From Rhodoferax sp. BLA1 (GTDB taxonomy: Bacteria; Pseudomonadota; Gammaproteobacteria; Burkholderiales; Burkholderiaceae_C): a stretch of DNA of 64,000 bases. Below, piece after piece: positions 1 to 64,000 of the stretch. The notes under the pieces are model-generated. The model ran no database searches, was not told where the DNA came from, and worked only from the letters and a program-made list of their open reading frames with translations. Each line of letters begins with the position of its first letter. Position 1 is the first letter of the stretch. The position numbers and the translations under genes are program-made. The stretch is from assembly GCF_013416775.1 (NCBI RefSeq), contig NZ_SZVI01000013.1, positions 1-64,000 on the forward strand. Direction: 5' to 3'.

Positions 1-1195
1 CCTCGCTGGCGACCACCGCAAAGCCGCGGCCTTGTTCACCGGCTCGGGCGGCTTCCACCGCAGCGTTTAAGGCCAGGATGTTGGTCTGGAAGGCGATGCC
101 GTCGATGACGCCGATGATGTCGCTGATTTTTCGGCTGCTGTCGTTGATTTCTTCCATGGTGCTGACCACCTGGCGCACCACCGCACCACCGCGCTCGGCC
201 ACGCTGGAGGCGTTGGCGGCCAGGGAGCTGGCCTGGCGGGCGTTGTCGGCGCTGAGTTGCACAGTCTGGGTGAGGTGGTCCATGCTGGAGGCGGTGGACT
301 GCAGGTTGCTGGAGGTTTGTTCGGTGCGTTGGGCCAGGTCGTTGTTGCCTTGAGCGATCTCGGAGCTGGCGGTGGCGATGCTGTCGGTGCTGTGGCGCAC
401 CTGGTTGACCATGGTGCCTAGCGAAGCGTTCATGCTCGACAGTGACTTCATGAGGTCGCCAAATTCGTCACCCCGTGTGGTGTCAATGCGCATGCTCAAG
501 TCACCCTGGGCTATTTTGGCGGCCAGATCGTTGGCGGTGTCCAGCGGCTGGCGGATGGAGCGGATCAGCCAGGCCGCACCCGCCAAGATGCCGGCCACAA
601 GCAGCAGCATCATGGCGCCGGTGAGGTAGATCAGGTTCTGGGCACGTTGGGCAAACTCTTCTTCCGTGGTCAGGAAAGACTTCTCTTGCAGGGCCACAAA
701 GTCGCGCTGGGATTGTTGGTAGGCCTGCATGGCGGGCTGGAAGCTGTCTTTCACAATGGCGGCGGCCTGTTCGGGGCGACCTTCCGAGCGTTCCTTGACG
801 GCAGCCGTGCGTGCCTCGATCATCTTTTTGCGGTTGGCCGCGATGACTTTCATCTGTTGGCGGTCTTCATCGGTGAGTTCGTCGTCTTCGATGGTTTTCT
901 GGATCTTGCTGATCTGGGCGGTGGTGTCGGCCATTGCTTCTTTGAGGCCCGCTTCGAGCACGGGGTCGCTGCTGAGCATGATGGCTTGTGTGCGCGCGGC
1001 GTTGGCCTGGGTCAACCCGGCCCAGCGCAGGGAGGCGTTGACGCGGGTATTGAGTTTGTGCAAGGCCTGGGCGCTTTCGGCTCGATCTTCAGCGGTGCGG
1101 TAGGCGGTGTACCCCACCACGGCCAGCAGCGCCAGCACAATAAACAACACCGACAGCCAGAGCTTGGAGGTCAGACGCAAATTTTGAAGGTTCAT
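1..1195 (-). CDS. Methyl-accepting chemotaxis protein (3' end cut by window)
   Basis: Transmembrane chemoreceptor that would pass ligand signals to CheA/CheW. 398 residues are visible. A first membrane helix lies at about residues 11-33, followed by a periplasmic helical sensor region, a second helix at about 187-211, a HAMP segment, then the cytoplasmic coiled-coil signalling domain. The read stops in the hairpin tip, where the family hallmark [16 protein letters not shown] is seen; roughly the last 130 residues lie outside the window. The ATG is at 1195 and matches the usual short cytoplasmic N-terminus. Ligand cannot be told from sequence. No che genes are adjacent, so it is probably an orphan receptor. 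Confidence 0.95.
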
Positions 1196-1280
1196 GGTGG
1201 TCTCCGTGCGGCGGGCTCGTTTGGCCCAGTTTCTAGATGTAACAACATCTTACGCGCGGATACACACTCTGGTGAAGCTT

Positions 1281-1778
1281 TTATGTCGTGTTTATGTGCA
1301 ATTCGACACGTTCCACCTGCTGCTCTCGCACAGCAGCCAACTGCTCAACAGACACCAGCTGCGGCGCAATTTCAGCCAGAGGCACCAGCACAAACGCCCG
1401 CTGACACATGCGTGGGTGGGGCACCTGCAGCGTGGGACTGTTGATGGGGGTGTCGCCATACAGCAAGATGTCCAGGTCCAGGGTGCGTGGTGCGTTGACA
1501 TAGGGCCGCTCTCGACCCTGCGCGTTTTCCATCTGCTGCAACGCTGCCAACAACTCAAAAGCACTGAGCCGGGTCGCCACTGCGGCCACCGCGTTGATGA
1601 AATCCGGCCCGCTGGCCTGCATGGGTGCGGTGCGGTACAGGCTGGAGGCACGCAACAAACGGGTGTCCGGCAAACTGGCCAACCCGTCCAAAGCCTGCTG
1701 CACCGTGGCCCGGGCATCCCCCAGATTGCCCCCGAGTGCCACATAGGCCAGCACCTCGGCTTGGGTGGCCTCGGTCAT
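1281..1778 (-). CDS. folK: 2-amino-4-hydroxy-6-hydroxymethyldihydropteridine pyrophosphokinase
   Basis: HPPK transfers pyrophosphate from ATP to 6-hydroxymethyl-dihydropterin in folate synthesis. The 165-residue product has the N-terminal YVALGGNLGDA pterin-binding strand and the signature APRTLDLDILLYG, followed by VPHPRMCQRAFVLVPL, all typical of HPPK. The chosen ATG at 1778 lies 10 bases beyond the pcnB stop; an in-frame extension upstream would overlap pcnB and lacks family similarity. It forms a two-gene unit with pcnB, a common order in betaproteobacteria. Length is normal for the family (about 160). Confidence 0.95.
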   Translation of the reverse strand: MTEATQAEVLAYVALGGNLGDARATVQQALDGLASLPDTRLLRASSLYRTAPMQASGPDFINAVAAVATRLSAFELLAALQQMENAQGRERPYVNAPRTLDLDILLYGDTPINSPTLQVPHPRMCQRAFVLVPLAEIAPQLVSVEQLAAVREQQVERVELHINTT

Positions 1779-1788
1779 GGGGCGAGGC

Positions 1789-3399
1789 TCAGGCTTGTGA
1801 TTCGGGAGCTGCGGGAGCATCCCCATCGCCACCGGTGTTGCGATTAGGGCTACGGCGACGGCGGCGGCGTTTTTTGGGCGCTTCACCACCCTCACCTGCC
1901 GACTCAGCATCCGGGCGCTGCGCTACCGGGTCGGCCTCATTCGTTCCTTCAGAACCGGCGACTGCCGTATCGGTGGCAGCACGGGCAGGCAGCCGGTGCA
2001 CACGCGGTGGGCGGGCGGTTTTGGCGCGTTGTTGTTGCTCCAGCTTGACTTCCTCGACCATGTCGTTGCGCAGGTTGTCGTCGGCCACGCTGAATTCTTG
2101 CCACCAGTCGGACAAGACCTCGTCGAGTTCACCGTTTTCAGCACGCAGACGCATGAAATCGAACGCCGCACGAAAACGGGGTTGCTCCACCAGGCCAAAA
2201 GCAGCACTGCCGGTGCGTTTCTCAAACCGTGGCTGCATGGTCCAGATGTCGCGCATGTCGCCACCGAGCTTGCCGCGGCCCGACACATCACCAATGCGGG
2301 TGTTGAACACATCGTCAATCGCGTCCATCAGCGCCGGGTGTGAATGCTGGCGCGCGTTCAGGCGCTTGGCCCAGCCGTCACGCACATCGGCCCACAACAC
2401 GCAGGCCAGTAAAAAGCTCGGCGCCACCGGCTTGCCTTCACCAACACGGCGGTCGGTGTCTAACAGCGCGGCTTTGACGAACGGCTGCTCGGCACGCTCC
2501 ACCACCACGTCGAGCAGCGGGTAAATGCCGCGCGCCATGCCGAGTTCCTTAAGTTTTTCAATCGACGCCAGGGCGTGGCCGGTTTGTAACAGCTTGAGCA
2601 TTTCGTCAAACATACGGCTTTGCGGCACCTCCAGCAGCAGCGACTGGCTCTTGACCAGCGGCGCGGCGGTTTTAGGCTCCAGCTTGAAGCCCAGGCCATG
2701 CAATTTGGCGCCAAAACGCACCGCGCGGATGATGCGCACCGGGTCTTCGCGGTAACGCGTGGCAGCATCGCCAATCATGCGGATCACGCGTGCCTTGGCG
2801 TCTTTCATGCCGTGGTGGTAGTCGACCACGATTTGTGTCTCGGGGTCGTAATACATGGCGTTGATGGTGAAGTCACGTCGCGCCGCGTCTTCGTCCTGCG
2901 GACCCCAGACGTTGTCGCGCAGCACCCGGCCGGTGCTGTCCACCGCGTGTTTCATGCCGGCCAGATCACTCTTGCTGGTTTTCTCATTACCAGCGACCTG
3001 CTCGGCAGCCGCGTTGTCCAGGTAGGCGCGGAAGGTCGAAACCTCAATCACCTCATGTTCACGCCCACGGCCGTAGACCACGTGCACGATGCGAAAACGC
3101 CGCCCGATGATGAAGGCTCGGCGAAACAGGTTTTTGACCTGCTCGGGCGTGGCGTTGGTGGCCACGTCAAAGTCTTTGGGCGCCAAGCCGAGCATCAGGT
3201 CACGCACCGCACCACCCACGATGTAGGCCTCAAACCCGGCGTTTTTCAGGGTGCGCACCACGTTGATGGCGCGTTCGTCCACCAGCTGCGGGTTGATGCC
3301 ATGCACCTCCGGGCCAATTTCGGCACGTTTGCCAAAACGGCTTTTGGCGGCAGCGGGGGCAGATTTGCCCAGAAGTTTGTCGATGAAACGTTTGATCAT
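1789..3399 (-). CDS. pcnB: Poly(A) polymerase I
   Basis: Adds 3' poly(A) tails to RNA and promotes decay. 536 residues. The nucleotidyltransferase motif GGAVRD is at residues 62-67 with the catalytic DFD at 76-78. The family-specific RNA/nucleotide-binding stretch containing EDPVRIIRAVRFGAKLHG lies near residues 220-237. The C-terminus is longer than in E. coli and ends in a very basic run (KKRRRRRRSPNR), a likely RNA-binding tail. A CCA-adding enzyme is the main alternative, but the overall length and the basic tail point to PcnB. folK follows almost immediately. Confidence 0.95.
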   Translation of the reverse strand: MIKRFIDKLLGKSAPAAAKSRFGKRAEIGPEVHGINPQLVDERAINVVRTLKNAGFEAYIVGGAVRDLMLGLAPKDFDVATNATPEQVKNLFRRAFIIGRRFRIVHVVYGRGREHEVIEVSTFRAYLDNAAAEQVAGNEKTSKSDLAGMKHAVDSTGRVLRDNVWGPQDEDAARRDFTINAMYYDPETQIVVDYHHGMKDAKARVIRMIGDAATRYREDPVRIIRAVRFGAKLHGLGFKLEPKTAAPLVKSQSLLLEVPQSRMFDEMLKLLQTGHALASIEKLKELGMARGIYPLLDVVVERAEQPFVKAALLDTDRRVGEGKPVAPSFLLACVLWADVRDGWAKRLNARQHSHPALMDAIDDVFNTRIGDVSGRGKLGGDMRDIWTMQPRFEKRTGSAAFGLVEQPRFRAAFDFMRLRAENGELDEVLSDWWQEFSVADDNLRNDMVEEVKLEQQQRAKTARPPRVHRLPARAATDTAVAGSEGTNEADPVAQRPDAESAGEGGEAPKKRRRRRRSPNRNTGGDGDAPAAPESQA

Positions 3400-3449
3400 T
3401 GTTGTTGTCCTGACAGGCGCGCTGGTGTTGCCAGCGCCGTGCCGATGTC

Positions 3450-4118
3450 TCAGTGGAAAAGTTCAAGTATGCGCCAGCCACGTTCCAGTGCAATCGCCCG
3501 CAGGCGGTCGTCCGGGTTGGTGGCGACGGGGTGGTTGACATGCTCCAGCAGGGGCAGGTCGTTGATGGAGTCGGAGTAAAAGGTGCTGTCCACGTCGGCC
3601 CAGTCCAACTGGCGTTCAGCCAGCCAGGCCTGCACACGGGCGATTTTGCCTTCGCGAAATGACGGTGTGCCGTCGATCTCGCCAGTGAACCAGCCGCTGG
3701 CCGGGTCACGCACCAAGTTGACGGCAATCAGCTCCGGCACACCAAAAGCGCTGGCAATTGGGCGCGTGACAAATTCATTGGTGGCGGTGACGATCACCAC
3801 CGCGTCACCCGCTGCCTGGTGTTGGCGCACCAGGTCCAACGCTTGTGGCTTGATGGCGTTTTGCACCACAGACCTCATGAAATCTGCGTGAGCAGCTTCA
3901 GATTTTGTAGCACCTTGCTGTCGGATAGCGCGTGTGGCAAAACGCATGTAATCGTGGATGTCGAGCGTGCCGGCCTTGTAATGCTGGTAATAGGCGTCGT
4001 TCTGGCGGGCAAAGTCGGCCGCGTCGTTCCAGCCCAGGGCGGTGGTGAACACACCCCACTCGTAGTCAGAGTCGGTGTTGATCAGGGTGTGGTCCAGGTC
4101 AAACAGGGTCAGTTTCAT
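3450..4118 (-). CDS. HAD-IB family phosphatase (SerB-like)
   Basis: 222-residue haloacid-dehalogenase-fold hydrolase. Motif I is FDLDHTL (nucleophile D7, acid D9). Motif II is in VVIVTATN, a lysine of motif III follows, and motif IV is YSDSINDLPLL, binding Mg2+. The helical cap inserted after motif I is of the phosphoserine-phosphatase subclass. The exact substrate is unknown; histidinol-phosphate or phosphoserine phosphatase roles have been assigned to members of this subclass. The ATG at 4118 is preferred to an upstream TTG because the protein then starts with MKLTLFDLD. It sits between hda and pcnB, as in many Burkholderiales. Confidence 0.88.
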   Translation of the reverse strand: MKLTLFDLDHTLINTDSDYEWGVFTTALGWNDAADFARQNDAYYQHYKAGTLDIHDYMRFATRAIRQQGATKSEAAHADFMRSVVQNAIKPQALDLVRQHQAAGDAVVIVTATNEFVTRPIASAFGVPELIAVNLVRDPASGWFTGEIDGTPSFREGKIARVQAWLAERQLDWADVDSTFYSDSINDLPLLEHVNHPVATNPDDRLRAIALERGWRILELFH

Positions 4119-4163
4119 AAGCTGCAATTGTCGATCAAAGCCGACACGCGGCGCCGCACGGCC

Positions 4164-4853
4164 TCACGCGTTGTCCATCATGGTTTTGATCAGCGGGATG
4201 GTGATGGCGCGCTGGGTTTGCAGGGCGTAACCGTCCATCAGGTCCAGCAGCTCCATCAGGCTGCCCAGGTCACGGCTGAAGCGCGTGAGCATGAAGTCCA
4301 TCACCTCGTCGCTCAGGGCAATACCACGTGCCTGGGCGTTGTCACGCAGCACCTGGCGGCGCTGGGTGTCATCCAGCGCCTGCAATGCAAACACATGGCC
4401 CCAGCCCAGGCGGGTGCGCAGGTCGTCACGCAGTTTCAGGTCGGCCGGCGGCAAGCTGCCCGCCGCCAGCACCGCCACCTGTTGGGTTTGCGCATTGACA
4501 AACCAGTTGAATGCGGCCTGCTGCTGGGTGGCGTCATACGCGTGCACATCGTCCATCAGCACTGCAGACCAGGTGTCGTCGTACTCAGCAGCTACAGGAA
4601 TGCTGGCATCGAGCCAACCCACACGCTGACCTTGGGCCAACAAAGCGCTGCGCACAGCCTGCAACAAATGGGATTTGCCACAACCACTGCCACCCCACAA
4701 ATAGGTGGGCACCGGTGAGCGCCGCACACCCGAGCCGGGCTGGCCCAGCCACAGTGTCAGGTGGTCCACCGCCGCCGCGTTGGGCCCCACACAAAAATTG
4801 CTCAGGCTCGGCCCCTTGGCCAACCCCATGTCAAGCACCAGTTGTTTCATCAT
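4164..4853 (-). CDS. hda: DnaA regulatory inactivator Hda
   Basis: AAA+ protein which, bound to the replication clamp, stimulates hydrolysis of DnaA-ATP after initiation. 229 residues: the N-terminal QLVLDMGL resembles the clamp-binding peptide of Hda, Walker A is WGGSGCGKS at residues 53-61, Walker B is LMDDVH, and there is a DnaA-like lid domain but no C-terminal DNA-binding domain IV, which separates it from DnaA. The start codon overlaps the stop of the upstream permease gene (ATGA), so translation is probably coupled. Confidence 0.9.
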   Translation of the reverse strand: MMKQLVLDMGLAKGPSLSNFCVGPNAAAVDHLTLWLGQPGSGVRRSPVPTYLWGGSGCGKSHLLQAVRSALLAQGQRVGWLDASIPVAAEYDDTWSAVLMDDVHAYDATQQQAAFNWFVNAQTQQVAVLAAGSLPPADLKLRDDLRTRLGWGHVFALQALDDTQRRQVLRDNAQARGIALSDEVMDFMLTRFSRDLGSLMELLDLMDGYALQTQRAITIPLIKTMMDNA

Positions 4854-5935
4854 GGTTCACGGTACAGCGCACTGTCCAAATAGGTGCTACGCAGGCGGCG
4901 ACCAGCCACCAGGAGCACGGCGCTCAAAGGCAAGGCGATCAACACACCCACAAATCCCAGCAAATGGCCAAAGGCCAGCAGGGCAAAAATCACCGCCAGC
5001 GGGTGCAGGCCAATGCGCTCACCCACCAGGCGCGGCGTCAGCACAAAACTCTCGACCAGCTGGCCCAGCCCGTAGACCACCGCCACCATCACCAAGGCGC
5101 TGATGTGCCCGGTCTGCGTTGAAAATTCCAGAAAACCCGCCAGCAGCGCCATCACCAGCCCCAGGCCAAAACCCACATAGGGAATCGCCACCGCCAGGCC
5201 GGTAAACACCCCAATCGGCAGCGCCAGGTCCAGCCCGAACAAGGCCAAGCCCACGCTGTAATACACCGCCAGCACCAGCATCACCACCAGCTGGCCGCGC
5301 AGGTATTGGCCCATCACACTGTCGGCCTCGTCGGTGAAGCTGTTGACCACGGCGCGCAGGCGCGGCGGCACCAGGTTCAGCAGCAGCGCCATAAAACGGC
5401 GCCACTCCATCAGCAGGTAAAACAGCACCACCGGGATCAGCACCGCATTGCCCAGCACGGAGAGCGCCACACTGCCGCCAAATTTGGCCGACTCCAGCAA
5501 GCGTCCCAGGCTGTCTTCAAAATTGGCGTTGAGGTGCTCGGTGGCAAAAGCCTTGAGCCCGGCCACGTCCAGCGACACATGCAGGCCAAACTGCGACAAA
5601 AAGGGCTGCAAAAATTCATTAAAACGGTCCAGCAATGGCGGCACCTGCTCACGCAGCAGCGGCAACTGCTTCACCAGAATCGGTACCACCAGCAGCATCA
5701 AGGCCAACAGCAGCAGCAAAAACACCAGCTCCACCACCACCACCGCCAGCAGACGCGGAATACGGCCACGGCCCAGGTCGTCGAGCCAGTCCACCACCGG
5801 TGTCAGCGCATAAGCCAGAATGGCCGCCACCACAAAGGGGGTCAGCACCGGGGCCAACAGCCAAAGCAACAGCACCAGGCCGACCAAAAGTGCCAGCCAG
5901 GCCGCAGCCCGTTTTTGAGTGGAGGTGAATTGCAT
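4850..5935 (-). CDS. AI-2E family transporter (PerM/YdiK-like permease)
   Basis: 361-residue polytopic inner-membrane protein with about eight predicted helices: two N-terminal hydrophobic pairs, a soluble helical insert at about residues 90-140, then a C-terminal set of helices ending in GVLIALPLSAVLLV. This is the PF01594 architecture. Members export autoinducer-2, Na+/H+ or unknown solutes, so the substrate is not assignable. The ATG at 5935 is used rather than an upstream TTG. It overlaps hda by 4 bases and is divergent from purM. Confidence 0.88.
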   Translation of the reverse strand: MQFTSTQKRAAAWLALLVGLVLLLWLLAPVLTPFVVAAILAYALTPVVDWLDDLGRGRIPRLLAVVVVELVFLLLLLALMLLVVPILVKQLPLLREQVPPLLDRFNEFLQPFLSQFGLHVSLDVAGLKAFATEHLNANFEDSLGRLLESAKFGGSVALSVLGNAVLIPVVLFYLLMEWRRFMALLLNLVPPRLRAVVNSFTDEADSVMGQYLRGQLVVMLVLAVYYSVGLALFGLDLALPIGVFTGLAVAIPYVGFGLGLVMALLAGFLEFSTQTGHISALVMVAVVYGLGQLVESFVLTPRLVGERIGLHPLAVIFALLAFGHLLGFVGVLIALPLSAVLLVAGRRLRSTYLDSALYREP

Positions 5936-6067
5936 CAATTGCCCGAACAACCGGCTGGGGGCCGTACCCTTAAAATCAGCGCAAATTCTATCGGCCTGGC
6001 TCTCATGAACCAGCCGACCCGCAAGTTAACCGATCCACCCCGGCATTTGGCCTGATTGAACCCACCC

Positions 6068-7114
6068 ATGAGCACAACCAACACCCCCACCACCGCCCTC
6101 TCCTACAAAGACGCAGGCGTCGACATTGACGCTGGCGATGCACTGGTGGAGCGCATCAAACCTCTCGCCAAAAAAACCATGCGCGAAGGGGTACTGGCCG
6201 GCATTGGCGGTTTTGGCGCCCTGTTCGAGGTGCCCAAACGTTACAAGGAGCCGGTGCTGGTGAGCGGCACCGACGGTGTCGGCACCAAGCTCAAACTGGC
6301 GTTTGAGTGGCAAATGCACGACACCGTTGGCATTGACCTGGTGGCCATGAGTGTCAACGACGTGCTGGTGCAAGGCGCGGAGCCGCTGTTTTTTCTGGAC
6401 TACTTTGCCTGCGGCAAGCTCGATGTGGACACCGCCGCAGCGGTGGTCGGTGGCATTGCCAAAGGCTGTGAGTTGTCCGGCTGCGCGCTGATTGGTGGCG
6501 AAACCGCTGAAATGCCCGGCATGTACCCCGCTGGTGAATACGATTTGGCTGGTTTTGCCGTCGGCGCGGTCGAAAAATCCAAAATTTTGACCGGCGCCGA
6601 TGTGAAACCGGGCGACGTGGTGCTGGGCCTGGCGTCCAGCGGTGTGCATTCCAACGGCTTTAGCCTGGTGCGCAAATGCATCGAGCGCGCAGGTGATTCC
6701 GCCCCGGCCACGCTGGACGGCAAACCCTTCAAACAAGCGCTGATGGAGCCCACCCGCCTGTACGTCAAAAACGTGCTGGCCGCCCTGGCCGCCCACCCGA
6801 TCAAGGCCCTGGCCCATATCACCGGTGGCGGTCTGCTGGAAAACATCCCGCGCGTGTTGCCCGAAGGCACCGCCGCGCACCTGAAAAAAGGCAGCTGGCC
6901 ACAAACCGAACTGTTCGCCTGGTTGCAAGCCACCGCAGGCATCGACGACATCGAGATGAACCGCACCTTCAACAACGGCATCGGTATGGTGGTGGTGATC
7001 AACGCCGCCAACGCCGCCGCCTGCGCGGCGACCCTGCGTGCGGCCGGTGAAACGGTGTACGAGATTGGCGTGATTGCAGCCAAAGGCGATGGCGCTGCGG
7101 TGGTGGTGGGCTGA
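6068..7114 (+). CDS. purM: Phosphoribosylformylglycinamidine cyclo-ligase (AIR synthetase)
   Basis: Makes aminoimidazole ribonucleotide from FGAM with ATP, the fifth step of purine synthesis. 348 residues. The N-terminal half carries [14 protein letters not shown] and [11 protein letters not shown], the nucleotide-binding loops of the PurM family; the C-terminal half has [16 protein letters not shown]. Start taken at ATG 6068; a TTG twelve bases upstream is in frame but less likely. Transcribed divergently from the AI-2E permease/hda unit with a 132-base spacer. Confidence 0.97.
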
Positions 7115-7167
7115 GGGTTTTGCCTGCCTGCATAGCCCCTTGCTTGGTCTGAGTGCTACTGACTAGG

Positions 7168-7210
7168 TAGCTACTTGCCCTTTATCCATAAGGGCTAGAG
7201 GCCGAAAATT
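7168..7210 (-). repeat. Interspersed repeat copy 1
   Basis: Reverse-sense copy of the window-wide repeat: TAGCTAC arm, TTGCCCTTTATCC, then ATAAGGGCTAGAGGCC. The ATAAGGGCTAGAGGCC arm matches the reverse complement of copies in the pmd operon. Lies just downstream of purM. Confidence 0.85.
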
Positions 7211-7291
7211 CATATGATTCTGACTTGACCCCAGGTGGGCGGCGGGCTTGCCGTGAACGGTTTGGCTATGAACTTCGACGACGGCTTAAGG

Positions 7292-7309
7292 CTGGAAGCA
7301 GACTTCCAG
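7292..7309 (-). terminator. Short perfect hairpin downstream of the orphan gene
   Basis: CTGGAAG CAGA CTTCCAG, a 7-bp perfect stem with a 4-base loop, 32 bases beyond the stop of the minus-strand orphan gene. There is no T-run, so terminator function is only a guess. Confidence 0.3.
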
Positions 7310-7340
7310 ATATTCAGTCAGCGGTCAGTCAACATTTAAG

Positions 7341-7904
7341 TTAGGTCGCAGCGGGAACAAAGGCAAAGCGCTGGACATGCGTAAAGTAGACGGCGTTCAC
7401 ATCAAAGGCGGTTACGAACGGATCGGTACAACCTCGTTGCTTGTACAGAAACAGCGTTTTGCAGATGAGCTTTATGGCCAATTTCATTGCCGAGTCTGAG
7501 GAAGACGTGGGTGCAGACGCCTCGTAGTAGTACCTTGAGTTGCTGAACGCGTCCTGATTCTCTTCGAGTTCCGCTTCGTCCAAGGGCTCAATGAGAAACT
7601 GCCGTAGATCAGTGCGCAGCAGCCCCGCGAGTGCAACCAGATTGTGCTTGTTCGAAACCTTCGCACCCGCAGGCAACTGAAACTGATAGGTCTCGTTGAG
7701 CTCGCCAACGTTGTCGACTACGACGGCGTTGTAGCTCTTGAGAACAATCTCGATTGCAAGCGCAGCAAGTGTTTGCTCAATCATTCCCCTCTTCAGAGTA
7801 GACCCGAGTACTAGCTGGCAGTAGTTCCAGGCGACCTCCACCATGTAGGGACGAAAGTCCACGGTGCCCACAGTAGTGGTGTTCGGGGCGTACAAAAGGT
7901 CCAT
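7341..7904 (-). CDS. Hypothetical protein, possibly HEPN-like
   Basis: 187-residue protein not recognised with certainty. It is alpha-helical and soluble, with no signal peptide. The pattern IEIVLKSY, then KHNLVALAGLL, then FSNSRYYYE, then a C-terminal helix recalls the layout of HEPN-domain proteins (E..LKS, a His-containing H.L..L helix, RY.YE), but the strict R-x4-6-H catalytic motif is not evident. Its base composition is visibly less GC-rich than its neighbours and it has no operon partner, so recent acquisition is likely. Its stop codon lies inside ACCTAAC, which could be half of an integron-type core, but the other half is missing. Confidence 0.6.
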   Translation of the reverse strand: MDLLYAPNTTTVGTVDFRPYMVEVAWNYCQLVLGSTLKRGMIEQTLAALAIEIVLKSYNAVVVDNVGELNETYQFQLPAGAKVSNKHNLVALAGLLRTDLRQFLIEPLDEAELEENQDAFSNSRYYYEASAPTSSSDSAMKLAIKLICKTLFLYKQRGCTDPFVTAFDVNAVYFTHVQRFAFVPAAT

Positions 7905-8370
7905 AGCAACAGCTCCAGAATTACCAGCACTCCGACTTATTGCGTGAGTTCGGTTGCAGGTGCAATTTTGTCGGCAAGTATTTTCCGAAATTCTGACGGC
8001 GAATTCTCTGGCCAGATATCCCCAAAATGAGGGGCGAAACTGAATGACTGCAACCGCTGCGTACGTGACTTACGAAGTTACTGCGTGAATGACAGCAACT
8101 AGCCTTGGCCGACCTAGGTTTTAGCCAGTGTGAGCGAGCACAGGTGGCGAGTTTGCTGCACCCGGACATAGCCCAGGCGGCCCCTGACGTGGAGCAGCAG
8201 ACCGTTGGTGCGGTGCACCTGCAGCGTACGCAGGACGCCTGGGCAGCAGGCACGTTGCTGGGGTAGGTCGAGTAGCTGGATTTATGTCAGAAAGCGGATG
8301 CCGCCGAGATGCGGCACACTGACGCAAATTCGCCACCGGTTTCCCCATCAACCTGAAAGGACACATCACG
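7905..8370. other. 466-base gap with a coding-like remnant
   Basis: No intact gene. In the plus-strand frame 8105-8266 there is a 53-codon open stretch with gene-like, GC-rich third positions (it reads ERAQVASLLHPDIAQAAPDV in its middle) ending in TAG, but a TGA sits just upstream and no start or Shine-Dalgarno is visible. It may be the 3' end of a decayed gene of unknown family. The rest, next to the orphan gene, is lower in GC and shows nothing identifiable. Confidence 0.4.
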
Positions 8371-8886
8371 ATGATCAAGTTCTTCGCTCCCATGGCCGCT
8401 GCCATACTGGTCAGTGCCTGTGCTGGCTATCCAAGTGGCCCCAGCGCTACCGCGACTTTGCGACCAACCACCGGAAACGCTGTCTCCGGAACGGTTACCT
8501 TCACCAAGATTGGGGATGCGGTGCGTGTGGTGGGCGAGGTAACAGGCCTGGCGCCCAACTCCGAACACGGCTTTCACATCCACGAAAAGGGCGACTGTTC
8601 CAGCGGCGACGGTATGAGTGCAGGCGGACATTTCAACCCAACAGGCGCAGCGCATGGCTCCAACACGGCCAGCGAGCACCATGCGGGTGACTTGCTCAGC
8701 CTGAAATCAGACTCATCTGGCTTGGCGAAGTTCAGTTACACCACCAGCTCGCTCACTGTTGGCGATGGCGTGGCTGATGTCATCGGCCGTGGCCTGATCG
8801 TGCACCGCGACGCGGACGACTTCAAGACTCAGCCAACCGGCAACTCTGGCCCGCGGCTGGCCTGCGCCGTGATTGCCAAGGGTTGA
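8371..8886 (+). CDS. sodC: Superoxide dismutase [Cu-Zn], periplasmic lipoprotein
   Basis: 171 residues. Disproportionates superoxide in the periplasm. The N-terminus has a signal peptide with lipobox LVSAC, the cysteine being residue 17, so the enzyme is probably lipid-anchored. The Cu/Zn ligands are in HGFHIHEKGDC and GGHFNPTGAAHG, the conserved disulfide partners are the Cys of EKGDC and of RLACAVI, and a histidine-rich SEHHAGDL loop follows. The preceding sequence TGAAAGGACACATCACG gives a reasonable ribosome-binding site. A DMT permease gene starts 22 bases beyond its stop. Confidence 0.95.
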   Translation: MIKFFAPMAAAILVSACAGYPSGPSATATLRPTTGNAVSGTVTFTKIGDAVRVVGEVTGLAPNSEHGFHIHEKGDCSSGDGMSAGGHFNPTGAAHGSNTASEHHAGDLLSLKSDSSGLAKFSYTTSSLTVGDGVADVIGRGLIVHRDADDFKTQPTGNSGPRLACAVIAKG

Positions 8887-8908
8887 TGAGCCGTTTTTCC
8901 TCCTCTTC

Positions 8909-9766
8909 ATGACGTCGTGGCGGTTGACGGGATGGGTGTCGGTGGCGATGCTGGCGTTTGCTGGCAACTCGCTGCTGTGCCGAATGGCGCTCAAACACAC
9001 AAGCATCGACCCGACCAGTTTCACCCTGGGGCGGCTGGTGTCCGGGGCAATCATGCTTCTGGTCGTGGTGCGCCTCAAACGCGGCGTGGTGACGCCCGCC
9101 AATATTGGCAACTGGTGGTCGGCGGCGGCGCTGTTTGCCTACGCGGCGGGTTTTTCGTTTGCCTATGTAAGCATGACGGCAGCCACCGGCGCGTTGCTGC
9201 TGTTTGGCGCGGTACAGGCCACCATGATCGGTTATGGCCTGATACAAGGCGAGCGGTTGCGTTTGTCGCAAGTCGCCGGGTTTGCGCTGGCGCTGGCTGG
9301 GTTGGTGGTACTGATGCTGCCGGGGCTGGCCACGCCGAGCATGCTGGGCTCCATGTCGATGCTCGGCGCAGGCGTGGCCTGGGGCGCGTACTCGCTGCGT
9401 GGCAAGCTGCTGCAAAGCCGGGGCGCCAGCAACCCCACGCTGATGACGGCTGGCAACTTTGCGCGCACCGTGCCGATGGCGCTTGTTTTAAGTCTGTTGC
9501 TGTGGCCGCATCTTGCGTGGGACAGCGCGGGGCTGGCCTACGCGGTGGTGTCGGGCGCACTGGCCTCTGGGCTGGGTTACGCCATTTGGTACCAGGCGCT
9601 GCCGGCGCTCAAGGCCACCCAGGCCGCCACGGTGCAGCTCAGCGTGCCGGTGATCGCCGCGCTGGGTGGCGTGGTATTTCTGGGTGAAAGACTCACACTG
9701 CCGATGCTGCTAGCGTCGGCCGCCATTTTGGGCGGTATCACACTGGTGATTCTGGAGAAGAAATAG
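8909..9766 (+). CDS. DMT superfamily (EamA) permease
   Basis: 285-residue membrane protein with ten predicted helices arranged as two EamA repeats (about residues 10-135 and 145-285). The second repeat has PVIAALGGVVFLGERLT, the typical penultimate EamA helix with its conserved glutamate. Members export amino acids, metabolites or drugs; substrate unknown. Start at ATG 8909 gives a short N-terminus directly before helix 1; a longer reading would overlap sodC. Possibly cotranscribed with sodC. Confidence 0.88.
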   Translation: MTSWRLTGWVSVAMLAFAGNSLLCRMALKHTSIDPTSFTLGRLVSGAIMLLVVVRLKRGVVTPANIGNWWSAAALFAYAAGFSFAYVSMTAATGALLLFGAVQATMIGYGLIQGERLRLSQVAGFALALAGLVVLMLPGLATPSMLGSMSMLGAGVAWGAYSLRGKLLQSRGASNPTLMTAGNFARTVPMALVLSLLLWPHLAWDSAGLAYAVVSGALASGLGYAIWYQALPALKATQAATVQLSVPVIAALGGVVFLGERLTLPMLLASAAILGGITLVILEKK

Positions 9767-9780
9767 GGTCTGCGTGTTCA

Positions 9781-9888
9781 GTCGCGCAGGATATGGGCTG
9801 GGGTGAGCAGAATGCCTCTGCCATCTTCAAGGTGTTTGAGGTCATGGCCTGTATGTCACCCGGGGCCGGTGCTGCCAAATCGCTCTGA
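9781..9888 (+). pseudogene. C-terminal fragment of a decayed gene
   Basis: A 35-codon open stretch that ends in TGA at 9886 and reads like a protein C-terminus (DMGWGEQNASAIFKVFEVMA). No start codon or upstream domain is present; the frame runs straight out of the preceding permease gene's end. The parent family is uncertain; a hydroxyacid-dehydrogenase-like C-terminus is one possibility. It precedes a decayed mutarotase gene, suggesting both belonged to one sugar-utilisation operon. Confidence 0.45.
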
Positions 9889-9914
9889 TCCAAACCCAGT
9901 AAGGAGGAGCACCG

Positions 9915-10100
9915 ATGCTGAGGAATATCGAACCTGTCCTGAGCCCCAGGTTGCTGGAGGCTTTGCGAGCCATGAGCCATGCCCCGACATCTGTGTCTAC
10001 GACCCCGTGCTGACATGCACCCAGGTAGACTTCCAGTAACCCGCCTTTCGCCAGTACCCGCAACCGCTGCAAAGGCGAGATATGTCTACGAATAAAGGGG
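9915..10100 (+). pseudogene. Broken RbsD/FucU-family mutarotase gene
   Basis: An excellent Shine-Dalgarno (AAGGAGG at 9900-9906) precedes an ATG whose product begins MLRNIEPVLSPRLLEALRAM, closely resembling the start of L-fucose mutarotase/RbsD proteins (MLKNIDPLLSPELL-type). The frame ends at TGA 10011 after 32 codons. The family's next element, an ADAHFPA-like strand, appears to continue in another frame (RADMHPGRLP), so a frameshift plus further decay has destroyed the gene. End coordinate is approximate. From here to 10256 nothing else is recognisable. Confidence 0.6.
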
Positions 10101-10256
10101 TGAATGCCAATAAACAGGTAGTCTACGGATAGTGGGATTACCCGGCGCCCTTGGTGAAATCAGCCTGAGCTTACGGAATCCCGCCGGTGCGCCTGGATTT
10201 GGGCATTGCTTCAAATACCATGCTGCATTTCAAGCTTCCCAAAGTGAGACCAACTT

Positions 10257-11132
10257 ATGTCTGAACTGCCTGCTTACACCCCGCCCAAGGTCTGGACCTG
10301 GGATAAAGCCAACGGGGGGCAATTCGCCAACATCAACCGCCCCATTGCCGGCGCCACACACGAGGCTGTATTGCCACGCGGCAAACACCCTCTGCAACTG
10401 TATTCACTGGCCACACCCAATGGTGTCAAGGTCACGGTGATGCTGGAGGAGTTGTTGGCACTTGGCCACAGCGGCGCTGAGTATGACGCCTGGCTGATCC
10501 GCATCAACGAGGGCCACCAGTTTGGCAGCGGTTTTGTGGCGGTGAACCCCAACTCCAAAATTCCTGCACTGTTGGACTGCAGCGGGCCCGAGCCGGTCAG
10601 GGTGTTCGAGTCCGGCGCGATCCTGCTCTACCTGGCGGAAAAATTTGGGGCTTTTGTGCCAACAGATGCAGCCAAACGTGCCGAATGTCTGTCGTGGTTG
10701 TTTTGGCAGATGGGCAGTGCGCCCTACCTGGGCGGCGGCTTTGGCCACTTCTATGCCTATGCGCCTAGCAAGATGGAGTACCCGATCAACCGCTTCGCGA
10801 TGGAGGTCAAACGTCAGCTTGATGTGCTGAACCGTCGCCTGGCCGACAGCTCTTATGTCGGTGGTGATAACTACTCAATTGCCGACATCGCCATCTGGCC
10901 CTGGTACGGAGCCCTGGTCAAAGGCCACATCTACGAAGCGGGTGAGTTTCTTCAGGTCCACGAGTACACCCATGTGATTCGCTGGGCCGACGAGATTGCC
11001 AAGCGTCCAGCAGTGCAACGTGGCCGCATGGTCAACCGGGTGAATGGTCCGCCTGAGAGTCAATTGCACGAACGCCACGATGCGAGCGACTTTGACACCC
11101 GCACACAGGACAAGCTATTGCCGTCAACATGA
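10257..11132 (+). CDS. yghU: YghU-type glutathione S-transferase / disulfide-bond oxidoreductase
   Basis: 291 residues. A long N-terminal extension (PPKVWTWDKANGGQFANINR) typical of the Nu-class YghU proteins is followed by a thioredoxin-like domain with the ATPNGVKV active-site region and FESGAILLYLAEKFG for glutathione binding, then an all-helical C-terminal domain with ADIAIWPWYG. Nu-class enzymes bind two glutathiones and reduce disulfides or peroxides rather than conjugating classic substrates. Convergent with the ABC exporter genes; no obvious partner. Confidence 0.92.
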   Translation: MSELPAYTPPKVWTWDKANGGQFANINRPIAGATHEAVLPRGKHPLQLYSLATPNGVKVTVMLEELLALGHSGAEYDAWLIRINEGHQFGSGFVAVNPNSKIPALLDCSGPEPVRVFESGAILLYLAEKFGAFVPTDAAKRAECLSWLFWQMGSAPYLGGGFGHFYAYAPSKMEYPINRFAMEVKRQLDVLNRRLADSSYVGGDNYSIADIAIWPWYGALVKGHIYEAGEFLQVHEYTHVIRWADEIAKRPAVQRGRMVNRVNGPPESQLHERHDASDFDTRTQDKLLPST

Positions 11133-11160
11133 TTGCGCCGTGAGACTGTGCCCCCGCCCA

Positions 11161-11176
11161 AGGGCGCTCTCGCCCT
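11161..11176. terminator. Hairpin between convergent genes
   Basis: AGGGCG CTCT CGCCCT, a perfect 6-bp GC-rich stem between the convergent yghU and ABC exporter genes, overlapping the exporter stop codon. There is no T-run on either side, so it may only slow polymerase. Confidence 0.35.
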
Positions 11177-12932
11177 AGCTTTCCAGTTGCTGCAACAGGT
11201 ATAGCCGCTGGTAGACACCTTGAGGGATCGCCATCAACGCCTCATGGCTGCCCTGCTCGTGAATGTGGCCATGGTTGAGTACCACGATGCAGTCAGCGGC
11301 GCGGATCGTCGACAAGCGGTGGGCGACGGCGATCACGGTCACGCGGCCGCGCAGTTCGGTCAAGGCCAGTTGCACGATTTGCTCGGTTTCGGAGTCGATG
11401 TGGGCGGTCGCTTCGTCCAGAAACAAGATGCGTGGTTGGCCTGCCAAGGCCCGCGCGATGGCAATGAGCTGTTTTTGCCCGACCGACAAGCGTGCCCCGC
11501 CTTCACCCAGCAGGGTGTCATAGCCCTGCTCTAGCTGCATGATGAAGTCGTGGCAATGTGCGGCCCGTGCGGCCGATTGCAGGTCGTGCTCGGCAATATC
11601 GCGACCCATCGCAATGTTCTCACGCACACTCGCGGCCAGCAAAAAAGGATCCTGCGGCACCAAGCCCACATCGGCACGAAAATGCGCGTCGCTGAACTGA
11701 GCCAGGGGTATGCCATCAATGCTGATGTCACCTGATTGCGCTTGGTAAAAGCGCAATAACAGGCTGAGCAAGGTGGACTTGCCACTGCCAGTGTGCCCGA
11801 CCAACCCGTAAAAGGCACCCGCAGGAATCTGCAGGCTCAGGTCGTGCAGGATCACCGTCTCTGGGTTGTAGCCAAACCGAAGTCGCTGGATGTTCACCGC
11901 GCCTTGGGATATACGCTCGGGGCCGGTCATCACCTTCGGGCGTTGTTCTTGAAGCAATGCGTCCACCCGGGCGGCAGCAACGATGGCTTGTTGCAGCTGC
12001 CCAAACTGCAGCGTGATCTGAATCAGTGGGTCCACCACGCGGCCAAGGTAGCTCACAAAGGCATACAACACGCCGATTTGCAGCCCGTTGAAGGCACTCA
12101 GACCAAAGCTGTAAATCACAGCGACGAGCAGCAACACATTGATCAAGTCCAGCATCGGACGCAGCAGCCAGGCATTCACACGCATCTCCGCAATGCGGGC
12201 ACCCAGATGCTGCTGGTTGATGCGGTCAAACTTGTGGCGAAAACGCAACTGCGCGTTGCTGGCCTGGAGCACCGGCATGCCGGCAATGGACTCTGACATC
12301 AGGGCATTGATGTCGCTGCGTTTCTGCCGCGCACGTGACACAGCAGGGGCGCTCCAGCGCTGGTAGAACCAGACAATCACCACCACCGTTGGCACCAGCA
12401 TGAGCACAATCAGCATCAAGCGCCAATCCAGCCAGGCCATTGCAGCAAAAGCACCGAGCACAACAATGCTGTTGTCAAGAATCACAAACAGCACCTGGAC
12501 ATAGAGGTTCTTGACCTGCTCGGTATCGTTGGTGACCCGGCTGACCAACTGCCCGGTGATCGCCTTGTCAAAAAAAGCCATGGGCAGACGCAACACGTGG
12601 CCATAAACCTCTTCGCGCAATCGCCGAACCGAGCGCATGGCCACCCCGGCCAGACGGGCCAACTGGGTGTAGCGAATGGCGCAGGCGATGGCACCCGCAA
12701 GCAAAATGCCACCCAGCAGCCAACCCACCTCCATCGGGTCAAATCGCCGCGGTATCAGCGTGTGGTCAATGAAATACTTGCCCAACAAGGGGCCAGCGGC
12801 TTCGAGCAGCGCCGCCACAATCAGCCAAAAACCGCCCTTCCAGACGTGGTGGTTCTCGGATCGGGCCGCATGCAGCAACAGGGCAATGGCTTGGCGCGTG
12901 TTGCGTGGCTGTGGAGTGGTTTCAGTCTGCAT
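11175..12932 (-). CDS. ABC exporter half-transporter, MdlB/SmdB-like
   Basis: 585-residue type-I ABC exporter: six membrane helices (about residues 20-310), then a nucleotide-binding domain with Walker A GLVGHTGSGKSTL, signature LSVGQKQ, Walker B ILFLDEATAHID and the switch histidine in VAHRLSTIRA. The upstream gene encodes a second, different half-transporter, and the 11-base overlap (start ATG 12932, partner stop at 12922) means the two probably form a heterodimer like E. coli MdlAB/SmdAB. Substrate unknown; multidrug or lipid-like compounds are the family guess. Confidence 0.92.
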   Translation of the reverse strand: MQTETTPQPRNTRQAIALLLHAARSENHHVWKGGFWLIVAALLEAAGPLLGKYFIDHTLIPRRFDPMEVGWLLGGILLAGAIACAIRYTQLARLAGVAMRSVRRLREEVYGHVLRLPMAFFDKAITGQLVSRVTNDTEQVKNLYVQVLFVILDNSIVVLGAFAAMAWLDWRLMLIVLMLVPTVVVIVWFYQRWSAPAVSRARQKRSDINALMSESIAGMPVLQASNAQLRFRHKFDRINQQHLGARIAEMRVNAWLLRPMLDLINVLLLVAVIYSFGLSAFNGLQIGVLYAFVSYLGRVVDPLIQITLQFGQLQQAIVAAARVDALLQEQRPKVMTGPERISQGAVNIQRLRFGYNPETVILHDLSLQIPAGAFYGLVGHTGSGKSTLLSLLLRFYQAQSGDISIDGIPLAQFSDAHFRADVGLVPQDPFLLAASVRENIAMGRDIAEHDLQSAARAAHCHDFIMQLEQGYDTLLGEGGARLSVGQKQLIAIARALAGQPRILFLDEATAHIDSETEQIVQLALTELRGRVTVIAVAHRLSTIRAADCIVVLNHGHIHEQGSHEALMAIPQGVYQRLYLLQQLES

Positions 12933-14673
12933 CCAGACTCGCTTGTAACTGTTGATAGCGCCATTGGGAGGTGTACCAGGCATCAAGCGCCAGCAGACTG
13001 GCATGGTCGCCCTGCTCGGCAATGCACCCATCCTTGAGCACCAGGATGTGTTCAGCATCCATCACGGCGCTCAGGCGGTGGCTGACGATGATGGTTGTCC
13101 TGCCTGGGCTGGATTTGCGCAGCTCTTGCAGGTGCTGCAGGATGCTGGTTTCGGTCTGCGTGTCAACGGCAGACAAGGCATCGTCCAGCAGCAACAGGGT
13201 TGCATCGGCCAGCATCGCGCGTGCAATGGCCACCCGCTGACGCTGCCCGCCTGACAGCGAGATGCCTTTTTCCCCAACCGGGGTGTCATAACCCAGTGGC
13301 ATCCGTGCAATGTCTTCATCAATACAGGCCAGGCGAGCCGCGTTTTCGATCTCGGCCCTGGTGGCATCTGGCTTGACCAGCCCAATGTTCTCGGCAATCG
13401 TTGCAGAAAACAGAAACGGCTCCTGTGGCACCCAGCTCATTGACTGGTGCAAGGTCTCCAGGGTGTAGTCAGCCAGTCCGTGGGCTCCCCAACTGATGTT
13501 GCCCTGGTTGGCTGCATACTGGCGCAAGATCAAACGAACCAGACTGGATTTCCCCGCACCGGTGGCACCTACGATGCCCAGCGTGTGCCCGGCCAACACA
13601 GAAAAACTGATTCTCGACAGGGCCCGTGCCTGATGCCCTGGATAAGAAAACGAAACGTCTTTGAACGCCAACGCGCCCACGGGTGTTTCTGTCTTTGTGC
13701 CACTGTCATCGATCGACAGCGGCGCCGCCAAGGTCGGCTGCAATCGCTCCCAGGCGGCTCGTCCCCGCTGGATCAAAGACAACACCCAGCCAGCAGCAAA
13801 CATCGGCCAGATCAATTGGCCCAGGTACATGCTGAACGCCGTCAACGCACCAAGGGTCAGCACCCCTTGCCAGACCAGGGTACCGCCCAGCCCCAGGGTC
13901 AGTACCGTGGCACAGATCAAGGTGATCCCCACTGTGGGTTCGAGCGCAGCCTCCCATCGCTGAGCTTGCAGACTGGCACTGGCCGCGTTTTCCGCCAACT
14001 CGGAAAAGCGCGCGGCACTGCGCTCCTCCAGACCCAGCGCTCGCAAAGTACGCACACCGGTGAGCGTCTCCTGCACGTGGTCATTGAGTTTGCCAAATCG
14101 CTCAAGCGAATCTTTGGACGCCAGGTGAATGTGCGTTGAGATGCGCCAAAACGCGAATGCCATGAAGGGAAACGGCAGCAGGGCTACCAGTGCCAGTCGC
14201 CAGTCAATGCCGAGTGTCATCATGGCGACGACAAGGATCAGGGTCAGCGTGCCATCAAATCCTGCCAGCATGGCTTCCCCCGACGCCATTTCTACAGCGT
14301 CAATGTCGTTGGTGGCCTGCGCCATCAGGTCACCCGTGCCACGCTGGTGAAAGAAGTGAGGCCCTTGTAAACACAAGCGAGCGTAGAGGCGTGTGCGCAG
14401 CTCGGCCCCAAGACGGTAGCTGGCCGCAAACAGCTGCAAGCGCCACGCAACCCGCAGGAAATAAATCAACACGCCTGCCAACACCAGCCAGCCCAACTGC
14501 GCCAATAGCGCCGTGTTGTCCAGTTGCCCGCCAGCCAGTCCGTCCACGATACGACCAACATGTCGTGGAATGAAGACTGTGAGAGCGCTTACCGCCGCTA
14601 GCATCAGCGCCGCAAGCGAATAGGGGCGCCAGTTCTGGCGCACATAAAGTGCGATCAGGCTGGTCAGGGTCAT
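12922..14673 (-). CDS. ABC exporter half-transporter, MdlA/SmdA-like
   Basis: 583-residue partner of the following gene. Six helices in the first 320 residues, an elbow FFHQRGTGDLMAQATNDID, Walker A GATGAGKSS, Q-loop WVPQEPFLF, canonical signature LSGGQRQRVAIARA, Walker B LLLLDDALSAVD and switch histidine VSHRLSAV. The first protein has the canonical LSGGQ while its partner has LSVGQ, a mild asymmetry often seen in heterodimeric exporters. Start placed at ATG 14673; upstream in-frame codons lack family similarity. Confidence 0.92.
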   Translation of the reverse strand: MTLTSLIALYVRQNWRPYSLAALMLAAVSALTVFIPRHVGRIVDGLAGGQLDNTALLAQLGWLVLAGVLIYFLRVAWRLQLFAASYRLGAELRTRLYARLCLQGPHFFHQRGTGDLMAQATNDIDAVEMASGEAMLAGFDGTLTLILVVAMMTLGIDWRLALVALLPFPFMAFAFWRISTHIHLASKDSLERFGKLNDHVQETLTGVRTLRALGLEERSAARFSELAENAASASLQAQRWEAALEPTVGITLICATVLTLGLGGTLVWQGVLTLGALTAFSMYLGQLIWPMFAAGWVLSLIQRGRAAWERLQPTLAAPLSIDDSGTKTETPVGALAFKDVSFSYPGHQARALSRISFSVLAGHTLGIVGATGAGKSSLVRLILRQYAANQGNISWGAHGLADYTLETLHQSMSWVPQEPFLFSATIAENIGLVKPDATRAEIENAARLACIDEDIARMPLGYDTPVGEKGISLSGGQRQRVAIARAMLADATLLLLDDALSAVDTQTETSILQHLQELRKSSPGRTTIIVSHRLSAVMDAEHILVLKDGCIAEQGDHASLLALDAWYTSQWRYQQLQASLDAD

Positions 14674-15168
14674 GGGAGTGCGCCGCAATGGCGTGAATGA
14701 CGGTTGGGGAGAGACGAATTCTAGGGTTGATTCGGTTAAGCCAACAAAGTCAATGATCCTCATCACTTTGAAGATCAGAGGTTTTAAAGATATCGAAAAC
14801 TGCGGCGCGGGTTGCCACCCCGTTACCTGCAGATGTTGAAAGCCGTGACCTGACTACACCGCTATCCTCATGGTTGTTGGGTGGATAACTCAGCTTGCTA
14901 TCATCCGGCCATGCAACAACAGTTATGGCATCGTCTGATGGCCACGCTCCAACTACCCATGACCACCGGCGTATTCGATAGCCGGTGTGTTCGGGAGTAC
15001 GTGGGTGTGCGCGATATCTGGCCATACAAGCCGGTCGCACATTCCCCCGCCCGGCGATAAACTTTTTCCCCTATCTTGCGCAAGCACCTATCGCCGGGCA
15101 CCAGCTCAGCGCGATAGCGGCCGTTCTTCTGCATAACGATGTCTGGCCGCGCTTGATGGAGAAACCTC
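14674..15168. other. 495-base gap upstream of the Rnk-like gene
   Basis: No recognisable gene. A 49-codon open frame (14911-15060, starting MQQQLWHRLM) has no ribosome-binding site and no known family. The right half contains a nested inverted repeat listed separately. Presumably promoter and leader of the downstream gene. Confidence 0.5.
15050..15098. repeat. Nested inverted repeat in the rnk leader
   Basis: Outer arms CCCGGCGATA (15050-15059) and TATCGCCGGG (15089-15098) are perfect complements. Inside the 29-base loop is the palindrome CTTGCGCAAG (15075-15084). The element sits about 70 bases upstream of the Rnk-like start. It could be a transcribed leader structure or a dimeric-regulator site. 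Confidence 0.6.
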
Positions 15169-15570
15169 ATGCACACCACCCTTTCCGGTCAGCGCTTGCT
15201 GACCGAGCTCGATTTCACGCGACTTTCAAAACTGAATCGAGGCCAACTTCCAGAAGACCTGGCGGAGGATTTGAACTCGGCGGACCTGGTGGTCTCGCGA
15301 GACATCGCATCCGATATTGTCACGATGAACTCGCAGGTCGAAATCGTCCATGACGGCTCGGCACAGCGCCAGAAGTTCACCCTGTGTTACCCCGCCAACG
15401 CTGACGCAGGCCGGGGGCTGATCTCGGTTCTGTCGCCCGTCGGGGCTGCCTTGCTGGGCCGACGCGTTGGCGACACCGCGTGTTGGAACATGCCTCAGGG
15501 TGAGGCCCGTTCCGCCAAGGTGGTGGCCGTTTTGTTTCAGCCAGAAGCCTCTGGCGACTACACCACCTGA
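15169..15570 (+). CDS. rnk: Rnk-like GreA/GreB C-terminal domain protein
   Basis: 133 residues: a short N-terminal helix pair followed by the FKBP-like GreA/GreB C-terminal fold (TMNSQVEIVHD, then GLISVLSPVGAALLGRRVGD). This is the Rnk architecture: it binds RNA polymerase near the secondary channel but lacks the long acidic coiled coil needed for transcript cleavage. Historically named regulator of nucleoside diphosphate kinase. It stands upstream of a small unknown gene and a universal stress protein gene on the same strand, a possible stress cluster. Confidence 0.8.
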   Translation: MHTTLSGQRLLTELDFTRLSKLNRGQLPEDLAEDLNSADLVVSRDIASDIVTMNSQVEIVHDGSAQRQKFTLCYPANADAGRGLISVLSPVGAALLGRRVGDTACWNMPQGEARSAKVVAVLFQPEASGDYTT

Positions 15571-15715
15571 GTCACGTTCAGGCAAGCGTGAGCGCCGGAG
15601 CACAAGTGGGGCAAGAAAGAACATCTCCTGCCTTTTTGAATCCGTCACTTCGACCTCGAACCCTGCTTGAGAGCAGGGATTCGACCATCAGATCTTCCAG
15701 AGTCTTCAAACCATC

Positions 15716-16024
15716 ATGAGTATTCGTTTTAACCCGCAAGTCAGCGCCATTTTGGAAGAGGCCGCCATGAAGTTGGGTGAGCTGGGTTACTACGCCCGAG
15801 TCGAGCCTGGTCTTGTGCCTGCAAGTGGGGAAGATGTGCTGACCCTGAATGTCGCCAGCAGTCTGATCGGTTTGGCACGGGTGGAAGAGCTGTTGCTGTC
15901 AGGGCAGGCACATATCAAGTCCCAGACCTCAAAGCTGGGCCTGCTGAAGTTCATCGCCCGCAGCCAGGACCGAAGCCAGGACCCCGACTTTGTCGCCGGT
16001 GTGGTGGGCCCCCGGGACACATGA
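15716..16024 (+). CDS. Hypothetical protein (102 aa)
   Basis: Not recognised. Soluble and mixed alpha/beta, with no cysteines and no signal peptide. It reads as a genuine gene from GC-rich third positions and from its place between two same-strand stress-type genes (145 bases after the Rnk-like gene, 105 before the universal stress protein). The preceding AGAGCAGGG at 15670-15678 is too far to be its Shine-Dalgarno, and the immediate upstream bases show only a weak one. Confidence 0.6.
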   Translation: MSIRFNPQVSAILEEAAMKLGELGYYARVEPGLVPASGEDVLTLNVASSLIGLARVEELLLSGQAHIKSQTSKLGLLKFIARSQDRSQDPDFVAGVVGPRDT

Positions 16025-16129
16025 GCGTGCGCGGCCACCCCGGACGACCAGACGCCCACGCCGATGCGAAGACTCAGCCATGGACTGAAGACCCACTGTG
16101 TCAACAACGTCAAATTGGAGGTGGACACC

Positions 16130-17014
16130 ATGTATCAACTCAATCACATTCTGGCGGCGACCGATCTGTCAGCACCGGCTCGCCATGCTGCTGAACGTGC
16201 GGCACTGGTCAGCAAGGAGACCGCGGCGACGCTTGATCTGTTGCACGTGACCAACCTGGCTCCGCTGGAGCGGCTTGGCCAACTGATGGGCACCACAGCG
16301 GGCGATTTGGAAGACAAGGTCCTGCAAGCGGAACAGACCAGGCTGATGGCGCTCGCCACTGAGCTGCAGCAACGCGTTGGCATCACACCTGCCACACGGG
16401 TCGTTGCCGGCGACTTGCTCACCGAACTGGCCAAGTCAGCCGATGCCTTGGCAACAGACCTGCTGGTTTGTGGTGCCAAGGGCGACAGTGTTTTTCGCCG
16501 CTTCGCACTGGGAACAACGGCCTTGCGTTTGCTGGGCAAAACAAAGTGCCCCGTTCTGGTGGTGAAACAGCCACCCCGTGGCGCCTACAAGCGGCTGTTG
16601 GTACCGGTCGATTTTTCAAGCGCGTCGCTTCGGGCCCTGCACCACGCACGCTGCCTGGCGCCCCAGGCCAACATGGTGTTGATGCATGCGTTTGAAGTGC
16701 CTTTCGAGGGGCTCTTGCGTTATGCCAGAGTGAACGAAGACACGATCCAGCAGCACCGGGTGACTGCCCGGAAGGAAGCGCTGCACAAGCTCCAGACCTT
16801 GCGGGACAAAGTCGGGCTCAACAACATGAACACCAGCCTGCTGGTCCTGCACGGCGCCCCGGCCCTGCGCATCCTTGAGCAGGAACAAGAGCTTGATTGC
16901 GACTTGACCGCGATGGGCAGACACGGCGACAGCCTGCTGGAAGAGATGCTTCTGGGCAGTGTCACCAAACACGTGCTGGCCGAGTTGCAGGGCGACCTGC
17001 TGGTATCGGTGTAA
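16130..17014 (+). CDS. Tandem universal stress protein
   Basis: 294 residues made of two UspA domains. The first (about 1-145) begins with ILAATDLSAPARHAAERA and ends with the nucleotide-binding GTTALRLLGKTKCPVLVVK; the second (about 150-294) begins LLVPVDFSSASLRALHHA and ends GSVTKHVLAELQGDLLVS. The second domain also has the AMGRHGDS motif. Tandem Usp proteins bind ATP or AMP and act in stasis, redox or envelope stress. The ATG at 16130 is preceded by GGAGGTGG at 16118-16125, which decides this start over an in-frame upstream one. Confidence 0.92.
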   Translation: MYQLNHILAATDLSAPARHAAERAALVSKETAATLDLLHVTNLAPLERLGQLMGTTAGDLEDKVLQAEQTRLMALATELQQRVGITPATRVVAGDLLTELAKSADALATDLLVCGAKGDSVFRRFALGTTALRLLGKTKCPVLVVKQPPRGAYKRLLVPVDFSSASLRALHHARCLAPQANMVLMHAFEVPFEGLLRYARVNEDTIQQHRVTARKEALHKLQTLRDKVGLNNMNTSLLVLHGAPALRILEQEQELDCDLTAMGRHGDSLLEEMLLGSVTKHVLAELQGDLLVSV

Positions 17015-17158
17015 GCCGCATCCAAGCCGGGTTGGAGCGGCTGATATGGTTTTGGGTTTGAACGCCAGAGATCGCCTCAATACCAAGGCGACACGCAGAA
17101 CCCAGGCCAACAAGGGTGCCGCTCAGTTCCCGGAAGCTACATGCAAAAAAATATACAA

Positions 17159-17204
17159 AATATGCTTCAAGCCCTTTTGTATCAAGGGCTGACAGCTACA
17201 AATT
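17159..17204 (+). repeat. Interspersed repeat copy 2
   Basis: CAAGCCCTT, spacer TTGTAT, CAAGGGCTGACAGCTACAAA, in forward sense. Lies about 150 bases after the universal stress protein gene, between it and the small proline-rich gene. Confidence 0.8.
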
Positions 17205-17232
17205 GAATATCACATCTGCAAGGTCAGCGCAT

Positions 17233-17427
17233 TCACACCTTCATCGGCAGCGGTGTGGGCAATGGTGAGGGTGGTGGAGTTGGACGCGGCACTTCGGACG
17301 GCAGCGGTGCTGGCGACGGAGGTGTCGGCATGGGGGGCGTTGGCATAGGTGGCATGGGTGTCGGTGTGGTTAGCATCGGCTCCGGTGCGGGTATGTCGAC
17401 GTTCATGGTGAAGTTGGGTTGTTTCAT
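17233..17427 (-). CDS. Small proline-rich repeat protein
   Basis: 64 residues starting MKQPNFTMNVDIPAPEPM, then tandem P-x-P units (MPTPPMPTPPSPAP and so on) to the end. No membrane segment or signal. Proline is about 40 percent of the residues. It may be a genuine low-complexity peptide or a biased open frame; the ATG at 17427 with a plausible N-terminus favours a gene. It lies downstream of, and on the same strand as, the Rrf2 gene. Confidence 0.45.
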   Translation of the reverse strand: MKQPNFTMNVDIPAPEPMLTTPTPMPPMPTPPMPTPPSPAPLPSEVPRPTPPPSPLPTPLPMKV

Positions 17428-17545
17428 GCGTCTATTTTTGGTGTGGGCAAGGCAGGCGTCTGTGCGTTGCCACACCACAGAAGCACAGGGTGGCCGGTCT
17501 GCAAACCTGGCTTGGCCTGCGATCCCTTGGGCGCCTTGGCCAGTT

Positions 17546-18070
17546 TCAAACCTGCGCCCGAAAAGTCTGGCCCAGCGCAAACACCGAGTTGGGGCCTTGG
17601 GGATGGAAGGCAGCTGGCAAGGGCTGTTTAAACACCCCGCGGTTGGGCGGTGATTTGTGTGCCAGTTCCACACCCAGGGCCAGCTGGTCGAGCACCAGAC
17701 TCTTTAAGGTGACCGACTGGGTGAACTTCAGCACCTTGGCGTTCATGGCGTCCCACAGGTCTTGTGTCATGTTTTGCACGGGTGATGCGTCTGCCTGTTT
17801 GGTCGAGGGCGGGTCGTCCTCCACCGCGCAGATGATGTCAGCCACGGTGATGACGTCTGTCTGACTGCCCAGCGAGTAGCCGCCGCCCGGCCCACGGATG
17901 CTGGTGACCAGCCCTTGCATGCGCAGCTTGCTGAACAACTGCTCGAGGTAAGACAGTGAGATGTGTTGGCGCTGCGCGATCTCGTTGAGCGGAACAGGCC
18001 CAAATTTTTCACGCAAAGCCACATCAATCATGGCGGTCAGGGCAAAACGGCCTTTGGTACTTAAACGCAT
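17546..18070 (-). CDS. Rrf2 family regulator, IscR-like but without Fe-S cysteines
   Basis: 174 residues. The N-terminal winged helix is clearly IscR-like: MRLSTKGRFALTAMIDVALR, then ISLSYLEQLFSKLR and GPGGGYSLG. In IscR three cysteines between about residues 92 and 104 ligate a [2Fe-2S] cluster; here the equivalent stretch (EDDPPSTKQADASPVQN) has none, while the following helix (DLWDAMNAKVLKF) aligns normally. The protein is therefore probably cluster-independent or senses something else. It is divergent from the glycine-zipper hydrolase gene, with 189 bases between, so that gene is a possible target. No isc genes adjoin it. Confidence 0.85.
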   Translation of the reverse strand: MRLSTKGRFALTAMIDVALREKFGPVPLNEIAQRQHISLSYLEQLFSKLRMQGLVTSIRGPGGGYSLGSQTDVITVADIICAVEDDPPSTKQADASPVQNMTQDLWDAMNAKVLKFTQSVTLKSLVLDQLALGVELAHKSPPNRGVFKQPLPAAFHPQGPNSVFALGQTFRAQV

Positions 18071-18259
18071 GTTGATTCCTCCGGTTCAGACATCCCATTG
18101 CACAACGGCCGACCGGTGTTGTCGGTCTGCCAACGAACACAAACACAGGCCCAGCCAGCGTGCGCTGTCGCACTGACGGGCTCGTTGTCGGGATCTAAGG
18201 TGGGCCTAGCGCACTTTTTGACGGCGCTTTCCCCCATGCCACTGAACCAGGAGTAACCC

Positions 18260-19396
18260 ATGAACCGATTGCCTCCCCTGCCGCCCGTACCCGAACCCAC
18301 CGACAGCGACATGGCCGAACAGGCCAATCCAGGCCACGGTGTGCCCTCGCAGGACCCCAATGCTGGGGCACAGACGCCACTGGACCCCAAAGACGCTGAA
18401 CGCGAAGCCAACTCGGTGCTGGTCGGTGGCGGCGTGATGGCGGGTGCGACCACGGGTGCGGTCATCGGTGTGGCGGTGGCCGGGCCGGTGGGGGTGCTGG
18501 TGGGAGCCTCGCTGGGTGCGATGGCTGGTGCGCTGGGTGGTGCCGCCGCAGGCGCTGCGGCGAGTGCTGAGGATGTGGCCACCCTGCCCGCAGGTTCGGT
18601 GCGCCTGCACATCGAAGACAGCGGTGGTGACGGCCGACCCGTGGTGCTGATCCATGGCTGGCCGCTGTCAGCCATGGCCTGGGAGCAGCAGGTACTGGTG
18701 TTACAAGGCTCCGGTTACCGTGTGGTCACGTACGACCGGCGCGGCTTCGGGCGCTCAGACAAACCAGAATCAGGCTACAGCTACGACGATCTGGCCGACG
18801 ACCTGCAACGTGTTCTGGACCACTGCCAACTGCAGGATGTAACGCTGGTGGGGTTTTCCATGGGGGGTGGCGAAGTGGCACGTTATGTGGCGCGGTACGG
18901 CGAATCACTGTTGCACAGCGTGGTGTTTGCCGCCGCCGTGCCGCCGTTCCTGATGAAGTCGGTCGACAACCCCGACGGACCACTCACCCCCGAAGCAGCG
19001 CAAAAATCCCGTCGCGCGCTGGAACTGGACCGCAATGCGTTTTTTGAGCAGTTCACCGAAGACTTCTACTCGGCCAATGGGGTATTCCTGGTGACCGAGT
19101 CGCAGCGCCGTGAGGCTGTCGCCCTGTGCCAGCAGTCGGCACAAGCCGCGGCACTGGCGTGTATGGATGCGTTTGGCACCACCGACTTCCGTGAAGACCT
19201 GAAGCGGCTGACCGTGCCCACCCTGGTGATCCACGGTGACGCGGATGCCATCGTACCGATCGAGGGCTCGGGCCTGCGCACCCACCAGGCGGTGCGCCAC
19301 AGCCAGCTGGTGACGGTGAGCGGTGCACCACACGGCCTGAACGTGTCGCACGCGCAGGCCTTCAACGACGCACTGCTGACCTTCCTGCGCACTTGA
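18260..19396 (+). CDS. Glycine-zipper / alpha-beta hydrolase fusion protein
   Basis: 378 residues in two parts. Residues 1-50 are hydrophilic and Pro-rich; 53-103 are a Gly/Ala-rich hydrophobic stretch (VAVAGPVGVLVGASLGAMAG) like a glycine-zipper membrane segment. From about 112 on is a complete alpha/beta hydrolase of the non-haem chloroperoxidase/esterase type: oxyanion region HGWPLSAMAWEQQ, nucleophile S200 in GFSMGGGE, acid D327 or D329 in HGDADAIVP, histidine H358 in GAPHGLN. Typical members have only about 275 residues, so the N-terminal part is an added anchor. Substrate unknown. Divergent from the Rrf2 gene. Confidence 0.85.
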   Translation: MNRLPPLPPVPEPTDSDMAEQANPGHGVPSQDPNAGAQTPLDPKDAEREANSVLVGGGVMAGATTGAVIGVAVAGPVGVLVGASLGAMAGALGGAAAGAAASAEDVATLPAGSVRLHIEDSGGDGRPVVLIHGWPLSAMAWEQQVLVLQGSGYRVVTYDRRGFGRSDKPESGYSYDDLADDLQRVLDHCQLQDVTLVGFSMGGGEVARYVARYGESLLHSVVFAAAVPPFLMKSVDNPDGPLTPEAAQKSRRALELDRNAFFEQFTEDFYSANGVFLVTESQRREAVALCQQSAQAAALACMDAFGTTDFREDLKRLTVPTLVIHGDADAIVPIEGSGLRTHQAVRHSQLVTVSGAPHGLNVSHAQAFNDALLTFLRT

Positions 19397-19539
19397 GCGC
19401 GCTGTCTACCCAGGCCCACGGTGTGGGTGGATCAGACACAGACATGAATGTCCGAATATGATTGGTATCTGTCTCTTTCAAAGTGGCTAGGCCCTCATAG
19501 ATAATGGATCATCAGGGTTTTAATACCGGAGAAATCTTG

Positions 19540-20109
19540 ATGAAAACATGTCTGATAGTGATTGATGCACAAGAGTCCTTCCGCCACCGCCCGTTTTTCA
19601 CCGACACCGACCTGCCCGCCTATGCCCAGGCGCAAAACGCGCTGATCGACGGCTGCCTGGCGGCCGGGGTGCCGATCGTGCGGGTGTTCCATGTGAGTGG
19701 CCCGGCATCCAGCGACAACCCGTTTGCCCAGGCATCGGGCCACATCAGGCCGCTGGCCGAGTTGCGTGTATTTGAGCCTGCCGCCACCTTTGTTAAAAGC
19801 CGCCACAGCGCGCTGGTGGGCACCGGGCTGGATGTGTGGCTGACCGAGCACGGTTTCCAGCGGCTGATCATCAGCGGCATCCGCACCGAACAGTGTTGCG
19901 AAACCACCACCCGCCACGCCTCTGACCTGGGCTGGCAGGTGGACTATTGCCTGGACGCCACGCTGACCTGGGACATGCAACAGCCCGATGGTCAGACCTT
20001 GAGCGCGGCCGACATCAAAACCCGCACCGCCACCGTGTTGGCCGGTCGTTTTGCCACTCTGTGTAACCCGGCGCAGGCAGTACAACGTGCGATGGAGCAA
20101 GCGGCATGA
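19540..20109 (+). CDS. Isochorismatase-family cysteine hydrolase
   Basis: 189 residues. Catalytic triad visible: D9 in CLIVIDAQESF, lysine in FVKSRHSAL, cysteine in GIRTEQCCETT. Family members hydrolyse amides, carbamoyl groups or isochorismate (nicotinamidase-like). The preceding CCGGAGAAATCTTG supplies a Shine-Dalgarno, favouring ATG 19540 over an upstream in-frame start. Its stop overlaps the start of the DJ-1 gene (ATGA), so the three genes 19540-21714 are one translationally coupled unit. Confidence 0.9.
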   Translation: MKTCLIVIDAQESFRHRPFFTDTDLPAYAQAQNALIDGCLAAGVPIVRVFHVSGPASSDNPFAQASGHIRPLAELRVFEPAATFVKSRHSALVGTGLDVWLTEHGFQRLIISGIRTEQCCETTTRHASDLGWQVDYCLDATLTWDMQQPDGQTLSAADIKTRTATVLAGRFATLCNPAQAVQRAMEQAA

Positions 20110-20729
20110 GCGCGCCCTTGCCGATACAGGTGGCCATCCTGGTGTTTGACGCGGTCGAGGTGTTGGACTTTGCCGGGCCGTACGAGGTGTTCACCACCGC
20201 CAGCCGGGTGCACAGCAGGCGCAACCCCGGTGCGGGCGCCTTGTTTGAGGTGGCCTGTGTCTCGCGGGACGGTGGCCCGATCCAGGCGCGGGCCGGTTTG
20301 CGGGTCTTGCCAGAACACAGTTTTGACAACCACCCGCCCTGTGATCTGCTGTTGGTGCCCGGCGGTGTGGTGACTGCGCCCCAAGCCTGTCCGGCCACGC
20401 TGGCCTGGATCGCCCGCACGGCTGCTGCTGCACAAATCAGCGCCTCGGTCTGCACCGGTGCCTTTTTGCTGGCGGCCAGTGGGGTGTTAGACCAGGGCCG
20501 CGTCACCACCCATTGGGAGGATGTGGCCGACCTGCGCCAGGCCTTCCCCAAGCTGGAGGTGTGTGAAGGCCCGCGCTGGATCGACAACGGCGCGCTGATC
20601 ACCTCGGCGGGCATCAGCGCGGGCATCGACATGTGCCTGCATCTGGTGGCGCGGCTGGCCGGGCCAGAACTGGCGCACCTGACCGCCCGCCAGATGGACT
20701 ACCCCTGGAGCGACGATGCCATTGGCTGA
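20106..20729 (+). CDS. DJ-1/PfpI family protein (isonitrile hydratase-like)
   Basis: 207 residues. Opens with the DJ-1 strand VAILVFDAVEVLDFAGPYEVF; the nucleophile elbow cysteine is in ASVCTGAFLLAASGVL, and SAGISAGIDMCLHLV closes the fold. This subgroup includes isonitrile hydratase InhA and the sensor half of GlxA regulators. It overlaps both neighbours: 4 bases with the isochorismatase gene and 14 with the GlxA gene, which carries a related domain, suggesting a duplicated sensor/enzyme pair. Confidence 0.88.
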   Translation: MSAPLPIQVAILVFDAVEVLDFAGPYEVFTTASRVHSRRNPGAGALFEVACVSRDGGPIQARAGLRVLPEHSFDNHPPCDLLLVPGGVVTAPQACPATLAWIARTAAAAQISASVCTGAFLLAASGVLDQGRVTTHWEDVADLRQAFPKLEVCEGPRWIDNGALITSAGISAGIDMCLHLVARLAGPELAHLTARQMDYPWSDDAIG

Positions 20730-21714
20730 AACACCTGCCAACCCAATTGAGGTGTTTTTTGTGCTGCTGCCAGACACCCTGGCGTTGGACTGGGCCGGGC
20801 CAGCCGAGGCGCTGCGCATCGCCAACCAGGTGTTGGTGGCCAAAGGCTTGGCGCCACGTTTTGTGCTGCGTTTTGTGGGACCCTGCGCCGATCAAGTCAG
20901 CTCGGTCGGCCTGCGCTTAAGCGGCATCGAGACCTTGCCCACGGTGTTGCCGCAGCCGAGCTGGGTGGTGCTGCTGGGCATGCCCGGGCAGTCCATCGCG
21001 GTGGATTCGGAACCGGCCCGCGCCCTGCTGCACTGGCTGCGTGGCCTGCGGCTGGCCACACCTGAGCTGGAGCTGGTCACCGTGTGCGCCGGGGCGGTGC
21101 TGGCCGCCCACGCCGGGCTGCTGGCACGCCACCATGTGACCACCCACCACCAGCATCTGGCAGAGTTGCAACAGGTGGCGCCGAGCTGCCAGGTGGTGGC
21201 CAACAGGGTGTTTGTGGAAGACGCGCCGGTATACAGCAGCGCCGGTGTGACCACCGGCATTGACCTGATGCTGCACCGCATTGCCAACCTTTGTAGCGAG
21301 GCCGTGGCCGCCCAGGTGGCACAGACCATGGTGGTGGCGCTGCGGCGGGGCCCGCAGGACCCCGAGTTGTCACCGTTTCTGAGCTACCGAAACCACTTGC
21401 ACCCGGCCCTGCACCGGGTACAGGACGCCATCAGCAGCGCACCCGCCGACAGCTGGAGTCTGAACCACATGGCCGAGCTGGCCTGCACCTCGCCCCGGCA
21501 TTTGACCCGCCTGTTTGTAGAGCACGCAGGTATTGCGCCGCTGGCCTATCTGCGCCGCATCCGCCTGGCGCTGGCGCAGACCGCGCTGCAGTCGGGCCGC
21601 AATGTGACCCAGGCGGCCGAATTGGCGGGCTTCAGCTCCGACACCCAGCTGCGCCGCGCCTGGCACCAGTTTGCCGACGGTGGCACCCCATCCAGCTCCA
21701 AAATACCAAATTAA
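20716..21714 (+). CDS. GlxA-type transcriptional regulator (DJ-1 domain + AraC HTH)
   Basis: 332 residues. An N-terminal DJ-1/PfpI domain (about 10-200, with VTVCAGAVLAAHAGLL at the elbow) is fused to a C-terminal AraC-type double HTH (about 235-325, with MAELACTSPRHLTRLFVEHAG and NVTQAAELAGFSSDTQLRR). Such regulators sense small nitrogenous metabolites and activate neighbouring catabolic genes; the two upstream genes are the natural target. The last residues (SSKIPN) and the stop codon come from the edge of an interspersed repeat. Confidence 0.9.
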   Translation: MPLAETPANPIEVFFVLLPDTLALDWAGPAEALRIANQVLVAKGLAPRFVLRFVGPCADQVSSVGLRLSGIETLPTVLPQPSWVVLLGMPGQSIAVDSEPARALLHWLRGLRLATPELELVTVCAGAVLAAHAGLLARHHVTTHHQHLAELQQVAPSCQVVANRVFVEDAPVYSSAGVTTGIDLMLHRIANLCSEAVAAQVAQTMVVALRRGPQDPELSPFLSYRNHLHPALHRVQDAISSAPADSWSLNHMAELACTSPRHLTRLFVEHAGIAPLAYLRRIRLALAQTALQSGRNVTQAAELAGFSSDTQLRRAWHQFADGGTPSSSKIPN

Positions 21715-21755
21715 TAGCTGAAGGCGCTTTATTGGTAAGGGCTAGCGCCCGATTT
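21707..21755 (-). repeat. Interspersed repeat copy 3
   Basis: AATAGCTGAAGGCGCTTTATTGG then TAAGGGCTAGCGCCCGATTT, reverse sense and somewhat diverged. It begins inside the 3' end of the GlxA regulator gene and supplies its last codons and stop. Confidence 0.75.
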
Positions 21756-21765
21756 GACGTCTCAA

Positions 21766-22617
21766 TCAGTGTGTTGCCCGGCGCAGCTCGGCTGCGCGGG
21801 CGGTGATGGCCGGGCGGTCGCTGGCGGCCCCGGCATTGGCCAGGTAGGTTTCCAAGTCTTCCAGCGCATGGCCGGGGTGGCGGGCTTGGGCATGGGCCAA
21901 GCCGCGGTCACGGTACTCGGACCAGGCCTGGGGCAGCAGCACAATCAGCCGGTCCAGCACAGCAATCAGGCGGTGCCAGTCTTCCTGCGCGGCATGGATC
22001 TCTTTGAGGTTACGCAACATGCGGGCAATGATCTCGCGCGGGCTGGCGGCCTGCAGGTACAGGCCCAGCGGCAGCTCTTGCTCATCGACCAGGCTGGCCT
22101 GGTTGCGGTAGGGCTCCAGCCGCTCGGCCAGTTCTTCACGGCTGAGCGACTGGCCGTTCAAGGGGTCAATCACCACCTGGCCTTCGCTGAGGTTGACCTT
22201 GACCAGAAAATGCCCCGGAAACGCCACGCCACGTGCCTTCAGGCCGATGCCCTGGGCCAGCTCCAGCCAGATCACCGCCATCGAGATCGGGATCGCCAGC
22301 CGGGTGCGTAACACCACATGCACAAAGCTGTTGTCGGGGTCGGTGAAGTTGTTGAAGTTGCCGGCAAAGTTCAGGTCGCGGAAGACAAACTGGTTGAGCG
22401 TGCGCAACTTTTGCAGCGGCCCGGCGTCGGTCGGCAGGCGCCGTTGCAGGCGCGCCAGCAGCTGGTCCACCTCACCGAGCACCTGCTGCACGCTGATGTC
22501 GGGGTACTCGTCCTGGGCTAGGCTGACGGCAGCCTCCAGCAGGGCAAAGTCGGCGTCGGTGTGCACCAGAGAGGCAAAGTACTCCAGCGGCGTCGGGACA
22601 TTCAGAGAAAAATTCAT
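21766..22617 (-). CDS. SirB1 family transglutaminase-like/TPR protein
   Basis: 283 residues. The N-terminal two thirds match the SirB1/transglutaminase-like domain (FRDLNFAGNFNNFTDPDNSF, RLAIPISMAVIWLELAQ, ARGVAFPGHFLVKV), followed by a short TPR-like helical tail (ALEDLETYLANAG). The catalytic cysteine of classic transglutaminases is not obvious, so a non-enzymatic or altered role is likely. The gene starts 12 bases after the murJ stop and is probably cotranscribed with it. ATG 22626 is an alternative start. Confidence 0.82.
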   Translation of the reverse strand: MNFSLNVPTPLEYFASLVHTDADFALLEAAVSLAQDEYPDISVQQVLGEVDQLLARLQRRLPTDAGPLQKLRTLNQFVFRDLNFAGNFNNFTDPDNSFVHVVLRTRLAIPISMAVIWLELAQGIGLKARGVAFPGHFLVKVNLSEGQVVIDPLNGQSLSREELAERLEPYRNQASLVDEQELPLGLYLQAASPREIIARMLRNLKEIHAAQEDWHRLIAVLDRLIVLLPQAWSEYRDRGLAHAQARHPGHALEDLETYLANAGAASDRPAITARAAELRRATH

Positions 22618-22629
22618 AGGGGCCATTGT

Positions 22630-24195
22630 CTACCGGCGCAGGAGTTGGCGCAATTGCAGGCCTGCCACACTGACAGTTCCCAAATAAATAGCAGCAGACC
22701 CAATCAATATAAGGGCTAGAAGCCAAATTCTCTTGAAACTCTCGGCACGCAAAGCGGTCCAGTCCCAGTGGCCATTGGCCCACATCAGGAAAACCCCTAG
22801 CAAGACACAGCCCGCCAGCACCTGCAGCAGAAACACCCCCCAGCCCGGCTCGGGTTTGTAGCTACCCCGTTTGATCAACCCCACCAGCAGCCACAGCGCA
22901 TTGACCAAGGCGCCGATACCAATCGACAAGGTCAGCGCCGCATGCGCAAACATCGGCACCAACACCAAGTTGAGCAACTGGGTGAACACCAGCACACCCA
23001 CCGCAATACGCACCGGGGTTTTGGTGTCCTGGTTGGCGTAGTAGCCCGGTGCCAGCACCTTGATCGCCACAATACCAATCAGCCCGGTGCCCCAACCCAT
23101 CAATGCATAGGTGACCTGCTGCACATCAAAGGCGGTCATGGCGCCGTAGTGGTAGAGCACCGCCACCAGTGGCTTCGGAAACACCAGCAGCGCCACCGCG
23201 CAAGGCACTGCCAGCAAGGCCACCAGGCGCAGGCCCCAGTCCAGCATGCTGGAATACCGGGCGGTGTCACCACTGGCACGTGCACCGGCCAGCTGCGGCA
23301 TCAACACCACGCCCATGGCCACGCCGAGCAAGGCGGTGGGAAACTCCATCAGCCGGTCGGCATAGGTGATCCAGCTCACGCTGCCAGGACGCAGGTGCGA
23401 GGCAATCTGGGTGTTGATCAGCATCGAGATGTGCGCCACGCTCACACCCAACAGCGCCGGGCCCATCAGGCGCAGCACACTCTGGGTTTCGGTGCAGGCC
23501 CAGGCCTCACGCAGGGCTGACCAACGCCAGCGCAGACGTGGCTGCAAGGCCAGCCGTTTTAAGGCCCACCACTGCACCGCCAGCTGGGAGGCCCCGCCCA
23601 GCAGCACGCCCCCAGCCAACGCATAAATCGGCTCAATACCCAGGCTTTTGAACCAGGGTGCACCCAGCGCGGTGGCTGCAATCATGCAGACATTGAGCAG
23701 CACCGGTGTGGCCGCAGGCACGGCAAAGTGTTTCCAGGTGTTGAGCACCCCGGCACCCAAAGCCACCAGCGACATGAAGGCGATGTAGGGAAACATCCAG
23801 CGCGTCATCACCACTGCCACATCAAAACCGCGCGGGTTTTGTTGCAAACCGCTGGCCATGATCCAGACCAACCCGCCGGCACTGAGCACCCCCACAATGC
23901 TCAGAACCAGCAGCGCCCAAACCAGCACCGTGGCTACCCGGTCAATCACCAGGCGCGTGGCGTCATCCCCCTGCTGCGCTTTGGAGGCTGCCAGCACCGG
24001 CACAAAAGCTTGGCTGAAGGCGCCTTCGCCAAAAAAGCGCCGGAACAAGTTGGGAATACGAAACGCCACGTTGAAGGCGTCGGTCATGGCGGAGGCGCCA
24101 AAGATAGACGCCATCAGCAGCTCACGCATCAGGCCAGTGATACGTGACCCCAGGGTCAGGAGGGAAACGATGGAGGCGGATTTGAAGAGGCTCAC
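22630..24195 (-). CDS. murJ: Lipid II flippase MurJ
   Basis: 521 residues with 14 predicted membrane helices; flips lipid II for peptidoglycan synthesis. Family motifs: SLLTLGSRITGLMRE, TDAFNVAFRIPNLFRRFFGE, GAFSQAFVPVLA. Start is GTG at 24195, giving MSLFKSASIVSLL, the normal MurJ N-terminus; the longer ATG reading has unrelated residues. Residues about 489-505, part of the last helix, are encoded by a copy of the interspersed repeat. Divergent from rpsT, as in other Burkholderiales. Confidence 0.95.
   Translation of the reverse strand: MSLFKSASIVSLLTLGSRITGLMRELLMASIFGASAMTDAFNVAFRIPNLFRRFFGEGAFSQAFVPVLAASKAQQGDDATRLVIDRVATVLVWALLVLSIVGVLSAGGLVWIMASGLQQNPRGFDVAVVMTRWMFPYIAFMSLVALGAGVLNTWKHFAVPAATPVLLNVCMIAATALGAPWFKSLGIEPIYALAGGVLLGGASQLAVQWWALKRLALQPRLRWRWSALREAWACTETQSVLRLMGPALLGVSVAHISMLINTQIASHLRPGSVSWITYADRLMEFPTALLGVAMGVVLMPQLAGARASGDTARYSSMLDWGLRLVALLAVPCAVALLVFPKPLVAVLYHYGAMTAFDVQQVTYALMGWGTGLIGIVAIKVLAPGYYANQDTKTPVRIAVGVLVFTQLLNLVLVPMFAHAALTLSIGIGALVNALWLLVGLIKRGSYKPEPGWGVFLLQVLAGCVLLGVFLMWANGHWDWTALRAESFKRIWLLALILIGSAAIYLGTVSVAGLQLRQLLRR
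22681..22729 (-). repeat. Interspersed repeat copy 4, inside murJ
   Basis: AATAGCAGCAGACCCAATCA then ATAAGGGCTAGAAGCCAAATT, reverse sense. On the murJ coding strand it reads TTGGCTTCTAGCCCTTATAT... and encodes IWLLALILIGSAAIYL in the final membrane helix. Confidence 0.8.
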
Positions 24196-24300
24196 GCCGC
24201 AAAGTGTAGCTGCGCCGCAGCGGGTAGACAGGTGTTTGCGAGTCACTGCTAGAATCGCAGGCTTTGCTGACAACATCCACAGACTCAAGGAACATCAATC

Positions 24301-24600
24301 ATGGCATCTGGAAAACCCAAGAAAAAGAACCCGCGCCTGGCGTCGGGCCGTAAACGCGTCCGTCAGGACATCAAGATCAACGCCGCGAACACCTCGCTGC
24401 GTTCCCAATACCGCACCGCTGTCAAGAACGTTGAAAAAGCCGTTCTCGCTGGCGACAAGGCCAAAGCAACCGAGTTGTTTGGCAAGATGCAAGCCGTGGT
24501 GGACACCGTGGCTGACAAGGGCATCTTCCACAAGAACAAGGCTGCACGCGACAAGAGCCGCCTGTCTACCAAGGTGAAAGCCTTGGCCCTCGCCGCCTGA
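24301..24600 (+). CDS. rpsT: 30S ribosomal protein S20
   Basis: 99 residues, highly basic, all helical; binds 16S r[22 protein letters not shown] and [17 protein letters not shown] are diagnostic. The upstream AAGGAACATCAATC supplies the ribosome-binding site. Monocistronic, with two hairpins downstream, the second a strong intrinsic terminator. Confidence 0.98.
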
Positions 24601-24618
24601 TTTTCAGGCAAATCGCAC

Positions 24619-24642
24619 GTTGTCCTGAGGGATCAGGACAAC
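24619..24642. repeat. Perfect hairpin after rpsT
   Basis: GTTGTCCTGA GGGA TCAGGACAAC, a 10-bp perfect stem with a 4-base loop, 19 bases after the rpsT stop and 38 bases before the terminator. Probably a 3'-end stabilising structure or a first termination element without a T-run. Confidence 0.7.
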
Positions 24643-24680
24643 GCCGTTTGTAACGGGTGCGCTGTCAGCAAAAGCAAAAA

Positions 24681-24704
24681 AGCCGTCTTTGGACGGCTTT
24701 TTTG
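24681..24704 (+). terminator. Intrinsic terminator of rpsT
   Basis: AGCCGTC TTTG GACGGCT followed by TTTTTT: a classic GC stem and U-tract. The preceding A-run makes it nearly bidirectional. Confidence 0.9.
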
Positions 24705-24857
24705 CGTCTGGCGCTTGCGACCTGTCTGGCACACCGCTTGGGCAACAAACGCCAACGCGCACATGCTGTCAAGCAGAAACTAGGGTTAACCCTTACAATA
24801 GCTTACACCTAACTTTCAGCACGACTTGGCGCCGCATCCTTGCCTGGCGCACCACCC

Positions 24858-25373
24858 ATGACCCCAACTCTTGTCGATATCACTGGCCTGGCGGCTTTGT
24901 CTCTGAATATCGCCGGTCTGGTGCGCACCTCAGACCGCTCACTGCGCCATTCCACCGGCTGGGCCTCGGCCTTGTGGGCCGCCAACAACCTGCTGATGGG
25001 CGCGCAAAGTGCCGCCGCCTTGAGCGCCCTCAGTGTGGGTCGACAGGTGTCCGCCTCCAATGCGCAGGGGCGCAGCGCACGCACCAAGCTGTGGTCTTGT
25101 CTGGCGTTTTTGCTGGTCACGCTGCTGCTTGGGGCACTCACCTGGAACGGCGTCACCACCCTGTTCTCGATGGCCGGGTCGATGCTGGCCACCTATGCCA
25201 TGTTTTACATGCGTGGTGTGGCTTTGCGACTGGCGATGATTGGTGTGGCCAGCTTGTGGATGTACAACGCCTGGGCCTACGACTCGTGGTGGCAGATGCT
25301 GGGCAACACCCTCAATGGCGTGGCCGCCGCCTACGGCGCCTGGCGTGCAGCCAAAACACAGACCACTGTTTGA
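24858..25373 (+). CDS. YgjV-like inner-membrane protein (first of a tandem pair)
   Basis: 171 residues, about six short hydrophobic helices, no signal peptide. Layout (LAALSLNIAGLVRTSDRSLR at the start, then WLWMYNAW-like pairs toward the end) resembles the YgjV family of small inner-membrane proteins with unknown function, and the next gene is a clearer member. The internal loop at about residues 65-85 is basic. ATG 24858 chosen. 12 bases separate it from the next start; the pair probably arose by duplication and is cotranscribed. Confidence 0.7.
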   Translation: MTPTLVDITGLAALSLNIAGLVRTSDRSLRHSTGWASALWAANNLLMGAQSAAALSALSVGRQVSASNAQGRSARTKLWSCLAFLLVTLLLGALTWNGVTTLFSMAGSMLATYAMFYMRGVALRLAMIGVASLWMYNAWAYDSWWQMLGNTLNGVAAAYGAWRAAKTQTTV

Positions 25374-25385
25374 GAAAGATTATTT

Positions 25386-25937
25386 GTGTTTGACCACTGG
25401 CTCGATACCGCACAACTGTTTGGCTACGCTGCATTTTTTCTGGGTGTAGCGTCGTTCTTACAAAAAAACGACATCCGCTTCAAGCTCTACATGGCTGCCG
25501 AATGTGTGGCCTACGTGGTGCACTTCACGCTGCTGGGCAATCCGGCAGCAGGCGCCAGTTCCCTGGTGTCGATGACCCGCTCGCTGGTGTCAATCTACTC
25601 CAAGTCGCTGTGGATTGCCTTGATTTTTGTGGCCATCAACATCGGGCTGGGGTTCAAATTGGCCACCGTGTGGTGGAACTGGATCCCGCTGATGGCCTCC
25701 TGCGTCGGCACACTGGCGCTGTTTCTTCTGGAGGGCATCCAGATGCGCATGGTGATGCTGCTGGGCACCGCGCTGTGGATTGTCAACAACGTGCTCTCGG
25801 GCTCCATTGGTGGCACAGCGCTCGAAGTGGTGATTGCCATCACCAACACCTACACCATCTACAAAATGCGGATCAAAGCACGTGAAGCCGCCAGCCTGCC
25901 ACTCAGCAACCCAGCCACACCCGCACAAGAGATCTGA
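25386..25937 (+). CDS. YgjV family inner-membrane protein (second of a tandem pair)
   Basis: 183 residues starting at GTG. FGYAAFFLGVASFLQKNDIR and the FKLYMAAECVAYVVHFTLLG segment match the YgjV/Imp family; six helices, with a hydrophilic C-terminal tail (LPLSNPATPAQEI). Function unknown in all organisms known to me. Same order of helices as the preceding gene. Confidence 0.78.
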   Translation: MFDHWLDTAQLFGYAAFFLGVASFLQKNDIRFKLYMAAECVAYVVHFTLLGNPAAGASSLVSMTRSLVSIYSKSLWIALIFVAINIGLGFKLATVWWNWIPLMASCVGTLALFLLEGIQMRMVMLLGTALWIVNNVLSGSIGGTALEVVIAITNTYTIYKMRIKAREAASLPLSNPATPAQEI

Positions 25938-25957
25938 GCCGCCAGCGGCCAACTCCT

Positions 25958-26293
25958 TCAGCCGCGTGGCGTTTTGGGCTTGAGGCCGTGGCCCACCGGT
26001 GGCGGGCCCTGAAAGGTCTGCAACTCGTTGTCCTTGGCAAAGTTCATGCAAAAGTCCCAGGCCATCACATCGTGGGTGCGCAAGGCTTCGTCCAGAATCA
26101 CACAGCGGGTTCCTTCCACACTGGTGGGTACACACCACGGTGAATAGGTGTAGTGGCGCCCCGGTAAGGCCTGGCCCGGTCGAAACTGGCTCATGACACC
26201 GGCCAACCGTTCTGCCCAGTCACTGGGGCGAAAAGCGCGACCGCTGTGGGTCACACCCAGGATATAGACTTTTGGTGGAACAGGTGAAACCAT
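25958..26293 (-). CDS. DUF3579 family protein
   Basis: 111 residues, soluble. FRPSDWAERLAGVMSQF, YSPWCVPTSVEGTRCVILDE and MAWDFCMNFAKDNELQ correspond to the DUF3579 core found in beta- and gammaproteobacteria; function unknown. The start at ATG 26293 matches the usual short N-terminus; ATG 26347 is an alternative. Divergent from argD, the position where this family is commonly found in Burkholderiales. Confidence 0.8.
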   Translation of the reverse strand: MVSPVPPKVYILGVTHSGRAFRPSDWAERLAGVMSQFRPGQALPGRHYTYSPWCVPTSVEGTRCVILDEALRTHDVMAWDFCMNFAKDNELQTFQGPPPVGHGLKPKTPRG

Positions 26294-26519
26294 CTTGTGG
26301 CGGCCAATCTTGGGGGTGTTGACGAGATGTTGCAACGCAGCGGGCATTGTAGTGCGCTTCCCAAGTCTTATACAAGACCTGGGGTTTTCAGCAGCGCCGC
26401 ACCCCCACAACCCAGACCACCACTGCGGCTGACCAGACCATGGATTTGATCGGTCTAAAATCACGCTTCAACGGCCCAACCTGCGTTGGGCCGCTTTGTT
26501 TTCCCACGGAGATCAACGC

Positions 26520-27740
26520 ATGAACGCACCCCATCCCTTCATTGAAGCCGCCTCGCCCCACGTGATGAACACCTACGGGCGCCTGCCTATCGCCATGTCA
26601 CACGGCCAGGGCTGCCGAGTCTGGGATGTCAACGGCAAGGTCTATCTGGATGCGCTCGGTGGTATTGCGGTCAACACCCTGGGTCACAACCACCCCAAGC
26701 TGGTGCCCGCACTGCAGGACCAGATCAGCAAGATCATCCACAGCTGCAATTACTACCATGTGCCCAACCAGGAAGCGCTGGCCAAAAAGCTGGTCGAACT
26801 CTCGGGCATGAGCAATGTGTTTTTCTGCTCGACCGGGCTGGAGGCCAACGAGGCCGCACTGAAGCTGGCGCGCAAGTTTGGCCATGACAAGGGCATTGAA
26901 CGGCCGGAAATCGTGGTGTATGAAAAAGCCTTCCACGGCCGCTCGATCGCCACCTTGAGCGCCACCGGCAACCCCAAGGTCCAGGCCGGATTTGGCCCGC
27001 TGGTAGAAGGTTTTATCCGTGTGCCGATCAACAACATCGAGGCTCTCAAGGCCGCCACCGAAGGCAACCCGAATGTCGTGGCAGTGTTTTTTGAAGCCAT
27101 CCAGGGTGAAGGCGGCATCAACCCGATGCACCTGGATTACCTGCGCGACTTGCGCAAGCTCTGTGATGAACGTGAGTGGTTGATGATGATTGACGAGGTG
27201 CAATGTGGCATGGGTCGCACCGGCAAATGGTTTGCCCACCAGTGGGCGGGCATCGTGCCCGACGTGATGCCGCTGGCCAAGGGCCTGGGTTCCGGCGTGC
27301 CGGTGGGTGCGGTGGTGGCTGGCCCCAAGGCCGCCCAGATTTTCCAGCCCGGCAACCACGGCACCACCTTTGGTGGCAACCCGCTGGCCATGCGGGCCGG
27401 GGTGGAGACCATCCGCATCATGGAAGAAGACGGCCTGCTGGCCCATGCCGCTACAGTCGGCGCCCACCTGAAAGCCGGTCTGGAGACCGCCCTGGCGGCC
27501 GAACTGGCAGCCGGCATGGTCAAAGAGATTCGTGGCCAAGGCCTGATGCTGGGCATTGACCTGGCCAAACCCTGCGGTGTGTTGACCCAACGTGCCGCCG
27601 ATGCGGGCCTGCTGATCAGCGTGACCGCCGACAGCGTGGTGCGTCTGGTGCCGCCGCTGATCCTGAGCCAAGCCGAGGCCGACGAGATCGTTGCCCGGTT
27701 GTGCCCCCTGATTTCCGCTCTGTTGAAAGAAGCCCCATGA
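26520..27740 (+). CDS. argD: Acetylornithine aminotransferase
   Basis: 406-residue class-III PLP aminotransferase making N-acetylornithine in arginine synthesis. Motifs: FCSTGLEANEAALKLARK, PLP-binding MIDEVQCGMGRTG, Schiff-base lysine in MPLAKGLGSGVP, and HGTTFGGNPLA. GGAGATC upstream of ATG 26520 is the ribosome-binding site. The stop overlaps the argF start (ATGA), so the two are coupled. argA, the first enzyme of the pathway, lies at 40.3 kb. Confidence 0.95.
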   Translation: MNAPHPFIEAASPHVMNTYGRLPIAMSHGQGCRVWDVNGKVYLDALGGIAVNTLGHNHPKLVPALQDQISKIIHSCNYYHVPNQEALAKKLVELSGMSNVFFCSTGLEANEAALKLARKFGHDKGIERPEIVVYEKAFHGRSIATLSATGNPKVQAGFGPLVEGFIRVPINNIEALKAATEGNPNVVAVFFEAIQGEGGINPMHLDYLRDLRKLCDEREWLMMIDEVQCGMGRTGKWFAHQWAGIVPDVMPLAKGLGSGVPVGAVVAGPKAAQIFQPGNHGTTFGGNPLAMRAGVETIRIMEEDGLLAHAATVGAHLKAGLETALAAELAAGMVKEIRGQGLMLGIDLAKPCGVLTQRAADAGLLISVTADSVVRLVPPLILSQAEADEIVARLCPLISALLKEAP

Positions 27741-28711
27741 ACCCGGTCAACTTCGGTATCCCCAGCACCATCCCCAAAGGCGCACCACCGGTGCGTCACT
27801 ACCTGCAGTTCTCTGACCTGCGGGCCGATGAATACGCCTACCTGCTCGAGCGCGCGGCCTTCATCAAGGCCAAGTTCAAGACCTTCACCCGGCACCAGCC
27901 GCTGGTGGACCGCACGCTGGCGATGATTTTCGAAAAGGCCTCGACCCGCACCCGTGTCAGTTTTGAGGCCGGCATGTACCAGCTCGGTGGCAGCGTGGTG
28001 CACCTGACCACCGGCGACAGCCAGTTGGGCCGTGCCGAACCGATTGAAGACAGCTCGCGAGTCATCAGCCGCATGGCCGACTTGGTGATGATCCGCACCT
28101 ACGAGCAAACCAAGATCGAGCGTTTTGCCGAATATTCCCGCGTGCCGGTGATCAACGGCCTGACCAACGAGTTTCACCCCTGCCAGATCCTGGCCGACAT
28201 CTTCACCTTCATTGAACACCGTGGCCCGATCCAGGGCAAGACGGTGGCCTGGGTCGGTGACGGCAACAACATGGCCAACACCTGGCTGCAGGCTGCCACG
28301 CTGCTGGACTTCAAGGTCAATGTAAGCACACCCAGTGGTTACGAAGTCAATGAAAAAATAGCCTCTGGCCCAGATGGCATAAGGGCAGGCAGCTATGAAA
28401 ACTTTAGCAATCCGCTGGACGCCTGCCGCGGCGCTGACCTGGTCACCACCGACGTCTGGACCAGCATGGGTTATGAGGCCGAGAACGAGGTGCGTAAACA
28501 GGCTTTTGCCACCTGGCGGGTCAGCAGCGAGATGATGGCCGTGGCCCAACCCAAGGCCTTGTTCATGCACTGCCTGCCCGCCCACCGCGGTGAAGAGGTG
28601 GATGCCGAGGTGATCGACGGGCCACAAAGTGTGGTCTGGGACGAGGCCGAAAACCGCATGCATGTGCAAAAGGCGCTGATGGAATACCTGCTGCTGGGCC
28701 GCCAAGCGTGA
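27737..28711 (+). CDS. argF: Ornithine carbamoyltransferase
   Basis: 324 residues. Carbamoyl-phosphate loop EKASTRTRVSFEAG, TNEFHPCQILAD, ornithine-binding HCLPAHRGEE and DVWTSMG are all intact, so it should be active. Residues about 205-221 (NEKIASGPDGIRAGSYEN) replace the usual surface loop between the SPxGYE strand and the next helix, and they are encoded by a copy of the interspersed repeat. Overlaps argD by 4 bases. Confidence 0.95.
   Translation: MNPVNFGIPSTIPKGAPPVRHYLQFSDLRADEYAYLLERAAFIKAKFKTFTRHQPLVDRTLAMIFEKASTRTRVSFEAGMYQLGGSVVHLTTGDSQLGRAEPIEDSSRVISRMADLVMIRTYEQTKIERFAEYSRVPVINGLTNEFHPCQILADIFTFIEHRGPIQGKTVAWVGDGNNMANTWLQAATLLDFKVNVSTPSGYEVNEKIASGPDGIRAGSYENFSNPLDACRGADLVTTDVWTSMGYEAENEVRKQAFATWRVSSEMMAVAQPKALFMHCLPAHRGEEVDAEVIDGPQSVVWDEAENRMHVQKALMEYLLLGRQA
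28351..28401 (+). repeat. Interspersed repeat copy 5, inside argF
   Basis: ATAGCCTCTGGCCC, spacer AGATGGC, ATAAGGGCAGGCAGCTATGAAA: forward sense, close to the pmd-operon copies and read in frame through argF. Confidence 0.85.
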
Positions 28712-28751
28712 TGGCGCTGCGCTGCCAGACCGAGGTTTTGCGAGCACCCGC

Positions 28752-29078
28752 ATGAAAACGCGCCGCCAGTACATTCCCGTCACCGACATCGAGCCCGGCA
28801 TGGTGCTGGGCGAGACCGTCCAGGTGGTGGAGCGTGGTTTGCTCAGCATGGTGTTGCCACCCGGCCACCCGCTCACCGCCGACAACCTCAACCAGTTGCG
28901 TGCCCACCACGCCGAATACATCTGTATCGACCAGCCCGATGATCGCAGCGACGAACAAATCGCTCTGGACACCGAGCAGGCGGCGCGCCGGGTGCAAGAG
29001 ATTTTCAAAGACTGCAAGCTGGATGACCCCACCCTGCTGTCGCTGTTTGACCAGGTGATGGCTTACCGTACCGCATGA
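28752..29078 (+). CDS. Hypothetical partner of the HDOD protein
   Basis: 108 residues, soluble. The start TRRQYIPVTDIEPGMVLGET resembles the small N-terminal domain that precedes HD-GYP and HDOD output modules (DUF3391-like: v..l..GM.l). The C-terminal half is helical. It overlaps the HDOD gene by 4 bases and so is probably its co-translated partner. No catalytic residues are evident. Confidence 0.7.
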   Translation: MKTRRQYIPVTDIEPGMVLGETVQVVERGLLSMVLPPGHPLTADNLNQLRAHHAEYICIDQPDDRSDEQIALDTEQAARRVQEIFKDCKLDDPTLLSLFDQVMAYRTA

Positions 29079-29944
29079 TGAGCCACCCACCCATCACCCG
29101 CGACACGGTCATCCAGCACAGCCGGTTGATGCCGAGTTTTCCCATCCTGGTGCAAGAGATTCTGGCCACGCTGGACAACCCCGACACCAACCTCAACACC
29201 CTGGCGAACTACATCAACCTGGACCCGGTAATAACAGCCCGCGTGCTGTCGGTGGCCAATGCCGCCGCCTCAGGCAGGCAACGGGATGCCAACGTTAACA
29301 ACATTTTTGCCGCCACCTCGCTGATTGGTCTGGCCAAGGTGCGCAGCATCACCCTGATCAGCAGCCTGGGTGGTTTCATCCAAAAAGCGGCCGCACTCAC
29401 GCTGCCCACCGCGTTTTGGGAACACAGCGTGGCCATCAGCATCTGCGCCCAGGAACTTACCCGCCATGTGGCCCAGCCGGTGAGTCCAGACGCCGCGCTG
29501 ATCTCGGGCATGTTGCACGACATCGGCCAACTCTGGCTTTTTGCGCTGGATGCCGACACCGCGCGCGCTTGCTGGCAACAAGCCATCCATTCCGATTTGG
29601 GCATTGAGGAACTGGAGCGAGAGGCCTTTGGCCTAGACCACGCCATCATCGGTGCCTGGCTGGCCGAGCACTGGAAGCTGCCCCCCACCATCGTGCAGGC
29701 CATCCAGCACCACCACAACCCGGACAGCGCGCTGGACAACCCGCTGGTGCCCTTGCTCCATGTGGCCGAGGTGCTGGGCAATGCGCTGGACCTGGGTCAC
29801 CGCGACCAGAACCGCGTCACCCATATCTCCAGCGCCGCATGTCAGACGCTGGAGCTGGTGTGGGACGACAACATCCGACCGCTGTTTGGCCAGATCGAGG
29901 CACGTAGCCGACACGCCAACCAGTTTTTTAACCAGGCCCGTTGA
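29075..29944 (+). CDS. HDOD domain protein
   Basis: 289 residues. The HDOD domain occupies about residues 20-215: LVQEILATLDNPDTNLNTLA, LDPVITARVLSVANAA, then GMLHDIGQLWLFAL, where the HD pair is present although HDOD proteins usually lack phosphodiesterase activity. Such proteins act in signalling, motility or biofilm control. Coupled to the preceding small gene. Confidence 0.88.
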   Translation: MMSHPPITRDTVIQHSRLMPSFPILVQEILATLDNPDTNLNTLANYINLDPVITARVLSVANAAASGRQRDANVNNIFAATSLIGLAKVRSITLISSLGGFIQKAAALTLPTAFWEHSVAISICAQELTRHVAQPVSPDAALISGMLHDIGQLWLFALDADTARACWQQAIHSDLGIEELEREAFGLDHAIIGAWLAEHWKLPPTIVQAIQHHHNPDSALDNPLVPLLHVAEVLGNALDLGHRDQNRVTHISSAACQTLELVWDDNIRPLFGQIEARSRHANQFFNQAR

Positions 29945-29988
29945 TTCATGTTCAAACACCCTGCTCCAGATGTTTCAGAGACCCTGCC

Positions 29989-30177
29989 ATGAATGACAAA
30001 GACAAAAAATTCTGGATGCTGGTGCTCAAGCTGGCACTGGGCGCGATTGCTCTGATCACATTTTTTGGTGTTGGCCTGTACTACACCGCCAAATACAACA
30101 CCTATGCGCCGCCGGACACCCCACCGACGACCGACTGGGGCATTGCCAAAGACTCCCCCATTCGCAACAAGCGCTGA
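29989..30177 (+). CDS. Small single-pass membrane protein
   Basis: 62 residues: short charged N-terminus (MNDKDKKFW), one membrane helix (MLVLKLALGAIALITFFGVG), then a Tyr/Pro-rich tail (YNTYAPPDTPPTTDWG). Function unknown. 44 bases after the HDOD gene on the same strand, convergent with the feo genes. Confidence 0.6.
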   Translation: MNDKDKKFWMLVLKLALGAIALITFFGVGLYYTAKYNTYAPPDTPPTTDWGIAKDSPIRNKR

Positions 30178-30216
30178 CAAGCCGCCGCCCGAACCGCTGG
30201 CACCACAAGGTGATGC

Positions 30217-30450
30217 TCAGCGCTTGGGGTGAAAATGCACGGTTTGCTCTGGCTGGGGCTGTGTCGACGCTGCCGTTATCGAGCCCGGGCACTGGCCACA
30301 GCGACCACAGTCAGAGTGGCAGCTGGGGGCACGACCCAAAGCGCGGTGCAGCCGCCCCAGTCGCTGGCGTAGCGTGTTGGGCAGCACATACCACAGGCAG
30401 TACAGCGCCGCCAAGCTCACCAGCACGACCACCGCCCAGGTCTGGCCCAT
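30217..30450 (-). CDS. Small Cys-rich membrane protein next to feoB
   Basis: 77 residues: one N-terminal membrane helix (AVVVLVSLAALYCLWYVL), a basic segment, then CHSDCGRCGQCPG, four cysteines that could bind an Fe-S cluster or metal, and a His-containing end. Two bases separate it from the feoB stop. Resembles small proteins annotated DUF6587 that accompany feoB in Burkholderiales; it may play the accessory role FeoC plays elsewhere, by inference only. Confidence 0.7.
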   Translation of the reverse strand: MGQTWAVVVLVSLAALYCLWYVLPNTLRQRLGRLHRALGRAPSCHSDCGRCGQCPGSITAASTQPQPEQTVHFHPKR

Positions 30451-30451
30451 C

Positions 30452-32341
30452 TCAGCCCGCCCCCCACATCAGGGCCAGTCGGTATGTGACCCAGCTGGCA
30501 AGGTAAGCCAGCGCAAACAGGTACAGCGTCACCAGCAAGGGGTAACGCCAGGAGTTGGTTTCACGGCGCACCGCTACCAGGGTCGAGATACACTGCGGTG
30601 CAAAAATGAACCACACCAGCAGCGACAAGGCGGTGGCCAGCGACCAGCTGTGTGCAATCAGCGGACTCAGCTGGGCCGCCACATCCTCACCGGTGGCCGA
30701 CAACGCGTAGACCGTGCCCAGGGCACCCACCACCACCTCTCGCGCCGCCATACCAGGCACCAGGGCCACCGCAATCTGCCAGTTGAAACCAATCGGTGCC
30801 ACCAGCACCTCAAGCCAGTGCCCCAACATACCGGCAAAGCTGTGGTTGATGGCCGCATCGGTTGCCCCAGCAGGCGCTGCCGGAAAAGTCGCCAAAAACC
30901 AGAGCAGGATGGTCAGCGCCAGGATGATGCCACCCACCCGTTTGACAAAAATCGCGGCCCGCTCGTACAAGCCATGCGCCAGATTGCGCACATTGGGCAG
31001 GCGGTAGGCTGGCAGCTCCATCACCAGCGGCGTCGGCCGCGCCTGGGCGCGCCACAACATGGCCACCGCGGCCACCGCCATGGCCGAGACAATACCCCCG
31101 ACATACAGGCCAAACATCACCAGCCCCTGCAGGTTAAACACCCCCCAGACCGTGCGGCTCGGGATGAAGGCACCAATCAGCAGCGCATAAACCGGCAACC
31201 GGGCCGAGCAGGTCATCAGCGGCGCAATCATGATGGTGACCAGCCGATCACGCCAATGGGTGATGCTGCGCGTGGCCATGATGCCCGGCACCGCACAGGC
31301 AAAACTCGACAACAGTGGAATGAAGGAGCGCCCGGACAAGCCCACCGTGCCCATCACCCGGTCCAGCAAAAACGCCGCACGCGGCAGGTAACCAGAGTCC
31401 TCCAGCACCAGAATGAAAAAAAACAGGATCAGGATCTGCGGCAAAAACACCAGAACCCCACCGGCCCCGGCCAGCACACCATCCACCAGCAGGCTGCTCA
31501 ACGGCCCGTCAGACAACAGGCCACGCACCCCATCAGACAAGCCCTCCACCAGCGACTTGATCTGATCCATGGGCCACACGGCCCAGCTGAACACCGCCTG
31601 GAACATCAGAAACAGCGTGGCGGCCAGCACCAGCATGCCCCACAGCGGGTGCAACACCACCGCGTCAATCGCATCGTCGGTGTGCAGGCTGCCTTCAGGC
31701 TCCTGCACCGCCAGCTTGATCACACGACGCACCTCCTGCTGGGTGGCCATCACCTCGTCCACCTGCGGTGCATGCCAGGTCATCTGCTGTTTGAGGCGTT
31801 TTTTCGACTTGGCCAGATCCACCTTGGCCAGGTAGGTCAACAGCTCCTGGGCACCGTCGTGGCGGATACCGACCGTCTCAATCACCGGCATGGCCAGCTC
31901 TCGCGCCAGCAGCGCACGGTCCACCGTGATGCCACTGTGGCGCGCTGCGTCACTCATGTTCAGCGCCAGCACCAGCGGCAAATTCAGCGCACGCGCTTCG
32001 AGCACCAGGCGCAAGTTCAGACGCAGGTTGGTGGCATCCACCACACACACCACCAGGTCCGGCAAGGGCTCGTTGGGGCGCTGCCCGGTGACGATGTCGC
32101 AGGTGATCTGCTCGTCAGCGCTCAGGGCGTTGAGGCTGTAGGCACCGGGCAAATCCAGCACCACCACCTGGCGGCCCGAGGCGGTCTCCAAGTGCCCCTC
32201 TTTGCGCTCCACGGTGACACCGGCGTAGTTGGCCACCTTCTGGCGGCTGCCGGTGAGCAGGTTGAACAAGGCGGTTTTGCCACAGTTGGGGTTGCCCAGC
32301 AGTGCCACGCGCAGCGGAGGAAGGTGGGTGTGATCCGTCAT
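30452..32341 (-). CDS. feoB: Ferrous iron transporter B
   Basis: 629 residues. The N-terminal G domain has G1 GNPNCGKTALFN, G3 DLPGAYSL and G4 NMSD; the membrane part has the two Gate repeats, including GRSFIPLLSSFACAVPGIMATR and AREVVVGALGTVYA. Imports Fe2+ across the inner membrane. Shorter than E. coli FeoB (773) but complete for the compact class with both gates. Operon feoA-feoB-Cys-rich protein on the minus strand; no convincing Fur box was found upstream. Confidence 0.95.
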   Translation of the reverse strand: MTDHTHLPPLRVALLGNPNCGKTALFNLLTGSRQKVANYAGVTVERKEGHLETASGRQVVVLDLPGAYSLNALSADEQITCDIVTGQRPNEPLPDLVVCVVDATNLRLNLRLVLEARALNLPLVLALNMSDAARHSGITVDRALLARELAMPVIETVGIRHDGAQELLTYLAKVDLAKSKKRLKQQMTWHAPQVDEVMATQQEVRRVIKLAVQEPEGSLHTDDAIDAVVLHPLWGMLVLAATLFLMFQAVFSWAVWPMDQIKSLVEGLSDGVRGLLSDGPLSSLLVDGVLAGAGGVLVFLPQILILFFFILVLEDSGYLPRAAFLLDRVMGTVGLSGRSFIPLLSSFACAVPGIMATRSITHWRDRLVTIMIAPLMTCSARLPVYALLIGAFIPSRTVWGVFNLQGLVMFGLYVGGIVSAMAVAAVAMLWRAQARPTPLVMELPAYRLPNVRNLAHGLYERAAIFVKRVGGIILALTILLWFLATFPAAPAGATDAAINHSFAGMLGHWLEVLVAPIGFNWQIAVALVPGMAAREVVVGALGTVYALSATGEDVAAQLSPLIAHSWSLATALSLLVWFIFAPQCISTLVAVRRETNSWRYPLLVTLYLFALAYLASWVTYRLALMWGAG

Positions 32342-32356
32342 GCAGGGCGATCTGAG

Positions 32357-32641
32357 TCAGAGCGGACGAACCTGAACCAGCGCTGCCTCGTGGCTGCGCA
32401 AGGCAAAGGTGGTGTGCCCCACACGCACCGCCAACGGATCGTGCCCCGGGTAACCGTGGGCGATCACCCGCACCACCTCACCAGGCAAAAAACCGATTTC
32501 GAGCAAACGCAGCGCAATGCCGCGTTCTTCCTCGTCGTGAGTGTCGGCCATGCCCACCACCACGGCGCGCGCCTGTTTGGCCAGTTGGTCCAGACCGATG
32601 CTCGGCTGGTCGCTTGGTGTGGTCGGTTGCGGGGAGGTCAT
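32357..32641 (-). CDS. feoA: FeoA family protein
   Basis: 94 residues with the SH3-like FeoA core: IALRLLEIGFLPGEVVRVIA, then DPLAVRVGHTTFALRSHEA. Small cytoplasmic partner needed for FeoB transport. ATG 32641 is preceded on its strand by TCGCTTCACATGTTC, a weak ribosome-binding context. 15 bases before feoB. Confidence 0.92.
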   Translation of the reverse strand: MTSPQPTTPSDQPSIGLDQLAKQARAVVVGMADTHDEEERGIALRLLEIGFLPGEVVRVIAHGYPGHDPLAVRVGHTTFALRSHEAALVQVRPL

Positions 32642-32722
32642 GAGAACATGTGAAGCGAGAACTGTGCCGAGTTTAGTCATCTTCAAAACGGCGCCATCGC
32701 GCGCCCGGCACACAAGTGGCCG

Positions 32723-33937
32723 TTAAGCCGGCCCACCCCCATACAACCAGGGCTGATCCAGCAACCGTTGGCCCAGCACACGCATGGCCAGGTCACGGCC
32801 CAGGCGCATCGGCCCGGTCAGGTGGTAAATCTGGCCATTCTGCAGAGCGCGTGCCTGCACCTTGGCATTGCGCTGCCAGCGCTGGTTGGCGTAATCCTGG
32901 ATCAGTGCCGGCACCCGGCCCAGCACAGCTTGGTTGCCTGACTCCGCAGCAAATACACCCGCAGCCCCCAGCAGCTTGGCCAGTGTGGCTGCGTCTTCAA
33001 TCGCCATGGCAGCTCCCTGCGCCAGGTACGGCACCATCGGGTGCGCCGCATCCCCCAGCAGCGCCACCCGGCCCAGCGCATGTTCGTGCGCACCGCGCAT
33101 CGGCAGGCGGATGCTCAGCGGCCACAGGCGCCAAGCCTCGATGGCATGGATCAGGTCACGCAAGGGGGCACAGCTGTCCGCCACAATGCGCTGCAAATCG
33201 GCTGCGTTAGCACTGTGGTCCCAGCTGGTGATGTCACCCTGGACCTGACCGTGCACGATACCGACCACGTTCATCCAGTCCCCCCCGCGCACCGGGTACT
33301 GCACCACATGCATACGCGGCCCGAACCAGGCGGTGACCTGCTGGGTTTGCAGATGTTTGGGCAAGTCACTTTGCTTGACCATGGTGCGGTAGGCCAGATG
33401 CCCGGTGGGCTGGGGCTTGCCGTCGTGTAACAGTTGCTGGCGCAGGTTGCTCCAGGCGCCATCGGCGGCCACCAACACATCGGCCTGCGGCTGCTGGCCG
33501 TCTTGCAATTGCGCGGTGACATGGGCCTTGGTCTGCGCCACGCTGGTGACCGCGTTGGCCAGATGCAGCGCCACATCACCCCGCTGCTGAAGCACCCGCA
33601 CCAACAAAGCATGCAAATCTGCCCGGTGGATGGTGATATACGGTGCGCCATAACGCCGAACCATGTCCGCACCCAACGTCAGTTCACCCAGTACCGTGCC
33701 CGATGTGGCGCTGCGAAATTGCAAGCGGTGTGGAAACGCGGCCAAACCGGTCAGGTCATCTTTCAAACCCCAGCCGTGCAACACCCGCACCGCATTAGGG
33801 CCGAGCTGGATGCCCGCGCCGAACTCGGAAAACGCGGCAGCGCGCTCGTACAAAGACACTTTGGCACCCGCCTGGGCACAGGCCAGCGCCGCAGACAAAC
33901 CACCAATCCCCCCACCCGCAACAAGAACCTCAGCCAT
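32723..33937 (-). CDS. FAD-dependent aromatic hydroxylase (salicylate / 3-hydroxybenzoate 6-hydroxylase type)
   Basis: 404 residues. Class A flavoprotein monooxygenase: N-terminal VLVAGGGIGGLSAALACAQ binds FAD, DVLVAADGAWSNLRQQL is the DG motif, and GRVALLGDAAHPMVPYLAQG is the second FAD motif. Closest family resemblance is to 3-hydroxybenzoate 6-hydroxylase and salicylate hydroxylases. No ring-cleavage gene for gentisate or catechol is adjacent, so the substrate is open. Monocistronic by spacing; separate from pobA at 61-62 kb. Confidence 0.88.
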   Translation of the reverse strand: MAEVLVAGGGIGGLSAALACAQAGAKVSLYERAAAFSEFGAGIQLGPNAVRVLHGWGLKDDLTGLAAFPHRLQFRSATSGTVLGELTLGADMVRRYGAPYITIHRADLHALLVRVLQQRGDVALHLANAVTSVAQTKAHVTAQLQDGQQPQADVLVAADGAWSNLRQQLLHDGKPQPTGHLAYRTMVKQSDLPKHLQTQQVTAWFGPRMHVVQYPVRGGDWMNVVGIVHGQVQGDITSWDHSANAADLQRIVADSCAPLRDLIHAIEAWRLWPLSIRLPMRGAHEHALGRVALLGDAAHPMVPYLAQGAAMAIEDAATLAKLLGAAGVFAAESGNQAVLGRVPALIQDYANQRWQRNAKVQARALQNGQIYHLTGPMRLGRDLAMRVLGQRLLDQPWLYGGGPA

Positions 33938-34050
33938 GACAACTCTTTCGTCGACCAACCATTGATCGTGGCGATTGTCGGCAAAGTCAGACCTCACTTA
34001 TCAACCCGAGCACTTATTTTTTTGTAGCTTGGCGGGCGTACACTTTGACC

Positions 34051-34497
34051 ATGGACGAAACACGACAACGCATTCAGCTGGTTCGACTTTTGTATGTGAG
34101 TCGGGCTGTGGGACCCCAAACAACGGCGGTAACGGACTCGATCCTGTCCGTCGCACAAAGTGCCAACCGACAACGCGGCATCACTGGCGTTTTGTGCCAG
34201 GGCCAAGGCCTGTACCTGCAGGTGCTCGAAGGTGAGCGAGGTGTCATCAACGCCCTTTACAACCGCATCACGCAGGACCGGCGCCATCAGGATGTGCAGT
34301 TGTTGTTGCTCGAAGAAATCAGCCAGCGCCGTTATGCCGACTGGGCCATGGCCCATGTGCTGCTGGCCGACGATGACCCGATGGTCCAGCTCCACCACCC
34401 TGAATTCGACCCCTACTCGGCACCTGGCGCATCGGTGCTGAAGATGGTGGCGGACCTGGTGGCCAAAGGCCAGCGCATTCGCAAGACCTCGGTGTAA
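34051..34497 (+). CDS. Short BLUF-domain blue-light sensor
   Basis: 148 residues consisting of a BLUF domain (about 9-105) and a short C-terminal cap. Key flavin residues are present: Y15 in LLYVSRA, N39 before GITGVL, Q58 in LYLQVLEG, and W98/M100 in YADWAM. Binds FAD and switches on blue light. There is no fused effector, so it must act through a partner, as in short BLUF proteins such as PixD or YcgF-like systems; none is adjacent. Start at ATG 34051. Confidence 0.93.
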   Translation: MDETRQRIQLVRLLYVSRAVGPQTTAVTDSILSVAQSANRQRGITGVLCQGQGLYLQVLEGERGVINALYNRITQDRRHQDVQLLLLEEISQRRYADWAMAHVLLADDDPMVQLHHPEFDPYSAPGASVLKMVADLVAKGQRIRKTSV

Positions 34498-34512
34498 ACC
34501 AAACAGGCTCAC

Positions 34513-34562
34513 GGTTGCTATTAATACAAAAGCAACCAGCCCTTATATAAATTGGGCAAAAC
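34513..34562 (-). repeat. Interspersed repeat copy 6 (diverged)
   Basis: Intergenic, between the BLUF gene and the hrpA 3' end: GGTTGCTATTAATACAAAAG then CAACCAGCCCTTATATAAATTGGGC. The GCTA and AGCCCTTAT arms are recognisable, but the order is rearranged relative to the other copies. Confidence 0.55.
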
Positions 34563-34603
34563 AGTGATTTGACCTGTGAACCGGGCCAGTCAGGCGAGCA
34601 AGC

Positions 34604-37600
34604 TCACCCCAGCTGCGCCCAAGCCTTCTCCAGCCGCTTCACGCTCACCGGCTGCGGGGTGCGCAGTTCTTGTGCGAAGAAGCTCACACGCAACTCTTCG
34701 AGCAGCCAGCGGAATTCCTGCAGGCGATCATCCACCACACCTTTGCGCTCAGCCACCAGGCGCCAGTAGCGCTGCTCCAGTGGTTGCAACTCTTTCAGGC
34801 GGGCGCTGTCACGGGCCGGGTCGGCACGGTACTTTTCCAGCCGAGCGGTGATCGCTTTGAGGTAACGCGCAAAGTGCTGCAGGCTGCCCCAGGGAGTGAC
34901 ACTCAAGAACTTCTTGGTCATCAATTTTGATAGCTGCTGGGCCGCATCCGCCGAGGCCTCTGGCGCATTTTTGCTGTCCTTGATCTTGCGCGCGGCCACC
35001 GCGTATTCAGCCAGGATGCTGGCGCTCAGGCGGGCGACTTCGGTGCAGATCAGGGTCAGGCGCCCTCGCCCCTCGTCCACGCGCTTTTTGAACGCAAATT
35101 CGTCGGTGGGCAACGGGTCGAGCAAAAAGGCACGGTCCAGCGCCACCTGGATGATCTGTTCACGCAGCTCTTCCAGCGTGCCGCCGGTGCCGCTGCCATC
35201 CGGGTTTTTGCCGACCTGCATGTAGGTGACGGCCATTTTTTGCAGGTCGGGCACGTTCTTTTCCAGGTACTTGAGCGCGTCCTTGATTTGTAACGCAAAC
35301 AAACGGCGCAGGCCGACGCGGTGTTTGGCAGCAGCCACCTCGGGTTCATCAAACACTTCGATGGTGACGGCATCGCCCGCGTCGAGCAGCGCCGGGTAAC
35401 CAATCAGGGTCTGGCCGCCTTTTTGGATTTCCAGCAGCTCAGGCAGCTCACCAAAGGTCCAGGCCGTGTGTTTAACACCGGCTGGCGTGGCTTTGGTGGT
35501 GGGTTCACTCACTGCCTTTTTTGTAGCTACCTGCCCTTGATTTATGAGGGCTTGAGACTGATTTGGCTTGGGGACTTCCGGCGAGGCCGTTTTGGCCAGC
35601 TTGAGCCCGGCCAGCGCCTGAAACGCACCACGTGCCTGGGCGCCGAGTTCGGACTTCAGCGCGCCCAGGTTACGACCCTGACCGAGTTGGCGGCCATGCT
35701 CGTCCACCACGCGGAAGTTCATGAAGAAGTGCGGCGGCAACATGTCGACCTTGATGTCGGCGCGCACCACGTCCACCGTGGTGGCCAAGCGCACCAGCTT
35801 CAGCACCGCCTCGATCAGCGAGCCGTGGCCAAATAACGCAGGCTCGTTGAGCTGGGCCGCCATTTTGCTGGCCGACTCGGGCAGCGGCACCAGGCGCGAG
35901 CGTGGGCGCTGGTGCAGGGTTTTGATCAGAGCCTGGATCTTGTCCTTGAGCATGCCGGGCACCAGCCACTCACAACGCTCCTCGTTGACCTGGTTCAGCA
36001 CAAAAATCGGTACCGTCACCGTCAAGCCGTCTTTCGGATCGCCGGGTTCGTGCAAGTAGGTGGCAGCGCAATCGACACCACCCAGGCGCACGGTTTTCGG
36101 GAAGGCCTGGGTGGTGATGCCCGCCGCCTCGTGGCGCATCAGCTCCTCGCGGGTGAGCAACAGAAGCTTGGGGTTGATCTTCACCGCGTCGCGGTACCAG
36201 GCCTCAAAGGTGAAGCCGCTGCACACCTCGGGTGGCAACTGCTGGTCATAAAAGGCGTAGATCAGCTCGTCGTCCACCAACACGTCCTGGCGGCGCGCCT
36301 TGTGCTCCAGGTCTTCCACCTGTTTGATCAGCTTCTGGTTGGCGGCCAGGAACGGCAGCTTGGTCTCCCACTGGCCACCGACCAGCGCCTCGCGGATGAA
36401 AATTTCGCGCGCACCGGGCAAATCGACCCGGCTGTAGTTCACGCGCCTGCCGCTGTAGATGACGATGCCGTACAGCGTGGCGCGCTCCAGCGCATTGACC
36501 TCGGCCACCTTTTTTTCCCAATGCGGGTCGAGCAGCTGTTTTTTGAGCAAATGGGCACCAACCTGCTCCAGCCACTGCGGCTCAATCGCGGCAATGCCTC
36601 GGCCAAACAGGCGGGTGGTTTCCACCAACTCAGCCGCCACAATCCAGCGCCCTGGCTTTTTGACCAGATGCGCGCCGGGGTGCGGGTAAAACTTGATGCT
36701 GCGTGCACCCAGGTATTCGCCGCCCGAGCCTTCGGTCTCCAGCTTGCAGCCGATGTTGCCCAGCAAACCCGACAGCATCGACAAATGCAACTGTTCGTAG
36801 CTGGCAGGCGCGGTGTTGATGCGCCATTTGTGCTCGGCCACCACGGTGTGCAGCTGGCTGTAGATGTCGCGCCACTCGCGCACCCGGCGCATGCTGACAA
36901 AGTTTTGTCGCAGCAGTTGTTCGTATTGGCGGTTGCTGAGTTTGTGCTCAGCGCCCTGCCCACCCCGCGCGGTCTCCAGCCATTTCCATAACTTCAGGTA
37001 GCCCGAAAACTCGCTCTTTTCATCGTCAAACTTGGCATGTGCCTGGTCGGCCTGCTGCTGCGCCTCCATCGGGCGGTCGCGTACATCCTGCACGCTCAGC
37101 GCGCTGGCAATCACCAGCACCTCATCCAGTGCCTCGCGGCTGCGTGCCTCCAGAATCATGCGGCCCACACGCGGGTCCAGCGGCAATTTGGCCAGCTCAC
37201 CACCCATGGCGGTCAATTCATTGGCTTCGTCCACCGCACCGAGTTCATTGAGCAACTGATAACCATCGGCAATGGCCCGGCCCGAGGGTTTTTCGATGAA
37301 CGGGAAGTCTTCGACGATGCCCAGGTGCAACGACTTCATGCGCAGAATCACCCCGGCCAGGGATGAGCGCAGGATTTCGGGGTCGGTGAACTTGGGGCGG
37401 CCAATGAAATCTTTCTCGTCATAGAGCCGGATACAAATGCCGTTGGCCACCCGCCCGCAGCGGCCCGCACGCTGGTTGGCCGAACTCTGGCTGATCGGCT
37501 CCACCAGCAGCTGCTCCACCTTGCTTCTGAAACTGTAGCGCTTCATGCGCGCCGTGCCTGCGTCAATGACGTATCGGATGCCCGGCACGGTGAGCGAGGT

Positions 37601-38533
37601 CTCAGCCACATTGGTAGCCAGCACAATGCGCCGCCCGTTGTGGCCGTCAAAAATACGGTCTTGTTCAGCCTGGCTCAGCCGGGCAAACAGCGGCAACACA
37701 TCGGCACCACGAAACACCGGCTGGTGGCTCAGGTGGCCACGCAGATGGTCGGCCGCCTCGCGAATCTCGCGCTCACCGGGCAAAAACACCAGGATGTCGC
37801 CGCTGTTGTGCACATCGCGCCAAAGCTCGTCCACCGCATCGGCAATCGCGTGGTTCAGATCGTAGTCACGCGCTTCTTCAAACGGGCGGTAACGCTGCTC
37901 CACCGGGAACATGCGCCCGCTGACCATAATGATCGGCGCCGGACCATGCCTGGACGCAAAGTGATCAGCAAAACGCTGCGCGTCAATCGTGGCCGAGGTC
38001 ACCACCACCTTCAGGTCTGGGCGGCGCGGCAGGATCTGCTTCAAATACCCGAGCAAGAAGTCGATGTTCAGGCTGCGCTCGTGCGCCTCGTCGATGATGA
38101 TCGTGTCGTAGGCTTTGAGCAGCGGGTCAGTTTGTGTCTCGGCCAGCAAAATGCCGTCGGTCATTAGCTTGACCGAGGCGTCGCGCCCCAGACGGTCCTG
38201 AAAACGCACTTTAAAACCGACCACCTCACCCGGCGTGGTGTTGAGCTCTTCGGCAATGCGTTTGGCGACACTGCTGGCGGCAATGCGGCGCGGCTGGGTG
38301 TGGCCAATCAGCTTGCCACGCGGCGCCGGTCGGCCATCGGCCAAGGTTTTGGGGTAGTTGCACAAGCCACGCCCCATCGCCAGGGCGATCTTGGGCAGCT
38401 GGGTGGTTTTGCCCGAGCCGGTTTCACCACAGACGATGATGACCTGGTGCGCGGCCATCGCGGCCATAATTTCTTCGCGACGCGCCGAGACCGGCAGGGA
38501 TTCGGGGAATTCGATGTTCAGAGGGTTCGACAT
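34604..38533 (-). CDS. hrpA: ATP-dependent RNA helicase HrpA
   Basis: 1309 residues, the usual size of HrpA. DEAH-box helicase: motif I GETGSGKTTQLPK (residues 36-48), DEAH in IIIDEAHERSLNIDFLLGYL, motif III SATI, then QRAGRCGRVANGICIRLYDE of motif VI, a winged-helix/ratchet part, and the long C-terminal DUF3418 region typical of HrpA. Rescues stalled ribosomes and processes RNA. At about residues 990-1005 a linker (KPNQSQALINQGQVATKK) is encoded by an interspersed repeat copy. Confidence 0.95.
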   Translation of the reverse strand: MSNPLNIEFPESLPVSARREEIMAAMAAHQVIIVCGETGSGKTTQLPKIALAMGRGLCNYPKTLADGRPAPRGKLIGHTQPRRIAASSVAKRIAEELNTTPGEVVGFKVRFQDRLGRDASVKLMTDGILLAETQTDPLLKAYDTIIIDEAHERSLNIDFLLGYLKQILPRRPDLKVVVTSATIDAQRFADHFASRHGPAPIIMVSGRMFPVEQRYRPFEEARDYDLNHAIADAVDELWRDVHNSGDILVFLPGEREIREAADHLRGHLSHQPVFRGADVLPLFARLSQAEQDRIFDGHNGRRIVLATNVAETSLTVPGIRYVIDAGTARMKRYSFRSKVEQLLVEPISQSSANQRAGRCGRVANGICIRLYDEKDFIGRPKFTDPEILRSSLAGVILRMKSLHLGIVEDFPFIEKPSGRAIADGYQLLNELGAVDEANELTAMGGELAKLPLDPRVGRMILEARSREALDEVLVIASALSVQDVRDRPMEAQQQADQAHAKFDDEKSEFSGYLKLWKWLETARGGQGAEHKLSNRQYEQLLRQNFVSMRRVREWRDIYSQLHTVVAEHKWRINTAPASYEQLHLSMLSGLLGNIGCKLETEGSGGEYLGARSIKFYPHPGAHLVKKPGRWIVAAELVETTRLFGRGIAAIEPQWLEQVGAHLLKKQLLDPHWEKKVAEVNALERATLYGIVIYSGRRVNYSRVDLPGAREIFIREALVGGQWETKLPFLAANQKLIKQVEDLEHKARRQDVLVDDELIYAFYDQQLPPEVCSGFTFEAWYRDAVKINPKLLLLTREELMRHEAAGITTQAFPKTVRLGGVDCAATYLHEPGDPKDGLTVTVPIFVLNQVNEERCEWLVPGMLKDKIQALIKTLHQRPRSRLVPLPESASKMAAQLNEPALFGHGSLIEAVLKLVRLATTVDVVRADIKVDMLPPHFFMNFRVVDEHGRQLGQGRNLGALKSELGAQARGAFQALAGLKLAKTASPEVPKPNQSQALINQGQVATKKAVSEPTTKATPAGVKHTAWTFGELPELLEIQKGGQTLIGYPALLDAGDAVTIEVFDEPEVAAAKHRVGLRRLFALQIKDALKYLEKNVPDLQKMAVTYMQVGKNPDGSGTGGTLEELREQIIQVALDRAFLLDPLPTDEFAFKKRVDEGRGRLTLICTEVARLSASILAEYAVAARKIKDSKNAPEASADAAQQLSKLMTKKFLSVTPWGSLQHFARYLKAITARLEKYRADPARDSARLKELQPLEQRYWRLVAERKGVVDDRLQEFRWLLEELRVSFFAQELRTPQPVSVKRLEKAWAQLG
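35518..35564 (-). repeat. Interspersed repeat copy 7, inside hrpA
   Basis: TTGTAGCTACCTGCCCTTGA, spacer, ATGAGGGCTTGAGACTGATTT, reverse sense on the plus strand, so forward sense relative to hrpA; it encodes the QSQALINQGQVATKK linker. Confidence 0.8.
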
Positions 38534-38596
38534 TGGGGCGCCATTATCGGTGGCGGCGCCGGGGCGGGATTTGGGGGTGAATGCTGTTGTAAGCCT

Positions 38597-38642
38597 ATTT
38601 GGCGCCTAGCCCTCTTGATACGAGGGCTCGCAGCTACGGAAT
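38597..38642 (+). repeat. Interspersed repeat copy 8
   Basis: ATTTGGCGCCTAGCCCTC, spacer TTGATAC, GAGGGCTCGCAGCTACGGA, forward sense, directly upstream of the hrpA start region. Confidence 0.85.
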
Positions 38643-38991
38643 ATGTAGTGATGTGCTGTGATGGAGATGGTTGGCCGAGGATGCATCCTGCCGGTAACCG
38701 TGGCCGTCAAAAGACGAGATATGACCACCACCCCAACCCATTCCAAACGCAAGCGACTTTTGCGCTCAAGCAATCAGGACACCAACAATGACACAAACCA
38801 AGAGGAAACGGGTACCCGGTTTGCAGCGGGAGCGGCCATTCGGAACATCTGCCAAATTTACTCATCGATTCAGAACATCACCCCAGAACTCACCTGTTGT
38901 CCCACGTCTGGTCTGCCAGAATATCGAGATACGATTGATGCGGTGAAAAAGCAGCAAAAACAAAGCTGCAAGCCGCTTTCAGGAGGATTTG

Positions 38992-39042
38992 ATGGCCAAC
39001 ATATGGAGCAATTTCCAACTTATAGAGCGGATGTTGCTCTGA
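38992..39042 (+). CDS. 16-codon mini-ORF with perfect Shine-Dalgarno
   Basis: AGGAGG at 38981-38986 precedes ATG 38992 by 5 bases; the frame reads MANIWSNFQLIERMLL and stops at 39042, 29 bases before the TIR start. It could be a leader peptide or the end of an older cassette gene. Too short for family assignment. Confidence 0.35.
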   Translation: MANIWSNFQLIERMLL

Positions 39043-39049
39043 ACATTAC

Positions 39050-39056
39050 GTTAGGC
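39050..39056 (+). other. Integron core-like heptamer (GTTRRRY) upstream of the TIR gene
   Basis: GTTAGGC, 15 bases before the TIR start codon: the place and spacing expected of the recombination core at the 5' end of an integron gene cassette. A possible partner half (GGCCAAC at 38994-39000) and imperfect inner arms (AGCAATTTCC at 39007, GGATGTTGCT at 39029) lie upstream, but their spacing is not canonical. Confidence 0.5.
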
Positions 39057-39071
39057 CTCCACGTCGAATTT

Positions 39072-39911
39072 ATGAGTACAGAGCACATCCCTTACGGTCC
39101 CGTCTACATCACGGATGGACCTCACTCGGGTCGCATTGGCAACTACGATGACAATGACACAGAATTCTCGGACGACATTGACTTTGATTTGGTTGGAGAC
39201 GACGATGACATTGAAGGGCGGCGTGTAGCAATAGTCTATTTTGGAGACTTTTTCCTGGCCAATGGGTACTACATCATTCCAGATGAGTACGTTAGAGAAG
39301 TCACTACGGCCGATCTCTTGAAGCGGCGCGAAGAGCTCCATAACCTTATAGGACGGTTTGCTGCAGCGAAAGGCTCGCCAAAAGTAGGAGCTAAAAGAAA
39401 GATCGAATTGCTTACCGAATTACATTTCGTGGAAGGAGTGCTTGTGGATCGAATGATTCATGCTCGCTATAGCAACAAAGGGCAAGGCGCCAAGATTTTC
39501 ATCTCGCACTCATCAAAAGACAAACAGTTTGCAACATGGCTGGGCACAGACTTAAAAACGTCTGGGCACACGCCGTGGTTCGACGAGTGGGACATCTGCG
39601 TTGGTGAATCTATTCCAGAGAAAATATCTGACGGCCTATCTAGTGCAGACTTCATCATTGTGGTGCTGTCAACAAATTCGATTAAATCTAAGTGGATGGA
39701 GCGGGAGTGGCATGCGAAGTATTGGTCTGAAATTGAAAAAAACCGAACCATTGTTTTGCCGCTGCTCATTGAAGACTGCACTATCCCTGAACTCCTAAAA
39801 ACAAAGAAGTACGCAGACTTTCGTTCAAACTACAACGATGGCTTAGAGGATGTTCTGTTTGCTGTGGACCGTTTGTTGGAGACGCGTCCAACTGATGAAG
39901 AGCAAAGCTAA
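39072..39911 (+). CDS. TIR-domain protein, candidate defence effector in a lone cassette
   Basis: 279 residues. The N-terminal domain (about 1-85) is acidic and beta-rich (YGPVYITDGPHSGRIGNYDD, later VAIVYFGDFFLANGYYIIP), not recognised, and is followed by a helical linker. From about 140 is a TIR domain: KIFISHSSKDKQFATWLGTD, then WFDEWDICVGESIPEKI, DFIIVVLSTNSIKSKWMERE, RTIVLPLLIEDCTIP. The acidic W-F-D-E-W / S-x-W-x-x-x-E pattern fits NAD-cleaving bacterial TIRs. GC content is clearly lower than the flanks. An attC-like site follows the stop. Longer in-frame starts (38658, 38721) exist; 39072 is preferred because the recognisable domain and the cassette core both sit there. Confidence 0.82.
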   Translation: MSTEHIPYGPVYITDGPHSGRIGNYDDNDTEFSDDIDFDLVGDDDDIEGRRVAIVYFGDFFLANGYYIIPDEYVREVTTADLLKRREELHNLIGRFAAAKGSPKVGAKRKIELLTELHFVEGVLVDRMIHARYSNKGQGAKIFISHSSKDKQFATWLGTDLKTSGHTPWFDEWDICVGESIPEKISDGLSSADFIIVVLSTNSIKSKWMEREWHAKYWSEIEKNRTIVLPLLIEDCTIPELLKTKKYADFRSNYNDGLEDVLFAVDRLLETRPTDEEQS

Positions 39912-39934
39912 ACAATTTCGCGTAGCGCACCAGC

Positions 39935-40052
39935 CGCCAAATTGGTCGTTCAACGCGGACACCGCTACAGCCCACGCCTTCGGCATTCTCTTGGCCTGTA
40001 GCTGTACCCTTCGCGCTTCATGCTACGGCGCCGGTTAACTATGGCGTTGAAC
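39935..40052 (+). other. attC-like integron recombination site
   Basis: Starts 23 bases after the TIR stop. R'' is degenerate (CGCCAAA, 39935-39941), then TTGGTC and L'' GTTCAACGCGGAC (39948-39960). The centre holds inverted arms GCTACAG (39964) and CTGTAGC (39996). L' CCGGTTAACT (40031-40040) follows, then R' GTTGAAC (40046-40052). L'' pairs with L' with one extra base, as in true attC sites, and the CCGGTTAACT-n3-GCGTTGAAC end is characteristic. No integrase gene is in the window. Confidence 0.65.
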
Positions 40053-40287
40053 TTCTGCAGACTGAAAATTTGGTTGTCGGCTAACCACCACGACGTTGTT
40101 GTCTTAGCCATTCGTCTTCAGCTTGAGAATGATTACCACTGACTGGCCGGTCACCAAGGTGTCAGACCGTTGGGTTGGGTGGCCAACTCGGCGATGTGCC
40201 GATAGCTACCAAAGCCTTCACACACGTGCTGCAAAATAGGGTGGTGTTGCCCCCTATTGACTGCTGCCCTCTTTGCCAACCTACCCC
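40053..40287. other. Intergenic region between the attC-like site and argA
   Basis: 235 bases with no gene; with the attC-like site the gene-free stretch after the TIR gene is 376 bases. Contains inverted arms GGCTAA (40079) and TTAGCC (40104). The right half returns to high GC and probably holds the argA promoter, which I cannot place exactly. Confidence 0.5.
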
Positions 40288-41637
40288 ATGAGCCTGCCCT
40301 TCAACTTCACCTTTGTCCCCTGGTTCCGTTCCGTCGCCCCCTACATCCACAAGTTCCGCCACCAGACCTTTGTGGTCGGTGTGTGTGGTGAGGCGATTGC
40401 CGCTGGCAAGCTGCCCAATCTGGCGCAGGATCTGGCCCTGATCCAGAGCATGGGCGTGCGTATTGTGCTGGTGCACGGCTTTCGGCCGCAGGTGAACGAA
40501 CAGCTCAAGGCCAAGAACCACTCACCCAAGTATTTCAAGGGCATCCGTATCACCGACGAGGTGGCGTTGGACTGTGCCCAGGAAGCCGCTGGGCAGTTGC
40601 GTTACGAGATTGAAGCCGCCTTCAGCCAGGGCCTGCCGAACACACCCATGGCCGGGGCCACGGTGCGGGTGATTTCGGGCAACTTTTTGACGGCGCGCCC
40701 GGTCGGCATTGTGGATGGGGTGGACTTCCAGCACTCGGGCGTGGTGCGCAAGATCGACACCGCAGGCATCACCCGTTCACTCGACATGGGTGCGCTGGTG
40801 CTGATGTCGCCGTTTGGCTTCTCCCCCACCGGTGAGGCCTTCAACCTGACCATGGAAGAAGTCGCCACTTCGGTGGCCACCGCCTTGCAGGCCGACAAAC
40901 TGATTTTTGTGACCGAGGTGCCAGGTATTGCCACCGATGTGCGCCAGCTACTCAGTGAAGACAACCCGATTGACACCGAATTGCCACTGGACATCGCCGA
41001 GAAGTTACTGGCCGACCTGCCCAGTGCCGACAAACCCACCGACACCGCGTTTTACCTGCAGCATTGCGTCAAGGCCTGCAAAGGTGGTGTGGAGCGCAGC
41101 CACATCATCCCGTACGCGGTGGACGGCTCGATCCTGCTCGAAGTCTATGTGCACGATGGCATCGGCACCATGGTGGTGGATGAAAAACTGGAGAGCCTGC
41201 GTGAAGCCACGGTGGACGATGTGGGTGGCATCCTGCAGCTGATTGAACCGTTCGAGAAAGACGGCACCCTGGTCAAACGCAGCCGCACCGAGATCGAGCG
41301 TGATGTGGGCCTGTACACCGTGATCGAGCACGACGGTGTGATCTTTGCCTGCGCCGCCCTGTACACCTACCCCGAGGAACGCACCGCCGAGCTCGCCGCA
41401 CTGACCGTGTCGCCCGATGTACAAGGCCAGGGCGACGGTGACCGGGTGCTCAAACGCATTGAACAACGCGCCAAGCTGGCCGGGCTGGACAGCATTTTTG
41501 TGCTGACCACCCGAACCATGCACTGGTTCATCAAACGTGGTTTTGTCCAGGTCGACCCCGACTGGCTGCCCGATGCGCGCAAACGCAAGTACAACTGGGA
41601 CCGCAAAAGCCAGGTGCTGGTGAAAAACATCCTTTAA
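40288..41637 (+). CDS. argA: Amino-acid N-acetyltransferase (N-acetylglutamate synthase)
   Basis: 449 residues: an amino-acid-kinase-like domain (about 1-290; VRIVLVHGFRPQVNEQL, ARPVGIVDGVDFQHSGVVRKI) fused to a C-terminal GNAT domain (about 300-449; ELAALTVSPDVQGQGDGDRV, the acetyl-CoA loop). Acetylates glutamate, the first committed step to arginine, and is usually feedback-inhibited by arginine through the kinase-like domain. The acetyl-CoA loop reads QGQGDGDRV where QGxGxG is expected. Start ATG 40288. Confidence 0.93.
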   Translation: MSLPFNFTFVPWFRSVAPYIHKFRHQTFVVGVCGEAIAAGKLPNLAQDLALIQSMGVRIVLVHGFRPQVNEQLKAKNHSPKYFKGIRITDEVALDCAQEAAGQLRYEIEAAFSQGLPNTPMAGATVRVISGNFLTARPVGIVDGVDFQHSGVVRKIDTAGITRSLDMGALVLMSPFGFSPTGEAFNLTMEEVATSVATALQADKLIFVTEVPGIATDVRQLLSEDNPIDTELPLDIAEKLLADLPSADKPTDTAFYLQHCVKACKGGVERSHIIPYAVDGSILLEVYVHDGIGTMVVDEKLESLREATVDDVGGILQLIEPFEKDGTLVKRSRTEIERDVGLYTVIEHDGVIFACAALYTYPEERTAELAALTVSPDVQGQGDGDRVLKRIEQRAKLAGLDSIFVLTTRTMHWFIKRGFVQVDPDWLPDARKRKYNWDRKSQVLVKNIL

Positions 41638-41726
41638 AGCACGACCTGCCGCCAACCAGCACAGATTTTGCTTCTGTCACCCTAGCCGCCTGCGGGCACC
41701 CGTTTCCAACACAACAGAAAGCAAAC

Positions 41727-42431
41727 ATGAGTTCTCTCAATTTCATCGGCGGCGAAAAAGGTGGCGTCGGCAAATCGGTGCTGGCGCGTCTGCTGGCACA
41801 GTATTTCATCGACAAGGAGCAGCCTTTTGTCGGCTTTGACACCGACCGCTCGCACACCTCGTTCACCCGTTTTTATGCCGACTACGCCAGCCCGGTGGTG
41901 GTTGACAGTTATGAAGGGCTGGACGCGATTGCCAGCGCGTTTGAAAGTGCCGATCCCACGGGTGCACCACCCCGTGTGGTGGTGGATCTGGCCGCGCAGA
42001 CCGCTGCACCCCTGGCGCGCTGGATCAAGGACTCGGACGTGTTTGCGGTGCTGGCAGACATGGGCATCACCGTCAATTTCTGGCATGTGTCCGATGCGGG
42101 CAAGGATTCGGTGGACTTGCTGGGCCGTCTGTTGAGCACCTATGAGACGGGGCCTAACTACATCGTGGTGAAAAACCACGGGCGTGGCAGCGACTTCTCT
42201 CAGCTGGATGCGTCACCCGCACTAGAAACCGCACTGTCGCGTGGCGCCAAAGTCATCACCCTGCCCGCGCTGCATGAGGCCAGCATGCGCAAGATTGACC
42301 GCCAGAACGCCAGTTTTTGGGCTGCCATCCACAGCAAGCCTGAGGCAGATGCACTGGGCCTGCTGGAGCGCCAACGCGTCAAATCCTGGCTCAAAAAATC
42401 TTACGAAGGTTTTGACAGCCTGAGTTTGTGA
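41727..42431 (+). CDS. Orphan ParA/MinD-like P-loop ATPase
   Basis: 234 residues. Deviant Walker A GGEKGGVGKSVLARLLAQ near residue 8, switch-I-like FDTDRSHTSFTRFY, Walker B-like VVVDLAAQTAAPL. The family positions proteins, plasmids or chromosomes on a surface, but this subgroup is often annotated only as a mobilisation/CobQ-type ATPase. No parB, min or plasmid gene is adjacent, so its partner is unknown. An intrinsic terminator follows. Confidence 0.82.
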   Translation: MSSLNFIGGEKGGVGKSVLARLLAQYFIDKEQPFVGFDTDRSHTSFTRFYADYASPVVVDSYEGLDAIASAFESADPTGAPPRVVVDLAAQTAAPLARWIKDSDVFAVLADMGITVNFWHVSDAGKDSVDLLGRLLSTYETGPNYIVVKNHGRGSDFSQLDASPALETALSRGAKVITLPALHEASMRKIDRQNASFWAAIHSKPEADALGLLERQRVKSWLKKSYEGFDSLSL

Positions 42432-42436
42432 CACAG

Positions 42437-42462
42437 CTGCGGCCAAGTGGCCGCGCAGTTTT
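42437..42462 (+). terminator. Intrinsic terminator of the ParA-like gene
   Basis: CTGCGGCC AAGT GGCCGC G CAG then TTTT: an 8+ bp GC stem with one bulge and a short U-tract, 5 bases after the stop codon. Confidence 0.75.
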
Positions 42463-42468
42463 AGAGGC

Positions 42469-42514
42469 GTTTAAGCCTCTAGCCCTAGTCAACAAACGGG
42501 TAGTAGCTACAAAT
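42469..42514 (+). repeat. Interspersed repeat copy 9
   Basis: AAGCCTCTAGCCCTAGTCAA then CGGGTAGTAGCTACAAAT, forward sense with a damaged second arm. Between the ParA-like terminator and the convergent zinc-ribbon gene. Confidence 0.75.
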
Positions 42515-42567
42515 CAGGTAGCAAACCATTCACCGAAGCACACGGGCTGCTGGGCAGCCCGGCAGCT

Positions 42568-42825
42568 TCACTCAGCGGATGGTTTTTTGTTGGCTTCTTC
42601 CAATGCTAGGTCAAGCGCCTTGCAGGACGGTGAACACACCGCCTGAGACTTGCCGAGGATCTTCTTGGAAACCATCTGGGAACGGGCGCGGTGTTTGCCA
42701 CATAAAAAACACGACATCGTGGCAGCGCCAAAGGAAGTGGCCGCCGTGAACGGGGAGCCGGACACTTTGGATTTGTAACGCAGGCCGTCGGCCACGATTT
42801 TGGTTTTGGTATCTGCTTTTGCCAT
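42568..42825 (-). CDS. Small zinc-ribbon-like protein
   Basis: 85 residues, basic. Two cysteine pairs, MSCFLCGKHRARSQM and VCSPSCKALDLALEE, could bind one zinc. No known family comes to mind; possibly nucleic-acid binding. Start ATG 42825 is set by the sequence beginning MAKADTKTKIVADG. Divergent from yggX with an 84-base spacer. Confidence 0.65.
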   Translation of the reverse strand: MAKADTKTKIVADGLRYKSKVSGSPFTAATSFGAATMSCFLCGKHRARSQMVSKKILGKSQAVCSPSCKALDLALEEANKKPSAE

Positions 42826-42909
42826 AGGGGTGGATTTTACTTCAGTGTGCGACCCAAGCAAAAACCTTGCTAAAGTTGACACTTTTGACAGTACACACAA
42901 AGGTAAACC

Positions 42910-43182
42910 ATGGCGCGCACGGTGAAATGCATCAAATTGGGGATCGAGGCCGAAGGGCTTGACTTTGCACCTTATCCCGGTGAACTGGGCAAACGCCTTT
43001 GGGAAAACGTCAGCAAACAAGCCTGGGCCGACTGGCTCAAGCACCAGACCATGCTGGTCAACGAAAACCGCCTGAACCTGGCCGACGCCCGCGCCCGCCA
43101 ATACCTGGCGCGCCAAATGGAGAACCACTTTTTTGGTGAAGGCGCCGACGCCGCGCAAGGTTTCGTTCCCCCCAAGGCGTGA
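42910..43182 (+). CDS. yggX: Oxidative damage protection / Fe(II)-trafficking protein YggX
   Basis: 90 residues. The family pattern is clear: [59 protein letters not shown]. The single conserved Cys at residue 7 is present. Protects Fe-S clusters under oxidative stress; SoxR-regulated in enterics. Confidence 0.97.
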
Positions 43183-43230
43183 TCCCACGTCCCACACAGC
43201 GGCCTGAGAACGCTGCTGTGTCCCCAGCCC

Positions 43231-44994
43231 ATGACACCTGACTGGTTGGGTTTGCCACGCTTGCAGATCCTGGACACCTGCTTCAAGGATGGCTTGGGTT
43301 TTCTGAGAACCTGGCACACCTGGCAACACACCACAGACCGGCCCCGGATGCTGCATGTGGTGGCCCTGTGCCCCCGTGCGCCCACCTCCGAAACACTGGT
43401 ACAAGCCTGCGGCAGCGACACCAACCTGTTGCCGCTGGCCAACGAGCTGGTGGCGCACTGGTTTGGTCTCTTGCCCGGTTTTCACCGTTTTTTGCTGGCC
43501 AACGGTCAAGTGACTTTGACACTGTGTGTCGGTGATGCCTTGCAGGCGCTGCGCCAGCACACGTTTTTGGCGGATGAGGTGTGTGTCGCGCTGGATGCGC
43601 CTGAGCAGCCCGGTGAGTTCGACGCCCACAATCCCTGGGCCATCAAGGCCCTGGCACGCTGCTGCCGGCGCGGCACCACCCTGTATGCTCATCTGCCCAC
43701 AAGCACCGACGCATCGGACCTGCACCAACAGCTGTGCTCCAGCGGCTTCGCCATCAGCGACAACAGCACGGACGCCGAAAGACAGTTTCAGGCACGTTTT
43801 GACCCACCCTGGCCCCTCAAAACCAGCCGACAAAACCATAGCAGCGCCCTGCCCGTTCAGCGCTGCGCCGTGGTGGGTGCAGGCCTGGCTGGTGCCAGTG
43901 TGGCGGCGGCGCTGGCCCGACGCGGCTGGCAGGTGTTGGTGTTGGACGCCGCGCCAGCCCCGGCAGCAGGAGCGTCGGGTTTGCCGGTGGGCCTGGTGGT
44001 GCCACACACCTCCAGCGACGACTGCCCACTGTCACGCCTGTCGCGCGCCGGTGTGCGCCTCACCCTGCAACAAGCCCGGCAACATTTGCAGCCAGGCACA
44101 CAGTGGGCGGCAACCGGTGTGCTGGAGCGGCAGGTGGGTGGCACACCGCAGCTACCCAGCCACTGGCAGCCGGAGGGTCAGGACTGGTCGATTTCTGCCC
44201 CCGACAAGCTGGCCGATGGCCCGGGTCTGTGGCACCCACGAGCCGCCTGGATCCAACCCGCCGCGCTGGTGTCGGCCTGGCTCAAGCAGCCGGGTGTGAG
44301 GTTTCAGGGTGGTGCCAAGGTGTGCCATGTGCAACATATCGACGGCGTCTGGCAGTTGCTGGATGAGGCGCAGCAGGTGTTGTGTTGTGCCGAACGTGTG
44401 GTGTTTGCCAATGCCGGTGCTGCGCGCCCGCTGCTGGACAACTTGGCCCACAGCCATCCCGATCTGTCATCACAACTGCAGAGATTGCCGAGCACCCAGG
44501 GCATGCGGGGTCTGCTGAGCTGGGCGTTGCACAGCGATTCGACTGCGGACAAGGCGGCTTTTCCACCCTTTCCGGTCAATGGCTTCAGCGGCTTGGTGTC
44601 ACACGTGCCCACCGATCAAGGCCCGGCCTGGTTCATGGGCTCAAGCTACCAGCCAGAACAGCAGGTGGAACGCCCGGATGCCGACAACCATGTGCGCAAT
44701 TGGGAACACCTGAAAGAACTGTTGCCAAGTCTGGCGGGGCCCCTGGCCGCCAACTTTGCCTCTAAAAACCTGCAAACCTGGAAAGGCACACGGTGTATCA
44801 GCGCCGACCGCCTGCCCTTGGTGGGGCCATTGGACGCAGGGGCGCAACCCAGTCTGTGGCTCTGCGCCGCGCTGGGGTCACGTGGCCTGAGTTTTTCGGT
44901 GTTGTGTGCCGAGCTGCTGGCGGCCCAAATGGGCGCCGAACCCCTACCTGTGGAGGCCAAGCTGGCCAAGGCACTTCACGCGCTGCGCGGCTGA
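43231..44994 (+). CDS. mnmC: MnmC-like tRNA modification protein with eroded methyltransferase half
   Basis: 587 residues. The C-terminal half (about 205-587) is a good FAD-dependent MnmC(o) oxidoreductase: CAVVGAGLAGASVAAALARR, GASGLPVGLVVPHTSSDD, GTRCISADRLPLVGPL, LWLCAALGSRGLSFS. The N-terminal half aligns with MnmC(m) but starts about 45-50 residues late, and its SAM motif, normally ETGFGLGLNFL, reads DTCFKDGLGFL; the FLDGFAP motif is also lost (VALDAPEQP). The oxidase step (cmnm5U to nm5U) is plausible while the methylation step is doubtful. There is no room upstream for the missing codons because yggX ends at 43182. Confidence 0.82.
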   Translation: MTPDWLGLPRLQILDTCFKDGLGFLRTWHTWQHTTDRPRMLHVVALCPRAPTSETLVQACGSDTNLLPLANELVAHWFGLLPGFHRFLLANGQVTLTLCVGDALQALRQHTFLADEVCVALDAPEQPGEFDAHNPWAIKALARCCRRGTTLYAHLPTSTDASDLHQQLCSSGFAISDNSTDAERQFQARFDPPWPLKTSRQNHSSALPVQRCAVVGAGLAGASVAAALARRGWQVLVLDAAPAPAAGASGLPVGLVVPHTSSDDCPLSRLSRAGVRLTLQQARQHLQPGTQWAATGVLERQVGGTPQLPSHWQPEGQDWSISAPDKLADGPGLWHPRAAWIQPAALVSAWLKQPGVRFQGGAKVCHVQHIDGVWQLLDEAQQVLCCAERVVFANAGAARPLLDNLAHSHPDLSSQLQRLPSTQGMRGLLSWALHSDSTADKAAFPPFPVNGFSGLVSHVPTDQGPAWFMGSSYQPEQQVERPDADNHVRNWEHLKELLPSLAGPLAANFASKNLQTWKGTRCISADRLPLVGPLDAGAQPSLWLCAALGSRGLSFSVLCAELLAAQMGAEPLPVEAKLAKALHALRG

Positions 44995-44999
44995 GCAGC

Positions 45000-45968
45000 T
45001 CAGCGTTCCTTGCTGTAGGGAATGCCCAGCGCCTTTGGCGGAATGGACTTGCCAATGAAGCCCGCCAGCAACACCACTGTCATCAGATAAGGCAAGGCCT
45101 GAATGGCCTGCACCGGCACCTCACCCATGCCCGGCAGATGCACGCCTTGCAAGCGGATGGCCGCCGCGTCCAGAAAACCAAACAGCAGGCAGGCCCACAA
45201 GGCCTTGACCGGGTGCCAGCGGCCAAAAATCAGCGCGGCCAGCGCCATGAAACCACGCCCGGCGCTCATGTTCTGTGAAAAGCTGGCACTTTGCGCCAGC
45301 ACCAGGTAACTGCCCGCCAGGCCACACAAGATGCCGTTCAAGGTGAGTGCGGTGTAACGCAGGCGCATCACCGAGACACCGGCGGCGTCCACCATCTGCG
45401 GGTTCTCACCTACCGCACGCAGGCGCAAACCAAAACGGGTGCGAAACAACCCCCACCACAACACCGGCACCAGCAACAGGGCCAGGTACACCAGCGCGTT
45501 GTGGCCCAGCAGGCCATCACCGAGCACCTGACCCACCAGCGGCAGTCCACGCGCCGCCTCGGCCAGACCCGGCCACAACGCCTGGATACGCACCGCGTCA
45601 CTCACCGGCGGCGTCTGTCCACCCTGATGAAACCAGGCTGTACCCAGCACAGCGCTTAGGCCTGCAGCAATGATGTTGATAGCAACACCGGACACCACCT
45701 GGTCCCCCTTGTGGCTGACACAGGCCAGACCGTGCACCCAGGACAAAGCCACAGCCACACCCATGGCGGCCAAAATCGCCAGTGTCATCGAACCATAGGC
45801 TGCACCACAAGCCCCCGCCGCAAAAGCAGAGAGCAGCATCTTGCCTTCCAGCCCGATGTCCACCACGCCCGAGCGTTCCGACAACAGACCCGCCAGTGCA
45901 CAAAAAATCAGCGGGGTCGACACCCGCAGCGTGGACGCCAGCATGGCGCTGATCAGAGCTTCATCCAT
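45000..45968 (-). CDS. BMP-type nucleoside ABC transporter, second permease
   Basis: 322 residues, about eight to ten helices, BPD_transp_2 family. ERSGVVDIGLEGKMLLSAFA is the hallmark of this permease subclass, and VGENPQMVDAAGVSVMRLRY is the cytoplasmic coupling region. Last gene of the four-gene importer unit; starts 8 bases inside the end of the first permease gene. Substrate inferred as purine/pyrimidine nucleosides from the subclass and the adjacent nucleoside hydrolase. Confidence 0.9.
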   Translation of the reverse strand: MDEALISAMLASTLRVSTPLIFCALAGLLSERSGVVDIGLEGKMLLSAFAAGACGAAYGSMTLAILAAMGVAVALSWVHGLACVSHKGDQVVSGVAINIIAAGLSAVLGTAWFHQGGQTPPVSDAVRIQALWPGLAEAARGLPLVGQVLGDGLLGHNALVYLALLLVPVLWWGLFRTRFGLRLRAVGENPQMVDAAGVSVMRLRYTALTLNGILCGLAGSYLVLAQSASFSQNMSAGRGFMALAALIFGRWHPVKALWACLLFGFLDAAAIRLQGVHLPGMGEVPVQAIQALPYLMTVVLLAGFIGKSIPPKALGIPYSKER

Positions 45969-47088
45969 GGCTGGCTCCTGTGTTGGTTTTGCTGACCCCG
46001 GCTTGGCCGAACCAACCCAGCAATCGCGCCAGGATCGGTGCAATCACATAGGTCATGGCGCCCGAAAATAGCACGATGAAACCCTGCAACATCACCACCA
46101 TGTCACGGCTGAAGTCCTGCACCTCAAACGCCACCTCGGCACCACCCTGGAACAAGGCGCCAAACAGCAGGCTGGCCAGCACAATGCCCAGCGGGTGGTT
46201 GCGCCCCATCAGCGCCACCGCAATGCCGGTGAAACCCGCACCACTCACAAATTCCAGAATCAGCTTGCCGCTGACACCGGCTACCTCGTTCATGCCCACC
46301 AGTCCGGCCAGCGCACCCGAGATCGCCATGGCCATCACCACCTGATGGCGGGACTTGATACCCGCATATTCCGCCGCGCCCGGGCTCGACCCGACCGCGC
46401 GCAGCCGGTAACCAGCGCGTGTGCGCCACAAAAACAGGTAAACGGCCACCGCTGCGAGTGCGGCCAGCAGCACACTCAGGTTCAGCGGAGAAGACGGCCA
46501 GTCGATGCCGATATGGCGCAGCACCTCGTGCATCGCCGGCAATTTGGCCGAGGGTGAAAACGCCACACTCTCGGGCGACATCTCGCCCTTGGGTCGTAAA
46601 TGGTTCACCAACACATACACCAGCACCGTGCTGGCGATGAAGTTGAACATGATGGTGGTGATGACTACATGGCTGCCCCGGTAGGCCTGTAAGTACCCCG
46701 GCACCGCCGCCCAGGCCATGCCAAACAAGGCGCCTGAGAGCATCATGATCGGCAGCATCAACCAGGCGGGCAAAAATGCCGACCACCACAGCGCCACCAG
46801 ACCGGTGCCCAAGCCCCCCATGATGGCCTGGCCTTCACCACCGATGTTGAACAGCCCCCCATGGAATGCCACCGCCACAGCCAGCCCGGTGAAGACAAAG
46901 GTGGTGGCGTAGTAGAAGGTGTAGCTGATGCCGCGTGCGGTGCCAAAAGCGCCGTACACCAGCACCTGGATCACCTCCCACGGGTCCTGGCCCACCAGCG
47001 CCACCACGGCACCAGCAGCCAGCAGCGCCACCAACAAACTCACCAGCGGCAACAGCACCAGATCAGCCCAACGCGGCAATGTGTTCAT
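45961..47088 (-). CDS. BMP-type nucleoside ABC transporter, first permease
   Basis: 375 residues, about nine helices. VAFHGGLFNIGGEGQAIMGG, GYRLRAVGSSPGAAEYAGI and GFTGIAVALMGRNHPLGI are the features shared with NupB/RnsC-like permeases. ATG 47088 overlaps the ATPase stop (ATGA), so translation is coupled. Confidence 0.9.
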   Translation of the reverse strand: MNTLPRWADLVLLPLVSLLVALLAAGAVVALVGQDPWEVIQVLVYGAFGTARGISYTFYYATTFVFTGLAVAVAFHGGLFNIGGEGQAIMGGLGTGLVALWWSAFLPAWLMLPIMMLSGALFGMAWAAVPGYLQAYRGSHVVITTIMFNFIASTVLVYVLVNHLRPKGEMSPESVAFSPSAKLPAMHEVLRHIGIDWPSSPLNLSVLLAALAAVAVYLFLWRTRAGYRLRAVGSSPGAAEYAGIKSRHQVVMAMAISGALAGLVGMNEVAGVSGKLILEFVSGAGFTGIAVALMGRNHPLGIVLASLLFGALFQGGAEVAFEVQDFSRDMVVMLQGFIVLFSGAMTYVIAPILARLLGWFGQAGVSKTNTGASHG

Positions 47089-48617
47089 ACCTGGCACCCC
47101 GTCATCAACATCCCCAACGCAGCTTCGGTGCAGTCCGCAATCGGCAACTCACCAGCGATCCGCCCCTGGTTCATCACCAGCACCCGGTCAGAGAGCGCCA
47201 AAATTTCATCGAGTTCACTCGACACCACCAACACCGCACAACCAGCTTGGCGCAGCGCGCGCAGCTGGGTGTAGATGAATTCGATGGCACCAATGTCCAC
47301 ACCACGGGTGGGTTGCCCCACCAGCAGCACCTTGGGCGCCCGTCCCAGTTCGCGTGCCAGCACCAGCTTTTGCTGGTTGCCGCCCGAGAACTTGCTGCTC
47401 GGCAGCAGCGGGTCGCGTGGGCGCACGTCAAAACGTTCCATCATGTCCACGGTAGCGTGTTGCATGTGGACATGGTTCATCCAACCACCACTGGAATACT
47501 CGGGCAAGTCGTCGTAACCCAACACCGCCGACTCCCAGGCCGCAAAGGCCATCACCAGCGCACGGGCGTGCCGGTCTTCGGGCACATGGGCCAGGCCCAG
47601 GGCACGAGCCTGGCTCGGGTTGAGCCAGTTCGGCGGCTCAAAATGGCTGCCCAGCACCTGCAGCTGGCCTTGGTCTGGGGTCAGCAGGCCGGTCAACACA
47701 TCCATCAACTCACTCTGGCCATTGCCCGAGACACCGGCCACACCCACCATTTCACCGGCACGCAGGCTCAAGGAAACATCTTTGAGTCGGAACACACCCA
47801 GGCTGTCAGTCACCGACAGGTGATCGGCCTGCAACAACACCTCACCGGGCTGCTGGGCGCTGTCGGCCGAGCGACCCATGTGCACCTTGCGCCCCACCAT
47901 GGCCTGCGCCAGGCCTTCGACCGAGGCTTCAGCGATCGGCACCTCGGCCACCACCTGGCCAGCACGCATCACGGTGACCACATCACACAGCGCCATCACT
48001 TCCTTGAGTTTGTGGGTGATCAGGATCAGGGTCGTGCCCTGCTCACGCAGGCGCTTGAGCACCCCAAACAGCTGGGTGGTTTCCTGCGGCGTGAGCACTG
48101 CGGTGGGCTCGTCCAGAATCAGGATCTTGGCACCGCGGTACAGGGTCTTGAGAATTTCCAGGCGCTGGCGGTCGCCCACAGGCAGATCCGCTACCAGACT
48201 GTCGAGCGGGATTTGTAAACCGGTGGAAACCATCAAGTCGTTGAGCTTGCTGCGCACCTGGGCGTCAGAGCGCTGCAGCAGCCAATGTGGCTCGGCGCCA
48301 AGCATCACGTTCTCCAGCGCGGTCAGGGTGTCGACCAGCATGAAGTGCTGGTGCACCATGCCAATGCCACGCGCGATGGCGTCATCGGCGTTGCGGATAT
48401 CGGCGCTCTGGCCAAACACCTCGATCTGCCCGCTGTCGGCCTGGTAAAAGCCGTACAGGATCGACATCAGCGTGCTTTTGCCGGCACCGTTTTCACCCAC
48501 GATGCCATGCACCGTGCCGGTGCGCACCGTCAAGTCGACGTTGGCATTGGCGGCCACGGCACCAAAGTGTTTGTGGATGGCGGTCATACGGACCGCCACT
48601 GGGGTTGGTTCAAGCAT
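47085..48617 (-). CDS. BMP-type nucleoside ABC transporter, double ATPase
   Basis: 510 residues containing two nucleotide-binding domains, the sugar/nucleoside importer arrangement (RbsA/RnsB-like). Domain 1 has GIVGENGAGKSTLMSILYG and VGDRQRLEILKTLYRGAKIL; domain 2 has GVAGVSGNGQSELMDVLTG and FSGGNQQKLVLARELG. The second Walker A is degenerate, lacking the usual GKS, which is normal for this family. Probably powers both permeases as a single chain. Confidence 0.93.
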   Translation of the reverse strand: MLEPTPVAVRMTAIHKHFGAVAANANVDLTVRTGTVHGIVGENGAGKSTLMSILYGFYQADSGQIEVFGQSADIRNADDAIARGIGMVHQHFMLVDTLTALENVMLGAEPHWLLQRSDAQVRSKLNDLMVSTGLQIPLDSLVADLPVGDRQRLEILKTLYRGAKILILDEPTAVLTPQETTQLFGVLKRLREQGTTLILITHKLKEVMALCDVVTVMRAGQVVAEVPIAEASVEGLAQAMVGRKVHMGRSADSAQQPGEVLLQADHLSVTDSLGVFRLKDVSLSLRAGEMVGVAGVSGNGQSELMDVLTGLLTPDQGQLQVLGSHFEPPNWLNPSQARALGLAHVPEDRHARALVMAFAAWESAVLGYDDLPEYSSGGWMNHVHMQHATVDMMERFDVRPRDPLLPSSKFSGGNQQKLVLARELGRAPKVLLVGQPTRGVDIGAIEFIYTQLRALRQAGCAVLVVSSELDEILALSDRVLVMNQGRIAGELPIADCTEAALGMLMTGCQV

Positions 48618-48678
48618 CTTGCAAAGCCCGGTGGTTGGCCGGGTGGCCTGAAGAGGTGTGTGTCCAGACTTTATACAT

Positions 48679-48724
48679 CTTTTTGGGCTCTAGCCCTTAT
48701 TCTGCTTGGGTGATTAGCTATATC
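48679..48724 (+). repeat. Interspersed repeat copy 10
   Basis: TTTTGGGCTCTAGCCCTTAT, spacer TCTGC, TTGGGTGATTAGCTATAT, forward sense. In the 214-base spacer between the binding-protein gene and the ATPase gene, a place where transcript processing could set their ratio. Confidence 0.75.
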
Positions 48725-48831
48725 TATGAGAGTGATTCAGGGCTGTTGACACACGCACGCCACCTGGACGGGGCGAAGTCGCATCAACAGCCGCATGGAC
48801 CGGGCTCAGCACGCGCCGAGCCGCCACAACA

Positions 48832-49812
48832 TCAGTATTTACAAGCGTTGTCTGCCATGTAATCAGCCACCTTGATCTTGCCGCTGATGATGTCGGCCTT
48901 GGCGGCCTCTACCTTTTTCTTCATCTCAGGGGTCACCAGTTTGGCGTTGTACTGGTCCATGGCATAACTCACGCCGTTGCCCTTGAGACCGAGCACCAAA
49001 ACGCCGGGTTTGAACGACTTGGCCACGTCGTACACCGCCACATCGATGCCCTTGACCATCGAGGTCAGCATGGTGCCGGGTTGCACATGGTTCTGGTTGC
49101 TGTCCACACCAATGGCGAGTTTGCCGCTGTCCTTGGCGGCTTGGTAAACACCCATGCCGGTGCCGCCCGCTGCGGCGAACACCACATCGGCGCCCTTGGC
49201 GAACTGGGCCTTGGCCAACTCACCACCGCGTGCCGGGTCGGCCCAGGCCGCACCCGTGGTGCCGGTCATGTTGCTGAACACTTCAGCCTTGGGGTTGATG
49301 TATTTGGCGCCCTGCTCGTAGCCGCACTGGAACTTGCGGATCAACGGGATGTCCATGCCGCCAATAAAACCGACCTTGCCGGTCTTGCTGGCAATCGCGG
49401 CCATGGCGCCGACCAAAAAGCTGCCTTCGTGTTCCTTGAACACCACCGACTGCACATTGGGCAGGTCCACCACGCTGTCAATGATGGCGAACTGCAGCTT
49501 GGGGAATTCTTTGGCCAGCTTCTCGATGGCGGAAGCCTGGCTGAAACCGACACCAATGATCGGTGTGGCGCCACGTTCGGCCATACGGCGCAGGGCCTGT
49601 TCGCGCTGGGACTCGTTGGAGATTTCAAACTCTAGGTATTTCTTGCCCGTTTCCTTCTTCCACATCTCCATGCCGTTGTAAGCCGCCTCGTTGAACGACT
49701 TGTCAAACTTGCCGCCCATGTCGTACACCACCGAAGGTTCGGCCCACACAGCCGTTGCCACCAGGGCTGCAGCGGCGACAACACTCAGACGTAAAACAGA
49801 TTTCAGAGCCAT
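48832..49812 (-). CDS. BMP family nucleoside-binding protein
   Basis: 326 residues. N-terminal signal peptide (SVLRLSVVAAAALVATAVWA, cleaved about residue 24), then a PnrA/Med-type fold: VVYDMGGKFDKSFNEAAYNG, FAIIDSVVDLPNVQSVVF, GFIGGMDIPLIRKFQCGYE, ADVVFAAAGGTGMGVYQAA. There is no lipobox, so it is a free periplasmic protein. First gene of the importer unit; a long spacer with repeat copy 10 separates it from the ATPase. Confidence 0.92.
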   Translation of the reverse strand: MALKSVLRLSVVAAAALVATAVWAEPSVVYDMGGKFDKSFNEAAYNGMEMWKKETGKKYLEFEISNESQREQALRRMAERGATPIIGVGFSQASAIEKLAKEFPKLQFAIIDSVVDLPNVQSVVFKEHEGSFLVGAMAAIASKTGKVGFIGGMDIPLIRKFQCGYEQGAKYINPKAEVFSNMTGTTGAAWADPARGGELAKAQFAKGADVVFAAAGGTGMGVYQAAKDSGKLAIGVDSNQNHVQPGTMLTSMVKGIDVAVYDVAKSFKPGVLVLGLKGNGVSYAMDQYNAKLVTPEMKKKVEAAKADIISGKIKVADYMADNACKY

Positions 49813-49992
49813 GACAAATCACTTTCAAAAGTTGAACAAACCCCGGTAAAAACCGGGCGGACAAAGACAAGCAGGCACTATGCCACGATTTAGGCGCTGC
49901 CAGCCCGCGCGACATAATGGCGGCCCCCTACTGACTCAAAAATAGGCCCCTGATGCTGCTTGGCGGCGCTGCCAACTGCTTGACCCACCCCC

Positions 49993-51018
49993 ATGACCCA
50001 CACCGCGATGTCCCACCTACCCAAAAAAGTCATTTACGACACCGACCCAGGCGTGGACGACGCCATGGCGCTGTATTACGCGCTGGCCCACCCCGGCATC
50101 GAGGTGGTCGGCATCACCACCACTTTTGGCAATGTGTATGTGGAACAGGCCGCGACCAACGCGCTGTACCTCAGCGCGCTGGCGGGCCGCTTGATCCCGG
50201 TGACACAGGGCGTGGCGCAACCCCTGATGAAAACCGCAGAGCCGCCCCCCGACTACATCCATGGTGCCGATGGTCTGGGCAACCTGCCCCATCGCCTGGC
50301 CACCCAGGGCAGACTGGACCCGCGCTCCTCGGCCCAGTTCATCGTCGACACGGCGCGCCAATTCCCCGGTGAGATCACCCTGGTGGCGGTCGGCCCGCTG
50401 GGCAACCTGGCCACCGCGCTGCAACTGGCGCCCGAGTTGCCCACCCTGGTGCGCGAGGTGATCTTGATGGGCGGTGCGGTGCTCGAATCTGGCAATGTGT
50501 CACCGGTGGCCGAGGCCAACATCTGGAACGACCCGCACGCCGCCGACGCGGTGTTCACCGCAGGCTGGCCTTTGACCATGGTCGGGCTGGATGTGACGCA
50601 CCAGGTGATCCTGCCGCTGTCGCTGTTCAAGCAGATTGCCGAACACCACCAGCACATTGCCACCGACACCTTGCACCACGCGGTGGCGTTTTACAGCGCG
50701 TTTTACAGTGAACGCGACCCGGTGGTGGGCCAGGTCACCGGTTGTTACGGCCACGACGTGCTGGCCTTTGTGGTGCTGACCAACCCCGAACTCTTCACCC
50801 TGCAGGCCGGACGGGTGCGGGTGGCGGTGGACGGCCTGGCGCAGGGCCAGACCATGATGCAGCGCAAGGCGGTGACTTACCCGCAGCATGGCTGGCACGA
50901 GGAGATTCCGCACACCCAGGTGTGTATGCAGGTTCAGGCCGAGGCCTGCCGGGCTGTGGTGCAAACCACTCTGCAGCGGGATTGGTTGCAAAATCCGCTT
51001 CTAGCCCTTGCTAAATAA
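49993..51018 (+). CDS. Nucleoside hydrolase
   Basis: 341 residues, inosine-uridine-preferring family. The Ca2+-binding IYDTDPGVDDAMALYYAL near residue 14, GNVYVEQAATNALYL, VAVGPLGNLATAL and EANIWNDPHAADAV are characteristic. Cleaves the N-glycosidic bond to give ribose and a free base. Divergent from the nucleoside-binding-protein gene and convergent with rpiA, so it fits a salvage route. The last codons (LQNPLLALAK) and stop come from repeat copy 11. Confidence 0.93.
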   Translation: MTHTAMSHLPKKVIYDTDPGVDDAMALYYALAHPGIEVVGITTTFGNVYVEQAATNALYLSALAGRLIPVTQGVAQPLMKTAEPPPDYIHGADGLGNLPHRLATQGRLDPRSSAQFIVDTARQFPGEITLVAVGPLGNLATALQLAPELPTLVREVILMGGAVLESGNVSPVAEANIWNDPHAADAVFTAGWPLTMVGLDVTHQVILPLSLFKQIAEHHQHIATDTLHHAVAFYSAFYSERDPVVGQVTGCYGHDVLAFVVLTNPELFTLQAGRVRVAVDGLAQGQTMMQRKAVTYPQHGWHEEIPHTQVCMQVQAEACRAVVQTTLQRDWLQNPLLALAK

Positions 51019-51030
51019 GGGTGGATAGCT
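50987..51030 (+). repeat. Interspersed repeat copy 11, at the 3' end of the nucleoside hydrolase gene
   Basis: CGCTTCTAGCCCTTGCTAA then ATAAGGGTGGATAGCT, forward sense. It supplies the last nine or so codons and the stop of the gene. Confidence 0.8.
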
Positions 51031-51043
51031 CCTCTTTGAGGAG
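51029..51043. terminator. Small hairpin between convergent genes
   Basis: CTCCTC TTT GAGGAG, a perfect 6-bp stem, between the nucleoside hydrolase and rpiA stops. No T-run; may act with repeat copy 11. Confidence 0.4.
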
Positions 51044-51045
51044 TA

Positions 51046-51750
51046 TCAGAACGTCAGCGTTTTGACCCCACTGGCCGTGCCCACCAGGCACACCTGGGCT
51101 TTCTGGAAGGCAAAGACGCCGACCGTGACCACACCGGGCCACTGGTTGACCTGCGACTCAAAGGCCAGCGGTTCGCTGATCTGCAGGCCGGTCACATCCA
51201 GGATGTGTTGGCCGTTGTCGGTGACCAGCGGCGCACCATCCTTGAGCCGCAGCACCACGGTGCCGCCCATGACCTGAAACTGGCGGGTGATGCGATTGAC
51301 CGCCATCGGGATCACCTCGACGGGCAGCGGAAACTTGCCCAGGGTCTGCACCAGCTTGGACTCGTCGGCAATACAGACAAAACGGCGCGACTGTGCGGCC
51401 ACAATCTTCTCGCGCGTCAAGGCCGCGCCGCCGCCTTTGATCAGGTAACCGTTCGGGTCTACCTCGTCGGCGCCGTCGATGTAGACCGACAGCTCGGTCA
51501 CCTCGTTGCAGTCAAACACGGTGATACCGAGCGCTTGCAGCCGCTCGGTGCTGGCCACCGAACTCGACACCGCACCGGTGATCTGATCTTTCATGCTGGC
51601 CAGCGCATCGATGAACTTGTTGACGGTGGAGCCGGTGCCGACACCCACAATCTCCCCCGGCACCACATACTTCAAGGCGGCCTGACCCACCAGGGTTTTC
51701 AGGTCATCCTGGGACAAAACAGCGGCGGTCGAGCTTGGGGTGGACGTCAT
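51046..51750 (-). CDS. rpiA: Ribose-5-phosphate isomerase A
   Basis: 234 residues. Interconverts ribose-5-P and ribulose-5-P. Motifs [36 protein letters not shown] and [19 protein letters not shown] are diagnostic. Divergent from pyrD with 47 bases between starts. Next to nucleoside import and hydrolysis genes, it would connect salvaged ribose to the pentose phosphate pathway, after a ribokinase that is not in the window. Confidence 0.95.
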
Positions 51751-51797
51751 CGGGGAAAATCCTTGTGATTGATCGGTTTATCTTGAGGAATTATCCA

Positions 51798-52898
51798 ATG
51801 GCTCTTCTCCCTTACGCGCTGGCGCGCCCCTTTTTGTTTGGTATGGACCCCGAGGCCGCGCATGAGCTGACGATCGCGTCGCTAACACACACCCAAGGCT
51901 CGGCGCTGCGCTGGGCCTACGCCAGCACACCAGTGAGTGACCCGATCACCCTGGCAGGCCTGAGGTTTCCAAACCGCGTGGGCCTAGCCGCCGGGCTGGA
52001 CAAAAACGCCCGCTGCATCGACGGCCTGGGTGCCATGGGTTTCGGTTTTGTCGAAGTCGGCACGGTGACACCGTTGGCGCAACCCGGCAACTCCAAGCCG
52101 CGCCTGTTTCGCCTGCCCGAGGCCAAGGCTTTGATCAACCGATTGGGTTTCAACAACGACGGCTTGCAAAGCTTCATCACTAACGTCAAACAATCCGCGC
52201 TGTACCAAGGTCGTGGCACCGGTTGTTGTGGCCCGAACCCGATGTTGCTGGGCCTAAACATCGGCAAAAACGCCATCACCCCGATCGAGCGCGCCACCGA
52301 CGACTACCTGACCTGCCTGGACGGTGTCTACCCCTATGCCGACTACGTCACCGTCAACATCTCCAGCCCCAACACCAAGAACCTGCGCAGCCTGCAAAGT
52401 GACGAGGCGCTGGACGCTCTGCTGGGCGCGATTTCCGAACGACGCGAACAGCTGGCGCAGCAACACGGCAAACACATCCCCATCTTCCTGAAAATTGCAC
52501 CGGATCTGGACGCGGATCAGGTCAGCGTGATTGCCCAGACGCTGCTGCGCTACGGCACCGATAACACCGGCCAGGTCAACAACGCCTGGGGCGTGATCGC
52601 CACCAACACCACGCTGAGCCGCGACGCGGTCAAAGGTCTGGCCCACGCCGAGGAGACCGGCGGCCTATCCGGTGCGCCAGTGCTGGCCAAAAGCAACCAG
52701 GTGGTGAGCCAGTTGCGTGCCGCGCTGGGCAAAAGCTTTCCCATCATCGGTGCGGGCGGCATCATGAGCGCCGAGGACGCGGTGAGCAAAATCAAGGCCG
52801 GCGCCGACGCCGTGCAGATCTACACCGGCTTGATCTACCGCGGCCCGGGGCTGGTCAAGGAAGCGGCGGCACTGATCAAAACCCGCTGCGCGTCCTGA
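51798..52898 (+). CDS. pyrD: Dihydroorotate dehydrogenase (quinone), class 2
   Basis: 366 residues. N-terminal membrane-associating helix ([20 protein letters not shown]), flavin motifs [11 protein letters not shown] and [14 protein letters not shown] with the class-2 catalytic serine, and a C-terminal [20 protein letters not shown]. Reduces quinone while making orotate. TTGAGGAA upstream of ATG 51798 serves as ribosome-binding site. Confidence 0.95.
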
Positions 52899-52971
52899 TC
52901 AGGCCGCAGATTCACAGGGCTTTCACCCTGTTGACACCGGTATGACTTGTCGGCCATGCACAATGGCTGGC

Positions 52972-53607
52972 ATGACAAAACGTCCACAAACTTTGGGCGA
53001 GGAAATCGCCAACAGTGTGAGCCATGGCGTGGCGCTTTTGGCCGCGCTGCTCAGCATGCCCTTTTTGCTGGCCTCAGCGGGGCAACAAAACGCAGCGAGT
53101 TTTGTCGGCACCCTTGTTTTTGCGATCACCATGGTGCTGCTGTATTTAGCCTCAACGCTGTACCACGCCATGCCGGAGGGGCGTGCCAAACAGGTTTTCT
53201 GCAAGCTCGACCACGGCGCCATCTACCTCTTCATCGCGGGCACCTACACCCCGTTTGCGTTGGGCGCCCTCAATGGGGCCTGGGGCTGGAGCCTGTTCAC
53301 GGTGGTCTGGGTGCTGGCTGCCATCGGCATCACGCTCAAAGCTTTGAACTGCCTGACCCACCCCTGGTGGTCAACCGGCCTGTATTTGGCGATGGGTTGG
53401 CTGGTGGTGGTTGCGGCCGTGCCCTTGTTGGAGCGTGTGCCTTTGCCAGGCATCTTGTGGTTGGTGGCTGGCGGCCTGGCCTACACCGTGGGGGTCATCT
53501 TTTTTGTGCTGGACTCGCGCATTCGTTATTCACACGCGGTCTGGCACGGCTTTGTGGTCACCGGCACGGCCTGCCACTTTGTGGCCGTGCAAAACTTCTC
53601 GGCCTAA
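52972..53607 (+). CDS. Hemolysin III / PAQR family membrane protein
   Basis: 211 residues, seven hydrophobic helices. EEIANSVSHGVALLAALLSM with the conserved N-S-x-x-H, STLYHAMPEGRAK, KLDHGAIYLFIAGTYTPF and a terminal RYSHAVWHGFVVTGTACHF hold the Ser/His/Asp set that binds a metal in PAQR proteins. Despite the name, hemolysis is not expected; function in bacteria is unclear. ATG 52963 is an alternative start. Monocistronic. Confidence 0.9.
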   Translation: MTKRPQTLGEEIANSVSHGVALLAALLSMPFLLASAGQQNAASFVGTLVFAITMVLLYLASTLYHAMPEGRAKQVFCKLDHGAIYLFIAGTYTPFALGALNGAWGWSLFTVVWVLAAIGITLKALNCLTHPWWSTGLYLAMGWLVVVAAVPLLERVPLPGILWLVAGGLAYTVGVIFFVLDSRIRYSHAVWHGFVVTGTACHFVAVQNFSA

Positions 53608-53737
53608 AGCGGTGTTGGCCTGCAAGCGGCCAACCGGCGACACCCATCGGACCACATCACACGCTGTTTTTGAGGCCATTTTTTTGAATTTGCATCTTCC
53701 AAAGCTGAAGATCTGCGTATAGCCCTAAATTTATGGC

Positions 53738-53743
53738 TATAAT
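53738..53743 (+). promoter_or_regulatory. Consensus -10 of the tRNA-Lys promoter
   Basis: A perfect TATAAT 39 bases before the tRNA, set between the inverted arms AGCCCTAAAT (53721-53730) and ATTTAGGGCT (53742-53751). No good -35 is visible. The inverted arms resemble the core of the interspersed repeat, but the match to it is too short to count as a copy. Confidence 0.5.
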
Positions 53744-53782
53744 TTAGGGCTTGTCTGATCTTGAGTCCCTCAAGAAGAATCA

Positions 53783-53858
53783 GGGATGTTAGCTCAGTTG
53801 GTAGAGCAGCGGACTTTTAATCCGTTTGTCGTGGGTTCGACCCCCGCACATCCCACCA
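53783..53858 (+). tRNA. tRNA-Lys (TTT)
   Basis: 76 nt. Acceptor GGGATGT pairs with ACATCCC; D-loop TAGCTCAGTTGGTAGAGC; anticodon stem CGGAC TTTTAAT CCG with anticodon TTT; T-arm GTGGGTTCGACCCCCGC; encoded ACCA end. Followed by a strong terminator. Confidence 0.97.
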
Positions 53859-53871
53859 AATTCAGAATAAA

Positions 53872-53903
53872 CCGCACTATCACCTTGGTAGTGCGGTTTT
53901 TTT
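53872..53903 (+). terminator. Intrinsic terminator of tRNA-Lys
   Basis: CCGCACTATCA, loop, TTGGTAGTGCGG then TTTTTTTC: a long stem and U-tract starting 14 bases after the tRNA. It may also serve the converging aldo/keto reductase gene, as the stem is symmetric. Confidence 0.9.
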
Positions 53904-53937
53904 CTTTGTGGCGCTGGCTGGCAGCGCCAAGCCTGCC

Positions 53938-54942
53938 TCAGAACTGCTCCGTCTGCGCGTCCAGATTGCCCTGCGCGTTGTAGCGGCTGCCTGCCACGGT
54001 GTGCTGGTTGATCAAGGCATCCAATTTCACCAAAACATCGGCACTCAAGGTCACCTCCAAGGCGCCCAGGTTGTCCTGCAGGTGGTCAACGCGGGTGGTG
54101 CCAGGGATCGGGATGATGTGCTCGGCACGCTGCAGCAGCCATGCCAGCGCCAGCTGCGCCGGGCTGCAACCGACCTCGTCGGCCAGTCTCCGGTAGGCCG
54201 GCAGCAGACGGGCGTTGGCGTCCCAGTTGGATCCCTCAAATCGCGGCATGCTGCGGCGAAAGTCGGCGGCCTCAAAGCTCTCGGGCAACAGCGGCTCACT
54301 CGCCAGAAAACCACGCCCCACCGGACTGAAAGCGACAAAAGCCACGCCCAGTTCTTTACAAGCCTGCAGCACTGCAATTTCGGGGTTGCGCGTCCACAGC
54401 GAATACTCGGTCTGCATCGCGGCAATCGGGTGCACCGCGTGAGCGCGGCGCAGGGTGGCGGCCGACATTTCAGACAAGCCGATGGCGCGGATATACCCCT
54501 TGCGCACCAGGTCGCTCAAAGCACCCACACTGTCTTCAATCGGCACCGTTTTGTCGAGCCGGTGGATGTAATAGAGGTCAATCACATCGGTCTGCAGGCG
54601 GCGCAGGCTGGCCTCGCAGGTGCGCCGCAAGGTGTCGGGGCGGCCGTCGATCACCCGCACCAGTTTGCCGTCGCCCTTGACGTCGACACCGGTCATGCCA
54701 CATTTGCTGGCCAGGGTGAAACGCTGGCGCTGTGTCTTCAACACCCGGCCCATCAGGGTTTCGTTGGCGCCAAAGCCGTAGAGCGAGGCGGTGTCAAACA
54801 ACGTGACGCCAGCATCGAGCGCGGCCAACAAGACAGACTCGCCTTGTTTGTCAGTGATGGGGGCGCCATAACCCTGGCTGAGATTCATGCAGCCCAGGCC
54901 GATGGCAGAGACGGAGAAAGGGCCGAGTTGTCGTGTTTGCAT
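53938..54942 (-). CDS. Aldo/keto reductase
   Basis: 334 residues, YajO/AKR11-like NADP-dependent (beta/alpha)8 barrel. IGLGCMNLSQGYG, catalytic D and Y in LFDTASLYGFGANE, K in LASKCGM, H in YYIHRLDKTVPIED, and C-terminal IPIPGTTRVDHLQDNL for NADPH. Substrate unknown. Start ATG 54942; a longer frame runs into the pmdC region. It lies downstream of the pmd operon on the same strand with a 41-base spacer, so it could be the last gene of that unit, though the pathway does not need it. Confidence 0.9.
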   Translation of the reverse strand: MQTRQLGPFSVSAIGLGCMNLSQGYGAPITDKQGESVLLAALDAGVTLFDTASLYGFGANETLMGRVLKTQRQRFTLASKCGMTGVDVKGDGKLVRVIDGRPDTLRRTCEASLRRLQTDVIDLYYIHRLDKTVPIEDSVGALSDLVRKGYIRAIGLSEMSAATLRRAHAVHPIAAMQTEYSLWTRNPEIAVLQACKELGVAFVAFSPVGRGFLASEPLLPESFEAADFRRSMPRFEGSNWDANARLLPAYRRLADEVGCSPAQLALAWLLQRAEHIIPIPGTTRVDHLQDNLGALEVTLSADVLVKLDALINQHTVAGSRYNAQGNLDAQTEQF

Positions 54943-54983
54943 GTCAAAAAAAGATCTGTTGGTTGGCAACCGATTGTGCCGCC

Positions 54984-55937
54984 TCAACTGGACAGCTGCC
55001 GCTCCAGCGCGTGCAGCACCTGGTAACACGGCAACACACTCGCCACCGAGCTGTTGGGTGCCCTGCCGTCGCGGATGGCGGCGAAGAATTCGCGGTCTTG
55101 CAATTCGATGCCGTTCATGCTCACGGCCACCTGTGAGACGTCAATCTTTTCTTCCTTGCCGGTGAACAGGTCGTCATAGCGTGCGATGTAGGTGGCGCTG
55201 TCGCCGATGTAGCGGAAGAAGGTGCCCAGCGGGCCGTCGTTGTTAAAGCTCAGGCTCAGCGTGCAAATCGCGCCGTTGGCGGCCTTGAGCTGGATGCTCA
55301 TGTCCATGGCGATGCCCAAGGTGGGATGGATCGGACCCTGGATGGCGTTGGCCTGCACGATGGGGCTGCCACACTGGTAGGCAAACAGGTCCACGGTGTG
55401 GGCGGCGTGATGCCACAGCAGGTGGTCGGTCCAGCTGCGCGGCTGACCCAGCGCGTTCATGTTGCTGCGGCGAAAGAAGTAGGTTTGCACATCCATCTGC
55501 TGGATGTTGAATTGGCCCGCCGTGATTTTGTTGTGCACATACTGGTGGCTGGGGTTGAAGCGCCGGGTGTGGCCACACATGGCCACCAGGCCGTTCTTGG
55601 CGGCGAGCTGGACCACCTCCTCCCCATCGGTCAGCACATCACACAGCGGGATTTCCACCTGCACATGTTTGCCTGCCTTGAGACAGGCCAGCGTTTGTGA
55701 GGCGTGCATCTGGGTTGGTGTGCAGAGGATGACCGCGTCCACCTCTTTGAGCGCCAGGCTGTCTGCCAGCTCGGTGCTCACGTGTGGGATGCCATATTTG
55801 GCGGCAACTTCCTTGGTTTTGTCCAGCTCGCGGCTGATCAATGAGACGACTTCGACACCGTCGATGTTTTTGATGCCGTCCAGGTGTTTGATGCCAAAAG
55901 CACCGGCGCCAGCCAGTGCGACTTTGATGGGTTTCAT
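54984..55937 (-). CDS. pmdC: 4-carboxy-2-hydroxymuconate-6-semialdehyde dehydrogenase
   Basis: 317 residues (LigC in Sphingobium). Oxidises the ring-cleavage product, as its cyclic hemiacetal, to 2-pyrone-4,6-dicarboxylate with NADP. GFO/IDH/MocA fold: VALAGAGAFGIKHLDGI binds the nucleotide, VDAVILCTPTQMHA follows, and HTRRFNPSHQYVH and HHAAHTVDLFAYQ are in the substrate domain. Follows pmdB by 18 bases. Order pmdD-A-B-C is that of comamonad pmd clusters. Confidence 0.93.
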   Translation of the reverse strand: MKPIKVALAGAGAFGIKHLDGIKNIDGVEVVSLISRELDKTKEVAAKYGIPHVSTELADSLALKEVDAVILCTPTQMHASQTLACLKAGKHVQVEIPLCDVLTDGEEVVQLAAKNGLVAMCGHTRRFNPSHQYVHNKITAGQFNIQQMDVQTYFFRRSNMNALGQPRSWTDHLLWHHAAHTVDLFAYQCGSPIVQANAIQGPIHPTLGIAMDMSIQLKAANGAICTLSLSFNNDGPLGTFFRYIGDSATYIARYDDLFTGKEEKIDVSQVAVSMNGIELQDREFFAAIRDGRAPNSSVASVLPCYQVLHALERQLSS

Positions 55938-55955
55938 GGGTGTTTCCTTATCAAC

Positions 55956-56816
<861 letters not shown>

Positions 56817-57257
56817 TCAAAGTCCTTTGCGGCCAGCCTGGCCTTGGGGTTGGTGCTGCGGTTGGGCGTTGCCGTCTTCGCCCAGGAAACGGTTGCCTTC
56901 GATGCTGCGGCCTCCGGCCAGCATCATGGCGCGGTACGCCTCTTCACTCATGCCGGTCATGCTGCCTGCCATCTGCTGAAAACTCAGGCCATGGGTGGCG
57001 CCGATCTTGGCCAGAAAATAAATGTTGCCACCCAGCGCCATGGCGCGGTTCAGGTCCATGTCGAGCACCGCCTGTTTTTGGTCCTCCGTCATCGGCCACT
57101 CGTCCAGATAAGCACGCTGGTCGCGCTTAAAACGTTCACGGTTGGTCGCTTTCATCAGGCTCATACAAAACTGGTTGAGGTGGTAGCCTTTGCGGCTTTG
57201 TTCGGCATCAAAAATGATCGTGCCGGGGATGTCCTTGTAAGGTTTCTCAAGTGCCAC
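56817..57257 (-). CDS. pmdA: Protocatechuate 4,5-dioxygenase, alpha subunit
   Basis: 146 residues (LigA). Small helical subunit completing the active site. Family residues KGYHLNQFCMSLMKA, RERFKRDQRAYLDEWPMTE and GGNIYFLAKIGATHGLSFQQ. The tail after residue 125 is Gln/Gly-rich. A 74-base spacer with a repeat copy separates it from pmdD upstream. Confidence 0.95.
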   Translation of the reverse strand: MALEKPYKDIPGTIIFDAEQSRKGYHLNQFCMSLMKATNRERFKRDQRAYLDEWPMTEDQKQAVLDMDLNRAMALGGNIYFLAKIGATHGLSFQQMAGSMTGMSEEAYRAMMLAGGRSIEGNRFLGEDGNAQPQHQPQGQAGRKGL

Positions 57258-57289
57258 AGTGTCTCCTCAGTGGTTTGTCATTGATATAT

Positions 57290-57335
57290 AAAAATGGCCT
57301 CTAGCCCTTATGCCATCAGGGTACTACGCTATCAA
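57290..57335 (+). repeat. Interspersed repeat copy 12, pmdD-pmdA spacer
   Basis: ATGGCCTCTAGCCCTTATGC then CATCAGGGTACTACGCTATCAA, forward sense, opposite to the operon. Its right edge supplies the pmdD stop codon. Confidence 0.85.
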
Positions 57336-58255
57336 CTCCAGTACAAACGGTTTGGGTTGTCCACCAGCAGCTTGTGCTGCAACTCAGCCGTGGGGGCGAT
57401 GTGCGGGATGAAGTCCACCAGCAGGCCATCGTCGGGCATGTGGTCTTTCAGGTTCGGATGTGGCCAGTCGGTACCCCACAACACCCGATCCGGAAATTCT
57501 TCGACGATAGCTCTGGCAAACGGGATCACGTCGCGGTAGGCGTTCTGTTCACCTTGGAGCGCTTTGGGGCCGGTCACACTCAGGCGCTCGGGGCAACTGA
57601 CCTTGCTCCACACATTAGGGTGTAAACGCATGAACTGCCGGAACAGCTCAAACTGCGGCCCATCGACTGGCAGCGACACATCGGGGCGGCCCATGTGATC
57701 GACCACCACGGTGGTCGGCAAAGCCGTGAAAAAGTCCCACAGCTCGGGCAAATCGACCGCCTCAAAATAGATCACCACATGCCAGCCCAGTTTGGCGATG
57801 CGGCCTGCAATCTCCAGCAGCTCGTCCTTGGGCGTGAAGTCGACCAGACGTTTGACAAAGTTGAAGCGCACACCGCGCACACCGGCGTTGTGCATGGCCT
57901 GTAGCTCCTGATCCGTGACCGAACGTTTGACCGTGGCCACACCGCGTGCCCTGCCCTGGCTGGCGATCAGCGCATCCACCAGCGCACGGTTGTCGGCGCC
58001 ATGGCAGGTGGCCTGCACAATCACGTTTTTCTCGAACCCCAGGTGGTCACGCAGCGCAAACAGCTGGGCCTTGGACGCGTCACACGGTGTGTATTTGCGC
58101 TCGGTAGCATACGGAAACTCGGCGCCCGGGCCAAACACATGGCAATGCGCATCGACCGCGCCTGCGGGCAGTTGAAAACGCGGTTTGCTCGGGCCGCTGT
58201 ACCAGTCGAGCCAGCCGGGGGTTTTGGTGAAATCGCCTGTGGTGGGTTTGCCCAT
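57332..58255 (-). CDS. pmdD: 2-pyrone-4,6-dicarboxylate hydrolase
   Basis: 307 residues (LigI). Amidohydrolase that opens the pyrone lactone to 4-oxalomesaconate. Metal-free class motifs: VDAHCHVFGPGAEFPY, VIVQATCHGADN, TVVVDHMGRPDV, and catalytic Asp in VLWGTDWPHPN. Start ATG 58255, 7 bases after the DUF1932 gene stop; the longer frame upstream overlaps that gene. Confidence 0.94.
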   Translation of the reverse strand: MGKPTTGDFTKTPGWLDWYSGPSKPRFQLPAGAVDAHCHVFGPGAEFPYATERKYTPCDASKAQLFALRDHLGFEKNVIVQATCHGADNRALVDALIASQGRARGVATVKRSVTDQELQAMHNAGVRGVRFNFVKRLVDFTPKDELLEIAGRIAKLGWHVVIYFEAVDLPELWDFFTALPTTVVVDHMGRPDVSLPVDGPQFELFRQFMRLHPNVWSKVSCPERLSVTGPKALQGEQNAYRDVIPFARAIVEEFPDRVLWGTDWPHPNLKDHMPDDGLLVDFIPHIAPTAELQHKLLVDNPNRLYWS

Positions 58256-58262
58256 GGGGTGC

Positions 58263-59207
58263 TCAGTGTTTGGGTTCACGGGTTTCATCCTTGCTCTGGA
58301 CATACGCCAGCATCCGGTCCGCCTCGACCCGCCAATCGGCACTGCGGGCAAATTCGGGGCTGCCACGTTCGCCAAAGAGGCCGGTGTCGGCCAGGTCGGC
58401 GACCCAGGCCTGGCGTTCGGCAGTGCCGCTGGCGCTCCACGGGGCCAGGCCGGCGTCACACACGGTCTCGGCGACTTCGCGCACTTCTTCGCTGCGGCGT
58501 CGGCCATGTTCGATGACCCGCTGGAAGAAGTAGGCTGCCTGTTTTTCCCAGTCGATACCGGGAAAGGTCTCGTAGAGGCTGGCCACCACCGCGTCTTCCA
58601 CACCGTAGAAACGGGCGGTGGTGAAACTCTCGATCACCATGGCCTCCAGACCCTTGATCATCACGCTGCGGCACATCTTGGTGGCGCTGGCCACACCCAG
58701 TTTGTCGCTGGCCACCTTGGGCGAGAAGCCCAGCGTGCTGAGGTGCGGTGCGAGTTCCGCGGCAAAAGAACCACCCAGCAACAGCGGCACCTTGATGCGG
58801 TACGGCGGCACACTGGTCATCACCGCGCCTTCGACATATTTGCCACCTGCTGCGTCGATCAGGTTCGCGGCTTGTTGTTTGGCACCGGGTGAGGCCGAGT
58901 TGAAGTCCAGAAAATACGCACCCTGCACCATGCCCGAGGCGACCGCCTGCGCCACCAGCACGGTCTGGCTGGCGGTCACCGCGCTGATCACCAGATCGCT
59001 GTTTTTGGCCACTTCCGCGTGGTCACCCAGCAAAGCCACACCCAACTCGGTCGCGTGAATGGAGAGGTCCATCGCGCTGTCGGCTTTGTTGAGCTTGATG
59101 TCATAAGCGCAGACGGCCAGACCCTGCGCGCGCAGGTCTTCGGCCAGGATCCGGCCGACCTCGCCGTAACCGATCAGGCCAATGGTCCAGTTGTTTGCAG
59201 GTTTCAT
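58263..59207 (-). CDS. NAD(P)-dependent dehydrogenase with DUF1932 domain
   Basis: 314 residues. N-terminal Rossmann domain (TIGLIGYGEVGRILAEDL, VISAVTASQ) of the beta-hydroxyacid dehydrogenase type and a helical C-terminal DUF1932 domain (MCRSVMIKGLEAMVIESF, with the conserved K). No step of the known 4,5-cleavage pathway requires it. Because it sits in the middle of the operon, between the aldolase and the pyrone hydrolase, it probably handles a side-product or a related aromatic acid. Confidence 0.85.
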   Translation of the reverse strand: MKPANNWTIGLIGYGEVGRILAEDLRAQGLAVCAYDIKLNKADSAMDLSIHATELGVALLGDHAEVAKNSDLVISAVTASQTVLVAQAVASGMVQGAYFLDFNSASPGAKQQAANLIDAAGGKYVEGAVMTSVPPYRIKVPLLLGGSFAAELAPHLSTLGFSPKVASDKLGVASATKMCRSVMIKGLEAMVIESFTTARFYGVEDAVVASLYETFPGIDWEKQAAYFFQRVIEHGRRRSEEVREVAETVCDAGLAPWSASGTAERQAWVADLADTGLFGERGSPEFARSADWRVEADRMLAYVQSKDETREPKH

Positions 59208-59210
59208 GGT

Positions 59211-59256
59211 GTTTTTGGCCTCCAGCCCTTACGAAATATGGGTATCGTGCTTCAGT
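59211..59256 (+). repeat. Interspersed repeat copy 13, pmdF-dehydrogenase spacer
   Basis: TTTTTGGCCTCCAGCCCTTA, spacer CGAA, ATATGGGTATCGTGCTTCAGT, forward sense. Fills almost the whole 44-base spacer. Confidence 0.8.
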
Positions 59257-59935
59257 CTATGTAGCGCATGCCGGCCTTTTCCAAGCCTTCGCGCATCTTG
59301 TAATAGTCCAGCCCGAGCACACCGCTGGCAAAGATGGCGCGTTTGGCGCCTTCGTTAGCCTCGCGTGCCTCGGCCGCATCGGCCACCTTTTGCGCAATGG
59401 CAGCGGGCACCACCACCACACCGTCGATGTCGGCAATGACCACGTCGCCAGGCTCCACCTGGGCACCGGCGCAGACCACCGGGATATTGACCGAGCCGAG
59501 CGTGGCCTTGATCGTGCCTTTGGCGTGGATGGCTTTGGAGAACACCGGGAACCCCATCTCGGTGAGGTCTTTCACGTCGCGCACACCACCGTCAATGACC
59601 AGTCCGACAGCGCCACGCGCCTTGAACGAGGTGGCCAGCAGGTCACCAAAAAAGCCATCAAAGTTGTCGGTGGTGCAGGCGGCCACCACCACGTCACCGG
59701 GCTGCAACTGCTCGGCAGCCACATGCATCATCCAGTTGTCGCCGGGTTGCAGCAGCACGGTCACCGCCGTGCCGCAAATCTTGGCCTCGTTGTAGATCGG
59801 GCGCAGATAGGGTTTCATCAGGCCGACGCGGCCCATGGCTTCGTGGATGGTGGCCACACCAAAGCGCGAGAGTTTGTCGACCGCCGCTTTGTCGGCGCGG
59901 GTGATATTGCGTTTGACGATGCCGAGGTTGTTCAT
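59252..59935 (-). CDS. pmdF: 4-carboxy-4-hydroxy-2-oxoadipate aldolase / oxaloacetate decarboxylase
   Basis: 227 residues (LigK). Class-II, divalent-metal aldolase of the RraA-like fold, splitting CHA into pyruvate and oxaloacetate. [35 protein letters not shown], and [20 protein letters not shown] with the conserved R and D. Start ATG 59935; the upstream frame overlaps the hydratase gene. Only 25 bases after pmdE. Confidence 0.94.
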
Positions 59936-59960
59936 GGTCTTGCTCCGCAGGGGGTCCGGG

Positions 59961-60989
59961 TTATTGATTTTTGGCTTTGAGCAGCGCATCCAGCCGTGGG
60001 AACACACGCCGGGCGTTGCCTTCATAAATTTGCTGACGGTCTGCGTCACTCAAAATTTTTGACGCCTCGATGTAGCGTTTGGTGTCGTCGTAGTAATGGC
60101 CGGTTTCGGGGTCGATGCCGCGCACCGCGCCGATCATTTCGCTGGCAAACAACACGTTTTTGACCGGGATCACGGTGTTGAGCAGGTCGATGCCAGGCTG
60201 GTGGTAAACGCAGGTGTCAAAGAAGATGTTGTTGAGCAAATGGTCTTGCAACAGCGGTTTTTTGAGCTCCTGCGCCAGGCCACGGAAACGGCCCCAGTGG
60301 TAAGGCACCGCGCCGCCGCCGTGCGGAATCAGGAACTTGAGCGTCGGGAACTCCTTGAACAAATCACTGGTTAGGCACTGCATGAAGGCTGTGGTGTCGG
60401 CGTTCAGGTAATGCGCGCCGGTGGTGTGGAAGCACGCGTTGCAACTGGTGCTCACGTGGATCATGGCGGGCAGGTCGTACTCGACCATCTTCTCGTAGAT
60501 CGGGTACCAGTGTTTGTCGCTCAAGGGCGGTGAGGTCCAGTGGCCGCCGGATGGATCGGGGTTCAGGTTGATGCCCACCGCGCCGTACTCCTTGACACAC
60601 TTTTCCAGCTCGGGAATGCAGGTGGCGGGGTCGACGCCAGGGCTTTGCGGCAACATCGCCACCGGCACAAAGTGCTCGGGAAACAGCTGGCTGACGCGCC
60701 AGCACAGCTCGTTGCAAATCGCCGCCCAGGTGCTGGAGACGGCCAAGTCGCCAATGTGGTGCGCCATGAAGCTGGCGCGTGGGCTGAACAGCGTCAGGTC
60801 GGAACCACGCTCTTTCATCAGGCGCAGCTGGTTGCTCTCAATGGACTCGCGCAACTCGTCGTCGCTGATTTGGAGGTCAGACACTTTGGGCATCACAGAC
60901 GGGTCTTTGATGCCGGCAATTTGCTGGTTGCGCCAGGTTTCCAGCGCTTTGGGGGCCGTGGTGTAGTGGCCGTGGCAGTCGATGATCAT
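59961..60989 (-). CDS. pmdE: 4-oxalomesaconate hydratase
   Basis: 342 residues (LigJ), an amidohydrolase-fold hydratase. N-terminal metal motif [10 protein letters not shown] (H6, H8), [38 protein letters not shown], and [14 protein letters not shown] toward the C-terminus. Adds water to give CHA. The keto/enol tautomerase (LigU/PmdU) that supplies its substrate form is not in the window. Confidence 0.94.
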
Positions 60990-61016
60990 GGTGTTGTCCC
61001 TCTTTTATCTATCTGT

Positions 61017-61065
61017 TATTTGGCCTCTAGCCCTTTATTGATAAGGGCAGACAGCTATCAAATTT
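61017..61065 (+). repeat. Interspersed repeat copy 14, pobA-pmdE spacer
   Basis: TTTGGCCTCTAGCCCTTTAT then TGATAAGGGCAGACAGCTATCAAA. The most complete copy and the best statement of the consensus. Confidence 0.9.
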
Positions 61066-61072
61066 GTGTAAC

Positions 61073-62346
<1,274 letters not shown>

Positions 62347-62352
62347 TACATA

Positions 62353-63063
62353 TCAGGCAGGCATCATCCCCTGTTTCTGTTTGAGTACGGCCACCTCGCT
62401 AGAGGCCATGAAACTCAACAAGGCTTGCACCTCGGTCGGTCGTGTGCAGGCGCTGGTCATCGCGGCAGAAAAGGTGGTGGTGATCTGAATGACATCGGGC
62501 AAGGGGCCAAGCACCAAGATGCCCGGCACATGGATCAGTTCGCTGAGCTGCTGGAAACCTAAGCTCACCTCACCTTTGGCCACCAGACTGCCCACCGGCA
62601 CACCGGGCGGTGCGGTGACCAGGCGGTTTTTGATGTGTCCGGTGATGCCCCAGCGCTCAAACAGTTGGGCCAACGCCACGCCGCTGGGGCCGGTGGAATA
62701 AGCCAGCGTCGGCGCGGCCAGCACAGCCTCGCGCAAGGCCTCTTCGCTGCTGATGTCCAGGACCGCGCTGCCCACAGGCACGGCCACCGCCACACCGGAG
62801 TGCACCAGCGGGGTCAAACTCTCGGCCGACAAATACCCGGCAGCAATCAGCTTGGCCATCGCATCCGAGGCCAGCACCACCAGGTCAAACACCTCACCAG
62901 CCTGCACGCGTTTGGCCGCGTCGACACCGCCGACCGATTCAATGCAAACCACCTGGCCGCTGCGCTTGGCATAGGCCTGGGTGAGTTCGGCCAGCAGCTG
63001 GCGCGTGGCCATGGACGAGATACCGGTGAGTGGCGCAACAGAGTGGTTGTTGTTGACTTGCAT
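62353..63063 (-). CDS. ModA-like substrate-binding protein without signal peptide
   Basis: 236 residues of a type-II periplasmic-binding-protein fold similar to molybdate-binding ModA (SMATRQLLAELTQAYAKRSG, AGEVFDLVVLASDAMAKL, VAKGEVSLGFQQLSELI). It starts MQVNNNHSVAPLTG with no hydrophobic signal, and no ABC permease or ATPase is adjacent, so it is probably cytoplasmic. First gene of the operon, divergent from the LysR gene. A role in sensing or buffering an aromatic acid is a guess. Confidence 0.8.
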   Translation of the reverse strand: MQVNNNHSVAPLTGISSMATRQLLAELTQAYAKRSGQVVCIESVGGVDAAKRVQAGEVFDLVVLASDAMAKLIAAGYLSAESLTPLVHSGVAVAVPVGSAVLDISSEEALREAVLAAPTLAYSTGPSGVALAQLFERWGITGHIKNRLVTAPPGVPVGSLVAKGEVSLGFQQLSELIHVPGILVLGPLPDVIQITTTFSAAMTSACTRPTEVQALLSFMASSEVAVLKQKQGMMPA

Positions 63064-63119
63064 GGCCCGGATTCTGTGGCTTGGCACAGGTCGTGAGAAG
63101 CGCAAGCCAACACTAGCAG

Positions 63120-63138
63120 TTATTTCAGATTGGCATAA
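63120..63138. promoter_or_regulatory. Candidate LysR-type operator
   Basis: TTAT-N11-ATAA dyad (TTCAGATTGGC in between), the T-N11-A form of LysR boxes, in the 104-base divergent spacer, 30 bases before the lysR start. Position fits control of both directions. Confidence 0.5.
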
Positions 63139-63167
63139 TGTCTGTTTAGTTATTCCCAATCATCGCC

Positions 63168-64000
63168 ATGGACTTGAAACAACTGGAGTACTTTGTGCGG
63201 GTGGCCGAGATGGGCAGTTTCACCCGCGCCGCCATCGCCCTCGATGTGGCGCAACCGGCCCTGAGCCGCCAGGTGCGGCTGCTGGAGGTGGAGTTGCACC
63301 AGAACCTGCTGATCCGCAACGGCCGCGGCGCCCTGCCGACCGAAGCGGGCAAACTGCTGCTGGCGCACAGCCGTGGCATCTTGCACCAGGTGTCGCGCGC
63401 CAAAGAAGAGCTTGGCCGGGTGCGCGGTTCGCTGGCTGGGCGCGTGGCGGTGGGGCTGGCCACCAGTCTGGCGCGGGTGCTCACGGTGCCATTGATCACC
63501 GCTTTTCGCGAGGCCCTGCCGGATGCCACGATCTCGATCAGTGAAGGCCTGTCGGTGGCTTTGCAGGAGTCGCTGATCAATGGCCGGCTCGACATTGCGG
63601 TCTTGTACAACGTCCAGCCAGGCAGCGAGATCGAGGTGCTGCCGCTGCAAGAAGAAGAGTTGTGCCTGGTACAGGCGCGCCCCAAAGGCCTGGCCGAAGA
63701 CCCGCCGCCCGGCCCGATAGCACTGCGCGAGCTGGCCGACTTGCCGCTGATCATCCCAAGCCGCCCCAACGCGATTCGCAGCCAGGTGGAGTCGGAACTG
63801 GTCAACCTGGGTTGCCGCCCACGTATTGCGCTGGAGGTAGACGGGGTGTCCGCCATCCTGGACCTGGTCGAAGACGGCATTGGCAGCGCGGTGTTGTCGC
63901 GCAACGCGGTGGCCAACTCGGTGCGGCCCTCAGCCTTCACCGTGCGGGGCATCCATGCGCCGGTGTTACGCACCCGCATCTCGGCAGCCACCAGTTCCTT
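63168..64000 (+). CDS. LysR-family regulator of the pmd operon (3' end cut by window)
   Basis: 277 residues visible. N-terminal winged HTH (MDLKQLEYFVRVAEMGSFTR, PALSRQVRLLE) and a LysR effector domain (GRVAVGLATSLARVLTVPL, GRLDIAVLYN, IGSAVLSRNAV). Divergent from the operon and close to a T-N11-A site, so it most likely activates it in response to a pathway intermediate. A few tens of residues are missing at the C-terminus. Confidence 0.93.
   Translation, partial: MDLKQLEYFVRVAEMGSFTRAAIALDVAQPALSRQVRLLEVELHQNLLIRNGRGALPTEAGKLLLAHSRGILHQVSRAKEELGRVRGSLAGRVAVGLATSLARVLTVPLITAFREALPDATISISEGLSVALQESLINGRLDIAVLYNVQPGSEIEVLPLQEEELCLVQARPKGLAEDPPPGPIALRELADLPLIIPSRPNAIRSQVESELVNLGCRPRIALEVDGVSAILDLVEDGIGSAVLSRNAVANSVRPSAFTVRGIHAPVLRTRISAATSS

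Follow-up and report, generated by a model that had tools for sequence, protein, structure and literature searches.

A KOW-like/TIR gene between hrpA and argA of Rhodoferax sp. BLA1 is probably the cargo of an integrase-less minimal integron, made up of an attI site and one cassette whose gene encodes a TIR domain preceded by a predicted KOW-like barrel. Sequence comparison establishes the attI site, both cassette ends, the attC site and the lack of a nearby integrase; it also shows that the examined sister intervals do not contain the unit and that many other loci hold units of this kind. In the course of events that we propose, an integron integrase would once have joined the cassette to attI and would then have been lost, and the unit would have reached its present place from elsewhere. 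The attI site would supply a leader that may serve in translation of the gene, the N-terminal barrel would sense infection, perhaps via the transcription or translation machinery, and the TIR domain would consume NAD and stop the infected cell.

The locus and its attI site

The window, meaning the whole stretch of 64,000 nucleotides that was analysed, holds the gene in a region of lower GC content (0.46−0.48, compared with about 0.61 in hrpA), as originally predicted. The features of the locus are collected in Table 1.

Table 1. Features of the integrase-less unit and its borders, in window coordinates.
Feature	Position	Strand	Remarks
hrpA leader, conserved in sisters	38534..38650		blastn: G061/L055 to 38648; G004/L051, first 25 bases, to 38558
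Leader of the integrase-less attI form	38822..38957	+	left edge approximate; homology to like loci from ~235 bases before core end
attI	38946..39056	+	91.9 bits, E 6.2e-26 (attI model; window among its 21 training rows)
Short ORF inside attI	38992..39042	+	16 codons, by eye; behind AGGAGG 38981-38986
Core GTTAGGC, attI/cassette junction	39050..39056	+	predicted recombination point after G
Cassette, one gene	39051..40046	+	996 bases; cores at both ends; R''/5' core pairing
KOW-like/TIR gene	39072..39911	+	279 residues; stop 39909-39911
Predicted KOW-like barrel, N-terminal	39072..39302	+	residues 1-77
TIR domain	39489..39887	+	residues 140-272
Glutamate 212	39705..39707	+	invariant in 38/38 aligned; lines up with W-x-x-x-E glutamate of BtTir, AbTir
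attC	39936..40052	+	R'' 39936-39942, L'' 39948-39960, L' 40031-40039, R' 40046-40052
argA leader, conserved in sisters G061 and G004	40183..40287	+	90-91% identity to L055, L051

The flank common to the window and the sister genome G061 stops at about 38650 and restarts at about 40183. We located argA in 86 of the 89 genomes of the genus and took 40 of these loci with extra flank. The hrpA−argA gap measures 63−178 bp in 15 of them, which are near-empty, and 0.9−7 kb in another 14; in the last 11, hrpA was not found in the DNA taken. None of the 40 loci holds a counterpart of window positions 38802−40112, and the attC model has no match in any of them. The TIR gene is absent from all of the 35 other same-genus genomes examined, and, at E ≤ 1e-30, from all of the 398 other genomes sampled from the order. 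Across the sisters (L051−L090), the hrpA−argA interval is itself a variable spot.

A 458-base query ending at the upstream GTTAGGC has some match in 30 of the 89 genus genomes, its own included, and attI matches in other genomes reach E 5.1e-23 to 3.0e-24. More specifically, the window site shares 81.8% identity over 99 bases with the attI of L185, which lies immediately beside a complete intI, and it is alignable over about 110 bases with the attI sites of the complete integrons L186−L188. The cassette therefore stands in an attI site. The original prediction of a single-gene defence cassette between hrpA and argA is right in that one gene, an attC and no nearby integrase are found, but a bare cassette it is not: since the upstream GTTAGGC is an attI core, the locus is an integrase-less attI−cassette unit. 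Once it matched attI, this GTTAGGC was no longer taken for the terminus of another attC.

A search for intI between hrpA and attI gave a best match at the level of noise (E 0.042), and in the whole genome even the best intI match, at 101 bits, lies below the family cut-off of 265. A promoter scan returned one match, compared with 1.5 expected in shuffles. The LexA box was rejected as a mark of the form with intI, as strict CTG-N10-CAG occurs in three of 21 sites.

A second ATG, at 39003 within attI, shares the reading frame of the TIR gene and explains why the open frame is longer and extends upstream (417 codons); the database copy (P0001) has 396 residues. The closest relatives among the homologues listed measure about 276−289 residues, with a first residue that corresponds to the codon at 39072, and this agreement in length and first residue makes 39072 the start common to the family. 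The window, L229, L231 and L237 each have an ATG within attI that shares the frame of the cassette ORF and yields a fused leader.

attI sites without intI in the genus and family

The attI model uses sequence only and has 21 rows. As 16 of these were gathered by similarity to the window, the model favours the attI lineage of the window, and it misses the attI sites that belong to other integrases in the genus. Within the genus, it found 93 attI sites in 46 of 89 genomes, with up to seven per genome; within the family, its 97 sites are spread over 45 of 200 genomes and over 39 of 141 genera (both totals are sums over match counts per genome). An intI above the cut-off is present in 16 of the 89 genus genomes and stands beside four of the 93 sites, all four of them training rows. 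The corresponding numbers for the family are 83 of the 200 genomes and seven of the 97 sites, adjacency having been compared by hand in both cases.

A check set was made up of 20 attI sites outside the training rows. None of them adjoins an intI above the cut-off, five have a 5' intI remnant (47−117 residues), and in the other 15 no trace of intI is seen at E ≤ 1e-4. L258, which is among the five, carries in addition a distant recombinase downstream of attI (35% identity, residues 5−278). A co-oriented attC lies within 1.3 kb at 12 of the 20, one of them weak (E 0.062), and the contig ends soon past attI in L254, L255 and L257. Among the first 15 loci (L225−L238 and L240), no full intI was found, three have a 5' remnant and ten have a co-oriented attC downstream; L227 is too near a contig end to judge. 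Co-oriented attI sites can also be closely spaced, with three in about 4 kb in genome G548 (L268, contig C1) and two in G547 (L269, C12) with an attC between them. As judged by these matches, attI sites of this type usually appear without intI and scattered through the family.

To place the window among such sites, we used a tree of 40 attI sites, from which L227 was left out because its contig ends too soon. The window attI falls in a clade of six from six genomes, all without intI (support 99/93). The label 'no intI' changes four times on the tree, compared with 11.3 times in shuffles, and none of 500 shuffles was as low; the shuffles address only the clustering of this label. The six clade members have a common leader in place of the intI start. 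Upstream, their flanks are alike over about 230−235 bases next to the core and no further; downstream, no match between any of the six is among those listed. This pattern suggests spread after integrase loss.

The end points of the intI-region remnants vary across 14 attI loci, and some have internal deletions, so that intI must have been lost more than once. A fixed cut site within intI was rejected, as the boundaries differ in the 14 loci. At these loci, which have intI remnants or weak leaders, the intI-region homology mostly reaches to 228−372 bases before the core, and the cassette promoter may thus be kept upon intI loss.

A doubtful alternative is decay in place, whereby a complete integron entered between hrpA and argA and lost its intI there, and the other integrase-less attI sites are independent wrecks. 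The varied remnants and internal deletions at other sites are consistent with it, and intI loss has precedents: the cited passages describe, for Xanthomonas, integrons whose intI is inactivated as well as CALINs elsewhere in the genome (PMC12444791), and, for Treponema phagedenis, the loss of intI (PMC3607928). The window itself, however, has no intI trace. Its attI shares a supported clade and an intI-lacking leader with five sites in other genomes, and the flanks of these sites share nothing further upstream than about 235 bases from the core, which speaks against decay in place. The Xanthomonas and Treponema integrons, as described there, resemble the window in that intI is lost while cassettes remain; they differ in that integrase-less attI sites are found here at many places, several per genome, and that the clade of the window has its common leader without intI.

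We put forward tentatively a wider proposal, which we regard as possible. The attI site and cassette without an integrase could be a dispersed, non-autonomous mobile unit across the family. Each copy would found a minimal integron with its own attI and leader, would be servable in trans by an integrase and would be able to carry defence genes like the KOW-like/TIR fusion. Integron surveys target intI and attC, and attI is harder to find. If the units are common and spreading, such surveys would undercount both landing sites and single first-position cassettes, and genes for defence could be placed away from a main array. Among the titles and abstracts searched, with terms other than KOW, we found no report of dispersed integrase-less attI sites or of a KOW−TIR fusion.

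The KOW-like/TIR protein and its relatives

The predicted C-terminal TIR domain is borne out by a TIR_2 match over residues 142−260 (E 2.6e-33). Glutamate 212, which we take to be the catalytic glutamate of the TIR domain, also passes the alignment check that had been proposed for it; in this alignment, the window sequence is joined by 37 homologues, taken from 120 listed out of 321 found. With a TIR fold and a conserved glutamate, the protein has the sequence features of a TIR NADase, and it can be regarded as a candidate one-gene phage-defence protein of this kind, a role that would be in keeping with its family. The acidic, beta-rich N-terminal domain had been called unrecognised. This holds by sequence, with no PDB match and a single Pfam family, at E 0.16, but in the predicted model this part appears to form a KOW-like barrel. 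The usual partners of KOW domains belong to the transcription or translation machinery, and the predicted fusion may offer a testable idea for infection sensing by a one-gene TIR system. A structure search with the whole model returned a list filled by the TIR domain.

ThsB_TIR of Pfam scores 19.7 against a cut-off of 21.2, which the relatives P0033 and P0054 pass, and two NCBIfam models remain far below their cut-offs (ThcB4, 27.2 of 220; retron-TIR, 62.5 of 600). The PADLOC and NCBIfam matches span the TIR part alone, and no defence model spans the whole protein. In the PADLOC candidate PDC-S66, the TIR part is similarly placed in a model of 282 positions, and AbTir and BtTir share the TIR fold with the W-x-x-x-E glutamate. 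All three differ from the window protein in having another N-terminal domain or in matching over the TIR part alone.

Relatives of the gene were searched on contigs, and the best 80 loci, plus all ten viral loci, were scanned with the attC model. Homologues in cassettes elsewhere, which the original prediction had proposed to look for, do exist. A full-length relative is the second cassette of a complete integron in L102 (Lysobacteraceae), and another, in L106 (Xenophilus), follows a 5' intI remnant and has an attC (E 0.017) at its stop codon. TIR-only relatives are flanked by two attC sites in L113 (Synechococcus) and stand beside intI, with no attC match, in L126; in L148, attC sites lie more than 700 bases from the TIR part. 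By hand count, about 22 of the best 80 loci hold full-length relatives (L124 covers residues 1−196 and L130 residues 1−250), and a supported attC is found at two of them; the gene is therefore often outside integrons. Matches in plasmid and phage homologues span the TIR part, and none spans 80% of the query. In L104 (Paenibacillus, 5020−6738), two TIR genes are adjacent, the second being a full-length relative.

A further reading, which is rather unlikely, accepts the integron part but denies the TIR protein a role as defence effector: it would act in host signalling or stress, or be inactive. This reading would fit the lack of a defence model over the whole protein, including the low NCBIfam scores. 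It would also fit ten non-cassette loci viewed by eye, where the gene lies mostly among unrelated ORFs rather than in a recognised defence operon. Against it stand the sporadic occurrence of the gene (one of 399 order genomes), the conserved glutamate and its carriage in a cassette, as well as the anti-phage integron cassettes of Darracq 2025 and Kieffer 2025, as reported in PMC12409362. These cassettes, as that source describes them, are likewise single-gene candidate defence cassettes; the KOW-like/TIR architecture and the integrase-less platform set the window apart from them.

Cassette boundaries, attC and class of the element

Judged from its boundaries, the cassette is a real integron gene cassette. 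The predicted motifs are in place, with GTTAGGC 15 bases before the ATG at 39072 and GTTGAAC at the far end, where it forms R'. The attC site predicted behind the gene also stands, with its anatomy corrected: GTTCAAC at 39948 sits in L'', and the true R'' is GCCAAAT, a degenerate form two bases off GCCTAAC and 24 bases past the stop. L'' (GTTCAACGCGGAC) and L' (CCGGTTAAC), together with the G preceding L', form ten pairs, all Watson−Crick, leaving C, G and A of L'' unpaired; this pairing was picked by eye, guided by a model of attC anatomy. R'' makes five Watson−Crick pairs and one GT pair of seven with its own 5' core GTTAGGC, and three and one with the following GTTGAAC. Were the cassette to begin with TTAGGC, this better pairing with its own core would be expected. 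As bottom-strand DNA, the attC has a lowest-energy fold that differs from the textbook pairing.

The attC covariance model was built from 15 attC sites near same-genus integron integrases (91.8% of pair cells standard), and its E-values are rough. With filters off, a run across the 64 kb window places its top match at this attC (24.5 bits, E 0.00067), in line with the original prediction, and its next-best match at an 18-base hairpin (15.8 bits, E 0.094). Genome-wide (4.5 Mb), 24.5 bits is not outstanding by score alone: in a scan in which 150 of 2361 candidates were scored, sites at 32.2 and 30.5 bits are listed and the window attC is not among them. The window attC gains weight from lying directly past the stop codon and matching the 5' core of the cassette. 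Its kin are found in G010 (79%), in G025 (77%) and at another place in its own genome (74%). An Rfam scan of 36−44 kb gave no attC and one RsmY match far below the gathering score.

The locus keeps attI and attC around one cargo gene, without an integrase. Its single attC without an integrase fits a SALIN as defined in PMC12690207. One attC match above noise falls short of the two or more of a CALIN, and no intI stands next to attI as in a complete integron. SALINs and CALINs (PMC12690207, PMC12444791) share with it an attC without an integrase; the definitions quoted there count intI and attC alone, whereas the window has an attI, homologous to one beside a complete intI, at its left junction. 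The Delta-attI cassettes of mobile integrons (PMC12901181) likewise make unusual use of attI sequence in the cassette structure, but in that account a shortened attI replaces attC behind the gene, whereas the window has a long attI before the gene and attC behind it. Integrons in phages have also been described (PMC9892861).

Insertion at a non-classical genomic site (attG), which would leave a plain SALIN, is very unlikely: one attC without an integrase would suit it, and papers that cite Loot 2024 attribute a description of such insertion to it, but the left junction is no short genomic site: an attI stands there, and about 110 bases of it align with attI sites of complete integrons. That the att-like motifs are chance resemblances is hardly credible, since the degenerate R'' and rough model E-values are set against strong attI matches in other genomes, an attC match in the window, homologous attC sites elsewhere and boundaries that agree on both sides.

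A short repeat after the window attC recurs at about 7324 on the minus strand of the window (80.6% identity, E 0.001) and also elsewhere; we therefore claim no unit ends and no target duplication. The sites at 32.2 and 30.5 bits in the same genome (L202, G000:C11:46519−46586, and L203, G000:C8:84602−84668) are attC-like with damaged cores, and their neighbours are a PLD-like ORF and a DUF4145 ORF. Another stretch of this genome (L243, G000:C5:187000−205000) holds a 5' intI remnant (residues 1−49), a cassette-like ORF and an attC resembling that of the window.
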